A DNA stretch of 64,000 nucleotides from Halosimplex salinum (GTDB lineage: Archaea > Halobacteriota > Halobacteria > Halobacteriales > Haloarculaceae): contig NZ_QWGG01000006.1 in the NCBI RefSeq assembly GCF_003730195.1, forward strand, positions 62,001 to 126,000. Direction: 5' to 3'. Positions within the stretch are counted from its first letter, which is position 1; every line of letters begins with the position of its first letter. The position numbers and the translations under genes are program-made. The notes beneath the pieces were generated by a model. It made no database searches. It was not told where the DNA came from and was given only the letters and a program-made list of their open reading frames with translations. Below, in pieces: positions 1 to 64,000 of this stretch.

Positions 1-415
1 GGTGGGGTTCGACGGTCGACTCCATCCGTTCGCGCGTGTCTGCGAGCGGAAGGTAGGCTCGCTCGCCGTCGACGGCAAGGTCCCAGTGGCGGTTCCCGAC
101 GGCGTGGCCGAGTTCGAGTGCCGTCGTCACCGCCGCCCGGTCGGGATCCGCGACCTCGCCGAAATCGATCGCCATCGCCTCGACGGATTCGAGGGAGACG
201 ACGACCAGCCGGTCCCCGGTACTGAGGACGTCGCCGTCTCGCAACTCGCGGGTGACGACGACGCCGAGGTCCGTTCCGTCGTCGGTGGTCGTACGGAAGC
301 GCGAGCGGCGCCGCTCGGTCCCGTCGACGGCGACCCGGAGCGGGTCGCCCGATTCGACGCGCTCGGCCACCGCCTCGTCGTCGAGCGTCCCGACGAACGC
401 CTCGGCGACGAGCAT
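1..415 (-). CDS. ureE: Urease accessory protein UreE (nickel metallochaperone), 3' end cut by window
   Basis: UreE carries nickel to the urease apoprotein-UreDFG complex in the cytoplasm. The first 138 codons are visible. The N-terminal domain contains a GDRLVVVSLESV-like strand, and the metal-binding domain contains GHAVGNRHW (about residues 108-116), close to the family GHALGNRHW motif. The ATG at 415 overlaps the ureD stop by one base (TGATG), indicating translational coupling. The C-terminal tail, often His-rich in this family, lies outside the window, and ureF would be expected beyond it. The identification rests on the motif plus the operon position. Confidence 0.9.
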   Translation of the reverse strand, partial: MLVAEAFVGTLDDEAVAERVESGDPLRVAVDGTERRRSRFRTTTDDGTDLGVVVTRELRDGDVLSTGDRLVVVSLESVEAMAIDFGEVADPDRAAVTTALELGHAVGNRHWDLAVDGERAYLPLADTRERMESTVEPH

Positions 416-1440
416 CAGGGCCTCCTGGAGTCGGGGGCACCGACGCCGAGCAGTTCGGTCCGCGCCTCGTCCCACGCCGCGCGGAGCGGCGCGGTCACCG
501 TCTCCGCGCGGTGGCCCAGTGCGCGCACGACGCACCCCGCGTCGTTCGGGAGGCGAGTCGCACCGGCGCGGACCGCGTCGTCGCCATCGTCGCCGTCGCC
601 GTGCTCCGCCGAGTCGCCGGCCGCGGTTGCGACCGCGTGCAGTCGGTCGCTCAGGTCCGCGGTGTCGGGGGCGTCGTCATCGGACGGGACAAGCACGTAC
701 AGCGTCCCGAGCACGGCGAACTCGCCCATCACCCCCGCAGCCGACGGGTCCGCGTCGGCGGGCCGGAGGTGCGTCGCGTCGTCGACCAGTAGTTCGCCGT
801 CGCGGCGGACGCGCAGGCGCGAGAGGTACCGCTCGAACGCGAAGCGCTCGCCGCGGGCCAGTCGACCGGGGACGACCACGTCGCCGACGACGGCGCTCGC
901 CTCGGGAGACAGGTCGAGGTCGGTCCTCTGCACGAACCGGGAGTCGGCGTGGAGGATGGTCGGTTCGGGGACGTAGTCGAGGTGGCCGCCAGAACCCACC
1001 GACAGCGACACGTCGGCGGCGGCGTAGTTGTGCTCCATCGAGAGCACCTTCTGGGAGCTCTGGGTGGAGACGTGGGCGACGGCGTCGGCGCCGACCCGCA
1101 CGTCGATGTCGTGGCGGTCGCCCTGCGCCACGCCGCCCGTCGGCGACTGGACGTACACCGTCTCGGCTTCCGGGAGCGGGTCGTGACCGAGCGTCCCGCT
1201 GACGTGGAACGGCGCCCGCGCGAGGTCCCGGACGAGGTTCGTCTCGCCGGCCCCGTCGACCGCGAAGGACAGTTCGAGTCGGCCGTCCTTGCCGGGCGAG
1301 CCCACCGCCGCGGCGGGGACTGACTCGGCGGCGTAGTCGGCGAACGACGGATGCGGTGGCTCCGGGGCTGGTTCCGGGTCCGGTTCTCCGGCTGGTTGTC
1401 CGGCCCCATCTCCGGCGCTCTCGGGTGTGTCGGCCGCCAT
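415..1440 (-). CDS. ureD: Urease accessory protein UreD
   Basis: UreD is the scaffold that binds apo-urease and recruits UreF-UreG during nickel insertion. The protein is 341 aa, longer than the typical ~270-300 aa because of a Pro/Glu/Asp-rich N-terminal extension of about 35 residues. The family core is clear: SPTGGVAQGDRHDIDV and the THVSTQSSQKV-like segment (here AHVSTQSSQKVL), then LDYVPEPTI. It lies between ureG (1 bp gap) and ureE (1 bp overlap) in one minus-strand operon. An acidic Asp/Gly-rich stretch near residue 280 looks like a halophilic surface insertion. Confidence 0.93.
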   Translation of the reverse strand: MAADTPESAGDGAGQPAGEPDPEPAPEPPHPSFADYAAESVPAAAVGSPGKDGRLELSFAVDGAGETNLVRDLARAPFHVSGTLGHDPLPEAETVYVQSPTGGVAQGDRHDIDVRVGADAVAHVSTQSSQKVLSMEHNYAAADVSLSVGSGGHLDYVPEPTILHADSRFVQRTDLDLSPEASAVVGDVVVPGRLARGERFAFERYLSRLRVRRDGELLVDDATHLRPADADPSAAGVMGEFAVLGTLYVLVPSDDDAPDTADLSDRLHAVATAAGDSAEHGDGDDGDDAVRAGATRLPNDAGCVVRALGHRAETVTAPLRAAWDEARTELLGVGAPDSRRP

Positions 1441-1441
1441 C

Positions 1442-2065
1442 TCAGGCGAACAGCACTCCGTCGCTGACGTGCTTCTGTACCTGTTCGACGCCCTCGCCGG
1501 CCTTGCAGTTCGTGAAGACGAACGGGCCGTCGCGCACCGCGTCGGCGTCGGCCTCCAGCACGCCCAGATCCACGTCGACGTGTGGGGCCAGATCCGTCTT
1601 GTTGATCACGAGCAGGTCGCACTCGACGACGCCGGGACCGCGCTTGCGCGGGATGTCCTCGCCCTCGGCCACGCTGATGACGTACAGCGAGTAGTCGGCG
1701 AGTTCGGGGTTGAACGTCGCGGCGAGGTTGTCGCCGCCGCTCTCGACGATCACCAGGTCGAGATCCGGGTGGTCGGCGAGGAAGTCGTCGATCTGCGCGA
1801 GGTTCATCGACGGATCCTCGCGGATGCCGGTGTGGGGGCAGGCACCCGTCTCGACGCCGGCCACGAGGTCCTCGGGGACGACGCCGGCGAAGCGCTCGCG
1901 CAGGGCGTCGGCGTCCTCCTGCGTGAGCACGTCGTTGGCGATGACGCCCACGTTCAGGCCGGCGTCCCGGAGTCGGGGGACGAGTTCGGAGACGAGCGCG
2001 GTCTTGCCCGATCCCACGGGGCCGCCGATGCCGACCGTCGCCACGTCGCGGTGGGTGAGGCTCAC
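1442..2065 (-). CDS. ureG: Urease accessory GTPase UreG
   Basis: UreG is a SIMIBI-class GTPase that couples GTP hydrolysis to nickel delivery into urease. The 207 aa length is normal. The P-loop GGPVGSGKT spans residues 14-22, the nickel-binding CPH motif is at 76-78 ([15 protein letters not shown]), and NKTD provides the guanine-specificity motif. The ATG at 2065 overlaps the stop of ureA by 4 bases (ATGA), so the two are translationally coupled. No His-rich N-terminus is present, unlike some bacterial UreG proteins. Confidence 0.97.
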
Positions 2066-2451
2066 GAGTCGGCCTCCGCGCCGTCCGACGCTCCGCCGTC
2101 GGTCGCGGCCTCCTCCGGGGCGTCACCGGACGATTCCGCCGCGTCCGTCGACCGGATCGGGTCGTGGACGGTGACGAGCTTCGTCCCGTCGGGGAAGACG
2201 GGCTCGACCTGTATCATGTCGACCATCTCGGGGACCCCCGGCATCACGTCGTTGGGGTCGAGCAACTGGGTGGCCTCGGCACGGATCTCGGCCACGTCCC
2301 AGCCGTCGCGGGCGCGCTCGACGCACCAGTCGGAGATGTAGGCGACCGCCTCGGGGTGGTTCAGCCTGACGCCGCGCTCGCGGCGGCGGCGGGCGAGCTC
2401 TGCGGCCATGAAGACCGTCAACCGCTCCTCCTCTTTCGGCGTTAAGTTCAT
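2062..2451 (-). CDS. ureA: Urease gamma subunit
   Basis: This is the small structural subunit of urease (urea to ammonia plus carbamate). It opens with [23 protein letters not shown] and contains the family segment [12 protein letters not shown]. The usual gamma subunit is ~100 aa; here there are 129 aa, and the extra ~25 residues form an acidic Ala/Asp/Glu-rich C-terminal tail (from about residue 105). It lies 10 bp after ureC and overlaps ureG by 4 bases. The order B-C-A-G-D-E is the haloarchaeal arrangement rather than the bacterial A-B-C order. Confidence 0.96.
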
Positions 2452-2461
2452 TCTGAGACTC

Positions 2462-4231
2462 CTAGAGCATGTACCGCTGTGCGAGTGGCAGCTCCTCGCT
2501 CGGTTCGCAGGCGACGACCTCGCCGTCGACTTTCACCTCGAACGTCTCGGGGTCGATCTCGACGTCGTCGGGGCAGTAGTCGTTGTAGTGCATGTCGTCC
2601 TTCCCGGGCGTCCGAGCGCCCGAGACGGGGACGACCGGGGTGTCGAGGCCGTACTGCTCGCCGACGCCTGCGTCGGCCGCGGCCTGACTGACGAACGAGA
2701 GGGAAAGGGCGTGTTTCGCCTTCCCGATGGCGCCGGCGCGCGGCCGCTGTTTGATGGGCTCGCAGGTCATCAGCGAGCCGTTGGCTTCGCCCATCTCCGA
2801 GTAGGCCGGGAATCCGCCCTTGAACGTCATCTCGGGCTTGATCCCGAAGAACGCGGGGGCCCACAGCACCACGTCGGCGAGGTTTCCGGGTTCGAGCGTC
2901 CCGACGTAGTCGTCGATACCCGCGGAGATGGCGGGGTTGACGGTGTACTTCGCGAGGTAACGCTTGACGCGGAAGTTGTCGGCCTCGGGGTGAGTGTCGG
3001 CCTCCTCGTGAGTCGGAGACGAACGAGGGCTCGACGAGCTCCGCTCGTCGGTGGCCTCGTCCTCCGGCAGGGGCCCGCGCTGGGACTTCATCTTCGAGGC
3101 GGTCTGCCAGGTGCGGGAGATCACCTCGGCCTGCCGGCCCATCGCCTGCGAGTCGGAGGTCATCATCGAGATGGCGCCCTCGTCGTGGAGCACGTCCTCG
3201 GCGCCGATGGTCTCGGCGCGGACGCGGGACTCGGCGAAGGCCACGTCCTCGGGCACGTCGGGGTTGAGGTGGTGACACACCATCACCATGTCCAGGTGCT
3301 CGTCGAACGTGTTCACCGTGTAGGGCATCGAGGGGTTCGTCGAGGAGGGGAGCATGTTCGACTGGCCGACCATCTCCATGATGTCCGGCGCGTGCCCGCC
3401 GCCCGCGCCCTCGATGTGGAACAGGTGCATCGTCCGCCCGTCCACGGCGGCGAAGGTGTTCTCGACGAACCCTGCCTCGTTGAGCGTGTCCGTGTGCATG
3501 CACACCTGCACGTCTTCTTCCTCGGCGACGTCGAGGCAGGTGTCGATGGCGTTGGGCATCGACCCCCAGTCCTCGTGGAGTTTCAGCCCGCAGGCGCCGG
3601 CCGCGACCTGTTCGCGCAGGGGGCCGGGCTTCGAGGCGTTGCCCTTGCCGTAGAAGCCGACGTTGACCGGCCACTCCTCGGCGGCCTGCAGGAAGCGCTC
3701 GATGTTCTCGGGGCCGGTCGTGGTGGTGGTCGCGCCGCCGCCGTAGCCGCCGCCGAGCATCGTCGTGATCCCCGACGCGAGCGCGTGCTCCGGCAACTGC
3801 GCGGAGTTGAAGTGGACGTGGATGTCCAGCCCGCCGGGGGTCGCGATCTTCCCCTCCGCCGGGTAGACGTCGGTGGAGGGACCGACGACCATGTCGACGC
3901 CGTCCATCGTGTCCGGGTTGCCGGCCTTGCCGATCCCTGCGATCTCGCCGTCGCGGATGCCGACGTCGGCCGCGACGATCCCGAGGACGGGGTCCATCAC
4001 GAGCGCGTTCGTCAGCACCCAGTCCAGCGCGCCCTCCGCCTGTGTCGTGCCCGGAGACATCCCGAGGCCGTCCCGGAGCGTCTTCCCGCCGCCGAACACC
4101 GCCTCGTCGCCGGGCGTTCGGAGGTCCGCCTCGACCTCGACGAACAGTTCGGTGTCGCCGAGTCGGACCCTGTCGCCCGTCGTCGGTCCGTACAGTTCGG
4201 CGTACGCCTCCCGGTCGACCTCGCGGGTCAC
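2462..4231 (-). CDS. ureC: Urease alpha (catalytic) subunit
   Basis: This is the catalytic subunit with the bi-nickel centre. All key residues are present: HVH at 138/140, the carbamylated lysine K217 in [10 protein letters not shown]246 (MHTDTLNE), H272 (FHIEG), D360 (MTSD), and the flap Cys319-His320 (VCHHL). The length is 589 aa against ~567-570 in bacteria. The difference is mostly an insert of about 22 residues (roughly 391-413, Ser/Glu/Asp-rich) between QRGPLPE and DNFRVKRY, a segment that is normally short. The start overlaps ureB by 4 bases. See the separate entry for the insert. Confidence 0.98.
2993..3061 (-). other. Low-complexity in-frame insert inside ureC
   Basis: This stretch encodes about 22 extra residues ([20 protein letters not shown] and a few more) in a normally short loop just before the conserved [13 protein letters not shown] strand of UreC. 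The DNA is a 69-bp, roughly inverted-repeat-like stretch (CTCGT ... ACGAACGAG). Codon use is compatible with translation and the frame is kept on both sides. The boundaries are approximate. Confidence 0.6.
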
Positions 4232-4650
4232 GGTTCGTCCTCCGTCGATTTGTCCGCAAGTTTCCCGGCCTGCGAGGGGATGCCGCCGAACCCCTGTCGT
4301 TCGGCCCGCTCGACGGCCGCGGCGGCGTCGCCGTCGACGCTCCCGTTCACGAGCCCGTTCATCCCGTGGGCGACGCGCTTGCCGCCGATGTCCACGAGTT
4401 CGACCGTCTGCTCGTCGCCGGGTTCGAACCTGACGGCGGTGCCGGCGGGGACGTTCAGGCGCATCCCGAAGGCGGCCTCGCGGTCGAACTCCAGCGCGGC
4501 GTTGGCCTCGAAGAAGTGGAAGTGAGACCCAACCTGTACCGGTCGGTCGCCCGCGTTCCCGACCGTCACCTCGGCCGTCTCGCGGCCCTCGTTGATCGTC
4601 ACGGTCCCCTCGCCCGGGACCACTTCCCCGGGCACGAGGTCATCAGGCAC
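4228..4650 (-). CDS. ureB: Urease beta subunit
   Basis: This is the first gene of the operon and a structural subunit of urease. The family core is visible: [39 protein letters not shown] and the [20 protein letters not shown] block. The 140 aa length is slightly above the ~105-125 usual because of an acidic/Lys C-terminal tail ending KSTEDEP. The start is a GTG at 4650, preceded by GGAGTGA about 9 bases upstream, a fair ribosome binding site. The promoter must lie in the 4651-4950 region. Confidence 0.95.
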
Positions 4651-4944
4651 GCTTGGTCACTCCGTGAGTGGGCATTCGTTTCGTTTCTCCCGTCTGAACT
4701 ACCGGTTCGTAATCCATCTATCGACGACGTTGCGAGCTTTCGGGTAAAGCGCTACCGCTCAGCGAAAATATCGCGACGACCTGCCTGATCGGTGGTGGAA
4801 CGATCAGTTTTCGCCGGAATAGAACACACATCACAACGATCGTCCGCCTCGGGTTCGGTGCGGTCCGTCGAGACCTTCGACGGCCGTCACAAGGATTGCG
4901 CGACTACGAAGTTATTTGACGCTCGTGGATGAACGGTCGGTGAA
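4651..4944. promoter_or_regulatory. Divergent intergenic region between ureB and the ureH leader
   Basis: This ~290-bp gene-free stretch separates the urease operon from the nickel permease. It is clearly AT-richer than its neighbours around 4670-4830. Visible elements are a near-palindrome GCGAAAATATCGC near 4758-4770 (candidate operator or TATA element for ureB) and a second AT-rich patch (TTTTCGCCGGAATAG) near 4809-4823. No open reading frame with haloarchaeal character was found. Which element drives ureB cannot be decided from sequence alone. Confidence 0.5.
4912..4917 (+). promoter_or_regulatory. TATA box for the ureH leader transcript
   Basis: TTATTT is centred 31 bp before the ATG at 4945, the usual archaeal TATA-to-start distance for a near-leaderless mRNA. 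Confidence 0.5.
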
Positions 4945-5004
4945 ATGAAAACGTTCGACAACTCCGTTCGGAGTCGCGCGGACCGCGCGGAGGCGCGGCG
5001 ATGA
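4945..5004 (+). CDS. 19-aa leader ORF overlapping the ureH start
   Basis: ATG at 4945 opens a 19-codon frame (MKTFDNSVRSRADRAEARR) whose TGA (5002-5004) overlaps the ATG of ureH (5001) as ATGA. A TATA box lies 31 bp upstream, so the predicted mRNA begins at or just before this ATG. A GGAGG motif inside the ORF (4989-4993) sits 7 bases before the ureH start. The peptide is basic and Arg-rich, unlike haloarchaeal proteins, so the act of translation may matter more than the product. It could also simply be untranslated leader. Confidence 0.4.
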   Translation: MKTFDNSVRSRADRAEARR

Positions 5005-5849
5005 GTGCGCCGCTCTGGGGCGCACTGGCGACTGCCGGTATCCTCGGTGTCACCCACGCGATCGAACCGGACCACGTGGCCGGCATCTCGTCGGTCACGA
5101 GCCAGTACGGCGACTCGCGGCTGTCGGCGCTCGTCGGCGCCTGCTTCAGCCTGGGTCACGTCGCGCTCGTGGTCGTCTGGCTCGTCGGCGGGTATCTCGT
5201 CCTCGGGCGGACGGAGTACCCCGCCGTCTTCGACAGAGTCGGGACGGTCGGCGTCGCCGTCCTCCTCGGCGCCCTCGGCGCGGCGATGGCCGTCGGCGGT
5301 CTCCGGTCGATCCGCCACACGCACGCCCACGAACACGACGGCGAGGTCCACGCTCACTCTCACCTCCACCTGCCGTTCGTCGGGAGCGACCACGACCACT
5401 CCGAGGAGCCGGTGGACCACTCACACGACGACGGCGGCGTCGCGCATACGCACGACGGAGCACGCTACGACTTCGAACGGACGGTCGAGACGGACTCGTC
5501 CGGCGGCGACGACCGCACGGAGGGAGTCGTGCCCCACGGACACGGCCACGGCGTCGGCGCGTATCTGAAGACCGGCGTCGTCGGGGCGCTGTTCACGCTC
5601 TCGCCGCCGCTCTCGATGATCCTCTTCGCGTCGACGCTGTTCCCCGACTACGGCGGCGGCGTCGTCGCGCTCGCGGTGGCCGCCTACGCCGTCTCGATCA
5701 CGGCGACCATGAGCGCTATCGGCGCCGGCGTCGGCACGCTGTTCGGCGCGGCCGCGGTCAGCCCCCGTCTCCACGCCGGCGCGCGCGTGCTCGGCGGCGT
5801 CGTCGTCGCCGGGTTCGCCGTCTCGCTGCTCCCCGGGACGATTCTCTGA
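5001..5849 (+). CDS. ureH: UreH/NicO-type nickel permease
   Basis: This multi-pass membrane protein (about 6 helices, 282 aa) is expected to import nickel for urease. The first helix carries HAIEPDH (residues 19-25), matching the HX4DH signature of nickel/cobalt permeases, and the second carries FSLGHVALV. A His/Asp-rich hydrophilic loop (about residues 105-185) with repeated HAH, HDH and HGH motifs probably binds metal. It sits beside the urease operon and before the urea importer. The start is supported by GGAGG 7 bases upstream. Confidence 0.88.
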   Translation: MSAPLWGALATAGILGVTHAIEPDHVAGISSVTSQYGDSRLSALVGACFSLGHVALVVVWLVGGYLVLGRTEYPAVFDRVGTVGVAVLLGALGAAMAVGGLRSIRHTHAHEHDGEVHAHSHLHLPFVGSDHDHSEEPVDHSHDDGGVAHTHDGARYDFERTVETDSSGGDDRTEGVVPHGHGHGVGAYLKTGVVGALFTLSPPLSMILFASTLFPDYGGGVVALAVAAYAVSITATMSAIGAGVGTLFGAAAVSPRLHAGARVLGGVVVAGFAVSLLPGTIL

Positions 5850-6056
5850 CTGCGTCGAATTTCCTCGCTCCTTCTGATCGCCCGTCCACTGCCACGCTCC
5901 GCGGGAGTCCGTCCGGCGACCCGTCCGAACCCGCTCTCCCGCTGTCTTCTCTCAGAACACCATATTTCCACTATTGTAGCCAATTTCGTTCGAAGTTCTA
6001 CTATTTTCGCCCCTTCCTAACATGTCCTAATATTCAAGCCGGGTGTCTTGGACATC

Positions 6057-6064
6057 TATAATAC
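6057..6064 (+). promoter_or_regulatory. TATA box upstream of urtA
   Basis: TATAATAC is the best TATA match in this region, immediately after the ATGTCC/GGACAT inverted repeat. Transcription would start near 6088, about 125 nt before the urtA ATG. Confidence 0.45.
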
Positions 6065-6173
6065 GAGAGTGCAAACCCTTATTTACCGTCTACAAAATCG
6101 AAGGAATGTACGCATATGATGGACGCTCGTGCGGATATATTCCGGTACAGTGGTGGAAATAGTGACGTTTCGG

Positions 6174-6189
6174 TCGGTATCGATACCGA
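6174..6189. promoter_or_regulatory. 16-bp perfect palindrome before urtA
   Basis: TCGGTATCGATACCGA reads the same on both strands and ends 24 bp before the urtA start. It may be a dimeric-regulator operator or a leader hairpin; neither is proven. Confidence 0.45.
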
Positions 6190-6213
6190 TCGTAACTTCG
6201 GAGGTGCGGGCGA

Positions 6214-7527
6214 ATGAGCCGCGACGGGATCAGTCGGCGAAAGTTCGTCACGGCCGGCGGGGCGGCGCTGGTCTCCGGACTCGCGGGTTGTTCGGGCGGC
6301 GAGGCCAGCGACGGGGCGACGACGGACACGATGAGCAGCGCGGACACGGTGAAGATCGGAGTACTGGAGGACCAGTCGGGCAACTTCGCGCTCGTCGGCG
6401 ACCCCAAACACAAGGCGTCGATGCTCGCCATCCAGGAGATCAACAACGACGGCGGCATCGACGGGAAGGAGATCGAACCGGTCACGCGCGACCCGCAGTC
6501 GGACAACCAGCGCTACCAGGAGCTCACCCGCGAGTTCATCAACGAGGAGGAGGTCGACGCGCTCTGGGCGGGCTACTCCTCGGCGACGCGCGAGGCGATC
6601 CGGCCGATCATCAACCGCAACGAACAGCTGTACTTCTACACGACCCAGTACGAGGGCGGCGTCTGCGACGAGACCACCTTCGCGATGGGACCGACGGCCC
6701 GCCAGCAGCTCGGGACCGTCCTCCCGTACCTCGTCGAGGAGTACGGCCCGGAGATATACACGATCGCCGCGGACTACAACTTCGGCCAGCTCTCGGCCGA
6801 CTGGGTGAAGGTCCTCGCGAACGAGAACGACGCCGAGGTGCTCGACGAGGAGTTCATCCCGCTCAGCGAGTCCAGTTTCGGCTCGGTCATCAACAACATC
6901 CAGGACGCCGACCCCGACTTCGTGATGTCGATGCTCGTCGGCGCGAACCACACCTCCTTCTACGAGCAGAAGGCCTCCGCGGGGCTGGATATCCCCATCG
7001 GCACGTCGACGGCGATGGCGCAGGGGTACGAACACGAGCGACTCGACGCGCCGGCGATGGCCAACATCTACGCCGGCGTCAACTACATGCAGGAGGTCCC
7101 GACGACGAGCAACACCGAGGACGGCGGGTTCGTCGACCGCTACTTCGAGAAGTACCCCGACGCCCCCTACCTCAACGAGGAGGCCGAGACGAACTACTTC
7201 TCGACGTACATGTACAAGGAGGCCGTCGAGCAGGCCGGGACGCTCGAACAGCCCGAAGTCGTCGAGGCGCTCGAATCGGGCATCAGCCTCGGCACGGAGC
7301 GTGCGCCGGAAGCGCCCGAGGGCGAGGAGGTCACCCTCGACGGCGCGACCCACCACGTCGACCACCACATGTGGGTGCTCCGGGCGGACGAGGAGCACAA
7401 CGTCGAGGCGGTGGAGAACCGCAAGGTCCCCGAGCAGTTCCTCTCGGAGACGGTCGGCTGTGACCTGCGCGAGGAGTCCGAACAGACCCAGTACACGCCG
7501 GTCGACTACTACGAGGAGGCCGAGTAG
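6214..7527 (+). CDS. urtA: Urea ABC transporter, substrate-binding lipoprotein (UrtA)
   Basis: This is an extracellular receptor that hands urea to UrtBC. The N-terminus has a twin-arginine motif (SRRKFVTAG) followed by the lipobox LAGC, so the protein is Tat-exported and lipid-anchored. The body is a type I periplasmic-binding fold with UrtA-like blocks (LAIQEINNDGGIDGKEIE, TTQYEGGVCDETTF, ADYNFGQLSADW). It has 437 aa, the normal range. It heads a tight five-gene operon with permeases and two ATPases. A branched-chain amino-acid or short amide ligand is the alternative, but the adjacent urease favours urea. Confidence 0.88.
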   Translation: MSRDGISRRKFVTAGGAALVSGLAGCSGGEASDGATTDTMSSADTVKIGVLEDQSGNFALVGDPKHKASMLAIQEINNDGGIDGKEIEPVTRDPQSDNQRYQELTREFINEEEVDALWAGYSSATREAIRPIINRNEQLYFYTTQYEGGVCDETTFAMGPTARQQLGTVLPYLVEEYGPEIYTIAADYNFGQLSADWVKVLANENDAEVLDEEFIPLSESSFGSVINNIQDADPDFVMSMLVGANHTSFYEQKASAGLDIPIGTSTAMAQGYEHERLDAPAMANIYAGVNYMQEVPTTSNTEDGGFVDRYFEKYPDAPYLNEEAETNYFSTYMYKEAVEQAGTLEQPEVVEALESGISLGTERAPEAPEGEEVTLDGATHHVDHHMWVLRADEEHNVEAVENRKVPEQFLSETVGCDLREESEQTQYTPVDYYEEAE

Positions 7528-7529
7528 GG

Positions 7530-8471
7530 ATGGTCAACGGGCTTAACCTCGCGTTTCAGTTCCTCGATAGCTTCGCGTTCGTCGTGCTCGCGGCGGCGGG
7601 GTTGGCCATCATCTTCGGGATCATGGGCGTCATCAACCTCGCGCACGGGGAGTTCATCCTCGTGGGCGCGTACGCGACGACCGTCTCCGCGACCTCCCTG
7701 GGCCTCCCGCTCCCCCTGGCGATGGCCGCCGGCGTGCTGGTGACGGCGCTGTTCGGCGTCGTCGTCGAGCGGGTGATCATCTCGGGGTTCGTCCCCAACT
7801 GGATCGGCCAGCGGACGGTCGGTCGCGACCTCGTCGAGCCGCTGTACGACCGACTCGCCGACTCGATGGTCGCCACCTTCGGCCTCAGCCTGATCATGGT
7901 GCAGGGCGCCCGGATCCGGTTCGGCAACTCGATCGACCAGATCGCGACGCCGTTCGGCAACGTCGCCTACGGCGAGTTCTCCTACTCGACGTACCGCCTC
8001 GTCCTGGCCGGTGTCAGTGTCGCGCTCCTCGTCGTCGTGTACTACGTGTTCACCCGCACCGACTTCGGGACGCGCGTCCGCGCGACGATGGCCGACGAAC
8101 AGACCGCCCGCGCGCTCGGCGTCGACACCGACCGGACGTACATGCTCACGTTCGGCATCGGTTCCGGGCTCGCCGGACTGACGGGGGCGCTCTTCGCGCC
8201 GGTCCTCTCGATGCAGCCGACGCTCGGGAGCCAGTTCCTCGTCGAGGCGTTCGTCGCCGTCGTCGTCGGCGGCCCGAGCGTCGTGCTCGGGACGGCGCTG
8301 TCGGGCGGGGTGCTCGGCGCCGTCAACGCGACGGTCACCAACCTCACCGACTCGACGACGTTCGGCCGCATCGCGCTCCTGTTGACGGCGATCCTCGCGC
8401 TCCGGTTCCTGCCGGACGGGATCACCGGGTTCGTCGAGCGGGTTCGCACCCGCCGCGAGGAGGGCGAGTAG
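7530..8471 (+). CDS. urtB: Urea ABC transporter permease UrtB
   Basis: This is a LivH-type inner-membrane permease of 313 aa with about 8 hydrophobic segments. The typical opening AGLAIIFGIMGVINLAHGEF (about residues 22-41) is present, as is the cytoplasmic coupling segment around VRATMADEQTARALGV. It starts with ATG 2 bases after the urtA stop. It lacks the long N-terminal extension of some bacterial UrtB proteins. It partners with UrtC in the membrane. Confidence 0.9.
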   Translation: MVNGLNLAFQFLDSFAFVVLAAAGLAIIFGIMGVINLAHGEFILVGAYATTVSATSLGLPLPLAMAAGVLVTALFGVVVERVIISGFVPNWIGQRTVGRDLVEPLYDRLADSMVATFGLSLIMVQGARIRFGNSIDQIATPFGNVAYGEFSYSTYRLVLAGVSVALLVVVYYVFTRTDFGTRVRATMADEQTARALGVDTDRTYMLTFGIGSGLAGLTGALFAPVLSMQPTLGSQFLVEAFVAVVVGGPSVVLGTALSGGVLGAVNATVTNLTDSTTFGRIALLLTAILALRFLPDGITGFVERVRTRREEGE

Positions 8472-9629
8472 ATGGCGACCGGATCGACCGACGGGGTCGC
8501 CGGAACCGACCGGAGCCTCCTCGGACGCGTCCGCGGTCGACTGGAGGGGCCCAACACCGTCGGGAACTCCCGCGGCTTCTGGGCGGGCTTCGCGCTCGCC
8601 GTCGTCGCGCTGGTCGCCTACCCGCTCGTCGGCAGCGGCGAGCAGTTCTCGCTGTTCCTCGTGCTCGCGCTGCTGGGGCTCTCGCTGTCGGTCGTCTGGG
8701 GCTACTCCGGCGTGTTGAGCTTCGGGCAGGTCGTCTTCTTCGGCGTCGGCGGCTACGCGTTCGGCGTCGTCTCGATCAACTTCCCCGACGCGACGGGGAT
8801 CACCGGCGCCGTCCTCGCGGGCGTCGCGCTCGGCGCCGTCTCGGCGGCGCTGCTGGGCTACTTCATGTTCTACGGCGGCGTCCGCGACGTGTACGTGACG
8901 ATCATCACGCTCGTCGCGACGATGGTGATGAACACGTTCATGGCCCAGACCGCCGGTTCGGAGTGGACCATCGGCGAGGCCGCCCTCGGCGGGTTCAACG
9001 GGATGCCCGCGATCCCCCTGCTCGAACTCGGGGTCTCGGGCGTCGTCTCCTACCAGTTTGTGTTCAACTCGATCGAACTGTTCCTCCCGGCCGTCGGCGC
9101 CGTCGAGGTCGACCCGTTCTACTACCTCGCGCTCGCGCTCCTGCTCGCGACGTACCTCGGCCTGCGCGCGCTCGTCAACTCCGACTACGGGCGCGTGATG
9201 GTCGCGGTCCGCGAGGACCAGGACCGGACCCGGATGTTCGGCTACGACGTGAAGCGAGTGAAACTGCTCACGTTCACGCTCGGCGGCGCGCTCGCGGGAC
9301 TCTCGGGCGTGCTGTACGCCGCGCGGAACGTCTACATCGACCCGCAGGTGTTCGCGCTCTGGTTCGCGACCCTGCCCGTCATCTGGGTGAGCGTCGGCGG
9401 GCGCAAGAGCCTGCTCGGTGCCGTTCTCGCCACCATCGGCATCGAGTACTTCCGCCTCTCGATCGAGGGCGAGATGGCGCTGGTCGTCCTCGGCGCCCTC
9501 CTGCTCGTGTTCATCGTCGCGCTCCCCGGCGGGGTCGTCCCGTGGGTCAGCGACAGGCTCGCGGGGAGCGAACTCGAGATGTCCGAGATCGACGACACCG
9601 ACGCGCCCAGGGAGGTGACCGACTCGTGA
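8472..9629 (+). CDS. urtC: Urea ABC transporter permease UrtC
   Basis: This is a LivM-type permease of 385 aa with about 9-10 hydrophobic segments and a hydrophilic start. The family segment SVVWGYSGVLSFGQVVFFGV (about residues 74-93) and the coupling helix VAVREDQDRTRMFGYDVKRVK identify it. Its ATG directly follows the urtB stop, and its stop overlaps the GTG of urtD (GTGA). Confidence 0.9.
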   Translation: MATGSTDGVAGTDRSLLGRVRGRLEGPNTVGNSRGFWAGFALAVVALVAYPLVGSGEQFSLFLVLALLGLSLSVVWGYSGVLSFGQVVFFGVGGYAFGVVSINFPDATGITGAVLAGVALGAVSAALLGYFMFYGGVRDVYVTIITLVATMVMNTFMAQTAGSEWTIGEAALGGFNGMPAIPLLELGVSGVVSYQFVFNSIELFLPAVGAVEVDPFYYLALALLLATYLGLRALVNSDYGRVMVAVREDQDRTRMFGYDVKRVKLLTFTLGGALAGLSGVLYAARNVYIDPQVFALWFATLPVIWVSVGGRKSLLGAVLATIGIEYFRLSIEGEMALVVLGALLLVFIVALPGGVVPWVSDRLAGSELEMSEIDDTDAPREVTDS

Positions 9630-10426
9630 GCGAATCCGACACCGCAGACGACAGCCTCCAGCCGAACGTCCGGCAGACGCCGGCCGGGAAGGCGACGGGC
9701 GAACGGACCGACACGCTCCTCCAGACCGAGGACCTCGTCAAGCAGTTCGGCGGGTTCACCGCGACGGACTCCGTCGACTTCGGCGTCGACGAGGGGGAGT
9801 TGCGCTGTCTGATCGGTCCCAACGGCGCCGGTAAGTCGACGCTCCTCAATCTGATCGTCGGGACGCTCCAGCCCACGTCCGGCCGGATCTACTACGACGG
9901 ACAGGACCTCACCGGGCTGGAACCGAACGAGCGCGTCCAGCGCGGCATCAGCATGAAGTTCCAGGTGCCGTCGGTGTACGGCGAACTCTCCGTCCGCGAG
10001 AACGCGCGCCTGCCGATCCAGCAGTTCGCCGACGGCGAGGAGCGCCGCCGCCGCGTCGACGCGGCGATCGCAGATGCGGGCCTCTCGGGGTACGAGGAGG
10101 TCCAGGCCAGTGCGCTCTCGCACGGCCAGCAACAGCAGCTAGAGATCGGGATGGCCGCGTCGCTCGAACCGGACCTGCTCCTGCTCGACGAACCGGTTGC
10201 CGGCCTCTCGGTCGACGAGCGCGACGAGATCGCGGCGCGGATCCGACGACTCAACCGCGAGGAAGGGATCGCCTTCGTCGTCATCGAACACGACACGGAC
10301 TTCGTCGCCGAGATCGCCGACAAGGTGACCGTGCTCCACCAGGGCGAAGTGTTCCGGGAGGGGTCGATCGAGGCGATCGAAGCCGACCCGGAAGTCAGGC
10401 GGATCTACCTGGGGGGCGAACAGTGA
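9626..10426 (+). CDS. urtD: Urea ABC transporter ATP-binding protein UrtD
   Basis: This is a LivG-type ATPase of 266 aa from a GTG start overlapping urtC by 4 bases. It has Walker A GPNGAGKST, the variant signature LSHGQQQQLEIG (the LSHG form is usual in LivG/UrtD), and Walker B LLLLDEPVAG followed by the EHD switch (VVIEHDTDF). About 45 hydrophilic residues precede the ATPase core. An alternative internal start cannot be excluded, but the ATGA-like overlap favours 9626. Confidence 0.9.
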   Translation: MSESDTADDSLQPNVRQTPAGKATGERTDTLLQTEDLVKQFGGFTATDSVDFGVDEGELRCLIGPNGAGKSTLLNLIVGTLQPTSGRIYYDGQDLTGLEPNERVQRGISMKFQVPSVYGELSVRENARLPIQQFADGEERRRRVDAAIADAGLSGYEEVQASALSHGQQQQLEIGMAASLEPDLLLLDEPVAGLSVDERDEIAARIRRLNREEGIAFVVIEHDTDFVAEIADKVTVLHQGEVFREGSIEAIEADPEVRRIYLGGEQ

Positions 10427-11124
10427 CGCTGCTCGACCTCTCGGGCGTGACTGTCGGCTACGACGCGCCCGTCCTCAGGGACGTCGACCTCTCCGTCGAG
10501 GAGAGCGAGATCGTCGGCGTCGTCGGCAAGAACGGCGTCGGCAAGACGACCCTGATGAAGACGGTCATCGGCCTCCTCGAACCGGACGAGGGAAGCGTCG
10601 TCTACCGCGGCGCCGACGTGACCGGGCAGTCGGCCGACGAGCGCGCCCGCGCCGGCATCGGCTACATTCCGCAGGGCCGGGACATCTTTCCCGGTCTCAC
10701 CGTCGAACAGAACCTGCAGATGGGCGAGCACGTCGACGCCGGGAGCTCGGAGACGCGCTACGACGAAGTCTTCGACCTGTTCCCGGTGTTAGAGGAGCGC
10801 CTCGACCAGGACGGCGAGACACTCTCGGGCGGCCAGCAGCAGATGCTCGCCATCGCGCGGGCGCTGGTCGCCGACCCCGACCTGCTCCTGCTCGACGAGC
10901 CGTCGGAGGGCGTCCAGCCCTCCATCGTCGACCAGATCAGCGAGGACATGCGCGCGATCAACGAGGAACTCGGGACGACCATCCTCTTCGTCGAGCAGAA
11001 CCTCGGCGTCATCCGGTCGATGGCCGACCGCTGTTACGCCATGGAACGGGGACGGATCGTCGACGAGCTCGGAGCGGACGCGCTCGCCGACGAGGACACC
11101 ATCGCGAACTACCTCGCCGTCTGA
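10423..11124 (+). CDS. urtE: Urea ABC transporter ATP-binding protein UrtE
   Basis: This is the second ATPase of the importer (LivF type, 233 aa). It has Walker A GKNGVGKTT, signature LSGGQQQMLAIARAL, and Walker B LLLLDEPSEGVQPSI, where the SEG.QPS stretch is characteristic of UrtE/LivF. The GTG at 10423 overlaps the urtD stop by 4 bases. It is the last gene of the operon; no clear T-run terminator follows, only a short GC hairpin at 11162-11177. Confidence 0.9.
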   Translation: MTLLDLSGVTVGYDAPVLRDVDLSVEESEIVGVVGKNGVGKTTLMKTVIGLLEPDEGSVVYRGADVTGQSADERARAGIGYIPQGRDIFPGLTVEQNLQMGEHVDAGSSETRYDEVFDLFPVLEERLDQDGETLSGGQQQMLAIARALVADPDLLLLDEPSEGVQPSIVDQISEDMRAINEELGTTILFVEQNLGVIRSMADRCYAMERGRIVDELGADALADEDTIANYLAV

Positions 11125-11283
11125 GCGGGGCACCGGATCCCACCGACGCGGTCGGGATGGACGGGGCGCTCGCCCCGCTCCGTCGGCCGCGAGTGTGCGA
11201 CACAATTCCACGGTTTCGCGGTCTCTACCGAATGATAATGGGCAAAAGGGGTTATCCGTCTCCAGTGGGTACGTTCGGGTACA

Positions 11284-11505
11284 GTGAGCGTCCACACCCC
11301 CTCCACGCCCGGCCGCGACAGCCGCCGGAAAGCGACGCTGTTCTGCCCGGAGTGTGGACACGAGAGCGCACCGACCGGAGACTGGATCGTCCGCGAGAGC
11401 GAAACAGCGGCCAGCGAGAGCGCGGGCGAGGCCGCCTACGAATGTCCCGACTGCGGGACGGTGATCACCACTCGCAACCGGAGCGAACTCGCGCAGTTCG
11501 CCTGA
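11284..11505 (+). CDS. Small zinc-ribbon protein
   Basis: This 73-aa protein starts at a GTG and has two CPxC knuckles (FCPECGHES and ECPDCGTVI) that would bind one zinc ion. The middle is acidic. A TATA-like GGTTATCC lies about 30 bp before the GTG, supporting a near-leaderless transcript and this start. Function is unknown; such mini zinc-ribbon proteins are very common in haloarchaea and may bind nucleic acid or proteins. Confidence 0.75.
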   Translation: MSVHTPSTPGRDSRRKATLFCPECGHESAPTGDWIVRESETAASESAGEAAYECPDCGTVITTRNRSELAQFA

Positions 11506-11590
11506 CGACCGCCGCGCGAGCGCATCGACCCGAACGGTCGCCGGCGCCCGCATCAGGGCCCTTTTCACCACGGGACGCCGTACGGACTGT

Positions 11591-13522
11591 ATGAACATCG
11601 TTCCGGACACGAGCGTGGTCATCGACGGCCGCGTGTCCGAGCAGATCGAAGCCGACGCCGACCCCGACTCCGAAGCCGTCGGCGAAGGGTTCGCCGGCGC
11701 CACCGTCTACATCCCCGAAGCGGTCGTTGGCGAACTCGAAGCACAGGCCAACGACGGCCGCGAGAGCGGCTGGGACGGCCTCTCGGAGCTCCAGCGGCTC
11801 ACCGAACTCGCCGACGACGGCACTATCTCCGTCGAGTACGTCGGCCGCCGCCCCGCGGAGGTCGAACAGCGCGAGGCCGGCGAAGGCAAGATCGACGCGA
11901 TCATCCGCGACCTCGCCGAGGACCACGACGCCACGCTCGTCACGAGCGACGTCGTCCAGAGCGAGGTCGCCCGCGCGAAGGGTCTCGAGGTCGTCTACCT
12001 CGAACCCGTCGGTCGCGACGCCGAGTCCCTCGAGATCGAGGACTTCTTCGACGAGACGACGATGAGCCTCCACCTCAAAGTCGGCGTCGCGCCGATGGCC
12101 AAGCGCGGCGAGATCGGCGACATGCATTACGAGACCATCCGCGACGAGATATCCACCGAGAGCGACCTCAAGGGATGGGCGCAGGACATCGAGAACTCCG
12201 CCCGCGCGAGCGCGGAGGGCTTCGTCGAACTCGACGAACCGGGGATGACGATCGTCCAGTTCCGCCAGTACCGCATCGCCATCGCCCGCCCGCCGTTCGC
12301 GGACAAACTCGAGATCACCGCGGTTCGGCCCATCGTCAAGACGGATCTCGACGACTACGAGCACGCCGACGAACTCCGCGAGCGCCTGCTCGAACACCAG
12401 CGCGGCGTCCTGATTTCGGGGGCGCCCGGGGCCGGGAAGTCCACCTTCGCACAGGCCGTCGCGGAGTTCCTCGCCGACTCCGATTTCGCCGTCAAGACCA
12501 TGGAGAAGCCCCGCGACCTGCAGGTCGGCGACCGGATCACCCAGTACACGGAACTCGGCGGGTCGATGGCCAAGACCGCCGACTCGCTGCTGATGGTCCG
12601 GCCGGACTACACCATCTACGACGAGGTCCGCAAGACCGACGACTTCGAGGTGTTCGCCGACATGCGCCTCGCCGGCGTCGGCATGGTCGGCGTCGTCCAC
12701 GCGACGCGAGCCATCGACGCGCTCCAGCGGTTAGTGGGGAGGGTCGAACTCGGAATGATCCCACAGGTCGTCGACACCGTCGTCTACATCGAGGCCGGTG
12801 AGGTCGACACCGTCTACGACGTGACCACCGAGGTCAAGGTCCCCGAGGGGCTGATGGAGGAGGACCTCGCCCGCCCGGTCATCATGATCCGCGACTTCGA
12901 GACGGGTCAGCCCGCATACGAGATCTACACGTTCAACCGGCAGGTCGTCACCGTCCCGCTCGGCGACAACGCCGCCGACGGCGGGGTCGGCAAGGAGAGC
13001 GGCACCGAACGCATCGCCAAACAGGAGGTCGAGCGGGAGATCCGCTCGATCGCCCACGGTCACGTCGAGGTCGAGATCCGCGACCCCAACACGGCGGTCG
13101 TCTACGTCGAGGACGACGACATCTCCGCGGTCATCGGCAAGGGCGGCGGCCGCATCACCGACGTGGAGAACCGCCTCGGCATCGACATCGACGTGCGGAC
13201 CTTCAGCGAGCAACCGCAGGGCGCGAGCGGCGGGCCCGGCGGTGCCGATGGCGGACCCAGCGCGTCCGGCGGTGGCGGGGGCAGTTCGGGCGCCAGCGGT
13301 GGCGGCGAGATCGTCGCCCCCGAGATCACCTCGCGCCACGTCATCATCCCGATGGACGGCTACGAGGGCGAGACCGTCGAGGTGCAGGCCGACGGCGAGT
13401 ACCTGTTCACCGCGACCGTCTCCCGTGGCGGCGAGGTACAGGTCTCCCGTGGCTCGGCGATAGCCGAGGAACTCGAACGGGCGATCGACCGCGGGAAGAC
13501 GATCATGGTGTCGCCGTCGTAG
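11591..13522 (+). CDS. PIN domain - PilT/VirB11-type ATPase - KH protein
   Basis: This 643-aa archaeal protein has four parts. An N-terminal PIN nuclease-like domain begins VPDTSVVIDGR (D6 would be the first catalytic acid). A secretion-type ATPase follows with P-loop GAPGAGKST (about residue 277). A KH RNA-binding domain contains VIGKGGGRITDVENRLG (about 513-529). After a Gly/Ser linker (about 545-575) comes a C-terminal beta-rich segment. The family (COG1855-like) is universal in archaea; an RNA-processing or ribosome-associated role is suspected but unproven. It is flanked downstream by a clear terminator. Confidence 0.88.
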   Translation: MNIVPDTSVVIDGRVSEQIEADADPDSEAVGEGFAGATVYIPEAVVGELEAQANDGRESGWDGLSELQRLTELADDGTISVEYVGRRPAEVEQREAGEGKIDAIIRDLAEDHDATLVTSDVVQSEVARAKGLEVVYLEPVGRDAESLEIEDFFDETTMSLHLKVGVAPMAKRGEIGDMHYETIRDEISTESDLKGWAQDIENSARASAEGFVELDEPGMTIVQFRQYRIAIARPPFADKLEITAVRPIVKTDLDDYEHADELRERLLEHQRGVLISGAPGAGKSTFAQAVAEFLADSDFAVKTMEKPRDLQVGDRITQYTELGGSMAKTADSLLMVRPDYTIYDEVRKTDDFEVFADMRLAGVGMVGVVHATRAIDALQRLVGRVELGMIPQVVDTVVYIEAGEVDTVYDVTTEVKVPEGLMEEDLARPVIMIRDFETGQPAYEIYTFNRQVVTVPLGDNAADGGVGKESGTERIAKQEVEREIRSIAHGHVEVEIRDPNTAVVYVEDDDISAVIGKGGGRITDVENRLGIDIDVRTFSEQPQGASGGPGGADGGPSASGGGGGSSGASGGGEIVAPEITSRHVIIPMDGYEGETVEVQADGEYLFTATVSRGGEVQVSRGSAIAEELERAIDRGKTIMVSPS

Positions 13523-13567
13523 CGGGCCGGTTGCGTCCGGCGAGGCGCGCAGCGCCGAGCCGGTTCT

Positions 13568-13605
13568 CCGACGGTGAGGCCGCAGGCCGAACCGTCGGCC
13601 TTTTT
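13568..13605 (+). terminator. Hairpin plus T-run terminator of the PIN-ATPase gene
   Basis: Arms CCGACGGT (13568-13575) and ACCGTCGG (13591-13598) are perfectly complementary, with an inner GGCC/GGCC pairing, followed by CC and TTTTT (13601-13605). Confidence 0.75.
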
Positions 13606-13620
13606 CGCCCATGTTTTTGT

Positions 13621-13673
13621 CGGGCGGGTTCCCGCAGCGAACGGAGTGAGCGAGGAAACCCGCCCGGGAAAAA
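13621..13673 (-). terminator. Hairpin and T-run ending the PQQ-propeller gene
   Basis: Perfect 10-bp arms CGGGCGGGTT (13621-13630) and AACCCGCCCG (13657-13666) are present. On the minus strand a TTTTT run (13673-13669) lies between the stop codon at 13681 and the hairpin. Together with 13568-13605 this forms a back-to-back terminator for convergent genes. Confidence 0.6.
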
Positions 13674-13680
13674 GGTGGTT

Positions 13681-15333
13681 CTATTCGTCTTCGTCGTCGT
13701 CACCGGTCAGCCGGACCAGCGAGTCGCCGTCGGCGCCGGGGGCGTACAGCGAGTCGTCCAGCGCGAGGACGTCCCACGGGATCCACTGAGGGGCGGCCCA
13801 GCCCGCGTGAGACGCGTCGTCGGTCTGCCAGAGCAACTCCCCCGACTCCCGGTCGAGCGCTTTCAGCGGGGCGCCGGCCGATTCGTCCGCGAACCCGTAG
13901 AGCACGTCTTCGGTCGCGGCCTCCGGGATCATCCCTTCGTCGAACGTCTTCGTGAGGTTGCCCGTCTCCGCGTCGACGACGCGGACGGAGTCCCGGTCCC
14001 CGCCGTAGAGCAGGTCGTCCGCGAGCACGTGTACCTGCACGGACTCGGGGACGTCTCTGGTCCAGCGGACGTCTCCGCTGTCGGCGCCGAGCGCCCGGAT
14101 CTCGTCCGTCTCGCGGCCGCTGTCGTAGGCGACGTGTACCGCGTCGTCGCCCACGACGAGTTCTCTGGGGTCGAAATCGCCCGACGGCGCTTCCCATTCG
14201 ATCGCTCCGGTCTCGGGCGAGAGCGCGGTGACTTCCGGCGCGACCAGATAGAGGTGGCCGTGCGCGACGGCGAGTTGCCCGAACGGGTAGTACGAGAAGC
14301 GCCGCTCCCACTGACTCTCCCCGTCGAGCCCGAGCCTCTGGACCGTTATCCCGGGGACGTCGCGGAGGATGTACACCCCGTCAGAGACGACCATGTCCGA
14401 GAAGAGGACGTTGTTCCGTTCGACCAGTGTCCGCCAGCGCTCCGTCCCGTCGGACGCGTCGACGGCGACGACGTACCCCCGTTCGACGCGATTCGGGTCC
14501 GGGTCGTCGACGACGAGCTGGACGTACACGACGCCGTCGCGGACCGCCCGTGGGTAGACGACAGTGCCGTACTCGTATCGCACGTCCCACTCGACCGACC
14601 CGTCCGCAGCGTCGAGGGACACGAGGCGCGCTTCTTCGTCGTCTACCCGCTCGCCCACGTAGACCGATCCGTCGGCGACCACCGCTCCGGAGTAGTCGAA
14701 CCCCTTCCTGTTGGTCTCCGCGGAGAGGTCGACCTCCCAGTCGACGGACGGTTCCGTCTGCAGCCCCGCCGCGTCGTCGTTGTAGTTCGTCCGCCGGGGG
14801 CCGAACTCGACCTGCGGCCACGTCCCGGCGCCGTCGCGGTCGGCCGGCGACTCGAACACCTCACAGTCGCCGACGGAGAGTTCGCCGACGCAGACGCCGA
14901 CGTCGTCCTCGTCGAGGTCGTCGATGATCTCCTGCGGGTCGTCGTAGTGCTCCGCGGCGCAGTCGTTCGGGTTCAGACAGAGCGTGCAGCCGTCGTCCGC
15001 ACGCTCGTCCCCGCGATAGACGTCCTCCTCGACGAACCCGACGATCACCTCGTCGGCCGTCGCCTCGTAGCAGTACGTGTTGTCGTAGTCCCAGCCGACG
15101 TCGTCGCGCCCCATCGCCGGGGTGAGTTTCCGGCCCTCGTAGCCGCCGTCGACGCTGACGACGGCGAAGTTCCCGTCGGTGTCGGTACAGACCTCGCCGC
15201 ATCCGAAGAAGTGCATCTGGTGGGCACTCGCCCGTCCTGTGGCGCCGATCCCGCCGACCACCGCCACGCCCGCCGCCTTCAGGACCGTTCGCCGTGTGAT
15301 TCGTCCGCTCGTCTCCCCGTCGTCCGAAGACAT
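13681..15333 (-). CDS. Tat-exported PQQ-type beta-propeller protein
   Basis: This 550-aa protein opens with a twin-arginine signal (TRRTVLKAAGVAVVGGIG) ending in an Ala-rich cleavage region (RASA-HQ). A Cys-containing N-terminal domain (six or more Cys, residues 40-170) is followed by repeated blades of the type GSVYVGERVDDEEARLVSLD and GDVRWTRDVPE, typical of outer-membrane-assembly-BamB/PQQ-like propellers. No lipobox is seen. Ligand and enzymatic activity are unknown. A TATA-like CGTATACAAAC lies about 25 bp before the ATG. The Cys-rich domain is unusual for an exported haloarchaeal propeller. Confidence 0.75.
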   Translation of the reverse strand: MSSDDGETSGRITRRTVLKAAGVAVVGGIGATGRASAHQMHFFGCGEVCTDTDGNFAVVSVDGGYEGRKLTPAMGRDDVGWDYDNTYCYEATADEVIVGFVEEDVYRGDERADDGCTLCLNPNDCAAEHYDDPQEIIDDLDEDDVGVCVGELSVGDCEVFESPADRDGAGTWPQVEFGPRRTNYNDDAAGLQTEPSVDWEVDLSAETNRKGFDYSGAVVADGSVYVGERVDDEEARLVSLDAADGSVEWDVRYEYGTVVYPRAVRDGVVYVQLVVDDPDPNRVERGYVVAVDASDGTERWRTLVERNNVLFSDMVVSDGVYILRDVPGITVQRLGLDGESQWERRFSYYPFGQLAVAHGHLYLVAPEVTALSPETGAIEWEAPSGDFDPRELVVGDDAVHVAYDSGRETDEIRALGADSGDVRWTRDVPESVQVHVLADDLLYGGDRDSVRVVDAETGNLTKTFDEGMIPEAATEDVLYGFADESAGAPLKALDRESGELLWQTDDASHAGWAAPQWIPWDVLALDDSLYAPGADGDSLVRLTGDDDEDE

Positions 15334-15527
15334 GTATCGTTCGTCCGTTTGTATACGAATAGTTACCAGTGAGCTATCGGCGTTATACGGTGTCTACTTT
15401 CGAAGTATTCGGATCCGAACGGCACGTGAACGGCGACAACGCGGCGAGGCGGCCGGAGCCTGACGGATACCGGCCCGACCGTCGCTGGCGCCGATCCGCC
15501 CGGTCCCACCGGTCCGTCGTATCAGTA

Positions 15528-15535
15528 GAATAATC
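15528..15535 (+). promoter_or_regulatory. TATA box of the AI-2E family gene
   Basis: GAATAATC is centred 29 bp before the ATG at 15560 in an otherwise GC-rich stretch. Confidence 0.45.
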
Positions 15536-15559
15536 TGACAGGCTGTCGCATTTCGGGGC

Positions 15560-16723
15560 ATGTCAGGTAGTCACGACCGGGCGGGCTGGACCGTCGAGCG
15601 GCCCGGGCTGACCGCGTTCGCGCTGGTGAGCGCCGTCCTCGCGCTGTCGGTCCTCCTGCCGTATCTCCAGTTCGTCCTGTTCGGCGTCGTCCTCGCGTAC
15701 ATCCTGTACCCCGTTCAGCGACGCGTCGAACGGGTCGTCAGGCCGACGTTCGCGGCGCTCGCCCTCGTCGCGGCCACGTTACTCCTCGTGTTGATCCCGC
15801 TCGTGTACGTCCTCACGATCGCGATCCGGCAGGCGCTCGGCCTCGTGACGGCTATCAGGGAGGGAGAGCTGGACGTCGAGACGATCGAGGGGATCCTCGA
15901 GACGAACGGGTACGCGGTCGACCTCGTCGAACTGTACGAGACGAACCAGGAACGGATCGCGGCGGCCATCCGGGAGGTCACGATGAGCGTGATCGACCTC
16001 GCCGGCAGTCTCCCGGGGCTGTTCATCGGGCTGACCGTCACGCTGTTCGTCCTCTTCGCCCTGTTGCGCGACGGGGAACGCCTCGTCGCCTGGTTCCAGT
16101 GGGTGTTGCCGGTCGACGACGACGTCCTGGACGAACTCCGCGAGGGACTGGACGAACTCATGTGGGCGTCGGTCGTCGGGAACGTCGCCGTCGCGGCCAT
16201 TCAGGCCGTGATGCTCGGCGTCGGACTGGTCGTCGTCGGCGTCCCCGCCGTCGTCTTCCTCACCGTCGCCACGTTCGTCCTGACGCTCCTCCCGCTCGTC
16301 GGCGCGTTCGGCGTCTGGCTCCCGGCGGCCGCGTATCTCGCCGCGACCGGCCAGCAGACCGCCGGCGCGGGGCTCGCCGTCTACGGGCTGTTCGTCACCT
16401 TCTCCGACTCGTATCTCCGCCCGGCGCTCATCGGGCAGACCGCCGCGTTCAACTCGGCCATCGTCGTCGTCGGCATCTTCGGCGGCCTCGTCGTCTTCGG
16501 CGCCGTCGGCCTGTTCATCGGTCCCGTCGTCCTCGGCGGCGCGAAACTCACGCTCGACTGCTACGCACGCGCGTCGACCGAGGAGTCGACCGCCGTCGAA
16601 TCGACCGACGCCGCGCCGGCGGACGCAGGTGGCGACGCCGAGTCCGCGGCTGACCCCGGGTCGGCGGACGCGGGTCCGGAGCCGGCGAGTGACTCGGGCG
16701 GTGAGGGCGAGACCGACGAGTGA
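15560..16723 (+). CDS. AI-2E family (PerM/UPF0118) membrane transporter
   Basis: This 387-aa protein has about 7-8 transmembrane helices in the AI-2E/PerM pattern: an N-terminal helical pair containing LVSAVLALSVLLPYLQFVLF, a long soluble segment, then a helical bundle with SVVGNVAVAAIQAVMLGVGL and FLTVATFVLTLLPLVGAFGV. Members export signals, indole or ions; the substrate here is unknown. The C-terminal ~60 residues are an acidic Ala/Asp/Glu-rich tail. It converges with the next gene, 27 bp apart. Confidence 0.85.
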   Translation: MSGSHDRAGWTVERPGLTAFALVSAVLALSVLLPYLQFVLFGVVLAYILYPVQRRVERVVRPTFAALALVAATLLLVLIPLVYVLTIAIRQALGLVTAIREGELDVETIEGILETNGYAVDLVELYETNQERIAAAIREVTMSVIDLAGSLPGLFIGLTVTLFVLFALLRDGERLVAWFQWVLPVDDDVLDELREGLDELMWASVVGNVAVAAIQAVMLGVGLVVVGVPAVVFLTVATFVLTLLPLVGAFGVWLPAAAYLAATGQQTAGAGLAVYGLFVTFSDSYLRPALIGQTAAFNSAIVVVGIFGGLVVFGAVGLFIGPVVLGGAKLTLDCYARASTEESTAVESTDAAPADAGGDAESAADPGSADAGPEPASDSGGEGETDE

Positions 16724-16750
16724 AGTTCGACGGTCACCCCGTCGACCCGA

Positions 16751-18967
16751 TCAGCCCTCGGTCTCCGTCGGCGTGTCCGTCGCACTCACGTCCTCGCCCT
16801 GCTCGGGCGGGACGATCTGCAGGACCGCACCGGTCTCCCCGTCGGGGACGCCGCGGCGGTTCACGAGGACGTAGATCTCGCCGTTCCGGTCCTGACCGAA
16901 CTGCCTGACGAACCAGTCGAACCCGTCGGCGAACTGGAGTTCCGCCATCTCCCACAGTTCGTCGCGCGGGACGTCGCCTGCTCCGATCCCCGGCGTCTCT
17001 TCCTCCTCGCCGGGCGTCTCGTCGCTCTGGGGCGTCCCAGTCCCGGTCCCGGAGTCGGTTCCGGTCTCAGAGTCGGTTCCGGTCTCGGCGGCAGTTTCGG
17101 TCTCGGCGGCAGTTCCGGTCCCGGTGGCAGTTTCGGTCTCGGCGGCAGTTTCGGTCCCGGCGGCCGTTCCGGTCTCGGTCTCCGCTCCCTCGCCCCCGGC
17201 GCCGAAGTCGTCGGGCGGCGTCGCGGTGAACACCCGGCCGAGCGGTTCGGCGCGGCCGGGGTCGGCCGACCAGTCGCCGAAGACGTACGCGCCCTCGAGT
17301 TCGGCGACGGTGTCGTTCTCGTAGCGGTGGCCGCCGACGATGGTGATTCCGACGCTCTGGCCCTCGTAGACGTGCGGGTACTCGACGATCGGATCGATCA
17401 GTTCGCTCCCGTCGTAGGGCGCCTCGTCCGGTTCGCTGTCGGGGCAGTCGGTGATCCCCTCGACGTCGCTCGGTTCCTCGGTGCTGAAACAGTGGGTCCC
17501 CTCCTTGACGTTCCAGCCGTAGTTGCCGCCGCGCTCGACGACGCTGGCCTCCTCCCAGAGGTTCTGCCCGGCGTCGGAGACAAAGAGGTTCCCCTCGGAG
17601 TCGAAGTCGATACCGAAGGGGTTGCGGAAGCCGTAGGCGTATATCTCGTCCATCGCGTCGTCCACGTCGACGAACGGGTTGTCGTCCGGGATCCCGTAGG
17701 GCAACTCCTCCTCGTCCGGTCCGGTCGGCGTCCCGCCGGGGGTGGCGGTGCCGTCGTCGGCCCCCGCATCGACGTCGATGCGGATCACGTCGCCGAGCAG
17801 GTTGTGTCTGAGGTCCTGCCCGTTGCCGCCGTCGTTGGCCTCGTACCAGTCGTCGGCGTGGCCGTACATGTCGTCGTTGGCGCCGCCGCCGTCGCCCATC
17901 GGCACGTACAGGTAGCCGTCGGGTCCGAACGCGATCGGCCCGCCGTCGTGGTTGTACTGCGGGTGGGGGATCCGCAGGAGCTGTCGCTCGGAGTCGGGAT
18001 CGACGGCGGTCCCGTCCTCGTTCGCGGTGAACTCCGAGACCACCTCGACGTGGTCCCAGTTGATCGACGCCAGCTCCTCGGTCGGCGGGGCGCTGTAGTG
18101 GAGGTAGACCCGGCCGTTGTCGGTGAACTCCGGGTGTGTGGTGACCCCCAGCAGTCCCCGCTCGTCGTAGTCCTGCGTCTGGCTCGCGTACAGACCGTAG
18201 AACGTGCCGAGTTCGACCATCCGGTCGCTCACGTCGAGGAGCGGCTCGTCGCGCACGCCGTTCTCGCGGACGAGGTACAGCTCGCCGGTCTGGTCGGTGA
18301 CGAAGAAGCGGCCGGTGCCGTCGTCGGGGTCCGCGAAGTCCGTCGGCGCCGTCAGCGGCCCGTCCGCGACCTGCTGGACGCCCACCTCGGCGCCCGCCTC
18401 GAAGAATCCGGCGCCGACGCCCGGGGCCTCGGTTCCGGTCTCGGTCGCGGTCTCGGTCTCGGTTCCCGCTGCGGTCTCGGTTTCGGCTCCCGGTGTGGCC
18501 GTGGCGCCCTCCGTCACCTCGATGTCGCCGATCATCGTGTTCGGGTGGACGGTACAGATGTACTGGGCCATCTCCTCGGTCGCCGTGAACGTCAGCGACC
18601 GGGTCGCGCCCTCCTCGGACATCGTCTCAGTCGCCGTGATCGTCTCCCCCTGGTCGTCCTGGATCGTGAAGTCGTGGGCCGCGCCGTCCAGGTTCTCCCA
18701 GACGACCTCGTACTCGGTCCCGGCGGTCAGTTCCAGCGTCGGGTTCTCCTCGCCCGCGATGGCCTCCGGCTCTTCCCCCGTCCACGCCGACACCTCGCCT
18801 CCGAATCGATAGGTCCGCTGCTGGCGACCGAGCGCGAGGGCTCCGAATCCCGCGACCGCACCGGTCGCAGCGCCGACTTCGAGGAGCCGTCGCCGCGTGG
18901 GGTGCCACCCGGTAGTCTCGTCCGTCTGCTCAACTGGTCGGTCCGCTTCGCCTGAACTGTCTGTCAT
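16751..18967 (-). CDS. Cupredoxin - GSDH (PQQ-dependent sugar dehydrogenase-like) fusion
   Basis: This 738-aa Tat-exported protein (RRRLLEVGAATG near residue 25) joins a type-1 copper domain (about 50-155, ligands H98, C138, H141, M145) to a six-bladed GSDH domain (about 185-585). The GSDH domain has NHDGGPIAFGPDGYLYV, YGFRNPFGIDF and GNYGWNVKEGTH, as in PQQ aldose-sugar dehydrogenases. A Thr/Glu/Ala/Gly-rich repeat (TETGT type, about 590-650) splits off a last ~80 residues that complete the propeller. Inferred role: extracellular oxidation of a sugar with the built-in copper site as electron acceptor. Substrate and PQQ use are unproven. Confidence 0.8.
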   Translation of the reverse strand: MTDSSGEADRPVEQTDETTGWHPTRRRLLEVGAATGAVAGFGALALGRQQRTYRFGGEVSAWTGEEPEAIAGEENPTLELTAGTEYEVVWENLDGAAHDFTIQDDQGETITATETMSEEGATRSLTFTATEEMAQYICTVHPNTMIGDIEVTEGATATPGAETETAAGTETETATETGTEAPGVGAGFFEAGAEVGVQQVADGPLTAPTDFADPDDGTGRFFVTDQTGELYLVRENGVRDEPLLDVSDRMVELGTFYGLYASQTQDYDERGLLGVTTHPEFTDNGRVYLHYSAPPTEELASINWDHVEVVSEFTANEDGTAVDPDSERQLLRIPHPQYNHDGGPIAFGPDGYLYVPMGDGGGANDDMYGHADDWYEANDGGNGQDLRHNLLGDVIRIDVDAGADDGTATPGGTPTGPDEEELPYGIPDDNPFVDVDDAMDEIYAYGFRNPFGIDFDSEGNLFVSDAGQNLWEEASVVERGGNYGWNVKEGTHCFSTEEPSDVEGITDCPDSEPDEAPYDGSELIDPIVEYPHVYEGQSVGITIVGGHRYENDTVAELEGAYVFGDWSADPGRAEPLGRVFTATPPDDFGAGGEGAETETGTAAGTETAAETETATGTGTAAETETAAETGTDSETGTDSGTGTGTPQSDETPGEEEETPGIGAGDVPRDELWEMAELQFADGFDWFVRQFGQDRNGEIYVLVNRRGVPDGETGAVLQIVPPEQGEDVSATDTPTETEG

Positions 18968-19203
18968 GTGTTTCCCCGTCAGTCACTAGACGGGCGCGAT
19001 GAAAACGACCGAACACCGTTTTCCCGGTATCTGCCGTACAACCTCGATAGAGTAGGCTTAACGTCTCGATCTGGTGGGGGGACCGGTCGGTCGCCGTCCA
19101 GTCGTTTCCGGCGAAACCCCGCCTTACGGAGGCCGCGTGGCGGTCGAACGGCCAGGCGGCTACGGGGTGGTGCGAGACGGCAGGAGAGAACGGGAAGGCG
19201 TCG

Positions 19204-19470
19204 TCAGTCGGCGGCGGCCTCGGCTTCGCAGTCGCAGTCGGGCTTGTCTATCTCGTAGAGGTTCTGTCGGGCGTCGGCGAAGTAGACGTCCTCCTCGACG
19301 ACCCCGACCGTCTCGAGGCGTTCGAGGGCGTAGCGGACGGTGCGTGCCGAGAGCATCGACTCTTCGACGATCCCCTTCTGGGTGAGCGGACCGTCGTACT
19401 CCAGTACTTTGTAGACGAGTTTCGCGCTCGGCGGCAAGTCGCTGAGGTCGTCCCCGTCTGTCTCGGGCAT
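19204..19470 (-). CDS. Small winged-helix (MarR/TrmB-like) transcription regulator
   Basis: This 88-aa protein starts at the ATG at 19470; a TATA element CTTTATTG about 27 bp upstream supports this rather than the longer frame. The single wHTH domain reads SAKLVYKVLEYDGPLTQKGI, then SARTVRYALERLETVGVVEE, followed by a wing. A Cys/Glu tail (DCDCE) ends the protein. It is likely a DNA-binding regulator or general haloarchaeal wHTH factor. Its target is unknown; the divergent membrane protein/RLI pair is the nearest candidate. Confidence 0.75.
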   Translation of the reverse strand: MPETDGDDLSDLPPSAKLVYKVLEYDGPLTQKGIVEESMLSARTVRYALERLETVGVVEEDVYFADARQNLYEIDKPDCDCEAEAAAD

Positions 19471-19669
19471 CGATAGAGCGGAAGGGCGCGCAAACAATAA
19501 AGATTGACACTGGAGACAGCCAACACCCGGAGGAGAAACCGACAGTCCGCCGAAACCGCCAGGGACGCGTCCGGTTCGGGCGGGACGACCGCGCGGCGGG
19601 TCGGGGGACTGCCGTCGGTGTGGGACGGGGAACGAACGGCTTTTGGGGACGCGTAGCGGACACAGAGGT

Positions 19670-19972
19670 ATGGCTACCGAAACCGCCGAGGGCTGGGACG
19701 ACCACCTCCGGGGGCTCACGGTGACGACGCTCGCCTCCCTGCTCGGGCTCGGCGCCGGCGTCGGGGCGTCGTCCCTGGCGACCGGTCCGAACGACCGGCT
19801 GGGACTGTACCTGCTGGCAGCGGCGGTGCTCGTCCAGTTCCCGGTCTACATGGCGATCGGTATCGACGTGGACGACTTCGGCGTGAAGGAGTATCTCTAC
19901 ATCGCCTTCATCACCTTCTCGCTGTGGTTCGTCTCCTGGGGCATCCTGCTGACCGCGGAGACCTCCCTGTAA
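19670..19972 (+). CDS. EMC6-like small membrane protein
   Basis: This 100-aa protein starts at the ATG at 19670, with a TATA-like GGCTTTTGG about 27-30 bp upstream. It has three predicted helices (LTVTTLASLLGLGAGVGAS, LGLYLLAAAVLVQFPVYMAI, EYLYIAFITFSLWFVSWGIL). Its size and topology match the archaeal EMC6-like family related to the ER membrane complex subunit, which would suggest a role in membrane-protein insertion (inference from topology). It ends 2 bp before RLI, so the two are probably co-transcribed. Confidence 0.6.
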   Translation: MATETAEGWDDHLRGLTVTTLASLLGLGAGVGASSLATGPNDRLGLYLLAAAVLVQFPVYMAIGIDVDDFGVKEYLYIAFITFSLWFVSWGILLTAETSL

Positions 19973-19974
19973 CG

Positions 19975-21807
19975 ATGGCGGACGATTCTATCGCGGTCGT
20001 CGACCTCGAGCGCTGTCAACCCGACCGCTGTAACTACGAGTGCGCGAACTTCTGTCCCCCGAACCGCTCCGGCAAGGAGTGCATCGTCACGCGCGAGGAG
20101 CGCTTCGAGGGCGAGGACGGCTACGAGGGCGGCGCCGACCAGATACACATCTCCGAGGAGATCTGTCTCGGCGAGACCTGCGGTATCTGCGTCAACAAGT
20201 GCCCGTTCGACGCCATCGAGATCATCAACCTCCCGCAGGAACTCGACGACGACCCCGTCCACCGCTACGGCGAGAACGCCTTCGCGCTCTACGGCCTGCC
20301 CGCACCCCAGGAGGGGCAGGTCACCGGCATCCTCGGCCCGAACGGCATCGGGAAGACGACCGCCGTCCGCATCCTCGCCGACGAGATGGCTCCCAACCTC
20401 GGGCAGGTCTCGGGCGACCCGCCCGGCTGGGAGGCGATCATGGACGAGTACCGCGGGACGGAACTGCAGAACTACCTGCAGGAACTGCGCGACGGCGACG
20501 TGACCGTCGCCCGCAAACCGCAGTACGTCGACCAGATCCCCGACCAGTTCGACGGGACCACCCGCGAACTGCTCGAACGCACCGACGAACGCGGGGCGCT
20601 CGACGACCTGATCGAGCGGGTCGGCATCCGCCCGGTCGTCGACCAGGACATCGACACCCTCTCCGGCGGCGAACTCCAGCGAGTCGCGCTCGTGGCGTGT
20701 CTCGCTCGCGACGCCGACTTCTACTTCCTCGACGAACTCACCCCCTACCTCGACATCGGCCAGCGGATGACCGCCGCGCGACTCGTGCGGGAACTCGCCG
20801 ACGAGGAGGACCGCTCGATGCTCGTCGTCGAGCACGACCTCGCCATCCTCGACCTGCTCGCCGACACGATCCACGTCGCCTACGGGTCACCCGGGGCGTT
20901 CGGTGTCGTCACGAGCCCCAAATCCACGAAGAACGGCATCAACGAGTACCTCTCGGGCTACCTCGAGAACGAGAACATGCGGGTGCGTCAGGAGTCGATC
21001 ACCTTCGAGGAGCACGCGCCCCGCCAGACCGCGGACAGCGAAGTCGTCGTCGAGTACCCCGACCTCAGCAAGTCCTACGGCGACGGCGAGTTCTCGCTCG
21101 AAGTCGAGGGCGGCGAGATACAGGAGAACGAGGTGCTGGGCGTCGTCGGCCCGAACGGCATCGGGAAGTCGACGTTCGCCAAACTCCTCGCCGGGCGCCT
21201 CGAACCCGACGAGGGCGAGGTGAACGCCCGCCTCGACATCGCCTACAAGCCCCAGTACGTCGAGATCGACCAGCCGATGCGCGTGGACGCCTTCCTCGCC
21301 TCTATCACCGACGACTTCGGCTCCTCGTACTGGAACACCGAAATCGCTGAACCGCTCCAGATCGACGCGGTGATGGAGCAGAACCTCACCGACCTCTCCG
21401 GCGGGGAGCGCCAGCGCGTCGCCATCGCGGCGTGTCTCTCCGAGGACGCCGACCTGTACCTCCTCGACGAGCCGTCGGCCCACCTCGACGTGGAACAGCG
21501 GGTGCGCGCGACCAGCGCCATCCGCCGCTACACCGAGAACCACGACGCCACCGCCCTCGTCATCGACCACGACATCTACATGGTCGACCTGCTCGCCGAC
21601 CGGCTGCTCGTCTTCGACGGCGAACCGGCCCAGCACGGCCACGCGTCCCCGCCCGTCGGCATGCGCGACGGCATGAACGAGTTCCTCGCGAACCTCGACA
21701 TCACCTTCCGCCGCGACGAGCGCACCGGGCGCCCCCGGATCAACAAACCGGACTCGCAACTCGACCGCGAGCAGAAGAACGCCGGCGAGTACTACTACAG
21801 CGACTGA
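19975..21807 (+). CDS. rli: Ribosome recycling/biogenesis ATPase RLI (ABCE1)
   Basis: This 610-aa twin-ATPase iron-sulfur protein splits post-termination ribosomes with aRF1/aPelota. The N-terminal [4Fe-4S] pair has cysteines C14, C19, C23, C27 and C64, C69, C72, C76. The two ATPase domains carry GPNGIGKTTA and GPNGIGKSTF P-loops and LSGGELQRV / LSGGERQRV signatures. Walker B of the first domain is LDELTPYLDIGQR; the second is LDEPSAHLDVEQR. The length is normal and the start is an ATG 2 bp after the EMC6-like gene. Confidence 0.97.
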   Translation: MADDSIAVVDLERCQPDRCNYECANFCPPNRSGKECIVTREERFEGEDGYEGGADQIHISEEICLGETCGICVNKCPFDAIEIINLPQELDDDPVHRYGENAFALYGLPAPQEGQVTGILGPNGIGKTTAVRILADEMAPNLGQVSGDPPGWEAIMDEYRGTELQNYLQELRDGDVTVARKPQYVDQIPDQFDGTTRELLERTDERGALDDLIERVGIRPVVDQDIDTLSGGELQRVALVACLARDADFYFLDELTPYLDIGQRMTAARLVRELADEEDRSMLVVEHDLAILDLLADTIHVAYGSPGAFGVVTSPKSTKNGINEYLSGYLENENMRVRQESITFEEHAPRQTADSEVVVEYPDLSKSYGDGEFSLEVEGGEIQENEVLGVVGPNGIGKSTFAKLLAGRLEPDEGEVNARLDIAYKPQYVEIDQPMRVDAFLASITDDFGSSYWNTEIAEPLQIDAVMEQNLTDLSGGERQRVAIAACLSEDADLYLLDEPSAHLDVEQRVRATSAIRRYTENHDATALVIDHDIYMVDLLADRLLVFDGEPAQHGHASPPVGMRDGMNEFLANLDITFRRDERTGRPRINKPDSQLDREQKNAGEYYYSD

Positions 21808-21873
21808 ACTGCGACGGACAGTCGTCCCGGATACGTCCGAACTCTTTTCCGATATTCCGCCGTACCGACTGGT

Positions 21874-22077
21874 ATGAGCACGGGGCGCGAGATCCGACTC
21901 GTAGAGGAAGACGACGGCTGGTGGTCGGCTATTGACGAGGAGACTGGAGTCGCGAGCCAGGGGCCGAGCAGGACGGAAGCGCTGGCGAACCTCGACGAAG
22001 CCGTCGAGGCGACGCGGGAGGCAGCGGAAGCCGACACTGACGCTCCGGAGCCGGACGCGCCGTGGTTCGACGAGTAG
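21874..22077 (+). CDS. hicB: HicB-family antitoxin
   Basis: This 67-aa mini-HicB contains the RNase H-like beta sheet (IRLVEEDDGWWSAIDEETGV) and the family helix EALANLDEAVEATREA, followed by an acidic Pro/Asp tail. It has no separate DNA-binding domain, so autoregulation would have to use another factor. It directly precedes hicA (3 bp gap); the B-then-A order is the reverse of the classical hicAB order but common in archaea. Confidence 0.85.
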   Translation: MSTGREIRLVEEDDGWWSAIDEETGVASQGPSRTEALANLDEAVEATREAAEADTDAPEPDAPWFDE

Positions 22078-22080
22078 TGC

Positions 22081-22326
22081 ATGTTTTCTCGCGATTTCTC
22101 GGGCGAGGAGATCGTCAACGTCCTTCGCAAGTTCGGATATCGCCACGATCGGACGCGTGGCGACCACGCTATTCTCAAGTACACGCATCCGGAGACGGAG
22201 GAGAAGCGGACGGTCACCGTCCCACTACACGACCGCGTTCGGACTGGGACGCTGCAGAACATCGCCGCTCAGTGCGGAGCGGAAGACTTCCGTTCGTGGT
22301 GTGAATGGATCGACGAACACCGGTGA
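22081..22326 (+). CDS. hicA: HicA-family toxin (mRNA interferase)
   Basis: This 81-aa protein has the double-stranded RNA-binding-like HicA fold: FSGEEIVNVLRKFGYRHDR, the catalytic His segment RGDHAILKY, and RTVTVPLHDRVRTGTLQNIA. HicA cleaves mRNA when released from HicB. The length is typical. The Ser of the usual GSH motif is Asp here (GDH), a common variant. It follows hicB with 3 bp between, so the two are one toxin-antitoxin operon placed immediately after RLI. Confidence 0.87.
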   Translation: MFSRDFSGEEIVNVLRKFGYRHDRTRGDHAILKYTHPETEEKRTVTVPLHDRVRTGTLQNIAAQCGAEDFRSWCEWIDEHR

Positions 22327-22350
22327 TGGGAGCGGCTCGTCCCGGCCGAG

Positions 22351-22390
22351 ATGCGCGACGGCACGAACGAGTCCATAGTCGACCTCGAAT
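22351..22390 (+). pseudogene. Fragment resembling the 3' coding end of RLI
   Basis: Positions 22351-22374 match the RLI gene at 21661-21684 in 22 of 24 bases, and weaker similarity continues to about 22390. Translated, MRDGTNES parallels MRDGMNEF of RLI. It lies 24 bp after hicA and has no start or complete frame of its own. It is best read as a decayed partial duplicate flanking the HicBA module. Confidence 0.5.
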
Positions 22391-22440
22391 CACTTCCGGT
22401 CACAGCGATCGGGCCGGTCTGCTCGGAGCGAAGTTCTCGA

Positions 22441-23070
22441 CTACCCGGACTGCGCCGACGCGAGCACGCGGGCGACGTACTGCTGTCGCCAGAGCAGCCA
22501 GCCGCCGAGACACACCGCGAGCAGACCCAGCGCGGTGACGCCGACGGCGTCCCAGTGGGTCTTCGCGAGCGCACAGGACAGCGTCTCCCGCGCACACGCC
22601 CCGAACAGGGGTCGGGCGACGGCACCGAGATACACCAGCCCGGTTCCTACCGTTACGGCGGCGAGGCCCGCCAGTCCCTTCAGCAGGATCTCCCGAGTGC
22701 TCGGCGGGTCGGTGAGGATCGACTCTCGCACGTCTGCGCGCGGTCCCGCCGCCTGCGAGAACCCGGCGGTCAGGAGCAACAGGAGCGCGACGGGGGCGAC
22801 GAACAGCCCGATCGACATCATCCCCAGGATCGCGAGGCCCGTCGTCGGGAGAGCGGCCGCCCAGACGAGCGGCGTCCGGTTCGTCCACGCGCCGACCGCG
22901 GCGACGACGGCGAGCGCGACGACGGACAGTACCCACGCCGCGAAGTACGCGTCGGCGAACGGGTCCGGGTAGAGCAGGGCGAACGCGGCCGCACCCGAAG
23001 CGACGACGGCGAGCGCGCTCGACTGGCGGGCGGCCGCCTCGGGCGACGGGACGCCGATCGCGAGCGTCAC
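22441..23070 (-). CDS. Hypothetical multi-pass membrane protein
   Basis: This 209-aa protein starts at a GTG at 23070; an AT-rich element (CGAAAATCG) about 27 bp upstream supports it. The frame is also open to 23205, but the extra N-terminal residues look non-coding. There are about 6 hydrophobic segments, for example SSALAVVASGAAAFALLYPD, YFAAWVLSVVALAVVAAVGA and AVGVTALGLLAVCLGGWLLW, and three Cys between the last two helices. No family is recognised. It is convergent to HicBA. Confidence 0.65.
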   Translation of the reverse strand: MTLAIGVPSPEAAARQSSALAVVASGAAAFALLYPDPFADAYFAAWVLSVVALAVVAAVGAWTNRTPLVWAAALPTTGLAILGMMSIGLFVAPVALLLLLTAGFSQAAGPRADVRESILTDPPSTREILLKGLAGLAAVTVGTGLVYLGAVARPLFGACARETLSCALAKTHWDAVGVTALGLLAVCLGGWLLWRQQYVARVLASAQSG

Positions 23071-23291
23071 GGGCGCGGAACACCCCGATTTTCGCCGCGC
23101 GGTTCGACGGTCGGGCTCGCGACCGAAGGGCACATCGCGACAGATCCTTCGTAGAGGGGGACCGTCAGAGTATCGCCGGTCGCCGGCATCACCCCCAGTC
23201 GACACGGCCAGTCCCGCTGTACGGCCCGCCCTTCGTACGCCGGCATCGGGCTTACCGCTCCGACGGGAGTACCGACCGTAGAGCTTCGATT

Positions 23292-24245
23292 ATGCCCGAA
23301 ATCGGATACACCCTGTCGAGCGAGGAGCACCACCCGAACGACCTCGTCGAGTACGCCACTCGCGCGGAGGAGGTCGGCTTCGACTTCCTCTCGGTCTCCG
23401 ACCACTACCACCCGTGGAACAGTAATCAGGGCGAATCGCCGTTCGTCTGGTCGACGCTCGGCGGCGTCGCCGCGGCGACAGACGACATTGACGTCGGCGT
23501 GGGCGTCTCGGCACCGATCGTTCGGATGCACCCGGCGGTCTACGCGCAGGCGGCCGCGACGGCGGCGGCGATGTTCGACGGCCGGACCTTCTACGCCGGC
23601 GTGGGGACCGGCGAGGCGCTCAACGAGCACGTCGTCGGCGACCGCTGGCCCGAACACGAGGTCCGCCTGGCGATGCTCGCGGAGGCCGTCGAGGTCGTCG
23701 ACCGACTCTGGAGCGGCGAGCAGGTCAGCCACCACGGCGAGCACTACACCGTCGAGAACGCGAAACTGTTCACGCTCCCCGAGGAGCGCCCACCGATCTG
23801 CGTCTCGGCGTACGGCGAGCGCACCGCGAAGGCAGCCGCGGAGTTCGGCGACGGCTTCTGGTCGGTCGGCCCGCAGGAGACCGTCGAGACGTGGGAAGAA
23901 GCGGGCGGCGACGGCCCCCGGCTCTGCCAGCTACAGGCCTGCGTCGCCGACAGCGAGGCCGAAGCCGTCTCGACCGCCCACGAGCTGTGGCCGAACTCGG
24001 CGTTACCGGGCGAGTTGAGCAACGTCCTGCCGACGCCGGTCCACTTCGAGCAGGCGACGGAGCTGGTCTCCGAGGAGGACATCGCCGAGGGGAGTATCCT
24101 GACCGGCCCGGATGCCCAGCAACACATCGATTCGATTCAGGAGGCGATCGACATGGGCTACGATCACGTCTACACCATGCAGATCGGCGACGACCAGGAG
24201 GCGCTGTTCGACCTCTACCGGGAGGAGGTCCTCCCGTCGTTCTAG
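23292..24245 (+). CDS. F420-dependent LLM-class oxidoreductase (G6PDH-like group)
   Basis: This 317-aa protein is a luciferase-like TIM barrel that uses coenzyme F420. It has the N-terminal strand EIGYTLSSEEHHPNDLVEYA, then DFLSVSDHYHPW, GVGVSAPIVRMHPAVYAQAA and a long AGVGTGEALNEHVVGD segment, all typical of the F420-dependent glucose-6-phosphate-dehydrogenase-related group (TIGR03557-like). The substrate is unknown; it may oxidise an alcohol or sugar phosphate. It is followed by an SDR on the same strand 117 bp downstream. Confidence 0.82.
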   Translation: MPEIGYTLSSEEHHPNDLVEYATRAEEVGFDFLSVSDHYHPWNSNQGESPFVWSTLGGVAAATDDIDVGVGVSAPIVRMHPAVYAQAAATAAAMFDGRTFYAGVGTGEALNEHVVGDRWPEHEVRLAMLAEAVEVVDRLWSGEQVSHHGEHYTVENAKLFTLPEERPPICVSAYGERTAKAAAEFGDGFWSVGPQETVETWEEAGGDGPRLCQLQACVADSEAEAVSTAHELWPNSALPGELSNVLPTPVHFEQATELVSEEDIAEGSILTGPDAQQHIDSIQEAIDMGYDHVYTMQIGDDQEALFDLYREEVLPSF

Positions 24246-24362
24246 GTGGGCCGACGACCCGGACCGACGACCGTCGCGGCCCGTCGGCCGTGCTGTCGCC
24301 GCTCGCACCCGGTCGCTCCTCCACTCCGAAACGCCGTTGCACGTGCGGCCCGACACACCGCC

Positions 24363-25160
24363 ATGGGAACCATCACTGCCGATTTCTCCGACGAGACGGT
24401 GATCGTCACCGGCGCGAGTTCCGGCATCGGCCGCGCGGTCGCCGTGGGGTTCGGCGAGGCCGGCGCGACCGTGATCAACGCCGACGTGCGCGCCGACCCC
24501 AAGGACCAGAACGCCGAGGCAGCGGCCGGCGACGCCGAGACGCCGACCCACGAACTGATCGACGACGAGACCGAGGGCCGCGGCGTCTTCGTCGAGACGG
24601 ACGTCTCGGAGTACGACGACCTCGCCGCCGTCGTCGAGGGCGCCCGCGAGTTCGATGGGGTCGGCGTGATGGTCAACAACGCGGGTATCCACGTCAGCCG
24701 CGAGTTTCTCGACGTGACGCCGGCGGAGTACGACCGCCTGCACGCCGTCAACGCCCGCGGGGCCTTCTTCGGGACGCAACTCGCCGCCCGGGACATGATC
24801 GACCGCGGCGAGGGCGGTGTCGTCGTCAACACCGCCTCGACCACGAGCGGACACGCCGAGTGGGAGCACTCACACTACGCCACGACCAAGGGCGCGGTGA
24901 AGATGCTGACCCAGAGCGCGGCGCTCGAACTCGCCGAGCACGGCGTCCGCGTCAACGCCGTCGCGCCCGGTCCCATCGCCACCGAGATAACCGAGGGCTG
25001 GTCGCAGCGCGCCGAGGACTCCGTCGGCGGCGGGCGACGGCCGCCCACCCGCGCCGGTCGCCCGGAGGACCTGAAAGACGCCTACCGCTACCTCGCCAGC
25101 GAGGGCGCCGACTACGTCACCGGCGAGACGCTCTGGGTCGACGGCGGAAGCCACATCTGA
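24363..25160 (+). CDS. Short-chain dehydrogenase/reductase (glucose 1-dehydrogenase-like)
   Basis: This 265-aa Rossmann enzyme has the cofactor motif TGASSGIG (about residues 15-22), the structural NNAG, the catalytic S-Y-K set (Ser in NTASTTSG, HYATTKGAVK) and the C-terminal TGETLWVDGG. D at the end of beta-2 (NADVRAD) suggests NAD(H) preference. An acidic stretch (about residues 45-75) is inserted after beta-2. The ATG at 24363 is chosen over the longer open frame because the fold starts there. The substrate is probably a sugar or alcohol. Confidence 0.85.
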   Translation: MGTITADFSDETVIVTGASSGIGRAVAVGFGEAGATVINADVRADPKDQNAEAAAGDAETPTHELIDDETEGRGVFVETDVSEYDDLAAVVEGAREFDGVGVMVNNAGIHVSREFLDVTPAEYDRLHAVNARGAFFGTQLAARDMIDRGEGGVVVNTASTTSGHAEWEHSHYATTKGAVKMLTQSAALELAEHGVRVNAVAPGPIATEITEGWSQRAEDSVGGGRRPPTRAGRPEDLKDAYRYLASEGADYVTGETLWVDGGSHI

Positions 25161-25240
25161 CCGGCCGCTACTCCTCTCGACTTTCGAACAAAAACCGGCT
25201 TCAGCGAGCGCTTTTCTGTCGGTCGGTCGTCGGTTCGTAC

Positions 25241-26260
25241 ATGCTGTTCGCCGGGAGCGACGACGGTGTGTATCGGTTCTCGGGGATCGACGCGTCGGAC
25301 GAGTCGACCCCGACGCAGGTTCTCGACAGCGGTCGCGTGCTACGACTCCGGACGTTCGACGCGAGAGACGGCCTGTTCGCAGCGACGACCACGGGGCTCT
25401 TCCACTCGCCCGACGGCGAAGCGTGGACCGACCTCGGCGTCCCCGAGGACCGGGTGTACGCAGTCGGGGCCAGCGGCGACGGCAGTCGGCTCTACGCGGG
25501 CACGCGGCCCGCACACGTCTACGTGGCCGAACAAGAGACCGCAGGCGGCCCCGACGACCCCGACGGCCCCGACGACTCTGGCGACTCCGACGACTCCGAC
25601 GATTTCGATTCCCGCCAGTGGCGCGAGTGTGAGGGGTTCCAGACCCTCCCCTCGCGCGAGGAGTGGCGGCTCCCTCGCCACGAGGACCTCGCGCAAGTCC
25701 GGGACGTCCACGCCGACCCCGCCGCACCGGACCGAATCGTCGCGGGCGTCGAAGTCGGGGGCGTCCACGTCAGCGACGACGGCGGCGAGACGTGGGCCGA
25801 GCGCCGTGAGGGCGTGAACGACGATATCCACGAACTCCACGTCGTCGGCCCCGGCGAGTACGTGGCTGCCACCGGGTTCGGGCTGTTCCGCACGACGGAC
25901 GGGGGGGAGTCGTGGACGCGACTCGACGAGGGGTTCGACCAGCGCTACTTTCGGACGGCGTTCTCGGTGGACGGGACCGTCTACGCCGCCGGTGCGCTGG
26001 CGAACTCGTCCACGTGGGACGACCCGGCCGCCGATCCCGAACTGTTCGCCCTCCGCGACGACACGCTGGAGCGGGTCGCGTTCCCCGCGCCCGACGAGAC
26101 GGTCACGGGGACGACCGCTGTCGACGGAGCCCTCGTCGTCGCGACCCATCGCGGGTCGGTGTTCGCTCGCCGCGGGGACGAGTGGGACCGGGTCGGCGAC
26201 CTGCCGGTCGCAGCAGACCAGACGGGCCGCTACACGCCGCTCGCACGATTCGAGGGGTGA
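25241..26260 (+). CDS. BNR/sortilin-like beta-propeller protein
   Basis: This 339-aa cytoplasmic protein (no signal) starts at the ATG at 25241. It has repeated Asp-box blades: FAGSDDGVYRFS, LFHSPDGEAWTDLG, VHVSDDGGETWAERREG and LFRTTDGGESWTRLDEG. The Asp-box (S/T-x-D-x-G-x-x-W) pattern is that of BNR/photosystem-assembly-like propellers. An Asp/Gly/Ser insertion (about 105-125) is typical halophilic padding. Function is unknown. The gene ends against a 25-bp tandem repeat. Confidence 0.75.
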   Translation: MLFAGSDDGVYRFSGIDASDESTPTQVLDSGRVLRLRTFDARDGLFAATTTGLFHSPDGEAWTDLGVPEDRVYAVGASGDGSRLYAGTRPAHVYVAEQETAGGPDDPDGPDDSGDSDDSDDFDSRQWRECEGFQTLPSREEWRLPRHEDLAQVRDVHADPAAPDRIVAGVEVGGVHVSDDGGETWAERREGVNDDIHELHVVGPGEYVAATGFGLFRTTDGGESWTRLDEGFDQRYFRTAFSVDGTVYAAGALANSSTWDDPAADPELFALRDDTLERVAFPAPDETVTGTTAVDGALVVATHRGSVFARRGDEWDRVGDLPVAADQTGRYTPLARFEG

Positions 26261-26265
26261 CCGGC

Positions 26266-26365
26266 GGGACGCTCTCACTCACCGACCGGTGGGACGCTCT
26301 CACTCACCGACCGGTGGGACGCTCTCACTCACCGACCGGCGGGACGCTCTCACTCACCGACCGGC
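26266..26365. repeat. Four-copy 25-bp tandem repeat
   Basis: The unit GGGACGCTCTCACTCACCGA plus CCGGT/C is repeated exactly four times, head to tail (26266, 26291, 26316, 26341); only the last base varies (T,T,C,C). A 5-bp partial copy (CCGGC) precedes it. The last unit lies over the 3' end of the histidine kinase gene, so on the minus strand each unit repeats its final codons and stop (PVGE*). It fills the gap between two convergent genes. Confidence 0.95.
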
Positions 26366-27486
26366 CGCGCCTCGGTGGCGGCGGACGCCTCCTCATCGGC
26401 GGCGGTGGGCAGTTCGACGACGACGGTCGTCCCACCGGGGTCGTTCCCTTCGATCCGGAGGTCGCCGTCGTAGCGCTCGACGAGCGTCGAGGCGATCTGG
26501 AGTCCGCCGCCGCTCGTCCCCTCACCCCTGCTGAACGCCGACGGGCGTTCGTCGGCCGGGATCCCGGGGCCGTCGTCGTCGACGGTCAGGCGAGTGTGCT
26601 CCTCGCTGCGCTCGACCGCGAGCGAGACTCGCGGCTCGTCGCTGTCGTTGTGCTCGACGGCGTTCTCGGCGAGGTTGTCGACGACCGAGCGGAGGCCGGC
26701 GTTGGCGACGACCGGTGCGCGGTCGGGGAGGTCGGTCGTCACCGTCGCACGCGTCGCGCTCTCGAGGGTGTCGGCGACGTCGGCGACGACGGCCGCGAGG
26801 TCGACGGGTTCGTAGTCGGCGTCGCCGGCGACGGTCCTTGCCAGCGACCCCGTCGCGTCGATCCGGTCGTAGGCCTCGTCGGCCTTCTCGCGGACGATCT
26901 CGGCGTGCTCGGACACCTCGTCGTCGGTGTCCGTGTCCGCGCTCTCGATCTCCCCGGCGTAGGCGTGGATCACCTGGATGTCGTTGCGCAGGTCGTGGCG
27001 GATGAGGCCGTTGACGAACGCCAGCGTGTCGCTCGCGCGCCTCGCGCGATTCGCGTCGGCGACCGCGCGCGCCCGGTAGTACCCCGCGACAGTCCCCGCG
27101 AGCCCGCCGAACGAGGCGGTGACCAGCAGCGTGAACTGCGGTTCCGAGACCACTCGCTCCTCGAACAGTCGGACGAGGATCGTGAGCCCGACGGCGCCCG
27201 TGAACGCGACGACGCCGCCGAGACACCACACCGCGACCACCCACTTGTACGCCGAGTCGAGCTCGGTCTCCCGGAGCCGGTAGCCGCCGTAGGCGAGTGC
27301 GACCGCCGGCGTGCCGTCGAGCAACAGGGCCAGCGCCGGTGCCCGAAGCGACCCCAGCGCGGCGGCTTCCGCCGAGTGGTGGACGACTGCCGTCAGCGCG
27401 AGCACGCTCCCGACGCTCGCGACGGCGACCGACCCCGCGTCCCACCGACGGTGGCGCTTCATACGCTTCGCAAGGACTCTCCCCAT
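26350..27486 (-). CDS. Membrane sensor histidine kinase
   Basis: This is ~378 aa if started at the ATG at 27486; an alternative ATG at 27462 (370 aa) has a better-spaced GGGGAG. Four or five hydrophobic helices (residues ~20-140) form the sensor, followed by an unusual H-box LIRHDLRNDIQVIHAYAGEI (about residue 160) and an HATPase domain with NLAENAVEHND, DDDGPGIPADER and a G2-like GEGTSGGGLQIAS. No PAS or receiver domain is present. The response regulator is not nearby. The gene ends inside the tandem repeat. Confidence 0.8.
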   Translation of the reverse strand: MGRVLAKRMKRHRRWDAGSVAVASVGSVLALTAVVHHSAEAAALGSLRAPALALLLDGTPAVALAYGGYRLRETELDSAYKWVVAVWCLGGVVAFTGAVGLTILVRLFEERVVSEPQFTLLVTASFGGLAGTVAGYYRARAVADANRARRASDTLAFVNGLIRHDLRNDIQVIHAYAGEIESADTDTDDEVSEHAEIVREKADEAYDRIDATGSLARTVAGDADYEPVDLAAVVADVADTLESATRATVTTDLPDRAPVVANAGLRSVVDNLAENAVEHNDSDEPRVSLAVERSEEHTRLTVDDDGPGIPADERPSAFSRGEGTSGGGLQIASTLVERYDGDLRIEGNDPGGTTVVVELPTAADEEASAATEARPVGE

Positions 27487-27496
27487 TTCAATGGGG
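27481..27496. promoter_or_regulatory. Inverted repeat at the kinase start
   Basis: CCCCAT (27481-27486) and ATGGGG (27491-27496) flank TTCA. One arm contains the possible start codon at 27486, so a regulator or hairpin here could control the kinase gene. Confidence 0.35.
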
Positions 27497-27586
27497 TACC
27501 TAATGAGACCGGACGTGGCCGCCAGTGTGAGAGAAACCGGCCCCGTCCCGGCAGGTAACCGGCGGCAGTTCTGGGGCGCTCGCGGG

Positions 27587-28951
27587 TCAGTCCCGCCCGG
27601 CGGAGACGCGTTCGATGGCGTCACAGACGATGTCGAGACCGACTTCGGCCTGTTCGTGCGTCATCACGAGCGGCGGGAGCAGGCGCAGGACGTTGTCGTC
27701 GCGGCCGCCGCCCCAGGCGAGAACGCCCCGCTCCAGACAGCGCTGGCGCACCTCTCCGACGGCGTCCGGCGCCGGCCGCCCTTCCTCGTCGACGAACTCG
27801 GCGCCGACGAACAGGCCCATCCCGCGGACCTGCCCGACGAGCGGGCTGTCGACGCGGGCGAGCCGTTTGCGGATGTACGTCCCGAGCTCGGTGGCGTGGT
27901 CGAGCAGGTCGTGGTCCTCGACGTACTCGATCGAACGGAGCGCCGCCCGCATCGCCACGTTGTAGCCGCGGAAGGTCCCGGTGTGGCCGCCCGGCCCCCA
28001 CGTGTCTAGTTCCTCGCGATACACGGTCGCCGAGAGCGGGTGTCCGTTGCCGACGCCCTTCCCGACCGTCATCGCGTCCGGGGTCACGTCGAAGTGGTCG
28101 CTGGCCCACCACTCCCCGGTCCGGCCCATCCCCGTCTGGATCTCGTCGACGATCAGCGGCACGTCGTGGTCGTCACAGAGGTCGCGCAGCCCCGACATGA
28201 ACCCCGCCGGCGGGACGACGATGCCGCCCTCGCCCTGGATCGGTTCGACCCACACCCCCGCGGGGTTGGGCATCGCCCCGTACCGGTCGGCGAGCAGCGT
28301 CTTCACGTCCTCGAGCGCCCGGTCGACCGTCTCCTGTGGCGCCCCGTCCTGCCGGAACGGGTACGGGTACTGGGCGTGTTCGACCTCGGCGAGCAGCGGC
28401 GTGTAGTCGGCCTTGTACTTCCCGTCGGCGGTGAGGCTGTACGCGCCGGACGTCTCGCCGTGGAAGGCGCCGTAGAACGCCACCATCCCCCTGTTTCCGG
28501 TGTACTGTTTGGCGAGCTTGATCGACCCCTCGACGGCGTCGCTCCCGGTGGGTCCGCCGAAGACGACGCGGCTCGCGCCCGCCATGTCGCCCGGTGCGAT
28601 CGCGTCGAGTTTCTCGATCAGGTCGAGTCGGGGCTCGGTGGGGAAGTCGAGCGAGTGAGGGAGCCGGCGGGTCTGTTCGGCGGCGGCCTCGGTGACGTAG
28701 GGGTTGCAGTGGCCGACGTTGAGGACGCTGATACCGCCGAAGAAGTCGAGATACCGGTTGCCGTCGACGTCTTCGAGGGTCGCGCCCCTCCCCTCGTGGA
28801 AGGCGATCGGCATCTCGGTGGGGTAGAGCACCGCGGAACTCTCGGCGGCGCGCTGGCGCTCGCGCAACGCTCGGGACCTCGGACCGGGGACCTCGTCGAC
28901 GTTCGGTGCGTCGTCGAAGTGAAGCTCCGTGATCGGTGGCGAGGCAGTCAT
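27587..28951 (-). CDS. PLP-dependent class III aminotransferase
   Basis: This ~454-aa enzyme has the class III fold: the RYLDFFGGISVLNVGH opening, the FGGPTGSDAVEGSIKLAKQY phosphate-binding segment, PLIVDEIQTGMGRTGEWWAS, and the PLP lysine in TVGKGVGNGHPLSAT. It transfers an amino group from an omega- or diamino acid to 2-oxoglutarate; 4-aminobutyrate or diaminobutyrate transaminase are the closest activities. The ATG at 28951 is preferred because the upstream part of the open frame is Arg-rich and non-coding in character. It may be co-transcribed with the downstream kinase (100 bp gap). Confidence 0.85.
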   Translation of the reverse strand: MTASPPITELHFDDAPNVDEVPGPRSRALRERQRAAESSAVLYPTEMPIAFHEGRGATLEDVDGNRYLDFFGGISVLNVGHCNPYVTEAAAEQTRRLPHSLDFPTEPRLDLIEKLDAIAPGDMAGASRVVFGGPTGSDAVEGSIKLAKQYTGNRGMVAFYGAFHGETSGAYSLTADGKYKADYTPLLAEVEHAQYPYPFRQDGAPQETVDRALEDVKTLLADRYGAMPNPAGVWVEPIQGEGGIVVPPAGFMSGLRDLCDDHDVPLIVDEIQTGMGRTGEWWASDHFDVTPDAMTVGKGVGNGHPLSATVYREELDTWGPGGHTGTFRGYNVAMRAALRSIEYVEDHDLLDHATELGTYIRKRLARVDSPLVGQVRGMGLFVGAEFVDEEGRPAPDAVGEVRQRCLERGVLAWGGGRDDNVLRLLPPLVMTHEQAEVGLDIVCDAIERVSAGRD

Positions 28952-29079
28952 GGCGGCCCTAGGGGAACGGGGGGTTTCCCCCTTGGCTTCCCCCACTGAT
29001 TTTCCGCTTCTGGGCCGCGCGCGTCGAGCGCGGCTCCGACGACGGCAGTGGCTCTCACACCCCCGCAAGACCCTTCGCC

Positions 29080-29868
29080 GTGGCCGACCCATCGACAGAC
29101 GTGTACGACTATCACGTCCACTCGTCGTACTCGGACGGCGAATTCCTGGACCGGATGCTCGGGGCGGCCGCCGACGCCGGCCTCGACGGGGTGGGGTTCG
29201 CCGACCACTGCAACGTCTCCGAGCGCGACCACCTCCGGCGCTACAAGAAGCGGTTCGGCTTCAACCTCGACGTGACCTACGAGCGCCGCCGCGAGGCCAT
29301 CGCCGCGCTCCGCGAGGAGTACGACCTGCGGATCTTCGACGCCGTCGAGGTCGACTACCACCCCGCGGACGAGCCCGCGATCCGCGCGTTCCTCGACGAC
29401 GCCGACTTCGACTACACCGTCGGGAGCGTCCACGAGGTCAGGACCTACAACGTCCACGAGGGGTACTTCGCGGAGCTGTCGGCGGCCGAACGGCGCGAGG
29501 CGGTCGACGAGTACTTCGAGCGACTCGTCGCGCTGGTCGAGTCGGACCTGTTCGACGTGGCGGCCCACCTCGACATCGTCGAGCGCAACCCCGCTCTCCG
29601 GGGACACGCGACGCGAGACCACTACGAGGCGGTGGCCGCGGCGCTGGCCGAGGCGGAGACGGTCCCGGAGGTCAACGCCGGACGGATCGACCGCGAGTAC
29701 GCGGAGTTCCACCCGGCCCCCGAGTTCCTGGACGTGCTCGCCGACCACGGCGTGGCCGTCACTGTCGGCTCGGACTCGCACGACCCGGAGGCGCTCCGAG
29801 AACGGATTCCGCTCCTGCGAGACAGGCTCTCCGACGCCGCGGTCGACGTCGCCGACCTGTCGGTCTAA
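29080..29868 (+). CDS. PHP-domain phosphoesterase (histidinol-phosphatase-like)
   Basis: This 262-aa protein starts at GTG 29080. PHP metal ligands occur in order: DYHVHSSYSDG, GFADHCN, VEVDYHP, GSVHE, HLDIVERN, and GSDSHDPE near the C-terminus. This set matches the HisK-type histidinol-phosphatase group, which would complete histidine synthesis; no other his genes are close, so another phosphoester is possible. It is divergent from the aminotransferase; a 7-bp GC hairpin (29014-29034) lies between. Confidence 0.82.
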   Translation: MADPSTDVYDYHVHSSYSDGEFLDRMLGAAADAGLDGVGFADHCNVSERDHLRRYKKRFGFNLDVTYERRREAIAALREEYDLRIFDAVEVDYHPADEPAIRAFLDDADFDYTVGSVHEVRTYNVHEGYFAELSAAERREAVDEYFERLVALVESDLFDVAAHLDIVERNPALRGHATRDHYEAVAAALAEAETVPEVNAGRIDREYAEFHPAPEFLDVLADHGVAVTVGSDSHDPEALRERIPLLRDRLSDAAVDVADLSV

Positions 29869-29877
29869 GCCCTCTCT

Positions 29878-30069
29878 CTACGCCGCGTCGAGGTCGGCGT
29901 CGATGGCGTCGTCGAGGCCGTCGTCGGCCACGGCGTACTCCTCCTCGTCGGCCTCGGAGACCTTCTCGCCGCCGTCTTCCTGGGACTCCGTGACGGTGTC
30001 GTCGCCGGTGACCGAGACGAACAGTTCGCCGAGTTCCTCCGTCCGATCGCCGTTTCGTGATTCACTCAT
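29878..30069 (-). CDS. Small acidic hypothetical protein
   Basis: This 63-aa protein starts at the ATG at 30069 with GAGGGAG directly upstream as a ribosome site. The first half (GELFVSVTGDDTVTESQED) looks structured; the rest is Glu/Asp/Ala-rich. About a third of the residues are acidic and there is no Cys. The protein type is common in haloarchaea, with unknown role. It is convergent to the PHP gene, 9 bp apart. Confidence 0.6.
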   Translation of the reverse strand: MSESRNGDRTEELGELFVSVTGDDTVTESQEDGGEKVSEADEEEYAVADDGLDDAIDADLDAA

Positions 30070-30203
30070 ACTCCCTCGTTGGACTGGACCGGAGATACCG
30101 CTGGTGCCTAACTATGTTGGCTCGAACGCGGTACTGCGGGAATACACCGGTGAGAGCGGCCGACTCGGGGGGACGGTGTGTCGGGATCGGGCCGTCCCGT
30201 CGG

Positions 30204-30725
30204 TCACATGACCTGGCGCTGGCAGGTGCCACAGAGCGCTTCGTCCTTGATGTCGACTTCCCGGACGGTCGGGGAGAAACTCATGACGCAGCGTTTGTTG
30301 TCGCAGTGTTCGAGGCCCATGGTGTGGCCGATCTCGTGGATGACCTCCTTGCGGACGCGGTCGGAGAACACCTCTTCGTCCGAGCGCCGCGAGATGCCGC
30401 CGTCGGAGGAGGTGTTGAGTCGGTACGTCGAGATGACCGACCCCTTGCCGTCGAGGTAGGCGAGGCCGAACACGTAGTTGCGGCGGTGGTAGAACAGGTC
30501 TTTCGGCGTGATGGCGATGTTCTTGTCGCCGTCGCCCACGCGTGTGGCGAGTTTGATGAACGCTTCCGCGCTGTACTGGTCGCGACTGCGGTCGTACGCG
30601 CCGGAGGGGATCGACTGCGTGTCGTGCATCGTCACGTCGCTCTCGTAGACGGCCCGCAGGCTCGCCGAGGCCTCGCGTTTGACCTCGGCGCGGACGTCAC
30701 CCACCGGCACGATGTCGACGTGCAT
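30204..30725 (-). CDS. amzA: Archaemetzincin (zinc metalloprotease)
   Basis: This 173-aa protein is a single-domain archaemetzincin. The active site is HEIGHTMGLEH (H130, E131, H134, H140) with the family CX4CXM extension (C141, C146, then Met148) and a C-terminal CGTC pair that gives the second zinc site. Family members are aminopeptidase-like metalloproteases with unknown natural substrates. The start is placed at the ATG at 30725, 30 bp from a strong TATA box, indicating a leaderless mRNA. Confidence 0.93.
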   Translation of the reverse strand: MHVDIVPVGDVRAEVKREASASLRAVYESDVTMHDTQSIPSGAYDRSRDQYSAEAFIKLATRVGDGDKNIAITPKDLFYHRRNYVFGLAYLDGKGSVISTYRLNTSSDGGISRRSDEEVFSDRVRKEVIHEIGHTMGLEHCDNKRCVMSFSPTVREVDIKDEALCGTCQRQVM

Positions 30726-30731
30726 ACGGGA

Positions 30732-30741
30732 TGTTTATGAG
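30732..30741 (+). promoter_or_regulatory. TATA box for the UPF0146 gene
   Basis: TGTTTATGAG is centred about 30 bp before the GTG start at 30766. It overlaps the leaderless start region of the divergent amzA gene. Confidence 0.5.
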
Positions 30742-30750
30742 AGGGGACGT

Positions 30751-30760
30751 GATAAATACC
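30751..30760 (-). promoter_or_regulatory. TATA box for amzA
   Basis: On the minus strand GGTATTTATC is centred 30 bp before the amzA ATG at 30725, a good archaeal TATA box. Confidence 0.6.
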
Positions 30761-30765
30761 CCGAC

Positions 30766-31164
30766 GTGATCCCGGAGACCGTAGACGCACTCGTCGCTCG
30801 CCTCGCCGAGTTCGACACCGCCGTCGAGGTCGGCGTCGGCCGCCGGACGACCGTCGCCGCGGCGCTCGCCGACAGCGGGACCGACGTGGTCGCGACGGAC
30901 CTGCGCGACCGGACCGTGCCCGAGCCCGTCCGGTTCGTCCGCGACGACCTGACGGACCCCGACCCGTCGGTGTACGCGGACGCCGACGTGATATACGGCC
31001 TGAACCTCCCGCCGGAGCTCCACCGGCCGGCGCTCGCGGTCGCCCGCGAGGCCGGCGCCGAGTTCCTGTTCACGACGCTCGGGACCGACCAGCCCCTCGT
31101 TCCGGTGGAGCGAGCCACGCTCCCGGCCGAGACGCTGTTCACGGCGCGGGGCCGACGGGAGTGA
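30766..31164 (+). CDS. UPF0146 family protein
   Basis: This 132-aa protein begins at the GTG at 30766 (TATA 30 bp upstream). It has a truncated Rossmann/methyltransferase-like pattern: AVEVGVGRRTTVAAALADSG, then VVATDLRD, and YGLNLPPELHRPALAVAREAG, matching archaeal UPF0146. The short length lacks the second half of a methyltransferase fold, so catalysis is doubtful. The function is unknown. It precedes the HAD phosphatase by 45 bp. Confidence 0.8.
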   Translation: MIPETVDALVARLAEFDTAVEVGVGRRTTVAAALADSGTDVVATDLRDRTVPEPVRFVRDDLTDPDPSVYADADVIYGLNLPPELHRPALAVAREAGAEFLFTTLGTDQPLVPVERATLPAETLFTARGRRE

Positions 31165-31209
31165 GAGTCGGAACGGATTTTTGAGTGGAGTGCATCCCCG
31201 GAGACACCA

Positions 31210-32142
31210 ATGAACGCGGACGCGGTCGTGCTCGACGTCGACGGCGTGCTCGTCGACGTCGCCGACTCCTACCGCCGGGCGATCGTCGAATCCGTCGCGC
31301 ACGTGTACGACGAGACGATTCCGAAGGAGGGAATCCAGCAGTTCAAGGACGCGGGCGGGTTCAACAACGACTGGGAGCTCACGGACGCCGCGGCGCTGTA
31401 CGTGCTCGCACGCCGCGAGGGGCTCTCGCTCTCGCTCTCGTCGTTCACCGAGCGCGTCGCCGCCACGGGCGGCGGCGTCGCCGCCGCCGAGACGGTCGTC
31501 CTCGACGCCCTCGGCCCCGCCGAGCGCGAGCGCGTCATGAGCGAGTGGGACCCCGACCGACTCCGCGAGGTGTTCCAGCAGCTCTACCTCGGCAGCGACC
31601 TGTATCGCGACCTCGAGGGCGCCGAACCCGACATGGACACGCCCGGCTACATCAACGACGAACCGGTGATCCTCGAACGGGCGACGGTCGAGGCCCTGCG
31701 AGACCGCTACGACCTCGGCGTGTTGACCGGCCGCCCCGCCGCCGAGGCGGATATCGCGCTCGACCGCGTCGGCCTCGACGTGCCCGACGACCACCGGTTC
31801 ACGATGGACGACTGGGACGAGGGGAAACCCGACCCGAGCGCGCTCGTCACGCTGGCCGAGCGCTTCGACGCCGACTCGGTCGTCTTCGTCGGCGACACGC
31901 TCGACGACGTCAAGACGGCGGTCAACGCCGCCGGCGTCGACTCCGACCGCACGTATCGCGGCGTCGGCGTCCTCACCGGCGGGCTGACCGGCGCCGACGG
32001 CCGCCGGAAGTACGACGGGGCGGGCGCGGCCGCGGTGATCGATTCGGTCAACGACCTCCCGGCCCTGCTCGGCGGTGCGGACGACGCCGACGCCGACGCT
32101 GACGCCGACGACGACGCTGACGCCGACGCCGTCGACGAGTGA
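31210..32142 (+). CDS. HAD-superfamily phosphatase (TIGR01548-like)
   Basis: This 310-aa enzyme has the HAD motifs LDVDGVLVD (nucleophile Asp in motif I), [14 protein letters not shown] (motif II), GKPDPSAL (motif III Lys) and [13 protein letters not shown] (motif IV). The substrate is unknown. The last ~20 residues are an Asp/Ala repeat (DADADAD), a disordered acidic tail. A T-rich TATA-like patch (GGATTTTTG) about 30 bp upstream fits the ATG at 31210. Confidence 0.82.
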
Positions 32143-32171
32143 CCGTCCGTCCGGTTCGCCGAATCGCCAAT

Positions 32172-32179
32172 GCTTATCC
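32172..32179 (+). promoter_or_regulatory. TATA box for the F420:NADPH oxidoreductase gene
   Basis: GCTTATCC lies 27 bp before the ATG at 32202 and implies a near-leaderless transcript independent of the upstream HAD gene. Confidence 0.5.
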
Positions 32180-32201
32180 TGATCTCGTCCGAGACACCGG
32201 T

Positions 32202-32870
32202 ATGGACATCGCACTGCTTGGCGGAACCGGAGACATCGGAGAGGGGCTGGCCCTGCGCTGGGCCTACGACACGTCCCACGAGGTCATCGTCGGCTCGCGC
32301 GACGCCGAACGAGCCGCGAACAAGGCCGAGGAGTACGCGACGGAACTCGACAGCCGCGGCGTCGACTCGTCGGTCGCGGGCTACGAGAACGGCGAGGCGG
32401 CGGCCCGCGCGGACGTGATCGTCTGTGCGGTCCCGGCCTACCACCTCACGGACACCATCGAGTCGGTCGCCGACCAACTGGACGAGGGCGACGTGCTCGT
32501 CTCGCCCGCTGTGGGCATGAAACGCGACGAGGCCGGGATGCACTACAACGAACCCGGCGCCGGGAGCGTCACGGCGCTCGCCGCGGACGCGGCCCCCGAC
32601 GGCGTCTCCGTGGTCGGCGCGTTCCACAACCTCGCCGCCGACCGACTGGCGAACCTCGACGCGGAACTCGACGTGGACACGCTCGTCGTCGCGGACGACG
32701 ACGACGCCGCGGACACCGTCTCCTCGCTCGCCGAGGGGATCGAGGGGCTCCGTCCGGTCTCCGCCGGCGGCATCGCCAACGCCTCGGAGGTCGAGGCGCT
32801 GACGCCGCTGCTCATCAACATCGCGATGAACAACGAGAAGATGCACGACGTGGGCGTCAAGTTCCACTGA
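32202..32870 (+). CDS. npdG: NADPH-dependent F420 reductase (Fno)
   Basis: This 222-aa enzyme exchanges hydride between F420 and NADPH, linking the F420 oxidoreductases of the cell to NADPH. It begins MDIALLGGTGDIGEGLALRW, the Rossmann GXGXXG-type NADP motif, followed by VGSRDAERA with the Ser/Arg expected to bind the 2' phosphate. AVPAYHLTDT and NNEKMHDVGVKF match the Fno family. The length is normal. The ATG at 32202 is chosen over the upstream start because of the TATA spacing. Confidence 0.87.
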   Translation: MDIALLGGTGDIGEGLALRWAYDTSHEVIVGSRDAERAANKAEEYATELDSRGVDSSVAGYENGEAAARADVIVCAVPAYHLTDTIESVADQLDEGDVLVSPAVGMKRDEAGMHYNEPGAGSVTALAADAAPDGVSVVGAFHNLAADRLANLDAELDVDTLVVADDDDAADTVSSLAEGIEGLRPVSAGGIANASEVEALTPLLINIAMNNEKMHDVGVKFH

Positions 32871-32901
32871 ACTCGGGGCCGTTCGTCTCCCCCGCGACCG
32901 A

Positions 32902-34455
32902 TCAGTCGTCGCGGTCGGCGCCCGCGTCGACCGCCGCGCCGTCGCTGACCGCGCCGAACTCGAAGCGCACGCCGCCGCTCTCGCTCTCGGTGACCTCGAC
33001 CTCCCAGCCGTGGGCCTCGGCGATGGTGCGGACGATGCTCAGGCCCAGCCCCGTCCCCTCGTCGCTGGTCGAGTAGCCCGCGTCGAAGACGCGGTCGCGG
33101 TGTTCGGGGGGGATGCCGGGGCCGTCGTCGGCGACGAAGAAGCCCTGTCGGTCCGCGAGCGTGCCGACGGTGACCGTCACCGCGTTCCTGCCGTACTCGT
33201 CCGAGTCGTCGGTGTCGTCGGCCTGTGGCCGACTGCTCGTGGAGCCGTGCTCCACGCTGTCCTCTCGAGCGTGCGACGGAGGGCTCGTCGAACCGTGTTC
33301 GACGGAGTTCCGGAAGACGTTCTCGAGGAGTTGCTGGAGGCGGCTCGGGTCGGCCAGCAGGCGCGCGTCGGTCGCGACGTCGAGGGTCGCCGCGTCGGTC
33401 TCGACGACTCGCCAGGCCGCTCGGGCCACGTCGGCCAGTTCGGTCGGCTGGGGGTCGCTCACGGTCTCGCCCTCGCGAGCGAGGGTGAGCACGTCGCCGA
33501 CCAGCGCGTCGATCCGGTGGAGCGCGCGCTCGATAGCGTCGAAGTGCTCCTCGTCGCCCTCCGCGCGAGCGAACTCCAGTCGGCCGAGCGCGACCTCGAG
33601 CGGGTTGCGCAGGTCGTGCGAGATGACGCTCGCGAACCGCTCCAGCCGCTCGTTCTGTCGTTCGAGCTGTGTCTCGTACTTCTTGCGCTCGGTGATGTCA
33701 CGGGTCACGCCGACGACGCCGAGGACGTCCCCGTGTTCGTCGCGCCAGGGCGCCTTCGACGTCGTCACGTAGGTCTCCTCGAGGTCGTCGCCGTAGGCGT
33801 GTTCGATCCGGTCCTCGATCGACTCGCCGGTCTCGACGACCGTCCGGTCGTCCGCGACCGCCTCCTCGGAGAGTTCCGGCGGGTAGAGGTCGTAGTCGGT
33901 CTTGCCGAGGATGTCTTCGGCGGTGTGGTGGCGTTTCCCGTCCGGGCTCTCGAGGTAGGGCGGACCGGTGAGCCGCGGTACCTCGTCGCTGAGTCGGACG
34001 TGGCGACTCTGTCGGTCCTTGAAGTAGATGGACAGCGGGACGTTCTCCAGCAGGGAGTCGAGCATCGTCGACTCGCGGCGCTCCGCGCGGCGGCGCTCGA
34101 CCAGCGACACGAGTCTGCCGAGGGTCGCGACGCGGTCGAAGTCGTCGTCGACCTGGAGATAGCTGTCGACGCCGAGTTCGGCGGCGGTCGCCGGTGCGAA
34201 GGAGTCTGCGGCAGCGAACACGACGACCGGTAGCGAGTCGGAGTACTCGCGGACAGCCTCGACGACGGCCGGTCCGTCGAAGGACGCGTCGCTGTCACAG
34301 ACGACCGCGTCGAACTGTCCGTCGCGTAGCTCTGCAGACACGTCGACCGGCGGAGTCGCGGCGCTGAGCGCGAGCGCGCCGCTGGATTCGCGCCAGCGCT
34401 CCGTCACGGTCGGGGCGTCCGGGCCGACGTAGAGGACCGCAGGTGGCGTGTGCAT
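32902..34455 (-). CDS. PAS sensor histidine kinase with receiver-like N-terminus
   Basis: This 517-aa soluble kinase has a receiver-like domain (1-115, candidate Asp in VVCDSDASFD), a PAS/PAC domain (about 130-255, ending GVVGVTRDITERK), HisKA with FASVISHDLRNPLEVALGRL (phospho-His about residue 280) and HATPase (N box, then DDGPGIPPEHRDRVF and GTGLGLSIVRTIAEAHG). There are no transmembrane helices, so the signal is intracellular. The N box is expanded by a duplicated SVEHGSTS segment (about residues 383-420). No response regulator is adjacent. Confidence 0.9.
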   Translation of the reverse strand: MHTPPAVLYVGPDAPTVTERWRESSGALALSAATPPVDVSAELRDGQFDAVVCDSDASFDGPAVVEAVREYSDSLPVVVFAAADSFAPATAAELGVDSYLQVDDDFDRVATLGRLVSLVERRRAERRESTMLDSLLENVPLSIYFKDRQSRHVRLSDEVPRLTGPPYLESPDGKRHHTAEDILGKTDYDLYPPELSEEAVADDRTVVETGESIEDRIEHAYGDDLEETYVTTSKAPWRDEHGDVLGVVGVTRDITERKKYETQLERQNERLERFASVISHDLRNPLEVALGRLEFARAEGDEEHFDAIERALHRIDALVGDVLTLAREGETVSDPQPTELADVARAAWRVVETDAATLDVATDARLLADPSRLQQLLENVFRNSVEHGSTSPPSHAREDSVEHGSTSSRPQADDTDDSDEYGRNAVTVTVGTLADRQGFFVADDGPGIPPEHRDRVFDAGYSTSDEGTGLGLSIVRTIAEAHGWEVEVTESESGGVRFEFGAVSDGAAVDAGADRDD

Positions 34456-34664
34456 ACGGGACTCCGAGACGATGTATCCGTTAGCGCCTGCCCGTGCATA
34501 AGTACGGGGGTCGATCGAACCCCGCTCCGCGAACGGGGCCGCGGTCGGTGGATACGGCTCGGCCGCCGGCGCCCGAGACGCGGGATCCGGTGGGCGGGGC
34601 CGGGCCTCCGCCGCGTGACGGTCGGCTCCGCGGCGCTTTTGACCGCGGGCGCCCTACGGCGGCT

Positions 34665-34868
34665 ATGACGACCCAGCCATGCGACGGCTGTGGCGACGAC
34701 GTGAGCATCGCCGGCGGCATCGCCAACATCTGGACGCTCGAGAAGTCCACGACCGACGGCATGACGCTGGAACTCGCCGACGGCTCCGAGCACTTCCTCT
34801 GTTACGACTGCATGGAGCGACTCCCCGACGACCACGACCCCACGGCCGAGGACGTCGCCGACCTGTAG
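34665..34868 (+). CDS. Small zinc-ribbon protein (CxxC...CxxC)
   Basis: This 67-aa protein has knuckles CDGCGDD at residues 6-9 and CYDC near residue 46-49, with an amphipathic middle (IANIWTLEKSTTDGMTLEL). It probably binds one zinc ion. A TATA-like CGCTTTTGACC lies about 27 bp upstream of the ATG at 34665. The family is haloarchaeal and of unknown function. Confidence 0.7.
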   Translation: MTTQPCDGCGDDVSIAGGIANIWTLEKSTTDGMTLELADGSEHFLCYDCMERLPDDHDPTAEDVADL

Positions 34869-34895
34869 CCGTCGACGCGGGCGACCGCGTCTCCG

Positions 34896-36287
34896 TCAGG
34901 CGTCCGGTCCCTCGTCGTGGTCGAGCGTCGACGACGTCTCGCCGTCGTCGGCGGTCCAGACGACGCTGAGGACGTAGTCGCTCGCGACGCCGACGGCGAC
35001 GGAGTCGCCCGCGACGACGGTCTCGCCGTCGCCGCTTGCCGACCCCTGCCACGGTCCGGCGCCGGTCTGGTCCGCGCCTTCCACGTCTTCGAAGCCCTTC
35101 CCTCGAATCGAGAGGGCGCTCCGGTCGATACTGTCCCCTCCCTCGTGACTGACGGTGCAGATACCGCGACCGTCGCCCCGCTCCTCGTAGTCCATCGACA
35201 GCGAAACCGTCGGCGCGTTGGGCCGTGTGTCGTCGCTCGAGACGTTCGGCCCGGGAAACTCTCCGGGGAACTCCGTGACCTCGCCGGTCGGGACGAGCGC
35301 CGTCGCGGTGACCGCCCGGCCGTCCGCGCGGACCGTCGGGTCGCTGCCGAGGAACGCCTCGGAGTCGCCCGCCCAGTCGGCCATCGCTGACCGGTCCGAC
35401 CCCTCGTCGGCGAAGACGGCGGCCGCGTGGGCTCGGGTCTCGTCGCTCCCGACGTGGTAGCCCATCCCCTCGCCGACGCCGCCCTCGAAGGTCTCTCCGG
35501 CCTCGTGCGTGCGCCCCTGGAGGACGTGCGCGCTCCCGACCGCGTCGAGGAGGCGGGCGCAGTCGTCGACGGCGTCGACGTACTGCGCCGCGTTGCCGGT
35601 CCGGGCGTCGACGACCGCTTCGACGACCGGCCGTTTGTCCGAGTCGTCCCAGCTACTGACCGCACCCGCGGTGACGAGCATGCCGTCGCGGACGGCCACC
35701 GCTCGCTGGTCGTCGGTGCTGAAGATCCGGAAGCCGTGCCGGGAGTCGTCGGCCTCGAAGCCGTGGTCCCGGAACCCGTCCTCGACGCGTTTCCGGCCGA
35801 ACTCGCCGACGAGGACGGTAGCGGACCGGGCGAACCGATAGATCGCGGTCAGGTCACCGAGCGTCCCGACGCCCGGGATCGGGTACTCCTCGTCGAAGTC
35901 CGCCAGCGCGTCCGCGCCGAGGTCGCCCTCGTGCTCGCGCAGTGATCGCGGCGCCATCGCGAGGAACGCGTAGCCCGAGGCGTCCGTCTGGTCGAGCGAC
36001 TCCGGGTCCGGCATCCACTTCGCCAGATCCGAAACCGGGGTCTCCGGTCGACTCGCGACGGGCGTCGCCGTCGCCGTCCCCGAGGCCGTGGCGGTGTCGG
36101 TCGCGGTCGGGGTACTCCCGCCGCCGTCTCCGTCGCCGGTCCCGCCTCCGTCGCCGGATCCGTCTCCATCGCCGTTCGGCTGTTCGGTCGCAGTGCCGTC
36201 GCCGCCGCCCAGACACCCCGCGAGCGACGACAGCCCGGCGATCGCGACTCCCCCTCGCTTCAGTACGTTTCGGCGCGTCTCCTGCAT
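34896..36287 (-). CDS. Tat lipoprotein, first of a tandem pair
   Basis: This 463-aa protein starts RRNVLKRGGVAIAG...LAGC: a twin-arginine signal and lipobox, so a Tat-exported lipid-anchored protein. Gly/Asp/Thr-rich linkers follow (about 28-80). A unique domain of about 270 residues comes next. The last ~105 residues show HEGGDSIDRSALSIRG, a G..W..GSASGDGETVVAGDSV strand pair, and DYVLSVVWTADDGE, which resembles the beta domain of haloarchaeal type IV pilins (inference). It is paralogous to the gene at 36369-37748, sharing the end EGPDA. Confidence 0.7.
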   Translation of the reverse strand: MQETRRNVLKRGGVAIAGLSSLAGCLGGGDGTATEQPNGDGDGSGDGGGTGDGDGGGSTPTATDTATASGTATATPVASRPETPVSDLAKWMPDPESLDQTDASGYAFLAMAPRSLREHEGDLGADALADFDEEYPIPGVGTLGDLTAIYRFARSATVLVGEFGRKRVEDGFRDHGFEADDSRHGFRIFSTDDQRAVAVRDGMLVTAGAVSSWDDSDKRPVVEAVVDARTGNAAQYVDAVDDCARLLDAVGSAHVLQGRTHEAGETFEGGVGEGMGYHVGSDETRAHAAAVFADEGSDRSAMADWAGDSEAFLGSDPTVRADGRAVTATALVPTGEVTEFPGEFPGPNVSSDDTRPNAPTVSLSMDYEERGDGRGICTVSHEGGDSIDRSALSIRGKGFEDVEGADQTGAGPWQGSASGDGETVVAGDSVAVGVASDYVLSVVWTADDGETSSTLDHDEGPDA

Positions 36288-36368
36288 CGACTCGGTGTCT
36301 TTCGAGTACCTGTAAAGTAGTTGCGGAGTACTCCGGTGGGCGCTCGCGTCACCGCGCCCCTCCGAGCG

Positions 36369-37748
36369 TCAGGCGTCTGGGCCTTCGCCGTGCATGATCG
36401 TCGCCGAGGCGTCGCCGTCTGGGGACTGCCAGACGACGCTGATCTCGTAGTCGCTGGCGGCGCCCACCTCGACGAAGTCACCTGCGATGACCGACTCGTC
36501 GTCCGCGCTGGCGGTTCCCTGCCACTGCCCGCCCTCGGTCTGGTCGACCTCGTCCACGTCGGCGAAGCCCGACCCGTGGAGGAACAGTTCGTCCCGCGGG
36601 ATCGACTCCCCGCCGTCGTGGGTCACTTCGAGGACGCCGACGCCGTCGCCCGTCTCCTCGTAGTCGTAGCCGAACGTCGCCGTGGGCGTCTCCGAGCCGC
36701 GGCCGCCCGACTGGCCGGGCACGTCCGAGCGGAAGGTACCGATCTCACCGCTCGGGACCGTCGCCGTCGCGGTGGCGACCCGACCGTCCGTCGCGATGTC
36801 CGGCTCCTGCCCGTAGAACACGTCGGTCTCGTCGGCCCAGTCGGCCAGCGGTTTCGCGTCCGTCCGTCCCTCGCGGAAGACGACCGGGGTCGTGACGTGC
36901 GTTTCGGCACCGTCGACCTCGATCCCGAGCCCACCCGCGACCGCGCCGTCGAAGGTCTCGCCGACGGGGTGGGTCCGCCCGCGGAGGAGGTGAGCAGAGC
37001 CGAGCGCGGTCGCGAGTCGGTCGCAGTCGTCCGCCGCGTCGACGTAGCGCTCGCCCGCACCAGCCTTCGCGTCGACGACTGCCTCGACGGTGGCTCGCGC
37101 CTGTGTCCCGTCGCTGACGGCGGGTGCGGAGACGAGCGCGTTCTCGCTCAGCGCCGCCGCGCCGCCGCCGTCGCCGCCGGCGGTGAAGACGGCGAACCCG
37201 TGTCTGGTGTCCGTCTCGGACAGTCCCCGACTGCGGAAGCCCTCGGCGGCGCTCTCGCGGTCGACGCCGCCCTCGAAGACGAGGGCCCGCAGGCCGATCT
37301 GGTGGAACTTCGTCGCGTCCGCGTAGGTGTCGACGCCCGGCACGTTCGCGTCGGACCGCAGCCCTTCCGTCGTGCCGTCGCCGAGGGCCGATTTCTGGGC
37401 GACGATGGCCGCGGGCGCGATGGACGTGAACTCGTAGTGGTCCTGACCGAGGGCGGCGGGTGCCGGGAACCACGCCGCGTAGTCCGCTGTCGAGAGGGGC
37501 GCCGACCCGTCGACCGGGGTCGGCGTCTCGGTCGCGGTGGCCGTGTCGGTCGCCGTCGCCGGTTCGGTGGCTGTGGCCGTCTCGGTCGCAGTGGCCGCGG
37601 CGGTCGGGTCGGGCGGGGCCGTGTCGGTCGCCCCGGCCGGGCGGTCGGGGGTGTCTGTGGCGTCACCGTCACTCAGACAGCCGGCGATCGATCCGGCGAG
37701 GAGGACGCCGGTCGCGCGTTTCAGAAACGTGCGTCGCGGGGATGGCAT
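36369..37748 (-). CDS. Tat lipoprotein, second of a tandem pair
   Basis: This 459-aa protein starts at the ATG at 37748; longer open frame upstream is antisense to the helicase. The signal is RRTFLKRATGVLLAGSIAGC (twin arginine and lipobox), followed by a Thr/Ala/Glu-rich tether (TATETATATEP-type, about 35-75). Domain order and many positions match the paralogue downstream: YVDAADDCDRLATALGSAHL against YVDAVDDCARLLDAVGSAHV, and the C-terminal HDGGESIPRDELFLHG / YEISVVWQSPDGD pilin-like part. Function is unknown; probably a cell-surface protein. Confidence 0.72.
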   Translation of the reverse strand: MPSPRRTFLKRATGVLLAGSIAGCLSDGDATDTPDRPAGATDTAPPDPTAAATATETATATEPATATDTATATETPTPVDGSAPLSTADYAAWFPAPAALGQDHYEFTSIAPAAIVAQKSALGDGTTEGLRSDANVPGVDTYADATKFHQIGLRALVFEGGVDRESAAEGFRSRGLSETDTRHGFAVFTAGGDGGGAAALSENALVSAPAVSDGTQARATVEAVVDAKAGAGERYVDAADDCDRLATALGSAHLLRGRTHPVGETFDGAVAGGLGIEVDGAETHVTTPVVFREGRTDAKPLADWADETDVFYGQEPDIATDGRVATATATVPSGEIGTFRSDVPGQSGGRGSETPTATFGYDYEETGDGVGVLEVTHDGGESIPRDELFLHGSGFADVDEVDQTEGGQWQGTASADDESVIAGDFVEVGAASDYEISVVWQSPDGDASATIMHGEGPDA

Positions 37749-37889
37749 CGTCACGGCGTTTCTCGCGGGGTCGCAAATAACTACTGTTTGACACGGGCGT
37801 CGGCGGGCGGCGACGGTCGTCGTCGGGTCGACGCCCCGACGTCCGTGCCTTCCGGCAGGTTTACCCTCCCTGCACCAGTGTCCTCTCAC

Positions 37890-39746
37890 GTGCAACCGGG
37901 TCGGATATTCGACGAGTTCCCGGCGCCCTCCTACCGTGGGGCCCAGGAGCAGGCGCTCGCTGACATCCGCGACGCCTTCGAGGCCGACAACGACGTGGTC
38001 CTCGTGCGAGCCCCGACCGGCAGCGGGAAGTCCCTCCTCGCGCGCGCCATCGCGGGCTGTGCCCGCACCGCGGGCGAGAGCGAGGCCGGCGAGGTCATCG
38101 ACGCCTACTACACGACCCCGCAGGTCTCCCAGCTGGACGACGTGGCCGGCGACGACCTCCTCACCGACCTCAAAGTGATCCGCGGGAAGAACAACTACGA
38201 CTGCATCCTCCCCGGGGAGACCGACACCCCCGTCGACCAGGCGCCCTGCGCCCGCGAGCGGATGTTCGACTGCCAGGTCCAGCATCGCTGTCCGTACTTC
38301 TCCGACCGCGCCATCGCCGCGAACAACCGCATCGCGGCGATGACGCTCGCCTACTTCATGCAGACCGCCGGCTCCGACGTGTTCGGCCAGCGCGACGTGC
38401 TCGTGATCGACGAGGCCCACGGATTGGGCAACTGGGCGGAGATGTACGCCACTATCGACCTCGGGCCCGACAGCGTCCCCATCTGGGACGCCTGCGAACC
38501 GCCCGACGTTGACGGCCTCGACGACGCCGTCAGCTACGCCGACACCCTCCACACCATGGCCGGCCGGCGACTCACCGAGGTGCGCCAGCAGGCCGAACTC
38601 GACCCCGAGGAGGCCGCAGAACGGGACAAACTCGTCCAGTTGCAGTCCGACCTGTCGTGGTTCTCCGAGGACTACCGCGACCCAGAGAGCGCGACGACGT
38701 GGGTCGTCGACCAGCCCGACGGTGAGGGCTCGCGGGTGACGATCAAGCCGATGGCGCCCGAGAAGTACCTCAAACACACCGTGTGGGACCGCGCCCAAAA
38801 CTTCGCGCTCCTCTCGGCGACCATCCTCAACAAGGACGCCTTCTGCGCCAACGTCGGCCTCGCGCCCGACCGCGTCGAACTCGTGGAGGTGCCCCACACC
38901 TTCCCCGTCGAGAACCGGCCGCTGTACGACGTGACGCAGGGGAAGATGACCTACGAGGCCCGCGACGAGACCATCCCGCGCGTCGCCGAGACGCTCGTCC
39001 GGATCATGCAGGCCCACCCCGACGAGAAGGGGATCGTCCACTGCCACTCCTACGCCATCCAGGACCAGTTGCAGGCGCACCTCCGCGAGTTCGGCGTCGA
39101 CTCGCGCGTCCGCTCGCACGACTCCGCGGACCGCGACGCGCAACTGTCGACGTGGAAGCGCGTCGACGACCCCGACGTGTTCCTCTCCGTCAAGATGGAG
39201 GAGGCGCTGGATCTGGAGGGTGACCTCTGTCGCTGGCAACTGCTCTGCAAGGCGCCGTATCCCAACACCCGCGACTCCCGCGTCGCCGCGCGACTGGAGG
39301 ACGACCAGTGGGGCTGGTACTACCGGACGGCGCTCAGGACCGTGATCCAGGCCTGCGGGCGCCCGGTGCGAGCGCCGGACGACTACGGCGCGACGTACCT
39401 CGCCGACTCCTCCTTGCTCGACCTCTTCGAGCGCGCCCGCGTCGACATGCCCGGCTGGTTCGCCGAACAGGTCGACCGGATGAGCGAGCCGGACTTGCCG
39501 GCGTTCGACGCCGGAGCCGCGACCGCTTCGAGCGGCGGGGCGACCGGCGGGTCGAGTCGCTCGCGCTCGTCGAGTTCCGGGAGTTCCAGCGGGAGCGGTT
39601 CGGGGTCGGCCGGCGCTTCGGCGTCCGGCTCACAATCGGGATCGGGCGGTGACGGCGACGGCGGCAACTCGCGGAGCGGTCGCCGCCGCTCGCGCCGCTC
39701 GAAGTCCAAATCCAACCCCATCGCGGACGTGTGGGACACGGAGTAG
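37890..39746 (+). CDS. XPD/DinG-type Fe-S DNA helicase
   Basis: This 618-aa superfamily-2 helicase starts at the GTG at 37890, about 30 bp after a TATA-like GGTTTACC (GTG 37878 is the alternative). It has Walker A RAPTGSGKSLLARAI, a four-cysteine cluster (DCILPGE ... APCARERMFDCQVQHRC) as in XPD iron-sulfur helicases, DEAH box IDEAHGLGNW, and motifs V/VI around VIQACGRPVRAPDDYG. The last ~100 residues are a Ser/Gly-rich tail ending in an Arg/Lys patch (RSGRRRSRRSKSKS), a basic region unusual in this organism. Likely roles: DNA repair or replication-fork processing. Confidence 0.85.
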   Translation: MQPGRIFDEFPAPSYRGAQEQALADIRDAFEADNDVVLVRAPTGSGKSLLARAIAGCARTAGESEAGEVIDAYYTTPQVSQLDDVAGDDLLTDLKVIRGKNNYDCILPGETDTPVDQAPCARERMFDCQVQHRCPYFSDRAIAANNRIAAMTLAYFMQTAGSDVFGQRDVLVIDEAHGLGNWAEMYATIDLGPDSVPIWDACEPPDVDGLDDAVSYADTLHTMAGRRLTEVRQQAELDPEEAAERDKLVQLQSDLSWFSEDYRDPESATTWVVDQPDGEGSRVTIKPMAPEKYLKHTVWDRAQNFALLSATILNKDAFCANVGLAPDRVELVEVPHTFPVENRPLYDVTQGKMTYEARDETIPRVAETLVRIMQAHPDEKGIVHCHSYAIQDQLQAHLREFGVDSRVRSHDSADRDAQLSTWKRVDDPDVFLSVKMEEALDLEGDLCRWQLLCKAPYPNTRDSRVAARLEDDQWGWYYRTALRTVIQACGRPVRAPDDYGATYLADSSLLDLFERARVDMPGWFAEQVDRMSEPDLPAFDAGAATASSGGATGGSSRSRSSSSGSSSGSGSGSAGASASGSQSGSGGDGDGGNSRSGRRRSRRSKSKSNPIADVWDTE

Positions 39747-39761
39747 CGGCCAGTTACGGGT

Positions 39762-40433
39762 TCAGACACCGGACCCGACTTCGTCCATCGCGGCGTCGAC
39801 CAGCTTCGCCTCGGCCTTCCTGAGATGGTCCCCTGCGGTCTGTGGTGAACACCCCAGCACCGCCGCGACGTCCTCGTGGGTCGCCTCCCGGGGGCTCTCG
39901 TAGTACCCCAGTTCTTTCGCCGCGACGACCGCTTCACGCTGTCTGTCGCTCAGTCCGTTCGTCGACCCGTCATCCACCGACGGCGTCGAGGTGATCTCGT
40001 CGATCCGCACCTCGATATCGTCGCCCTGCCGCTCGAAGGCGTCCTGCAGGGGACCGGGGTCGCCGACGATCCTGGCGTGCACCTCGCCGTCCCGGAACAC
40101 GACGGGCGTTCGCACGATCAGCCCGCCGGCGTCGAGCGCGCTCGCGAGGCAACTGAATATCGGAACCGCCGACCGACGGACGTGGACGAGCACGCGGGCG
40201 CCCTCCTCGTTCTCGCCGGACACCTCACACCGCTCGACGCCCCTGAATTCGGGCGCCGAGTCGGTCAGCGGCGAGGGGTCGCCGTCGACGGCGAACAGGA
40301 GCATCGCGTCCTCGCTGGTCAGGTTCCAGTCGAGCACGCGCGCCCGGTCGATATCGGGGGTGTTCGCCAGCCGGTCGAACAGCGGCGGCGCCCGCTCCGG
40401 GTCGACGCGCGCGGTGACGCGGACGTGTTTCAT
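39762..40433 (-). CDS. HTH-10 (bacterio-opsin activator-type) transcription regulator
   Basis: This 223-aa protein has a ligand/sensing N-terminal half (MKHVRVTARVDPERAPPLFD and so on) and a C-terminal HTH-10 domain: LSDRQREAVVAAKELGYYES, ATHEDVAAVLGCSPQTAGDH, LRKAEAKLVD. This is the Bat-type haloarchaeal regulator layout without GAF/PAS domains. It is divergent from the DrrAB-like exporter genes, a likely target (inference). The TATA box TTTTATTAC fits a leaderless start at 40433. Confidence 0.85.
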   Translation of the reverse strand: MKHVRVTARVDPERAPPLFDRLANTPDIDRARVLDWNLTSEDAMLLFAVDGDPSPLTDSAPEFRGVERCEVSGENEEGARVLVHVRRSAVPIFSCLASALDAGGLIVRTPVVFRDGEVHARIVGDPGPLQDAFERQGDDIEVRIDEITSTPSVDDGSTNGLSDRQREAVVAAKELGYYESPREATHEDVAAVLGCSPQTAGDHLRKAEAKLVDAAMDEVGSGV

Positions 40434-40456
40434 CGCCCGACACGTCAGCCGAGTGC

Positions 40457-40466
40457 GTAATAAAAC
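40457..40466 (-). promoter_or_regulatory. TATA box of the HTH-10 regulator gene
   Basis: On the minus strand GTTTTATTAC is centred 28 bp before the ATG at 40433. Confidence 0.6.
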
Positions 40467-40521
40467 CCGATTCTATGCCGTACAGAACGCCCACCCGGGC
40501 GCCGGGACTCCGACGGTATAC

Positions 40522-41616
40522 ATGGCAGACACCTCAGCGCGAAGGCAGCGAGACGACACCGCCGAGACGAGAGCCGCCGCGGCCGACGGCACCCCCTCCA
40601 TCGACGTCGAGCACCTCGAACTCACCTACGGCGACGGGACGCGAGCCGTCGAGGGCGTGACGTTCTCGGTGCCGCGGGGAGAGTTCTTCGGCTTCCTCGG
40701 CCCCAACGGCGCCGGGAAGACGACGACGATCAAGGTCCTCGCTACCCTGCTCGAACCGACGAGCGGGCGCGTTCGAGTCAACGGGCACGACGTGACCGCG
40801 GACCGCACCGCAGTCAGAGCCTCCATCGGCTACATGGCCCAGGAGACCAGCGTCGACGAGGAACTCACCGCCCGCGAGAACCTCGCGTTCGCCTGTGACG
40901 CTTACGGGGTCGCCCGCGGCGAGCGCGGCGAGCGCATCGACGACCTGCTCGACCTCGTCGACCTGGCGGACGTCGCCGACACGCCCGCCGGAAACTTCTC
41001 CGGCGGGATGAAGAAGCGACTGGACGCCGCCACCGCGCTGGTCCACGACCCCGAACTCGTCTTCCTCGACGAGCCGACGACCGGACTCGACCCGAAGGCC
41101 CGCAATCGGCTGTGGGAGTACTTCGAGCGCATCAACGAGCGCGGGACGACGGTGTTCCTCACGACGCAGTACCTCGAAGAGGCCGACCGGCTCTGTGACA
41201 GGCTGGCGGTCATCCGCGACGGCCGCATCGTCGAGGACGGCTCTCCCGACGAACTGAAGCGGCGCGTCGGCGGCGAGGTCCTCGAACTCGAGATCGACGG
41301 GAGTTCGGAGATCACTGAGTCGGCCGCCGAAGTCGTCCGCGACGCGGCGACGCTCGATCCCGCGGCGACCGTCGAGGCGGTCGACGGCGCGGTCAGGGTC
41401 ACGGCGCGGGACGCCGGCGCCCTCGGTCCCGACCTCCTCCTCGCGCTCAGCGATGCGGGCGTGACAGTGACCGGGTTCGCCGTCGCGGAACCGACGCTCG
41501 ACGACGTGTTCTTCGCTATCGCCGACGAGTCGGTCGACGCGCTGGAGGCGCACGGGACGCGGCCGACCGACGGGGACGACACCGCGGGGCGACACCGAAC
41601 GGAGGTGGACGCATGA
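40522..41616 (+). CDS. ABC exporter ATP-binding protein (DrrA-like)
   Basis: This 364-aa ATPase has Walker A GPNGAGKTTT, signature FSGGMKKRLDAA, and Walker B LVFLDEPTTGLDPKARNR followed by TTQYLEEADRL, all typical of the DrrA/CcmA drug-export group. The C-terminal ~100 residues are the accessory domain of DrrA-type ATPases. About 30 hydrophilic residues precede the core. The TGA overlaps the ATG of the permease by 4 bases. Substrate is unknown: a drug, lipid or other hydrophobic compound. Confidence 0.88.
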   Translation: MADTSARRQRDDTAETRAAAADGTPSIDVEHLELTYGDGTRAVEGVTFSVPRGEFFGFLGPNGAGKTTTIKVLATLLEPTSGRVRVNGHDVTADRTAVRASIGYMAQETSVDEELTARENLAFACDAYGVARGERGERIDDLLDLVDLADVADTPAGNFSGGMKKRLDAATALVHDPELVFLDEPTTGLDPKARNRLWEYFERINERGTTVFLTTQYLEEADRLCDRLAVIRDGRIVEDGSPDELKRRVGGEVLELEIDGSSEITESAAEVVRDAATLDPAATVEAVDGAVRVTARDAGALGPDLLLALSDAGVTVTGFAVAEPTLDDVFFAIADESVDALEAHGTRPTDGDDTAGRHRTEVDA

Positions 41617-42470
41617 GCGGATCGGGAGCGTCGACTACCACCGAGACCGGTAACACGTTCCTCGGCGACGTCTGTGTCAACGTCGAGCGCTGGACGCGCA
41701 AGGCCGTCCACAACCCGACGGCGTTCCTCCTCGAGATCGTCGTCGCCACGTTCTCGCTCGTCCTCTTCACGGCCGTCTTCGGCGACGTGGGTGCGGTCGC
41801 GCTCGAACGCGCCGGCTTCGCCGACGTGGAGTACGTCACCTATCTCTTGCCCGCCGTCCTCATGCAGGCGACGATGGGGTCGGCGTTCTCCTCGGGGATG
41901 GGGCTCGTGCGGGACCTCGAGAGCGGGATGTTCGAGAAGACGGTCGTCACGCCGATGTCGTGGACGGCCGTCTTCACCGGGAAGGCCGCCGCGGAGCTGG
42001 CTCGCATCGTCGTCCAGTTGCTCGCCGTCGTCGGCCTCGCCGTCGCGATGGGAGCGGGTATCGAGACCGGTGCAGTCGGCGTGGTCGGCATCGTCGCCGT
42101 CTGCCTGCTCGTCGGCCTCCTGTTCATGGCCGTCTCGAACGTCGTCGGCCTGCTCGCGCGCGACGAGGAGGTCATCAACGCCGCCTCGATGCTGTTCATG
42201 TTCCCGCTGCTCTTCCTCTCGCCGGCGTTCGTCCCGATGTCCGAGGACATCGAGTTCGTCGCCGCGTTCAACCCGATCACATACGGCGTCGACGCGGTCC
42301 GGGCGCTGGTGCTCGGCGAGGACGTGCTGACGGTGCTTTCTATCTCGCGGTTCGGGGGACTCGCCGACACGCTCGTCCCCGCGGTCGCCGTCCTCGTGGC
42401 ACTGAACCTCGTCGTCGGTGCCGTCGCGATTCGGCTGCTGGCGCGGGCCAGTAGCGCGACGGCGGCCTGA
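41613..42470 (+). CDS. ABC-2 type exporter permease (DrrB-like)
   Basis: This 285-aa membrane protein has six hydrophobic segments (for example FLLEIVVATFSLVLFTAVFG, VGIVAVCLLVGLLFMAVSNV, AVAVLVALNLVVGAVAIRLL) and the ABC-2 signature region NAASMLFMFPLLFLSPAFVP. Its start overlaps the ATPase gene (ATGA). It forms an exporter with the gene before it. About 190 bp of GC-rich DNA with no recognised feature follows. Confidence 0.88.
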   Translation: MSGSGASTTTETGNTFLGDVCVNVERWTRKAVHNPTAFLLEIVVATFSLVLFTAVFGDVGAVALERAGFADVEYVTYLLPAVLMQATMGSAFSSGMGLVRDLESGMFEKTVVTPMSWTAVFTGKAAAELARIVVQLLAVVGLAVAMGAGIETGAVGVVGIVAVCLLVGLLFMAVSNVVGLLARDEEVINAASMLFMFPLLFLSPAFVPMSEDIEFVAAFNPITYGVDAVRALVLGEDVLTVLSISRFGGLADTLVPAVAVLVALNLVVGAVAIRLLARASSATAA

Positions 42471-42662
42471 CGCCCGACGCGGTGGGGCGTGCCCGAACGG
42501 CCACACGGTCGCACCGCTCGACGCTCTCGAGCCGGGGCTGTTCTCCGCAGGCGTCGTCGGCGCTGTCGCGACCGTCGTCCGTCGAGCCATCTGCGGACCG
42601 CTCCCCGTGACCGATCCGCACACCGGCCGAACGGATAAGTGACCGCCAGCCGACGGGCGGGC

Positions 42663-44831
42663 ATGGACGAACTCCCGGCCGACGCGATATACGACCGGAC
42701 GTGGCCGACCGGCCTCGACCTCTCGCCGAACGGCGACCGCGTCGCGTTCACCGCGACCGAGGCCGACCCCGACGAAGACGAGAACCACCAGTCGGTGTTC
42801 GTCGTCCCCGCCGACGGGAGTCGCGAGCCCCATCGATTGACTCGCGCCTCCGGCGCGTGGAACGTCGAGTGGTCGCCCGACGGGTCGAAACTCGGCGTCG
42901 TGATGGTCCGCGACGACGATATCGCCCTGCGTGTGGGCCGTGACGACGACGGGGAGTCGGACGAAGACGGAGACGCGGACGACGAGGACGGAGAAGAAGG
43001 CGAGGGAGAGGACTCCAGCGAGGGGAACGACAACGGCGAGAACGGCGACGACGACCCGAAGCCGCAGGTGTGGGTGTACGACCTCGAACTGGGCGGGGAC
43101 GCTCGGCAGGTCACGGACCGCGAGGAGGGCGTCCGCGACTTCGACTGGGGGCCCGAGGGAGAGCGGATCGTCGTGTCGGCCCGCGATCCGACCGACGAGG
43201 AGCGCGAGTACCTCGACCAGCGCCGCGACGACGGCCCGATCGAGACCGAACGCCTCCAGCACAAGTTCGACGGGCAGGGCTGGCTCGACACGGTGACGAC
43301 CTACCTGTTCGTCGTCGACGTCGAGAGCCGCGAGGAGCGGCGCCTCGACGACGCCTACGCCGGCGGGATTGGCGGCGAGGGCACCGGCATGCAACCGGTC
43401 TGGCACCCCGAGGACGACCGCATCGCGTACACGTCCTACGACGGCGACGACGGGGACGACACGTACGTCCAGGACGTGTTCGTCGCGGACGCCGAGACCG
43501 GCGAAGTGGACCGGCTCACCGACGGCGAGTACCGCGCGGCCAACCCCGTCTGGAGCCCCGACGGCGACCGACTGGCGTTCGCCGGACGTGTGCCGGACAA
43601 CCTCTATCGCCCCTTCGACGTGTTCGTCGCCGACCCCGACGCGGGGGAATACGAACCCATCACGGACGGGCTCGACAGGACGATCGGCTGGTTCGGGATG
43701 CCGGTCTGGATGGACGAGGAGACGCTGCTCACGACCATCGGCGACGGGGGTTGGTCTCGGTTCGTCCGGCTGGACGTCGAGGGAGGACACGAGCGCGTCT
43801 TCGACCGCCAGCCCCGCGACGAGACGCTCCGGCAGTTCGACGCGGGGAGCGAGACGGTCGCAGTGATGCGCAGCGACCCTTCCGAAGGGGTCGACGTTCA
43901 CGCGATGGACCGCGCCGACCTCGACGCCGGGCCCTCCGACCCGGACCCGCGTCGCCGACTCACGGCACTCAACGACGACCTCCTCGGCACCTACGAGTTC
44001 CCGGAGACCGTCTGGCGGACCTTCGAGAGCGACGACGGCACCGAGGTCGAGGGGATCACGTACTACCCGCCGGACTTCGACCCCGAGGATCCTGAGTCTC
44101 GTCCGACGTTGCTGTGGATCCACGGCGGCCCGATGGCCTACGACGAGCCGAGCTTCGACTTCCAGGCCGCGTTCTGGACGACGCGCGGGTACCTGGTCGC
44201 GACCGTCAACTACCGCGGGTCGACCTCCTACGGGCGCGACTTCTGCGAGGCACTGAAGGGGAACTGGAACACCCTCGAAGTCGACGACCTGCTCGCGGGG
44301 ACCGAGGACCTCGTCGACCGCGGCTGGGCCGACCCCGACCGGCTGTTCGTCGGCGGGTTCTCGCAGGGCGGGGTCAACACCGCCTACGTCCTCACTCGCA
44401 CAGATCGCTTCCGTGCGGGGCTGGCCGAGCACGGCGTGTACGACATGCGGTCGTCGTTCGGCACCGACGACTCGCACAAGTGGTTCGAACACGACTTCGG
44501 CCTCCCGTGGGAGAACCCCGAGGCGTACGACGCCGCCTCGTCGATCACCGACGTGGGCGATATCGACACGCCGCTCCTGCTGACCGCCGGCGAGGAGGAC
44601 TGGCGCTGTCCGCCTACCCAGTCCGAACAGCTCTACCGCTCGCTGCGCAAGCGCGGCGTCGAGTCGAAACTCGTCGTCTACCCCGACGAGCACCACAACG
44701 TCGGCGACCCCGACCGGGCGATCCACCGGCTGGAGACGCTCGACGACTGGGTCGCTCGCTTCGATCCCGAGCGCGAGTCCGACGAGGACGGGGACGAGGA
44801 CGAGGGCGAGAGCGGAGACGCCGATTCGTAG
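42663..44831 (+). CDS. S9-family serine peptidase (acylaminoacyl-/dipeptidyl-peptidase-like), copy 1
   Basis: This 722-aa cytoplasmic enzyme starts at ATG 42663, 30 bp after a TATA-like CGGATAAG; the open frame upstream is not needed. An N-terminal beta-propeller (about 1-440, WD40/TolB-like strands such as VWSPDGDRLAFAG) gates a C-terminal alpha/beta-hydrolase with GGFSQGG (Ser about residue 565), AGEEDWRCP (Asp) and YPDEHHNVG (His). An acidic insertion of about 35 residues (DGESDEDGDADDEDGEE and on) sits in the propeller. A tandem paralogue follows 76 bp later. Confidence 0.9.
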   Translation: MDELPADAIYDRTWPTGLDLSPNGDRVAFTATEADPDEDENHQSVFVVPADGSREPHRLTRASGAWNVEWSPDGSKLGVVMVRDDDIALRVGRDDDGESDEDGDADDEDGEEGEGEDSSEGNDNGENGDDDPKPQVWVYDLELGGDARQVTDREEGVRDFDWGPEGERIVVSARDPTDEEREYLDQRRDDGPIETERLQHKFDGQGWLDTVTTYLFVVDVESREERRLDDAYAGGIGGEGTGMQPVWHPEDDRIAYTSYDGDDGDDTYVQDVFVADAETGEVDRLTDGEYRAANPVWSPDGDRLAFAGRVPDNLYRPFDVFVADPDAGEYEPITDGLDRTIGWFGMPVWMDEETLLTTIGDGGWSRFVRLDVEGGHERVFDRQPRDETLRQFDAGSETVAVMRSDPSEGVDVHAMDRADLDAGPSDPDPRRRLTALNDDLLGTYEFPETVWRTFESDDGTEVEGITYYPPDFDPEDPESRPTLLWIHGGPMAYDEPSFDFQAAFWTTRGYLVATVNYRGSTSYGRDFCEALKGNWNTLEVDDLLAGTEDLVDRGWADPDRLFVGGFSQGGVNTAYVLTRTDRFRAGLAEHGVYDMRSSFGTDDSHKWFEHDFGLPWENPEAYDAASSITDVGDIDTPLLLTAGEEDWRCPPTQSEQLYRSLRKRGVESKLVVYPDEHHNVGDPDRAIHRLETLDDWVARFDPERESDEDGDEDEGESGDADS

Positions 44832-44907
44832 CCGCCCGGAGCCCGTCCCCTGCCATCGGCTGCCACGCCGACCAAACGCCCAAGGACTCGCAGGTCGACG
44901 CCGGTTC

Positions 44908-47010
44908 ATGGACGAACTCCCCACGGACGCGCTCTACGATCTGGTACGCCCCCTGTCGGTCGCGGTCTCGCCGGACGGCGACCGGGTCGCCGTTCGGACC
45001 CTCGCGTACGACCGCGAGGCGGACTGCCGACGGAGTTCGGTGCTCACGGTCCCCGCCGACGGGAGTCGCGACCCGCATCGGCTCGCCCGGGCCTCCGACG
45101 TGTCGGCGATGCAGTGGAGCCCCGACGGCACCAGACTGGGGGTCGTGACGGCGCGGGAGCGCGACACCGAACTCCGGGTCGACGACGGCGCGGAGAGCGA
45201 CGAGGGAGACGATGGCGACGGGTCGGAGAACGGCTCCGACGCCGCCAGTGGCGACGCCGACCCGAAGCCACAGGTGTGGGTGTACGACCTCGAACGGGGC
45301 GGCGACGCCCGGCAGGTCACCGCGTTCGACGAGGGCGTCCGGGAGTTCGACTGGGGCCCAGACGGCGAGCGAATCGTCGTTTCCGCGCGCGATCCGACCG
45401 AGGAGGAACAGGCGTACCTCGACCAGCGTCGCGACGGCGGCCCCATCGAGACCGAACGCCTCCAGCACAAGTTCGACGGGCAGGGCTGGCTCGACACGGT
45501 CACCACCTACCTGTTCGTCGTCGACGTGGCCACTCGCGAACAGCGGCGCCTCGACGGCGCCTACGGCGGCGGGATCCCCGAACAGTCGAGCGGCCTCCAG
45601 CCCGCGTGGCACCCCAGAGACGACCGGATCGCCTTCGTCGGCTACCACGGCGACGACTCCGACGACAGCTACGTGCAGAACGTCCACGTCGTCGATGCGG
45701 GGACGGGGGAGACCGAGCAGGTGACCGACGGCGAGTACTTCGCCGGGGGACCGGTCTGGAGTCCCGACGGCGCTCGTCTGGCCTTCCTCGCCAACAACCC
45801 CACCAACTGGTACGTCCCGACGGACGTCTGCGTGGCGGACGCCGACACGGGTCGGTACGAGGTCGTCACCGGCGAACTGGACCGGAGCGTCGCGTGGTTC
45901 GAGGAGTTCGCGTGGCTGGACGACGACCGGTTGCTGCTGGCGATCGGTGACGAGGGGTGGTCGCGGTTCGTCCGGCTAGACGCGACGGGCGGCCACGAAC
46001 GCGTCTACGACTGCCAGTCCCGCGACGAGTCGCTGATGACGTTCGACACGGCGGGTGGAACGGTCGCGTTCGTCCGCCAGCACCCGAGCGACGGCGTCGA
46101 CGCCTTCGGGGTCGCGGCGTCGGATCTGGACGCCACGGCGGACGACCCGGACCCTCGACGGCGGCTGACCGAGCTGAACCCCGACCTCGTGGCCGACTAC
46201 GACCACCCGGAGATCGAGCGCGTCACGTTCGAGGGCGCGGACGGCGACGCGGTGGAGGGGGTCGCCTTCCTCCCGCCCGACTTCGACCCGGCGGACCCGG
46301 ACGGCGACCGCCCGTTACTCCTCTCAATTCACGGCGGGCCGCGCCGCTACGACGGACCGCACTTCGACTTCGACACCGCGTACTGGACGACGCGGGGCTA
46401 CGTCGTGTTCAAAGTCAACTACCACGGGTCGACCTCGTACGGGCGCGCGTTCTGCGAGCGACTTTCGGGTTCGTGGGGGGACGTGGAGGTCGAGGACGTG
46501 CTCGCGGGGACGGACGAACTGGTCGAGCGCGGCTGGGTCGACCCGGACCGCCTGTTCGTCACCGGCTTCTCCTTCGGCGGACGGTCGACGGCGAACGTCC
46601 TCACCGAGACCGACCGGTTCGCCGCGGGCGTCGCCGAGCACGGCGCTTACGACCTGCGCTCGTCGTTCGGCACCGACGACTCGCACAGGTGGACGGAAAA
46701 CGAGTTCGGCCTCCCGTGGGAGAATCCCGAGGCGTACGACGCCGCCTCGTCGATCACCGACGTGGGCGATATCGACACGCCGCTCCTGCTGACCGCCGGC
46801 GAGGAGGACTGGCGCTGTCCGCCCACCCAGTCCGAGCAACTGCACGTCTCGCTCAAAAAGCGCGGCGTCGAGTCGAAACTCGTCGTCTATCCCGACACCC
46901 ACCACGTCCACTACTACGTGGCCGCTCCGGGCCGGGCAACCCATCGGCTGACGACGCTCGCGGAGTGGTACGCCCGCTTCGACCCCGAGCGGGAGGCCGG
47001 CGCGGAGTGA
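44908..47010 (+). CDS. S9-family serine peptidase, copy 2
   Basis: This 700-aa paralogue of the preceding gene has the same propeller plus hydrolase layout. The nucleophile motif is TGFSFGG instead of GGFSQGG, AGEEDWRCP is unchanged, and the His region is YPDTHHVHYYV. The acidic propeller insertion is at the same place but shorter and different in sequence. A 98-bp tract (46726-46823) is identical to copy 1 (44517-44614) although the flanks differ, suggesting recent conversion. Roles may differ in substrate entry or specificity. Confidence 0.9.
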   Translation: MDELPTDALYDLVRPLSVAVSPDGDRVAVRTLAYDREADCRRSSVLTVPADGSRDPHRLARASDVSAMQWSPDGTRLGVVTARERDTELRVDDGAESDEGDDGDGSENGSDAASGDADPKPQVWVYDLERGGDARQVTAFDEGVREFDWGPDGERIVVSARDPTEEEQAYLDQRRDGGPIETERLQHKFDGQGWLDTVTTYLFVVDVATREQRRLDGAYGGGIPEQSSGLQPAWHPRDDRIAFVGYHGDDSDDSYVQNVHVVDAGTGETEQVTDGEYFAGGPVWSPDGARLAFLANNPTNWYVPTDVCVADADTGRYEVVTGELDRSVAWFEEFAWLDDDRLLLAIGDEGWSRFVRLDATGGHERVYDCQSRDESLMTFDTAGGTVAFVRQHPSDGVDAFGVAASDLDATADDPDPRRRLTELNPDLVADYDHPEIERVTFEGADGDAVEGVAFLPPDFDPADPDGDRPLLLSIHGGPRRYDGPHFDFDTAYWTTRGYVVFKVNYHGSTSYGRAFCERLSGSWGDVEVEDVLAGTDELVERGWVDPDRLFVTGFSFGGRSTANVLTETDRFAAGVAEHGAYDLRSSFGTDDSHRWTENEFGLPWENPEAYDAASSITDVGDIDTPLLLTAGEEDWRCPPTQSEQLHVSLKKRGVESKLVVYPDTHHVHYYVAAPGRATHRLTTLAEWYARFDPEREAGAE

Positions 47011-47017
47011 CCGCTCG

Positions 47018-47125
47018 CTACCCGCCGAACGCGTACGCGAGCACGTAGACGACCGACGACCCGATCATCAGGAAGACGAGGATCAGTGCCAGGATCTGCT
47101 GGCGATCCAGGCCCGTGACGTTCAT
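47018..47125 (-). CDS. 35-aa single-helix membrane protein
   Basis: This very small gene (MNVTGLDRQQILALILVF... ending YVLAYAFGG) encodes a polar N-terminus and one transmembrane helix of ~22 residues. The TATA-like ACCCTATCC about 25 bp upstream of the ATG at 47125 supports real expression. Codon choice is haloarchaeal. The type (short N-terminus, LDRQQ, one helix) is seen repeatedly in haloarchaea; function unknown. It is convergent to the S9 peptidase, 7 bp apart. Confidence 0.6.
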   Translation of the reverse strand: MNVTGLDRQQILALILVFLMIGSSVVYVLAYAFGG

Positions 47126-47222
47126 GCGCGGTAGTTGCCGCGGGGACGGATAGGGTTTTCGCGCCGCCCCCACCGGGGTGGACCCGCCGGTCGGCGGGAG
47201 CGAGTTCGACCGGTCGCACGGA

Positions 47223-47234
47223 AAGGTTAACCTT
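47223..47234. promoter_or_regulatory. 12-bp palindrome overlapping a TATA-like site
   Basis: AAGGTTAACCTT is a perfect palindrome about 22-33 bp before the ATG at 47256; it may serve as TATA box and operator together. Confidence 0.4.
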
Positions 47235-47255
47235 CGAACAGCTCGAAGCCCGCGT

Positions 47256-47546
47256 ATGCGAACGCCCTCCGCCGACGGACTCGTCTCGCTCGCCGGGACG
47301 CTCCTCGGATTCGTGTTGCTCCTGTTCGGAGCCGCCCTGACGGCGGTGGCCGGTTTCAAACTCGTCTTCGTCATGGAGTGGTCGCTCGGGTCGCCGCCCG
47401 CGGCGGTCTGGCGCGCGGCGACCGGTCTCGCCGTCCTCGCGGCCGGGTACCTCGTCCTCTCGTCCGTCGGCCGCCGAGACGGCAGGGAGTCCACCGACAG
47501 TACCGCCCTCTCGGACACCGCCAACGTGCACTTCTGGGACAGCTAG
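47256..47546 (+). CDS. Small two-helix membrane protein (paralogue pair, 1)
   Basis: This 96-aa protein has two transmembrane helices (LVSLAGTLLGFVLLLFGAAL and AAVWRAATGLAVLAAGYLVL) joined by a short loop, then an ~25-residue polar tail ending TANVHFWDS. It resembles the next gene in size, topology and tail. Function unknown. The ATG at 47256 is favoured by the palindrome/TATA spacing. Confidence 0.65.
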   Translation: MRTPSADGLVSLAGTLLGFVLLLFGAALTAVAGFKLVFVMEWSLGSPPAAVWRAATGLAVLAAGYLVLSSVGRRDGRESTDSTALSDTANVHFWDS

Positions 47547-47640
47547 CTGCCCCGTTCGTCCTGTCGTCGCCGGCGCCGGCTTCACCGCCCGCGACCGCCG
47601 TGGTCCATACGTTGATTAATCGATAGCTCCATGTACCGGT

Positions 47641-47943
47641 ATGGGAGACGATTCGCCGTTCGGATCCGGATGGGGCGCGTCGGTCGCCGGCACGCTGGCC
47701 GGACTCGCGCTGGTCGGCCTCGGCGTCGCGATGGCCGGGTCCGGCGGGTACGAACTGTTGCTGGCGTCCGGCGTGGCCGACCGGTCGGCACCGAATGCCG
47801 TCCCGCGTGCCCTCTACGGCGTCGCAGCCGGGGCGCTCGGGCTGCTCGTGCTCTCCAGGGTCGTCGACCGCGACGACGCGGCGGAGGACGCGCAGGAAGC
47901 TACCCCCGCCGAGTCCGCCGACATGTACCAGTTCGACACCTGA
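47641..47943 (+). CDS. Small two-helix membrane protein (paralogue pair, 2)
   Basis: This 100-aa protein has two helices ([20 protein letters not shown] and [20 protein letters not shown]) and a hydrophilic acidic tail ending ADMYQFDT. It is parallel to the gene at 47256-47546. A GATTAATC element lies about 25 bp before the ATG and may be its TATA box. Function unknown. Confidence 0.65.
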
Positions 47944-48057
47944 GCGGTCCACTCCCCCCACAGCAGGCCGTTCGAGACGGTTCTTCGCGCTCACGTTCTC
48001 CCGTCGTCGACCGACAGCCGTCCGTCTCCCCTCGTCGCCCGCCTCGACCACTAACGC

Positions 48058-49538
<1,481 letters not shown>

Positions 49539-49685
49539 TAGCGGGGCACGAACGGGAACCGACCCCGCTCGGTCCCGCGATCAACTGCAAACGCCGCGCG
49601 AGTTGTTCCGAGTGCTACACATCTATTTGGGCTTGCGGGCCCCGGATACGCGTATGCGATGCGCTACCACGCGGAGGGGTCGACA

Positions 49686-50456
49686 GTGACCGAACAGTTC
49701 TCCGTCGCCGGACAGGCGGCAGTCGTGACCGGGGGGACGAAGGGGATCGGTCGCGCGATCGCGGAGCAGTTCGTCGCCGACGGCGCGGACGTGGCCATCT
49801 GTGCCCGCACGGAGGAGGACGTGGACGAGGCCGTCGACGAGTTGAACGAGGGGGACGGCGGCGACGCCGTCGGCCGGGCGTGCGACGTGCGCGACCGCGC
49901 CGCGGTCGAGGCGCTGGTCGACGCGGCCGCCGCGGAGTTCGGGACGGTCGACTGCCTCGTCAACAACGCCGGCGCGAGCTTCATGGCAGGTTTCGAGGAC
50001 ATCTCCGAGAACGGCTGGGAGAGCGTCGTCGACGTGAACCTCACCGGGACGTACAACTGCACGCAGGCGGCCCGGGAGCACCTCGTCGATGGCGGCGGGA
50101 CGGTGATCAACGTGGCGAGCGTCGCCGGCCAGCAGGGCTCGCCCTACATGAGCCACTACGGCGCCGCGAAGGCGGCGATCATCAACCTCACGAGCACGCT
50201 CGGCTACGAGTGGGCCGGCGACGGGGTCCGGGTCAACTGTATCGCCCCCGGCTACGTCGCCACGCCCGGCGTCGCCAGCCAGATGGGCGTCGAACCCGGC
50301 GCGATCGATCGGGACGATATCGACCGCAACGTCGGTTTGAGCGAGGAGATCGCCGACGTCGCCCAGTTCCTCGCCAGCGACGCTAGTTCCTTCCTCGTCG
50401 GTGAGACGGTCACCGCCCGCGGGGTGCCCGACATCGAGGAGACCCCGGACCTATGA
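49686..50456 (+). CDS. Short-chain dehydrogenase/reductase
   Basis: This ~256-aa SDR starts at the GTG at 49686, with GGAGGGG 7 bases upstream; an in-frame ATG at 49659 is the alternative. Cofactor motif TGGTKGIG, then CARTEEDV, which suggests NADPH use, NNAG, catalytic YGAAKAA, and a C-terminal SFLVGETVTARGVP. The stop overlaps the next gene (ATGA), so it is coupled to the LLM oxidoreductase. Substrate unknown. Confidence 0.85.
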   Translation: MTEQFSVAGQAAVVTGGTKGIGRAIAEQFVADGADVAICARTEEDVDEAVDELNEGDGGDAVGRACDVRDRAAVEALVDAAAAEFGTVDCLVNNAGASFMAGFEDISENGWESVVDVNLTGTYNCTQAAREHLVDGGGTVINVASVAGQQGSPYMSHYGAAKAAIINLTSTLGYEWAGDGVRVNCIAPGYVATPGVASQMGVEPGAIDRDDIDRNVGLSEEIADVAQFLASDASSFLVGETVTARGVPDIEETPDL

Positions 50457-51466
50457 GTGACAGCGCACCCACCCGCGACGTGTTCCTGCCCGTGGCCGCA
50501 CAGCCTTCCATCGATACCCTCGTCGAGTACGCACAGGACGCCGAGGCACTGGGTTACGACCGCGCGTGGCTACCCGAGACGTGGGGCCGCGACGCCGTCA
50601 CGGTGTTGACCGCCATCGCCGAACGCACCGACGACATCGGCATCGGCACCTCCATCGCGAACGTCTACTCCCGGTCCCCGGCGCTCATCGGCCAGACCGC
50701 GGCGACCCTGCAGGAGGCCTCCGACGGCCGCCTCAGGGTGGGTCTCGGCCCGAGCGGACCCGCGGTCGTCGAGGGCTGGCACGGCGCCGACTACGACCGA
50801 CCCCTGCGCCGGACCCGCGAGACCATCGATATCGTCCGCCTCGTCCTCTCGGGCGAACGCGTCGAGTACGACGGCGACATCTTCACCCTCTCCGGCCTGC
50901 GTCTACGCTGTGATCCACCGGAGACGCCGCCGGGGATCGACGCCGCCGGCATGGGCCCGAAATCCGTCGAGTTAGCCGGTCGCTTCGCCGACGGCTGGCA
51001 CGCGCTCATGCTGACCCGGGACGGGTTACGGGACCGACTCGACGATCTGGAGCGCGGTGCCGAACTGGGGGAACGGGAGTTCGAGGACCTGCGCGTGACG
51101 CTTTCGCTCCCCTGTATCGCGCTGGACGACCGGGAGCGCGCGCGGGCCCTGGCGCGGAACCACCTCGCGTTCTACGTCGGCGCGATGGGCACGTTCTACC
51201 GCCAGGCGCTCGAACGCCAGGGCTACGCGGACGAGGCCGTCGAGATCGCCAGCGAGTGGGCCAATCGGAATCACGACGCCGCCCAGGACGCCATCTCCGA
51301 CGAGTTGCTCGACGACCTGGGCATCGCCGGCACGCCCGACGAGTGCCGCGAGCGGTATTCGAAGTGGGAGTCGATCGACGGCGTAGACGCCGTCTCCGTC
51401 TCCTTCCCCCGCGGCGCCGAACCCGAGGAGATCAGCGCGACGATGCGAGAACTGGCGCCCGAGTGA
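50453..51466 (+). CDS. F420-dependent LLM oxidoreductase (NP1902A-like family)
   Basis: This 337-aa luciferase-like enzyme has AWLPETWGRDAVTVLTAIAE, IGIGTSIANVYSRSPALIGQ, RVGLGPSGPAVVEGWHG and PPGIDAAGMGPKSVELAG, the pattern of the haloarchaeal F420-dependent NP1902A family. The ATG overlaps the SDR by 4 bases. A T5 run (51478-51482) follows, likely terminating the operon. Substrate is unknown. Confidence 0.85.
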   Translation: MSDSAPTRDVFLPVAAQPSIDTLVEYAQDAEALGYDRAWLPETWGRDAVTVLTAIAERTDDIGIGTSIANVYSRSPALIGQTAATLQEASDGRLRVGLGPSGPAVVEGWHGADYDRPLRRTRETIDIVRLVLSGERVEYDGDIFTLSGLRLRCDPPETPPGIDAAGMGPKSVELAGRFADGWHALMLTRDGLRDRLDDLERGAELGEREFEDLRVTLSLPCIALDDRERARALARNHLAFYVGAMGTFYRQALERQGYADEAVEIASEWANRNHDAAQDAISDELLDDLGIAGTPDECRERYSKWESIDGVDAVSVSFPRGAEPEEISATMRELAPE

Positions 51467-51477
51467 CGCGGGCCGCC

Positions 51478-51482
51478 TTTTT
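51478..51482 (+). terminator. T-run terminator after the LLM gene
   Basis: TTTTT stands 12 bp after the stop codon, behind GGGCCGCC; short oligo-T terminators are usual in archaea. Confidence 0.45.
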
Positions 51483-51661
51483 AACGCACCGGCTTCGCTA
51501 TCCGAACGCTCGGAGGCCGAACAGTATCGATCCGGAACCGTGCTCGGCGCGGGTCACCCGGCCGCCCGCGGTCGTCCGCGGTTCGAGCGCTCTCCGTCCC
51601 GATCTCGCGAGCAGCCGACCGAACCGAAATCGCGGAAAACGGGGCCTGCGACGATACACAC

Positions 51662-52318
51662 GTGATGCTCGACAGGACACGCCGGACGCGGGGTACCGCC
51701 GAGAGCGAGGGGTTCCCGCCGTGGCTCCGACGCGTCGCACGGGTCGGGACGGCCGGGTTCGTCCTGGCGAACCTGCTGGTCGTGCTCGCCTTCCTCACCG
51801 ACACCGTCCCGGTCCCGTACTACTCGTGGCTGTCCCTGCCGGTCGCGCCGCTTCCCGACCAGCCGACGCTCGGCCACTACCCGGCCAGCTACACGCTGGG
51901 CCTCTGGCTCTGGGAGTTCACGTTCCCGCTCTCTATCCTCTGGGTGGCCGACAGGGCCGGAGTGACGGGCGAGCGCGGTCGTCGCACCGCGTTCGTCGGG
52001 ATCCCCGCTCTCGTCGCGCTGTGCTTTCACGCGTACTGTGTGCTCGTCTTCCCGCAGCCGACCCCGACGCCGTGGGAGCCCGCGGTCACGGCGGTCTGTT
52101 ACGTCTACTGTCAGACCTACGCGCCGCTGTGGAGCGCGATCACGGTCGGGACCGTCCTGCTCGGCGTCGGCGGCTGGCTCGCGCCTCGGGACTCGTCGCT
52201 CGGGCGCGCGGGGACCGCCGCCTTCGGCGTGCTCGCCTTCCCCCTGGGCGTTCTCGCCCTGTACGACGCCGCGACGGCCAGTGCGAACGGTCACCCGAAC
52301 GAGCCCGTCGACGCCTGA
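51662..52318 (+). CDS. Hypothetical membrane protein
   Basis: This 218-aa protein starts at GTG 51662 (MMLDRTRR; the next codon is ATG). About six helices: GTAGFVLANLLVVLAFLTDT, SYTLGLWLWEFTFPLSILWV, FVGIPALVALCFHAYCVLVF, AVTAVCYVYCQ, TVLLGVGGWLAP, AFGVLAFPLGVLALYDA. No family is recognised. It converges with the dehydrogenase gene. Confidence 0.7.
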   Translation: MMLDRTRRTRGTAESEGFPPWLRRVARVGTAGFVLANLLVVLAFLTDTVPVPYYSWLSLPVAPLPDQPTLGHYPASYTLGLWLWEFTFPLSILWVADRAGVTGERGRRTAFVGIPALVALCFHAYCVLVFPQPTPTPWEPAVTAVCYVYCQTYAPLWSAITVGTVLLGVGGWLAPRDSSLGRAGTAAFGVLAFPLGVLALYDAATASANGHPNEPVDA

Positions 52319-52325
52319 GCGGCTG

Positions 52326-53711
<1,386 letters not shown>

Positions 53712-53732
53712 GGACGAGATGCGGGTCCGTTC

Positions 53733-53742
53733 GTATAAATCA
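53733..53742 (-). promoter_or_regulatory. TATA box of the GlcD-like gene
   Basis: TGATTTATAC on the minus strand is centred 26 bp before the ATG at 53711; one of the clearest TATA boxes in the window. Confidence 0.65.
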
Positions 53743-53816
53743 GCGTCGCCGTCCGCCGAGTGTGACGGTCCGATCGTGGCTCGCTCCGTCGGTCCGCCAG
53801 CCGCTCCACTCCTCGG

Positions 53817-54836
53817 TCACCCCGACGACTCGTCACTGAGGTTGAGTTCGGCGACGAGGCGGTTCGTGATGACCTCTTCGACGATGTCGAGCAACTGCGT
53901 GTCGTCGGTCGTGAAGTCGGCGAAGATACCGAGCGGGATCTCGCCGCCGGCCATGTCCTGGTGGCCGCCCGCGCTCCCGACGTCCTCGAACGCGCTGTCG
54001 AGCGCGTCGCCGATGTTCACTCGCGGGTCCGTCGACCGGCCGCTGAGGTGGATCGACCCGTCGACGATACCGAAGACGATGGCCGTCTCGACGCCCTCCA
54101 GCGTCGACAGGTAGTCGGCGGCCTGGGGCAGGGCGTCGCGCTCGCTCGTCCGACCGACGTTGGAGATGAGTACCGAGGCCCTCGTCAGTCGGTTGCTGAT
54201 CGCGGTCGCGATGGCGTCGACGGTGGCCCCCGTGACCGACGGCGACGAGAGCTGTCGGAGCAGGTCGCTGTCGGCGTGCTCGTGGAGGAACGCGCCCGCC
54301 TCGTACTCCGCGCTGGTCGTCCCGCGGAGGAACTCCAGCGTCTCTCGACGGATCGCGAACAGGAGCGCCGTCGCGAGCGAGTCGTCGGGTTCGATCCCGA
54401 GTTCGCGAACGTACTCCGTGAGGATCGTCGCCGTCGCGCCGATGTCCTCGCGGTGGTCGACGAACCGCGCGTCGATCCCCTCGGCCGGGTGGTGGTCGAT
54501 CACGACGTCGACGGGCGTCCCCTCCGGGACCCGGTTGTTCGCCCCCGGGACGGAGTGGTCGACGAACGCGAGCAGCGAGCCGGCGGACCGGTCCCGGACG
54601 CTCGCGGTTTCGAACTCCTGCAGGTCGACGTCGAGGAGGTTGACGAACGCTCTGTTCTGCTGGTGGGAGATGTCGCCGCTGTAGAGGATGTGTCGCTCGT
54701 CGATGCCGGCCGCGGCCGCGATCCGTCCCAGCGCGAGTGCGCTCGCGAGACAGTCCGGGTCCGGGTTGTTGTGACAGACGATGTTGAGCTCGCTGGCCTC
54801 ACCCAGGAGGTCGCGGAGTTGCGCTGCCTTGCTCAT
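53817..54836 (-). CDS. DHH/DHHA1-family phosphoesterase (NrnA-like)
   Basis: This 339-aa cytoplasmic enzyme has the DHH motifs CHNNPDPDCLASALALG, FVDHSVPG and VIDHHPAEG, and the DHHA1 nucleic-acid-binding end SAGGHQDMAGGEIPLG. Family members cut short oligonucleotides, pAp or cyclic dinucleotides. Without biochemical data, nanoRNase is the working guess. TATA CCCATAACTG (54858-54867) fits a leaderless start. Confidence 0.87.
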   Translation of the reverse strand: MSKAAQLRDLLGEASELNIVCHNNPDPDCLASALALGRIAAAAGIDERHILYSGDISHQQNRAFVNLLDVDLQEFETASVRDRSAGSLLAFVDHSVPGANNRVPEGTPVDVVIDHHPAEGIDARFVDHREDIGATATILTEYVRELGIEPDDSLATALLFAIRRETLEFLRGTTSAEYEAGAFLHEHADSDLLRQLSSPSVTGATVDAIATAISNRLTRASVLISNVGRTSERDALPQAADYLSTLEGVETAIVFGIVDGSIHLSGRSTDPRVNIGDALDSAFEDVGSAGGHQDMAGGEIPLGIFADFTTDDTQLLDIVEEVITNRLVAELNLSDESSG

Positions 54837-54971
54837 TACCTGCTCTTCGAACCCCAGACAGTTATGGGTGGGTACGCGCTCGCCGGCGCCCCGCCGTCGT
54901 CGGGTCCGTCTCGGTCGTTGTGTCCGCCTCCGTCGCCGGGTCCGCCGTCGCCGTTCGGACCGGCCGACGGG

Positions 54972-56054
54972 CTACAGATACTGAGAGACGAACTCGCGGT
55001 GTTCGGCGGCGCGTTCGTCCCGTTCCGCGGGGGTCGCGTCCTCGAACCACAGCGGGAGACACGCCATCGCGTCCAGGCGGTCGACCAGCCGATAGAGAGT
55101 CATCCGTTCGCGGGTGGACTCGTCGAACGACCAGTCCGCGCGGCCCTCGGCGTATGCCGTCCGAAAGGTCTCGCGCAACGCCGCCGTCCGCGCGTCGTCG
55201 TCGCGGACGGGTTTGAGCAGGTGGAACTCCACCTTCGCGAGGTTGTACGCGGGGTCGGACGCCGCGAGGTTCGCCCAGTCGAGGACGGCCCGTGTCTCGC
55301 CGGTCTCGGGGTCGACGAGCAGGTTCCCGTAGCGGTAGTCCCAGTGGTTGTACGTCGGCGGGTCGGGCTCCGGGAGCGACGGGATCGCATCGCGAAGATA
55401 CTCGCGCACGTCGGGCACGAGGTCCGCGAACCGCTCGGGGTCGTCGGCCAGGTCGGGGAAGTACCCGCCGGCCGCGAGGTCGTCGAGCGTCCTCTCGTAG
55501 TCCTCGAGCAACCGCTCGCGGAAGTCGTCGGCTCGCGGGTGGTCGTCCGTGTCGAGCACCGTCAGTTCGCCGTCCTGAACGCCGATACTCCCCACCGAGG
55601 GGAGCGGCCCCAGTTCGTGTAACTCGGCGAGGTTCCGACCGGCGTCGCGGACGACCCGTTCGCGCGCCGCGGGGGTGAGGCGGCCGGGGTCGTCCTCCAG
55701 GTTCGCCCCGTCCACGTGTTCCGCGAGATAGAACGGGGCCGGGTACCCGTCGTGTTCGTCGACGTAGCCGACCACCTGCGGGACCGGTATCGACGTCTCG
55801 CGCCCGGCGAGTTCGAGCAGTCGCGGTTCGGACCGCGCGATCTCCGGGTCGACCAGGCCCGCCGTCGTCGCCTTGAGGACGAGCGAGCGCACGCTATCTC
55901 CGGCGCGAACGTCCAGTGTCGCCACGAAGTCCGTCCCGTGCGGGCTCCGCTCTATCGACTCGACGGTCCACTCGGGTTCGATCGCGGCGACCATCCCGCG
56001 GACCGCCTCGTCGGTGACCCGATCGCCGCGCGACGACGGGAAATCGTCGGTCAT
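54972..56054 (-). CDS. Aminoglycoside-phosphotransferase-like kinase
   Basis: This 360-aa APH-fold protein has the catalytic loop YNHWDYRYGNLL, where Asp and Asn match the HxDxxxxN motif, and LDWANLAASDP as the metal-binding Asp segment. The N-lobe includes LVLKATTAG with the ATP-contacting Lys. It likely phosphorylates a small metabolite (choline-, fructosamine- or macrolide-kinase type); resistance is not implied. The ATG at 56054 is chosen because upstream residues are Arg/Ser-rich and non-coding in appearance. Confidence 0.82.
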   Translation of the reverse strand: MTDDFPSSRGDRVTDEAVRGMVAAIEPEWTVESIERSPHGTDFVATLDVRAGDSVRSLVLKATTAGLVDPEIARSEPRLLELAGRETSIPVPQVVGYVDEHDGYPAPFYLAEHVDGANLEDDPGRLTPAARERVVRDAGRNLAELHELGPLPSVGSIGVQDGELTVLDTDDHPRADDFRERLLEDYERTLDDLAAGGYFPDLADDPERFADLVPDVREYLRDAIPSLPEPDPPTYNHWDYRYGNLLVDPETGETRAVLDWANLAASDPAYNLAKVEFHLLKPVRDDDARTAALRETFRTAYAEGRADWSFDESTRERMTLYRLVDRLDAMACLPLWFEDATPAERDERAAEHREFVSQYL

Positions 56055-56121
56055 ACCCGTACTCGCCGAGGGATCGGTAGAATCCTTGCGGTCGAACGGT
56101 GGGTGTGAACGCGACCCACCG

Positions 56122-56715
56122 CTACTTCCGAATGTGCGGTTCGAACAGGTCCGCGTAGCTGGTTTCTCGCTCCAGTGCCTCTTTCGCCTGGTCACGCAAC
56201 AGGTCGAGGCCGATGTCCCACGAGCGGGTCTCCTCGGGGTTCGGCATGTCCCGGAGCACGTTGTCGGAGGCCTCGAACTCTTCGGGAGTCCAGAACCGCG
56301 CGTCCGTCGCGTCGTCGCCGGCCTCCAGCGGTCCCGTCGTCTCGCTCCGGTCGACCGCGTAGCAGACGTGCATCCTGAACATGTCCTCGTCGACCTCCTT
56401 CCCCACGTCGTAGAGGTACACCAGATCCGCCGGATCGACGGTGAGATTCGTCTCTTCCTCGAGTTCTCTCGCGACGCCCTCGCGCGGCGACTCCGGGATC
56501 TCGGGAACTCCTTCCGGTATCTTCCACGTGCCGGGGCCGCGGAAGTCCTCTACGAGCAGGATTCTTTCGTCGTCGACGACGACCGCGCCACCGCCGAGCA
56601 CGGCGTTGTGAAACACCCAGTCGTCGCAGTCGTCACACCGGTACACCGTCGGCCCCTCGACCAGCTCGAGCTCGCCACCGCAGTACGGACAGTACTCGGG
56701 CGGGTAGTTGACCAT
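56122..56715 (-). CDS. Nudix hydrolase with N-terminal zinc ribbon
   Basis: This ~197-aa enzyme (start 56715; ATG 56730 is equally possible) begins with a zinc ribbon CPYCGGELE ... RCDDCDDW, then the Nudix domain whose box reads GVPEIPESPREGVARELEEE, matching GX5EX7REUXEE with a final TN in place of the usual XG. Zinc-ribbon Nudix proteins act on NADH or nucleoside diphosphate derivatives (NudC-like). The N-terminal start is uncertain. Confidence 0.82.
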   Translation of the reverse strand: MVNYPPEYCPYCGGELELVEGPTVYRCDDCDDWVFHNAVLGGGAVVVDDERILLVEDFRGPGTWKIPEGVPEIPESPREGVARELEEETNLTVDPADLVYLYDVGKEVDEDMFRMHVCYAVDRSETTGPLEAGDDATDARFWTPEEFEASDNVLRDMPNPEETRSWDIGLDLLRDQAKEALERETSYADLFEPHIRK

Positions 56716-56797
56716 GTGATGTCGATACATGCCACTGTCGCGTAAGTCTGCTGTCGGATCGATCGTGACAGACAACGTCGAGTCGCTGTGGAGTCTC

Positions 56798-57583
56798 TCA
56801 CACCGGCAGAGCCGACTCGTCGATCCCGTCGCGGCGGCCGTCTAACACGGCGAAGCGCTCCCCTCGACGGCGTTCCAGCCACCGGAGCAGTCGCTCGGCC
56901 CAGACGAGTTTCCGGGCTTTCATCCGGTCCACGTCGGGGTCGTCGAAGTCCCAGCCGGCGAAGACCAGCTCGCTCGCGCCGCAGTGGTCGGCGAGGAACG
57001 CCGCGCGGTCGCCGTCGGTGAACCCGCCGGTGTTGAACACGGCATCGACCGGCGCGGCCTGCGTCGTCGGCAGTACCCACTCGACGCGCAGTCGCGGAAC
57101 CCGCTCGCGCAACGCCGGCTGGTTGTCCCCGTGGGCGTGGACGGCCACGGGCGTCCCGGCTTCGGTCAACTCGCGGGCCACGTCGCTCTCCTCGTCCAGA
57201 TCCGTCACCATGCAGTCCACGGACAGCCCGGCGTCGCGGAGCCGCGTCGCCGCGTCCGACGCCGCCACGACGCCGTCGGCGCGCTCCACTCGATCGAGTT
57301 CGGCGTCGAGCGACGGCCCGGCACCGGCGACCGCGACCGTCTCGCCGTCGAAGTCGACGTCGGCCGGCGCGAGCGTCCGCGGGCCCCTGTCCTCACCCGC
57401 TGGGTCGCTCTCGTCCGGAGCGTCTGACGCACGCGCGCCGTCGGTCGCGCCGCTGTCACCCGCGATATCACTGTCGCTCACGAGGCCGGCGAGCAGGTCG
57501 CGGGCCCGTTCGTCGGCGGCGCGGTCGAATCCCATATCGGCCAGTATCGCCGCGTAGACGGGCTCCCAGTCGTGAAATTCCAT
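56798..57583 (-). CDS. mptE: 6-hydroxymethyl-7,8-dihydropterin pyrophosphokinase (MptE-like)
   Basis: This 261-aa DUF115-type enzyme makes the pterin diphosphate used by dihydropteroate synthase for tetrahydrofolate, replacing FolK in archaea. Motifs: VAVAGAGPSLDAEL, CMVTDLDEES, VAVHAHGDNQPAL, FNTGGFTDGDRAAF, FAGWDFDDP. An acidic insert (about 38-68) is inside the N-terminal part. The ATG at 57583 fits a TATA box 29 bp away. Its substrate partner folP is the next gene upstream on the same strand. Confidence 0.9.
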   Translation of the reverse strand: MEFHDWEPVYAAILADMGFDRAADERARDLLAGLVSDSDIAGDSGATDGARASDAPDESDPAGEDRGPRTLAPADVDFDGETVAVAGAGPSLDAELDRVERADGVVAASDAATRLRDAGLSVDCMVTDLDEESDVARELTEAGTPVAVHAHGDNQPALRERVPRLRVEWVLPTTQAAPVDAVFNTGGFTDGDRAAFLADHCGASELVFAGWDFDDPDVDRMKARKLVWAERLLRWLERRRGERFAVLDGRRDGIDESALPV

Positions 57584-57606
57584 AGCTATCGCTACGACGA
57601 TAGCCT

Positions 57607-57619
57607 CACAATAAACCGG
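57607..57619 (-). promoter_or_regulatory. Proximal TATA box of mptE
   Basis: CCGGTTTATTGTG on the minus strand is centred 29 bp before the mptE ATG, implying a leaderless mRNA. Confidence 0.55.
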
Positions 57620-57698
57620 ATTAGCCGAAATGGCACGTACAAGGTACCCCTACCCAGGTGCCCTTTCGGCCTTCACCCCCTCGTTTTGGCGCATCCGG
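57616..57698 (-). ncRNA. Strong hairpin between folP and mptE (small RNA, leader or terminator candidate)
   Basis: Arms GCCGAAATGGCAC (57624-57636) and GTGCCCTTTCGGC (57658-57670) pair at 12 of 13 positions around a 21-nt loop containing GTAC/GTAC. An outer CCGGAT / ATCCGG pair (57616-57621, 57693-57698) encloses it. On the minus strand a TATA-like CTTATACC (57704-57697) lies about 30 bp before the hairpin, so a short transcript could begin right at it. No coding character. The function is open: terminator of folP, leader of mptE, or independent RNA. Confidence 0.4.
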
Positions 57699-57709
57699 TA
57701 TAAGTTTTC

Positions 57710-58909
57710 TCACCTATCAGCGGACCCACCGCCCGGCAGCGTCCCCGCGAGCGGACGTGGAACGTCGGTTCTGTCCGCCAGCGCCGCCAGCGAACTGGCG
57801 GATCCGCATAAAAACCCCCGTCCGCCGTCCGGGCCGGCGACGAACCGGCAGCCCGCCGCGTTCGCGGCCGTTCGGAGGCGTTCCCGGGCCGTCTCGTCGA
57901 GTCCCTCGACCGCGTAGACGCGACTCACAGCGGCGCCGGGGTCGGCATCCGTCACGCCCGCGCGTTCGAAGTGGCGGGCCGCCTCGTCCGGCGTGGTCAC
58001 GTCGAGTTCCTCGACGGTGAGTCCGTCACCGTCGCCGCTCCGACCGCGTTCGCGCGTGAACGCCTCGCCAACGAGCGCGGCGTCGACCGTCTCGGCCACG
58101 TCGTGCGTCCGGATCACGTGTGCGCCGCGCTCGACGGCCATCGACGTGGCCGCCAGACTCACCGGCAGCGCCCCCTCCGTCGACCGGTCGGCGATCGTTC
58201 GCAGGAAGTTCTTCCGGTTGATCGAGACGAGCATCGGCCGGTCGAGACCGCGGAACTCCCGCAGGCGACGGAACGTCTCGCGGTCGTCCTCGATGGTCTG
58301 GTCCTCCGCCCAGCCGCCGAAGGCGGGGTCGACGATGGTCTTGTCCGTCAGGCCGTTCTGCTTCAGCGCCTCGTACACCTGGTCGACGTAGTCGGCGCTC
58401 TCGGCCCACTCAGCCGAGCGACGTTCGGCCCACGGCGTCGCCCGCACGGCGCCGGGTTTCGTCAGATCCGGCGGGCTCGCCATCTTCGCGACGGCGACGT
58501 CGTAGTCGCGACACACCTCGGGCATCTCCGGGTCGGCGAAGCCGGCGATGTCGTTGACCATGTCGAATCCGCGGTCGAGCGCCGCCTCGGCGACCTCGGC
58601 GTAGCGCGTCTCGATGCTCCACACCGCGTCGCCGGAGGTGGAGTGGAGCGTCTCGACGGCCGTGTCCAGCCGTTCGAGTTCCTCCTCGGCCGAGAGTACG
58701 TCGAAGCGTTTGTTCGCGGACTCCAGGCCGACGTCGACGATGTCGGCCCCTTCGTCGATCAACTCGTCGTCGACGTACGCCGCGGCGTCGCCGGGGTCGT
58801 CGAAGACGCTCGGGTCGTAGGGCGACTCCTTGCTGACGTTGAGGACGCCCATGATGCGCGGCGGGTGGTCGTCCCCGATCCCCAGCCCCGCGGCGTCGAC
58901 GTTCTGCAT
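57710..58909 (-). CDS. folP: Dihydropteroate synthase with C-terminal extension
   Basis: DHPS joins pterin diphosphate with p-aminobenzoate for folate. The 399-aa protein keeps MGVLNVSKESPYDP (family MGILNVTPDSF), IVDVGLESANKRF, VNDIAGFADPEM, SINRKNFLRTI and IRTHDVAETVDAALVG. The last ~110 residues (about 290-399) form a domain beyond the DHPS barrel (family about 280 aa), of unknown type, with an acidic link. ATG at 58909. Confidence 0.88.
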   Translation of the reverse strand: MQNVDAAGLGIGDDHPPRIMGVLNVSKESPYDPSVFDDPGDAAAYVDDELIDEGADIVDVGLESANKRFDVLSAEEELERLDTAVETLHSTSGDAVWSIETRYAEVAEAALDRGFDMVNDIAGFADPEMPEVCRDYDVAVAKMASPPDLTKPGAVRATPWAERRSAEWAESADYVDQVYEALKQNGLTDKTIVDPAFGGWAEDQTIEDDRETFRRLREFRGLDRPMLVSINRKNFLRTIADRSTEGALPVSLAATSMAVERGAHVIRTHDVAETVDAALVGEAFTRERGRSGDGDGLTVEELDVTTPDEAARHFERAGVTDADPGAAVSRVYAVEGLDETARERLRTAANAAGCRFVAGPDGGRGFLCGSASSLAALADRTDVPRPLAGTLPGGGSADR

Positions 58910-58988
58910 GCGCGAGGCTGAGGACTACGGGTGCAAAAACGGTCCGATGCGCTCGCGGGCGCGCCGCGACGCCGACCGACGCCGCCCG

Positions 58989-59297
58989 CTACTTTCCGTC
59001 GAGGAAGCTGTTCGCCGCCCCCTTGTCGCGCTCGTAGCGCGACTCGGGGAGCTTCGACGAGCAGTTCCGACAGACGGTGTAGTCGGGGTCGTTGTTGGTC
59101 CCGCACTCCAGACAGTACCCCGGATACTTCGACGGGTCGGTGTTCACCAGGCTCGAGTAGTGCGAGGGCAACACCTCGTTCTTCCGCGGCGAGTACGACA
59201 CCGCCCGCCGGAAGCACAGCGTCACTCCGAGCGCGACCGCCCCCAGCACGGCCGACGCGGCGAACACCATCACCAGAAACGCCACGACGTTGACCAT
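58989..59297 (-). CDS. Zinc-ribbon single-pass membrane protein
   Basis: This ~102-aa protein starts at the ATG at 59297, 30 bp after TATA ATTTATG; an upstream ATG at 59324 would be inside that TATA. One or two hydrophobic helices (VVAFLVMVFAASAVLGAVAL) are followed by a cytosolic zinc knuckle YCLECGTNN ... VCRNCSSKL. Zinc-ribbon/TM proteins of this size are frequent in haloarchaea; function unknown. Confidence 0.72.
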   Translation of the reverse strand: MVNVVAFLVMVFAASAVLGAVALGVTLCFRRAVSYSPRKNEVLPSHYSSLVNTDPSKYPGYCLECGTNNDPDYTVCRNCSSKLPESRYERDKGAANSFLDGK

Positions 59298-59417
59298 GTG
59301 TGACACGAAGTGACGTGCGGACATAAATCGTCGGTGCGGGGGCGCTCGTGACGGCGCGCCGTCACTGTCGCTGACGGGGGTGTGGTCTGTGAGAGGCGGG
59401 GACGCAGAACGGAGTGT

Positions 59418-59684
59418 CTAGGCGGAGGCCTGCTGGAGGGCGTCTTCGATGTCGTCGGCCTGGGTGACGCCGACGAAGCGTTCGACGACGCCGTCGTCGT
59501 TCTCGACGATGAGCGTCGGGAGCGAGCGGACGTGGTACTCGTTGGCGACGTCCTGTTCCTCGTCGACGTTGATCTTCTCGAACTCGACGTCGTTCCACTC
59601 CGTCTCGAGGTCCTCGAGGATCGGGTCCTGGGTCTTGCAGGGGCCACACCAGTCGGCGTAGAAGTCCTTGAGCGTGACTGTCAT
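59418..59684 (-). CDS. Thioredoxin
   Basis: This 88-aa minimal thioredoxin fold has the active site FYADWCGPCKTQ (C13, C16), a cis-proline segment RSLPTLIVEND and the central EFEKINVDEEQDVA. It is shorter than the 105-110 aa usual because the N-terminal beta1-alpha1 is absent. It serves disulfide reduction. TATA CTTATCCCC lies about 30 bp before the ATG at 59684. Confidence 0.92.
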   Translation of the reverse strand: MTVTLKDFYADWCGPCKTQDPILEDLETEWNDVEFEKINVDEEQDVANEYHVRSLPTLIVENDDGVVERFVGVTQADDIEDALQQASA

Positions 59685-59710
59685 GGATTCAATCGAAGTT
59701 GCGAATGTGT

Positions 59711-59724
59711 GGGGATAAGGGTTT
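59711..59724 (-). promoter_or_regulatory. TATA box of the thioredoxin gene
   Basis: AAACCCTTATCCCC on the minus strand is centred about 30 bp before the ATG at 59684. Confidence 0.5.
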
Positions 59725-59838
59725 CCACTACCGCCGTTCGCGACCTGCTCGAACCCCACTCGACTGTCAGATAGGGGCCGACTACCGCGCCGGGGGCAGG
59801 GCGAAAGGCTTAGGCGGGCGGCGGTGGGAGTGGGCAGT

Positions 59839-59997
59839 ATGAGTAGCAGCGACAGCGGCGGACTGATGTCCAGTGCCGGCCTCGTCCGGTACTTCGACGC
59901 CGAAGACCGCAACGCGATCCGCATCGACCCGAAGACGGTCATCGCCTTCGGCGCCCTGTTCGGCTTCCTCGTCCTCGTCCTCCGCGCGACGGTCTGA
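59839..59997 (+). CDS. Preprotein translocase Sec61-beta (SecG) subunit
   Basis: This 52-aa tail-anchored protein has a polar start with [17 protein letters not shown], then [18 protein letters not shown] as the single helix. It is the beta subunit of the SecYE-beta translocon in archaea. Length and sequence are typical. TATA-like GGCTTAGG lies about 30 bp upstream of the ATG. Confidence 0.92.
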
Positions 59998-60085
59998 GGG
60001 CGACCCGCCCACGGCGGCCGGCCGCGAACCCGCTCGGCCAGCCGTGACCGCGACGTTTTCAAGCCCCGACTGCGAACCCGCGAGC

Positions 60086-60460
60086 ATGCACTTCGACCAG
60101 CGAACGCAGGCGGCGTTGCGCGAGGCCGGCCTCTCTACCGAGGCGATCCAGGCCGTCTCCGAGACCGTCGTCGAGGCCACTCGCGACGACGCGGACGCGC
60201 TCGAAGCGTTCTTCGCCGACCTTGACACCGTCTACTCGGACATGGACCAGGCCCACTCGGCCTCGGAGTTTCCCGAACACGCCGTCGACTACCTCGACCT
60301 CTACACCCACGCCGACGACCTCCGCGGCTACCTCCGCTTCGACTCCTGGGGGGTCTACGTCACCGGCGGCCGCGTGCTGAACGACGACGTCGTCGAACTG
60401 ACGCTCGGACCGACGGTCCACGACCGCGTCCGGTTCGCCGCCGACCGCGCCGATCTATGA
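60086..60460 (+). CDS. Conserved haloarchaeal hypothetical protein
   Basis: This 124-aa acidic cytoplasmic protein is all-helical at the start (DQRTQAALREAGLSTEAIQA) and ends with a beta-like segment (WGVYVTGGRVLNDDVVELTL). No known motif is seen. Its stop overlaps the ATG of the FAU-1 gene by 4 bases (ATGA), so it probably acts with FAU-1 in RNA metabolism (inference from operon only). ATG at 60086. Confidence 0.75.
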   Translation: MHFDQRTQAALREAGLSTEAIQAVSETVVEATRDDADALEAFFADLDTVYSDMDQAHSASEFPEHAVDYLDLYTHADDLRGYLRFDSWGVYVTGGRVLNDDVVELTLGPTVHDRVRFAADRADL

Positions 60461-61968
60461 GCGACGACGGGGAGGCGCAGGCGGGCGCCGACGCGGACGA
60501 CGCCACCGTCCCGACCGCCCGCGTCCGGGGCATCTACACGACGGCGCTGACGCGACTGTTCGAGGACGAGGGGCTGTCGGTCGTCCAGGCGTCGCCGCCG
60601 ATCCGCGACCGGTTCGACGACGAGTTCGCGGTGGCGCCGGCCGGCGCGACCGTCGCGACGACGGACGACCGACAGGGGGTCTCGATCACCGGCGACGCGT
60701 CGGCGGTCGCGACCGCCGTCACCGAAGCGCGCGCGGTCGGCCGCGACGCGATGGCCTGGCGCGACCCGACGCCGCGCGGCGCGGTGTACGCCGGTGAGGT
60801 GACCGAGACGCTCGGCAGCGGCGCGGTCGTCGAACTCGGCGACGGTGCGGTCGAGGAGGCTGCTGGTCGGAACGAGGCCGCGGCCGAACTCCCGCCCGTC
60901 GCCGGCGGCGCTCGCGAGGGCTTCCTCCCGTACTCGAAGACGGCGGCCCACGTCGAGACGGGCGACCGCCTGCGAGTGCAGGTCGAGGAGACGGCGGCGC
61001 CGTGGGGGTCGGGCCGGCCGGTCCTCGACACGACCGTCCGGGTCCAGAGCGGGCTCGCGACGCTCGTCCGCGGCTCCTCGCCCGGCGGGAACGGACCCGA
61101 ACTGGCCGATATACTCCCGACCGACCCGCCCGAGGGCTGGGGCATCGCCTGGGACCGGGCGGCCGACGACGCCGACCTCGACGCGCTCGGGGACGCGCTG
61201 GAGCGCGTCCGCGACCGGGCGCTCGCACTCGACGACGCGTTCGCCGATGCGCCCGCACCCGACGACGCCGCGCCCCACTGCTACTGGGCGGGCGAGACGA
61301 CGGCGTGGCTCTGGTTCGGCCGCGAGTCGCGGTTCGGGCTCGACGAGCGCCGGCGAGCGGTCACGGCGACGATGGGCGGCCACCACCGCGTGAAGGCCGC
61401 CACGGAGAGCGCCAGCGCCGCGGTCGACTTCGTCGAGGCCGTCTGTCCCGACGCGGGCGGCGGCGAGACGGACTTCCCCTTCGACGCCGTCACCCGCCAG
61501 TTCGGTCCGATGGAGGGCGACAGCGTCCGCATCGACCACGGCAAGCCCGACGGCCGGATGTTCTCGCTGGGCAGGGGCGAGGTGACCCGTCGCGATCCGG
61601 ACGGAACCGTCGTCGTCGAGCGGGAGATGTCCGGCCGGGGCACCTACGACGCGCTCGGCGTCGACCAGCAGGCCGGCGACGTGGCCGTGACGAAACTCAC
61701 CGAGGGGAAGTGGTGGTACCCGACGGTCTACCGCGGTGACGACGGCGAGAAGCGCGGCACGTACGTCAACGTCTGCACGCCGGTCGAGGTGTTCCCCTCG
61801 GCGGTCCGCTACGTGGACCTGCACGTCGACGTGGTCAAGCACGCGGACGGCCGGGTCGAGCGAGTCGACGACGACGAACTCGACGCCGCCGTCGACGCCG
61901 GCCACGTGCCCGATGAACTGGCCGAGAAAGCCCGGAGCGTCGCCGGCGCCGTCGAGAACGCGCTCTAG
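60457..61968 (+). CDS. Probable ribonuclease FAU-1 (S1/DUF402 protein)
   Basis: This 503-aa protein has an S1-like RNA-binding part (about 85-200: RGAVYAGEVTETLGSGAVVE, EGFLPYSKTAAHVETGDRL) and a C-terminal DUF402 domain containing SGRGTYDALGVDQQAGDVAV, KWWYPTVYRGDDGEKRGTYV and CTPVEVFPSAVRYVDLHVDV. This is the archaeal FAU-1 layout; the family binds AU-rich RNA and processes rRNA in thermophiles. It is coupled to the preceding small gene. Confidence 0.85.
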   Translation: MSDDGEAQAGADADDATVPTARVRGIYTTALTRLFEDEGLSVVQASPPIRDRFDDEFAVAPAGATVATTDDRQGVSITGDASAVATAVTEARAVGRDAMAWRDPTPRGAVYAGEVTETLGSGAVVELGDGAVEEAAGRNEAAAELPPVAGGAREGFLPYSKTAAHVETGDRLRVQVEETAAPWGSGRPVLDTTVRVQSGLATLVRGSSPGGNGPELADILPTDPPEGWGIAWDRAADDADLDALGDALERVRDRALALDDAFADAPAPDDAAPHCYWAGETTAWLWFGRESRFGLDERRRAVTATMGGHHRVKAATESASAAVDFVEAVCPDAGGGETDFPFDAVTRQFGPMEGDSVRIDHGKPDGRMFSLGRGEVTRRDPDGTVVVEREMSGRGTYDALGVDQQAGDVAVTKLTEGKWWYPTVYRGDDGEKRGTYVNVCTPVEVFPSAVRYVDLHVDVVKHADGRVERVDDDELDAAVDAGHVPDELAEKARSVAGAVENAL

Positions 61969-63545
61969 CGCCGGTCTTCGCTGTTTCCGCGTTCGCGACC
62001 GCCGAGCGACCGCCACGCCCCCAGCCCGAGGGCCGCCAGCGCCGCCACCGGGCCGAAGCCGGGACCGTCGCCGCTCGTCGTGCCCCCCGTTTCGTCTCCG
62101 CCGGCGCCCGTCGGTGTTCCGTCGCTCGTTCCCGTCGGCGTCGGCGCGTTCGACGACCCGTCCGTCGGAGATTCCGTCGCCGTCGGCGTCGCTCTCGGCA
62201 CGTCCGGGAAGGTGTAGAGTCGCCCCGGCGCGTCCGGATCCGAGGGGTCCTCGTAGCTGCTGGCGACGACCGCCTCGCCCGGCGCCGCGAGCTGGGCCGT
62301 CCAGAAGCTCGTGTCTAAGGAGCGTCGGAAGTAGCGCACCCGCTCGGGATTCGCGGGGTCCGAGAGGTCGTGGACCATCACGCCGCCGCGGTACCACGAG
62401 GAGTAGAGGTGGTCGGCGGCGATCTCGAAGTTGTGCGCGGTCGTCCACACGCCGTTGACGTTGGTGTCGGCCGTCGGTGGCGGGTCGATGGTCGCCAGGT
62501 GCGCGGGCGCGCTCGGGTCCGACAGGTCGTACAGGTCGATCCCGCTCGGGCCGCCGGGGTCGTCCGGCCCCGGTGTCGTCCCGTCCTTCCCGAAGTTGGA
62601 GTTCCAGGTCTCCTTCCCGACGGCCAGGAGCGACCCGTCCGGGTCGGTCGCGGCGTAGTGGTCGTTCCCCGGCGGTTCCAGGCGCTCTCGCGAGACCGCG
62701 AGCCCGCTCAGGTCGGCGAGTTCCTCCGGTGACCGGCCGCGGACGTCCGCGACGTACTGCGGATCTGCGGGCTCGGACACGTCAAGGATCCACGTCCCGG
62801 CGTCCCAGTGGGCGAGGTAGGCCCGCTCGTTCTGGACGAACACGTCGTGGAGGCTTCTGAGGCCTACCGGGACCGACTCCCACACGCCATCGTGGTCGAA
62901 CAGCGACCAGCGAGCGACTTCCTCGGGGTTCTCGCCGCCGACGTCGACGACCACCAGCGGGTTGTCGTCGCGATTGTTCCCGGTGAGATAGGCGTAGCCG
63001 CCCGACAGGTCGCAGTTGTGGATCGGGTAGGCGGTCGCGTGGGCGCGCAGGAGCTCGGGCTCGGCGGGGTCGGACACGTCGTAGAGCAGAATCCCGTGGA
63101 ACCCGTCGGAGCCGCGGTTGGCAGGCCCTGCGACGAGGAGGCGTCCGTCGTCGTGCTTCACGTCCTGCACACCCTCCACGACTTCGCTGGTCCCGGGCGG
63201 CGAGATGTCGCGCTCCTCCGCGAGGACCGCGGGGTCCGCGGGGTCGGTGATATCGACCGTCGCGAACCCGTCGACCGTCGCGACGAAAGCCGTCTCCCCG
63301 TCGGGCGTCACGACCGCTTCTCGCACGCCGTCGATGGCGACGCTCCCGAGCGGTTCGTACTCCGAGGTCGGCGTCGCGACGGCCTCGGTCGGGGTGGGCG
63401 TGGGGGTCCCGGAGGAGGTGGCGGTCGAGGTGTTCGTCCCGCCGGACGCTGTCGAGTGGCCCCCGGCGTCGCGGGCGGAGTGGGCGGCGACGGCCGCCAG
63501 CCCGCTCGACCCGGCGACCGCCCGGAGGAACTGTCGTCTGTGCAC
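61965..63545 (-). CDS. Tat-exported LVIVD-repeat surface protein with PGF-CTERM-like tail (1)
   Basis: This 526-aa protein has an N-terminal signal (MHRRQFLRAVAGSSGLAAVA: twin Arg) and LVIVD propeller repeats: GFATVDITDPADPAVLAEE, GILLYDVSDPAEPELLRAH, GTWILDVSEPADPQYVADV, GVMVHDLSDPANPERVRYF. A Thr/Pro/Ser-rich stalk leads to GDGPGFGPVAALAALGLGAW and an Arg-rich end, an archaeosortase PGF-CTERM-type signal. It converges with FAU-1 (4-base overlap). A related gene follows upstream on the same strand (63590 on). Confidence 0.82.
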   Translation of the reverse strand: MHRRQFLRAVAGSSGLAAVAAHSARDAGGHSTASGGTNTSTATSSGTPTPTPTEAVATPTSEYEPLGSVAIDGVREAVVTPDGETAFVATVDGFATVDITDPADPAVLAEERDISPPGTSEVVEGVQDVKHDDGRLLVAGPANRGSDGFHGILLYDVSDPAEPELLRAHATAYPIHNCDLSGGYAYLTGNNRDDNPLVVVDVGGENPEEVARWSLFDHDGVWESVPVGLRSLHDVFVQNERAYLAHWDAGTWILDVSEPADPQYVADVRGRSPEELADLSGLAVSRERLEPPGNDHYAATDPDGSLLAVGKETWNSNFGKDGTTPGPDDPGGPSGIDLYDLSDPSAPAHLATIDPPPTADTNVNGVWTTAHNFEIAADHLYSSWYRGGVMVHDLSDPANPERVRYFRRSLDTSFWTAQLAAPGEAVVASSYEDPSDPDAPGRLYTFPDVPRATPTATESPTDGSSNAPTPTGTSDGTPTGAGGDETGGTTSGDGPGFGPVAALAALGLGAWRSLGGRERGNSEDRR

Positions 63546-63589
63546 GTCCCCCGTCTAGCGGTCGTCGGGTATCAGTTTCCCGGTGGGAA

Positions 63590-64000
63590 CTACTCCTCGT
63601 TCTCGTCCGCGGATCCGGTCAGGCGCCAGGCGCCGAGCCCGAGGCCGGCGAGGCCGGAGAGGACGCCCAGGCCGGGACCGCTCCCGCCGCTGGCGTCGGT
63701 GTCGGTCCCGCTGTCTGTCTCGGCCCCGCTGCCGGTGTCGGCCCCGCTGCTGGTCGCAGTGTCCGTCGCCATCTCTGTCGACTCCGGGGTGGCCGTCGCA
63801 GTCTGCGTGGCCTCGGTCGTCGCCGTCGGCGACTCGGTGGCGCTCGGTGTTGGCGTCTCCGTCGCGGTCTCGGTCGGTGTCGCGGTCGACTCCGGCGTCG
63901 AGAGGTCGACCGGTTCGCCGGACGGCGTCACCGTCGCGTCGCTGTCGCTCGGGTCCGGGAAGGTGTAGAACCCGCCCGGCCCGTCCTGTTCGGTCGGGTG
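63590..64000 (-). CDS. LVIVD-repeat surface protein with PGF-like tail (2), 5' part outside window
   Basis: Only the last 136 residues are visible. The segment GGFYTFPDPSD matches the same point (GRLYTFPDVP) in the gene just downstream, so this is a tandem paralogue. It has a long Thr/Glu/Ser/Ala stalk and ends GGSGPGLGVLSGLAGLGLGA plus a polar tail, a PGL variant of the archaeosortase signal. The catalytic or propeller part lies beyond the window. Confidence 0.7.
   Translation of the reverse strand, partial: HPTEQDGPGGFYTFPDPSDSDATVTPSGEPVDLSTPESTATPTETATETPTPSATESPTATTEATQTATATPESTEMATDTATSSGADTGSGAETDSGTDTDASGGSGPGLGVLSGLAGLGLGAWRLTGSADENEE

Follow-up and report, generated by a model that had tools for sequence, protein, structure and literature searches.

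The fragment with similarity to RLI/ABCE1 that lies behind the hicBA toxin-antitoxin genes of Halosimplex salinum is very probably the ancestral 3' end of the RLI gene, still in place and preserved as the scar of an old hicBA insertion. In the window, by which we mean the whole stretch of 64,000 nucleotides that was analysed, an intact copy of RLI, an essential ribosome-recycling gene (19975-21807, plus strand; NCBIfam NF009945 equivalog, 939 bits) is followed by a module of ~0.5 kb that sits, as the earlier note had claimed, between two RLI tails, here two copies of the last ~160 bp of the gene. The working copy of the duplicated tail is the last ~170 bp of RLI (about 21637-21807), and the second copy extends from 22327 onward. 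The module opens with an upstream segment (21833-21873, plus strand) that contains a TATA-like stretch and aligns with the segment preceding hicB in other Haloarculaceae modules; the aligned segment starts 26 nt past the RLI stop, and the left module border lies at or before 21833. The insert contains only two genes, a hicB-like antitoxin gene of 67 aa (21874-22077, plus strand; DUF7387, PF24113, E = 1.8e-15) and a hicA toxin gene of 81 aa (22081-22326, plus strand; PF07927, E = 2.8e-13). The RLI 3'-end remnant occupies 22327-22420 on the plus strand, with a core at 22342-22398 and weak similarity beyond, and its last part is deleted or unrecognisable. Alignment with relatives that lack hicBA identifies the gene on its far side (22441-23205, minus strand) as the native downstream neighbour of RLI and the right flank of the insertion; its product is a predicted membrane protein by eye, with no Pfam match. 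The upstream tail copy completes the working RLI, a gene that kept or regained an intact end, and the downstream copy, beginning at the hicA stop and joined to the DNA that natively follows RLI, has decayed like a pseudogene.

We compared eight Halosimplex genomes, two of which carry hicBA at RLI and six of which do not. The second carrier, H. carlsbadense 2-9-1, has the same RLI-hicB-hicA order as the window and, directly after the hicA stop, an RLI tail of 159 bp with 76.7% identity to its own working tail (E about 1e-30; L031, 6356-6522), traceable as far as the stop-codon area. This remnant and the ~350 bp that follow it form a single alignment (516 bp, 79.7%) with the RLI tail of G003, a Halosimplex species without the hicBA module, and the DNA behind that tail; the sequence across the RLI stop codon, CTGACCGCG, is identical in the two. 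Likewise, window DNA from 22438-22454 onward aligns with DNA starting 17-66 nt past the RLI stop in three species that all lack hicBA (G006, G004 and G005, the last being H. aquaticum), so that their post-RLI flank matches the window flank beyond the fragment. From these alignments it follows that the fragment occupies the place that the RLI 3' end holds in empty loci. The earlier note had suggested looking for the fragment in genomes without hicBA, and it proved absent from their RLI loci: no second RLI tail was found in any of the six Halosimplex species whose RLI locus lacks hicBA, and no comparable one at about 80 further haloarchaeal RLI loci, except for unrelated RLI-end repeats in G190 and L038. 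The insert lies between two copies of the gene end, of which the far one runs into the native flank, and empty sites exist. We base the identification of the fragment as the ancestral RLI 3' end on the H. carlsbadense remnant, the native flanks and the lack of a second tail in hicBA-free Halosimplex.

The remnant in H. carlsbadense differs from working RLI tails with a dN of 0.23-0.28, compared with 0.01-0.07 among the working tails themselves, and it carries a 2-nt indel. Judged by these substitutions and the indel, it is evolving like a pseudogene, almost free of selection. The possibility that the fragment is instead a working element under selection in its own right, such as a gene for a short peptide or a region of regulatory RNA, finds some encouragement in the open frame of 45 codons that the H. 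carlsbadense copy retains, but with a dN close to neutral, an indel, and a tail that has largely been lost in the window, we regard it as very improbable. A chimeric and partly fresh remnant in H. carlsbadense was also considered and rejected, decay being visible by eye along its full length.

The earlier report of 22 identities in 24 positions between 22351-22374 and the RLI coding end at 21661-21684 held on re-check. Ungapped extension of this match gives 36/47 identities (21652-21698 against 22342-22388), gapped alignment with the RLI tail gives 82% over 50 bp (about 22351-22398), and the match keeps the RLI reading frame. The 5' border of the fragment lies earlier than described, at the hicA stop (22327), where the weaker flanking similarity 'CGTCCC..GCC' had been seen; recognisable RLI similarity ends at about 22398-22420 on the 3' side. 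A shuffle control, also proposed in the earlier note, used 300 dinucleotide-shuffled versions of the region scored against RLI: the best ungapped local score of the fragment was 20.5, the maximum among shuffles was 15, and none of the 300 reached the observed match. Chance similarity or convergent codon usage could draw on the inflation of short matches in GC-rich coding DNA and on 3 of 984 control pieces of the window that score above the fragment against RLI (near 10.4-10.9 kb and near 40.7 kb; probably genes encoding RLI-like domains), but it has virtually no likelihood left beside the shuffle result, the synteny of the fragment with the native RLI 3' end, and the orthologous remnant in H. 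carlsbadense, which refutes it. Shuffles, hicBA-free relatives and synteny together support the reading first put forward from the window alone, that of a leftover old RLI 3' end after hicBA insertion.

Next, we considered the history of the insertion in the two carriers. The distance from the hicA stop to the first RLI codon of the remnant is 24 nt in both (ATG in the window, GTG in H. carlsbadense), and the hicBA tree groups their modules as sisters. The shared junction spacing and the sister relationship of the modules indicate that a single old insertion probably lies behind both carriers. The two remnants also share two clear derived changes in about 38 columns, which chance could give, and the argument for a single origin therefore rests on the junction spacing and the module tree. 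We rejected a recent transfer of the module from one carrier to the other, as dS of the hicBA genes (0.53-0.90) is not below that of RLI (0.39, window species and H. carlsbadense). The near-neutral distance of the remnant amounts to about half the species distance, from which we roughly infer an insertion about as old as the split of the carriers, or older. An rpoB and EF-2 tree makes H. aquaticum the sister of the window species and places H. carlsbadense elsewhere; because the two carriers are not sister species, either several losses of the module or an old transfer must be assumed. One insertion probably took place around or before the separation of the two lineages, with the module lost later elsewhere, probably via recombination between the two tails, which would restore the empty site. 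As an alternative to repeated loss, the module could have passed between the lineages in an old transfer.

The module resembles type II HicAB systems in combining a HicA toxin domain (PF07927, 50.2 bits against a cut-off of 27) with a small partner gene, and it shows a distant match to structure 1whz. It differs in that the antitoxin gene comes first and that the partner matches DUF7387 (PF24113) rather than a model named HicB; toxin-antitoxin activity is putative. Neither the hicB-like nor the hicA gene has an NCBIfam match, and no relatives of HicA were found in viral contigs. Between the window species and H. carlsbadense, dN and dS are 0.03 and 0.53 for hicB and 0.06 and 0.90 for hicA, ratios from which strong purifying selection is evident for both genes.

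The sister clade of these two modules includes four that lie behind tRNA-Ala(CGC), adjoining tuf and rps10, in genomes of the genus Haloarcula. In three of them, G390 (L180), G407 (L181) and G308 (L183), the tRNA 3' end (AATCCCGGCGAGTCCAT) is repeated beyond hicA, and in the fourth, G363 (L182), the corresponding repeat has decayed. Further tRNA-end repeats divide a RelBE-like pair from hicBA in G390, and the hicBA and RelBE-like modules behind tRNA-Ala(CGC) look like an array of toxin-antitoxin cassettes at a tRNA 3' end with no integrase nearby. The three modules with intact repeats follow the same logic as the RLI site, namely an intact gene, the module, and a repeated gene 3' end, here with several repeats in a row. 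They differ from it in that the target is a tRNA gene and in a cassette-end motif not seen at RLI, a common TTCTTTCACG..GCGTG stretch that often precedes the tRNA 3'-end repeats in the Haloarcula cassettes.

We tentatively propose, with somewhat less than even confidence, that hicBA came to lie behind RLI through att-like integration at the 3' end of that gene. Such an entry would keep the essential RLI gene intact, and the integrase may have acted in trans or, perhaps, been lost since. We favour this route because of the sister modules in Haloarcula, which follow tRNA-Ala and are themselves followed by repeats of the tRNA 3' end. Among close hicBA loci, 6/13 are bracketed by direct repeats, compared with 20-23/300 random placements (Fisher p about 0.0002-0.0004, an optimistic value since the bracketed loci are not all independent). 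The background of gene 3'-end repeats, which lie behind about 1% of other genes, counts against att-like entry. No integrase or transposase was found among ten larger neighbour genes scanned around hicBA, no integrase among the 25 of 43 families listed for genes behind RLI in relatives, and no relative of the RLI tail, as an attP-type free element would carry, in viral contigs or phages. The insert itself holds no integrase, and because no integrase was found, we do not claim membership in integrative elements. A transposon or insertion sequence is not supported: there is no transposase among the ten neighbours scanned, there are no terminal inverted repeats (no inverted repeats at all in 21500-22600), and the duplication is ~160 bp long instead of a short target duplication.

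If the RLI tail suffered a staggered break, and both sides were filled in as hicBA DNA was captured, a long target duplication would arise with no recombinase; we consider this a real possibility, if not the expected course. It agrees with the lack of an integrase nearby, with the 3'-end repeats downstream of about 1% of other genes, with an intact tail that bears no foreign signal, and with the young RLI-tail duplication in G190 (90 bp, 98.9%), which flanks some 100 bp of unrelated DNA devoid of genes. Break repair alone, however, does not account for the siting of sister modules behind a tRNA gene whose 3' end is repeated. Rather unlikely, in our judgement, is a third route, in which donor DNA carrying an RLI tail followed by hicBA underwent homologous recombination with the resident RLI at one end and illegitimate joining at the other, so that the resident tail stayed behind downstream. 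Although this would account for the gene order, in which the remnant is followed by the native flank, no donor locus with RLI and hicBA but without the remnant was found, and the intact RLI tail of the window has its closest counterpart in the sister species (94.7%), so that no foreign tract is seen, which argues somewhat against a tail derived from a donor. The three routes differ only in how the scar arose; each takes the fragment to be the old RLI end, a conclusion of which we are highly confident.

Integrative elements typically leave gene ends behind next to the insert. For archaeal tyrosine-recombinase elements with att sites at gene 3' ends, protein-coding targets are reported, as are shared att stretches of up to 243 bp (PMC8371274). 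The RLI locus is like these elements in its intact host gene and in the partial gene end on the far side of the insert, and differs in having only two cargo genes, no integrase, RLI as the target, and a site-specific crossover that is putative. In Microcystis aeruginosa, a toxin-antitoxin pair is reported behind the MaOC1 gene between 152-bp direct repeats (PMC7935541), which is similar in the two-gene module downstream of another gene and in the repeat length of about 150 bp. The MaOC1 repeats, however, are identical and lie outside the gene, starting 14 bp after its stop, whereas the repeats described here are the coding end of RLI and one of them has decayed. No description of a haloarchaeal arrangement of RLI, hicBA and RLI tail was found in the literature searched. 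The scar is a well-resolved example of an essentially known kind of event; what is unusual here is RLI as the target, a minimal insert made up of hicBA alone, and clearly recognisable filled and empty sites. Through these sites, and through a decay that can be measured, the locus documents how a two-gene toxin-antitoxin module can settle directly behind an essential translation gene and leave it undamaged. Together with the sister modules at tRNA-Ala, it suggests that toxin-antitoxin pairs may spread in haloarchaea without carrying an integrase. This wider pattern of hicBA cassettes at gene 3' ends is suggestive. It might even be, though we give this little credence, that the hicBA subfamily spreads as a minimal two-gene cassette to the 3' ends of essential translation genes (RLI, and tRNA-Ala beside tuf and rps10), with the gene kept intact, the old end left behind and a recombinase acting in trans. 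If true, RLI/ABCE1 would be a new protein-coding attachment site.

Several further observations concern RLI and repeats elsewhere. Within Halosimplex, the spot behind RLI is fluid: the gene directly behind it varies (L111-L117, L031) and includes membrane-protein-like, ROK kinase and luciferase-like genes, and in G002 it looks by eye like a PIN-domain toxin gene. PIN proteins make up 2 of 94 proteins behind RLI among the 25 of 43 families listed. RLI as a general insertion hotspot was rejected, as tail repeats occur, among about 400 haloarchaeal genomes, only in the window genome, H. carlsbadense, G190 and, weakly, L038, which compares with a frequency of about 1% for other genes. Plasmid matches to the RLI tail are RLI paralogues where annotated, mostly whole, and whole second RLI genes sit on plasmids in several haloarchaea. 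The one exception is a stump of 36 codons of the RLI tail in Natronosalvus rutilus (L134, G336:C2; NZ_CP100356.1, 155500-155607), which neighbours a gene for multicopper oxidase on a plasmid of 340 kb and is probably a decayed plasmid-borne RLI paralogue. In G190 (L133, G190:C107), the RLI-tail copies at 2168-2259 and 2353-2449 represent an independent event; the intervening ~100 bp is single-copy in that genome, and the assembly consists of 360 contigs, so the duplication may be an artefact. In L038 (Haloarculaceae archaeon H-GB1-1), an RLI-end repeat of 39 bp with 82% identity (5800-5860 and 6035-6075) follows RLI at a distance of about 205 bp, and the DNA in between is rich in repeats and free of genes. 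Lastly, a more distant relative of hicA (L161, G277) lies between direct repeats of 138 bp with 92% identity.

Follow-up and report, generated by a model that had tools for sequence, protein, structure and literature searches.

The 126-bp intergenic gap between folP and mptE, both on the minus strand of the 64,000-nucleotide stretch of Halosimplex salinum DNA analyzed here (the window), holds a hairpin, and the question raised by this locus is what that hairpin does. An earlier note on this DNA had proposed a free small RNA, a terminator or antiterminator, or a structured leader controlling pterin/folate genes. Of these options the free small RNA is the best supported, since a promoter-like site stands at a near-fixed spacing, the stem carries compensatory changes, and copies found elsewhere mostly precede genes on the opposite strand. 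We therefore favor, at somewhat better than even chances, the explanation that the interval is the gene of a conserved structured sRNA that probably acts in trans through its tip. Transcription would proceed on the minus strand from the RNA's own promoter, starting at ~57676 and ending in an AU-rich stretch at ~57610 (Table 1). We infer this transcription in Halosimplex salinum, and both RNA ends, from the spacing of the TATA box, the hairpin, the AU-rich end and the covariance matches.

Table 1. Features of the folP-mptE interval and its flanking genes (window coordinates).
Feature	Position	Strand	Basis or remark
folP, dihydropteroate synthase	57710-58909	-	TIGR01496, E 3e-50, above curated cut-off
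Predicted sRNA promoter GAAAACTTATACC, BRE-like stretch and TATA box	57697-57709	-	Directly after folP stop; sequence
TATA-like site CTTATACC	57704-57697	-	Sequence
Predicted sRNA of ~67 nt, GUGAAGGCC...UUUAUU, both ends predicted	57610-57676	-	TATA spacing, hairpin, AU-rich end, covariance matches
Stem 5' arm GGCCGAAAGGGCAC	57658-57671	-	Paired changes in 57 sequences
21-nt loop	57657-57637	-	Sequence
Near-invariant tip GGGTAGGGGTAC, predicted short stem with GGGG loop	57644-57655	-	Common to copies with unrelated stems; fold
Stem 3' arm GTGCCATTTCGGCT	57623-57636	-	A opposite G is the single mismatch
AU-rich tail GTTTATT (TTTATT at 57615-57610)	57610-57616	-	Predicted RNA end, possibly also mptE TATA box
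AGCGATAGC, resembles AGYGRCR word recurring downstream of hairpin in relatives	57585-57593	-	
mptE, 6-hydroxymethylpterin diphosphokinase-like	56798-57583	-	PF01973, E 1.4e-18

The hairpin and its tip

The hairpin was confirmed, and the minus strand gives its best reading. The stem of 12 pairs out of 13 and the 21-nt loop that had been described in the gap were recovered as such, with one G-A mismatch between the arms, and the loop can itself fold into another short stem capped by GGGG, as seen in the fold of the window and in other copies that were folded. Compared with shuffled sequences, the 103-nt interval scores z -3.55 on the plus strand and z -2.87 on the minus strand, and positions 57678-57611 of the minus strand reach -29.8 kcal/mol against -20.7 (sd 3.2) in shuffles (z -2.84), with 3 of 200 shuffles equally good. 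In a MAFFT alignment of relatives (A1), 93.6% of cells are paired and 6 of 15 pairs show double-sided changes, while versions in which the pairing was slid reach 24-43%. A larger alignment (A3), in which 57 matches were aligned to a covariance model so that it is fitted to the structure and leans towards it, has 92.9% of cells paired (34-45% when slid) and 116 doubly changed cells against 25.6 (sd 4.2) in shuffles; A3, the model R2 and the count of pairs over 57 sequences include one locus (L261) later judged a chance match. Covariation analysis had been suggested in the earlier note, with a lack of compensatory stem changes in relatives taken to speak against its proposal. The opposite is seen, as all 15 modelled pairs of A3 are doubly changed. 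The stem would be a scaffold that tolerates changes of its sequence.

Pair types give modest support for the minus strand, with 45 G-U against 18 A-C cells in A3, which is itself fitted to that strand, and 6 against 5 in A1. The stronger argument for this reading is the TATA box on the minus side. An outer CCGGAT/ATCCGG pair, also claimed for the hairpin, was dropped as unconserved: it is complete in 2 of 18 distinct aligned sequences, and one of its arms lies upstream of the predicted start. No consistent pairing between tip and tail that would form a pseudoknot was seen when the alignments were inspected by eye.

In contrast to the stem, the tip barely varies, reading GGGYAGGGGYA in A1, and in folded copies it usually forms the short stem with the GGGG loop. 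The window copy has T rather than C before the GGG of the tip and therefore fails to match the exact 13-mer word CGGGTAGGGGTAC used in searches below. In many relatives the RNA begins with an RTG, and ~8 codons later a stop falls within the tip, which could suggest a leader peptide; this is not favored since several relatives shift or lose the frame.

Promoter, tail and distribution

The TATA-like sequence that had been noticed on the minus strand directly after folP, at the spacing expected for a start at the hairpin, was confirmed (Table 1), and its distance from the hairpin is near-fixed among relatives. Using a permissive TATA pattern, we found such a site in 227 of 228 loci, 42-49 nt ahead of the tip and in 146 of the 227 at exactly 44 nt. 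The loci do not represent independent genomes, since their origins overlap, and 118 of them came from a search pattern requiring a TATA box and 30 from a DNA query containing one. The other 80 were found or confirmed with the covariance model R1, whose first position lies past the TATA box, and 79 of these have the TATA-like site.

At the other end of the predicted RNA, 76 of 98 distinct copies of the mptE type have one of the words TTAT, TATT or TTTCAT at 25-60 nt downstream of the tip start, and none of the 98 has one at a control distance of 150-185 nt. The corresponding counts are 25 of 31 and 1 of 31 for a second class of copies (class B, described below); because the control stretch is often coding, and such sequence has little A and T, the contrast is somewhat overstated. 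Class B lies away from mptE, which makes the AU-rich word more likely an RNA end than only the TATA box of mptE; the tail looks like a trait shared by the whole RNA family, not by mptE alone. The second TATA box assigned to a leaderless mptE (TTTATT) may be the tail of the RNA, possibly doing double duty. A further word, AGYGRCR, also recurs downstream of the tip, at a distance of 28-90 nt: 44 of 98 mptE-type copies have it there, against 7 of 98 in the control, and for class B the counts are 16 of 31 against 1 of 31. The corresponding word of the window, AGCGATAGC, has T where the pattern has C.

The hairpin is conserved throughout the class. A DNA similarity search recovered the region in 50 of 97 genomes, its own genome counted, and R1, built from 22 sequences, matches 346 of 391 Halobacteria genomes, covering 73 of 86 genera; a single match is the rule, and 5 of the 346 have a second one. 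Matches in a sample of the phylum (72 of 392 genomes) all fall within the same order. For samples of more than 40 genomes the filters were stricter and may have lost weak matches, and the E-values of the models are rough. In Rfam 15, the window gave two chance-level matches, both outside the hairpin, and five loci with extra copies plus one Haloferax mptE-type locus gave none up to E 0.5. The letters of the tip were absent from the literature searched, where no title or abstract opening describes such an RNA family. Spread by viruses or plasmids was considered and rejected, as the exact class B core occurs in no stretch of the viral contigs searched and the class B and mptE-type queries each gave one plasmid record.

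Copies away from mptE

Hairpins with the same tip also occur away from mptE. A second copy in the genome of the window (contig C28, 147017-147085, minus strand, 28.8 bits; L257) has its own TATA box, a different stem and the same tip, and further extra copies were found in other genomes (L258-L260, L278-L279, L280-L288, L291-L293). On visual inspection, other candidates were not accepted as copies (L261, L263, L277, L264-L269, L289, L290, L294). The stem of class B copies resembles GGUGGACAG/CUGUCCACC, and their promoter resembles CCACAAAGCATATTCC. Their model, R3, has matches in 33 of 391 genomes, which represent 13 of 86 genera; a genome carries up to 3 copies, and part of the matches were inspected. 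No mptE match was found in any of 30 R3 loci (L298-L327). For 28 class B copies, a simple GC-frame rule was used to call the closest gene downstream; it gave a gene on the opposite strand for 20, one on the same strand for 7 and no gene for 1. These 28 leave out the R3 match L325, which has no tip word near it, the class B loci L304 and L305, and one of two copies at L284. Those two copies (G194, contig C1) lie ~1.3 kb apart in the same orientation, which suggests a local duplication.

The unrelated stems joined to one common tip make a shared partner probable. We propose that the locus would be one member of a trans-acting family of haloarchaeal sRNAs, in which the tip CGGGUA-GGGG-UAC (with U for the first C in the window copy) would be recognized by a conserved partner, either protein or RNA. 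Genomes that lack the RNA bear on this. Searching the 24 genomes that lack an R1 match with the model R2 (E up to 0.05) gave a single weak match (G053, E 0.011), and none of them contains the exact word CGGGTAGGGGTAC. The 5 comparison genomes contain it 10 times: 9 of these sites are hairpin copies, and the tenth (L336), which is not a copy, lies in a coding frame resembling a nitrate reductase subunit. A reversed control word has 3 matches over all 29 genomes. The word is an incomplete test because some real copies differ from it, including the copy in the window and, in G006, the one of the mptE type. The mptE-type and other copies thus appear to be absent together in these 24 genomes, which come from few lineages; joint absence would be a hint of a shared partner, with the extra copies patchy anyway.

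Competing explanations and comparison with known RNAs

The main alternative is a cis-acting 5' leader of mptE, in which the tip would bind a protein, possibly MptE, or a small molecule such as a pterin and thereby alter translation or termination. We regard it as a serious rival, though a less likely one. In its favor, mptE lies directly downstream on the same strand in all of 80 loci (L001-L080) and, as called by script, in 222 of 227 in the larger set containing them, a near-constancy that the gene of a trans-acting RNA need not show. Of the five exceptions, L235 has mptE on inspection, L178 is cut at the locus end, and L184, L185 and L250 have other neighbors. (L184, from Haloprofundus marisrubri, is an 8-kb locus with no mptE match; its hairpin has a TATA box and the same tip, and is perhaps a copy on a mobile region.) In some loci that keep the hairpin and mptE, folP is undetected upstream. 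The 24 genomes with no or a weak R1 match all have an mptE-like match, and by eye, in the 260 nt upstream of it, the start of mptE in 16 touches or overlaps the end of folP, with no gap and no hairpin, as expected if the hairpin serves mptE. Among the remaining 8 loci, a diverged hairpin is present in 5, 2 (L086, L102) show neither arrangement and 1 reads N (L104). In four f17 genomes and in L118, the hairpin is only about 13-17 nt from the mptE start, so that it may there lie in the mptE leader. Several extra copies likewise have a same-strand gene about 80-430 nt behind them, and in four genomes of the window's genus (L285, L291, L292/L298, L293) a class B copy stands ~137-170 nt before a 3-dehydroquinate synthase II gene, a family assignment checked for L285; this gene and mptE may both feed folate synthesis. 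Most of these observations count against a trans-acting sRNA. On the other side, the leader explanation does not account well for copies that share the tip, the tail and the layout of the promoter yet mostly precede a gene on the opposite strand, for a spacing between hairpin and mptE that ranges from about 47 to 205 nt across loci, or for an AU-rich tail that goes with the RNA family. For the structured leader envisaged in the earlier note, and for a riboswitch in particular, a position next to mptE would be expected and is almost always seen, but copies away from mptE exist.

A terminator or insulator against read-through from folP, with no RNA product of its own, appears improbable. The hairpin and AU-rich stretch do come soon after the folP stop, but termination needs no invariant tip, the TATA-like site stands at near-fixed spacing ahead of the hairpin, the hairpin is kept where no upstream folP was detected, and similar copies lie between unrelated genes. 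The terminator or antiterminator once suggested is weakly supported: an AU-rich stretch does come after the hairpin, but such a stretch is found behind copies distant from mptE as well and so looks like the RNA's own end. Still less probable, to the point of being hardly credible, is a DNA-level element, that is, a hairpin-forming or protein-binding site in the mptE promoter without function as RNA; its position between two TATA-like sites would suit it, but the paired changes throughout the stem in 57 sequences do not, nor does the modest excess of G-U over A-C on the minus strand in the fitted alignment A3.

The preferred sRNA can be extended, tentatively and with less confidence than the sRNA itself, to an undescribed RNA system spanning the class, in which RNAs with unrelated stems, several of them per genome in some species, would present one tip (CGGGUA-GGGG-UAC) to one dedicated RNA-binding partner, RNAs and partner being gained and lost together. 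The folP-mptE copy would be ancestral and class B and the others later copies, perhaps decoys or guides of the partner. If the tip is a protein-binding signal carried by RNAs with unrelated stems, the logic would resemble that of bacterial protein-binding small RNAs such as CsrB and 6S, which belong to another domain of life, and the haloarchaeal RNA differs in having one tip each. The window sRNA would be a good handle on a general small-RNA partner in Halobacteria, and the pattern of presence and absence offers a direct route to that partner through genome comparison.

Known classes of archaeal guide RNAs do not fit. H/ACA guide RNAs are likewise short hairpin RNAs with a mismatch in the stem, but the window RNA has an invariant tip and lacks both a pseudouridylation pocket, its stem showing only a 1x1 G-A mismatch and no pocket between two stems, and a conserved ANA box, the positions after the stem varying in A1 (AAT, ACT, TATA, CAC, CAA). 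Box C/D RNAs carry a C box, RUGAUGA, and a D box, CUGA, and neither occurs within the predicted RNA.

Among published haloarchaeal RNAs, HVO_2908s is probably the H. volcanii orthologue of the window RNA, an identity that rests on gene order. HVO_2908s is an intergenic sRNA found in vesicles of Haloferax volcanii (PMC10927574). Given that phr2 is HVO_2911 (PMC8305020) and that the order in H. mucosum is folP, hairpin, mptE, one gene, photolyase, DJ-1/PfpI and SOD, folP should be HVO_2908 and HVO_2908s this RNA. A high-identity sRNA enriched in vesicles of Halobacterium salinarum (PMC10927574) fits the class-wide conservation seen here; the available text of that report gives no structure, family, invariant tip, paralogues or function for HVO_2908s. 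Another published name, hts359 (HVO_2520s), was dropped, HVO_2519 being a hypothetical protein and HVO_2519_T a tRNA-Met. The H. volcanii RNAs s194 and IG1.7 are likewise intergenic small RNAs (97 and 74 nt) but lie at other loci, sRNA194 being HVO_2011s2 and IG1.7 overlapping htsf242, HVO_1933s (PMC6104027). According to the available text of PMC3956466, s194 has no homologue in other haloarchaea and 22 of 27 tested Haloferax small RNAs are restricted to that species. An sRNA present in 346 of 391 sampled haloarchaea with a free stem and a fixed tip is the opposite of these species-confined RNAs (PMC3956466).

An antisense role of the tip against rRNA was set aside, as no clear complement was found against shuffles. 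The 23S stretch (L297) and the 16S gene of L295 did no better than shuffles, and a 12 of 13 match to the tip with G-U in the 16S gene of L296 was equalled by 3 of 40 shuffles. The exact complement of the 12-mer tip occurs four times in this genome, two of these being the hairpin genes themselves, and this search pointed to no mRNA target. The genome carries two 16S rRNA genes, on contigs C21 and C23 (loci L295 and L296), with 95.3% identity over 1476 aligned columns.
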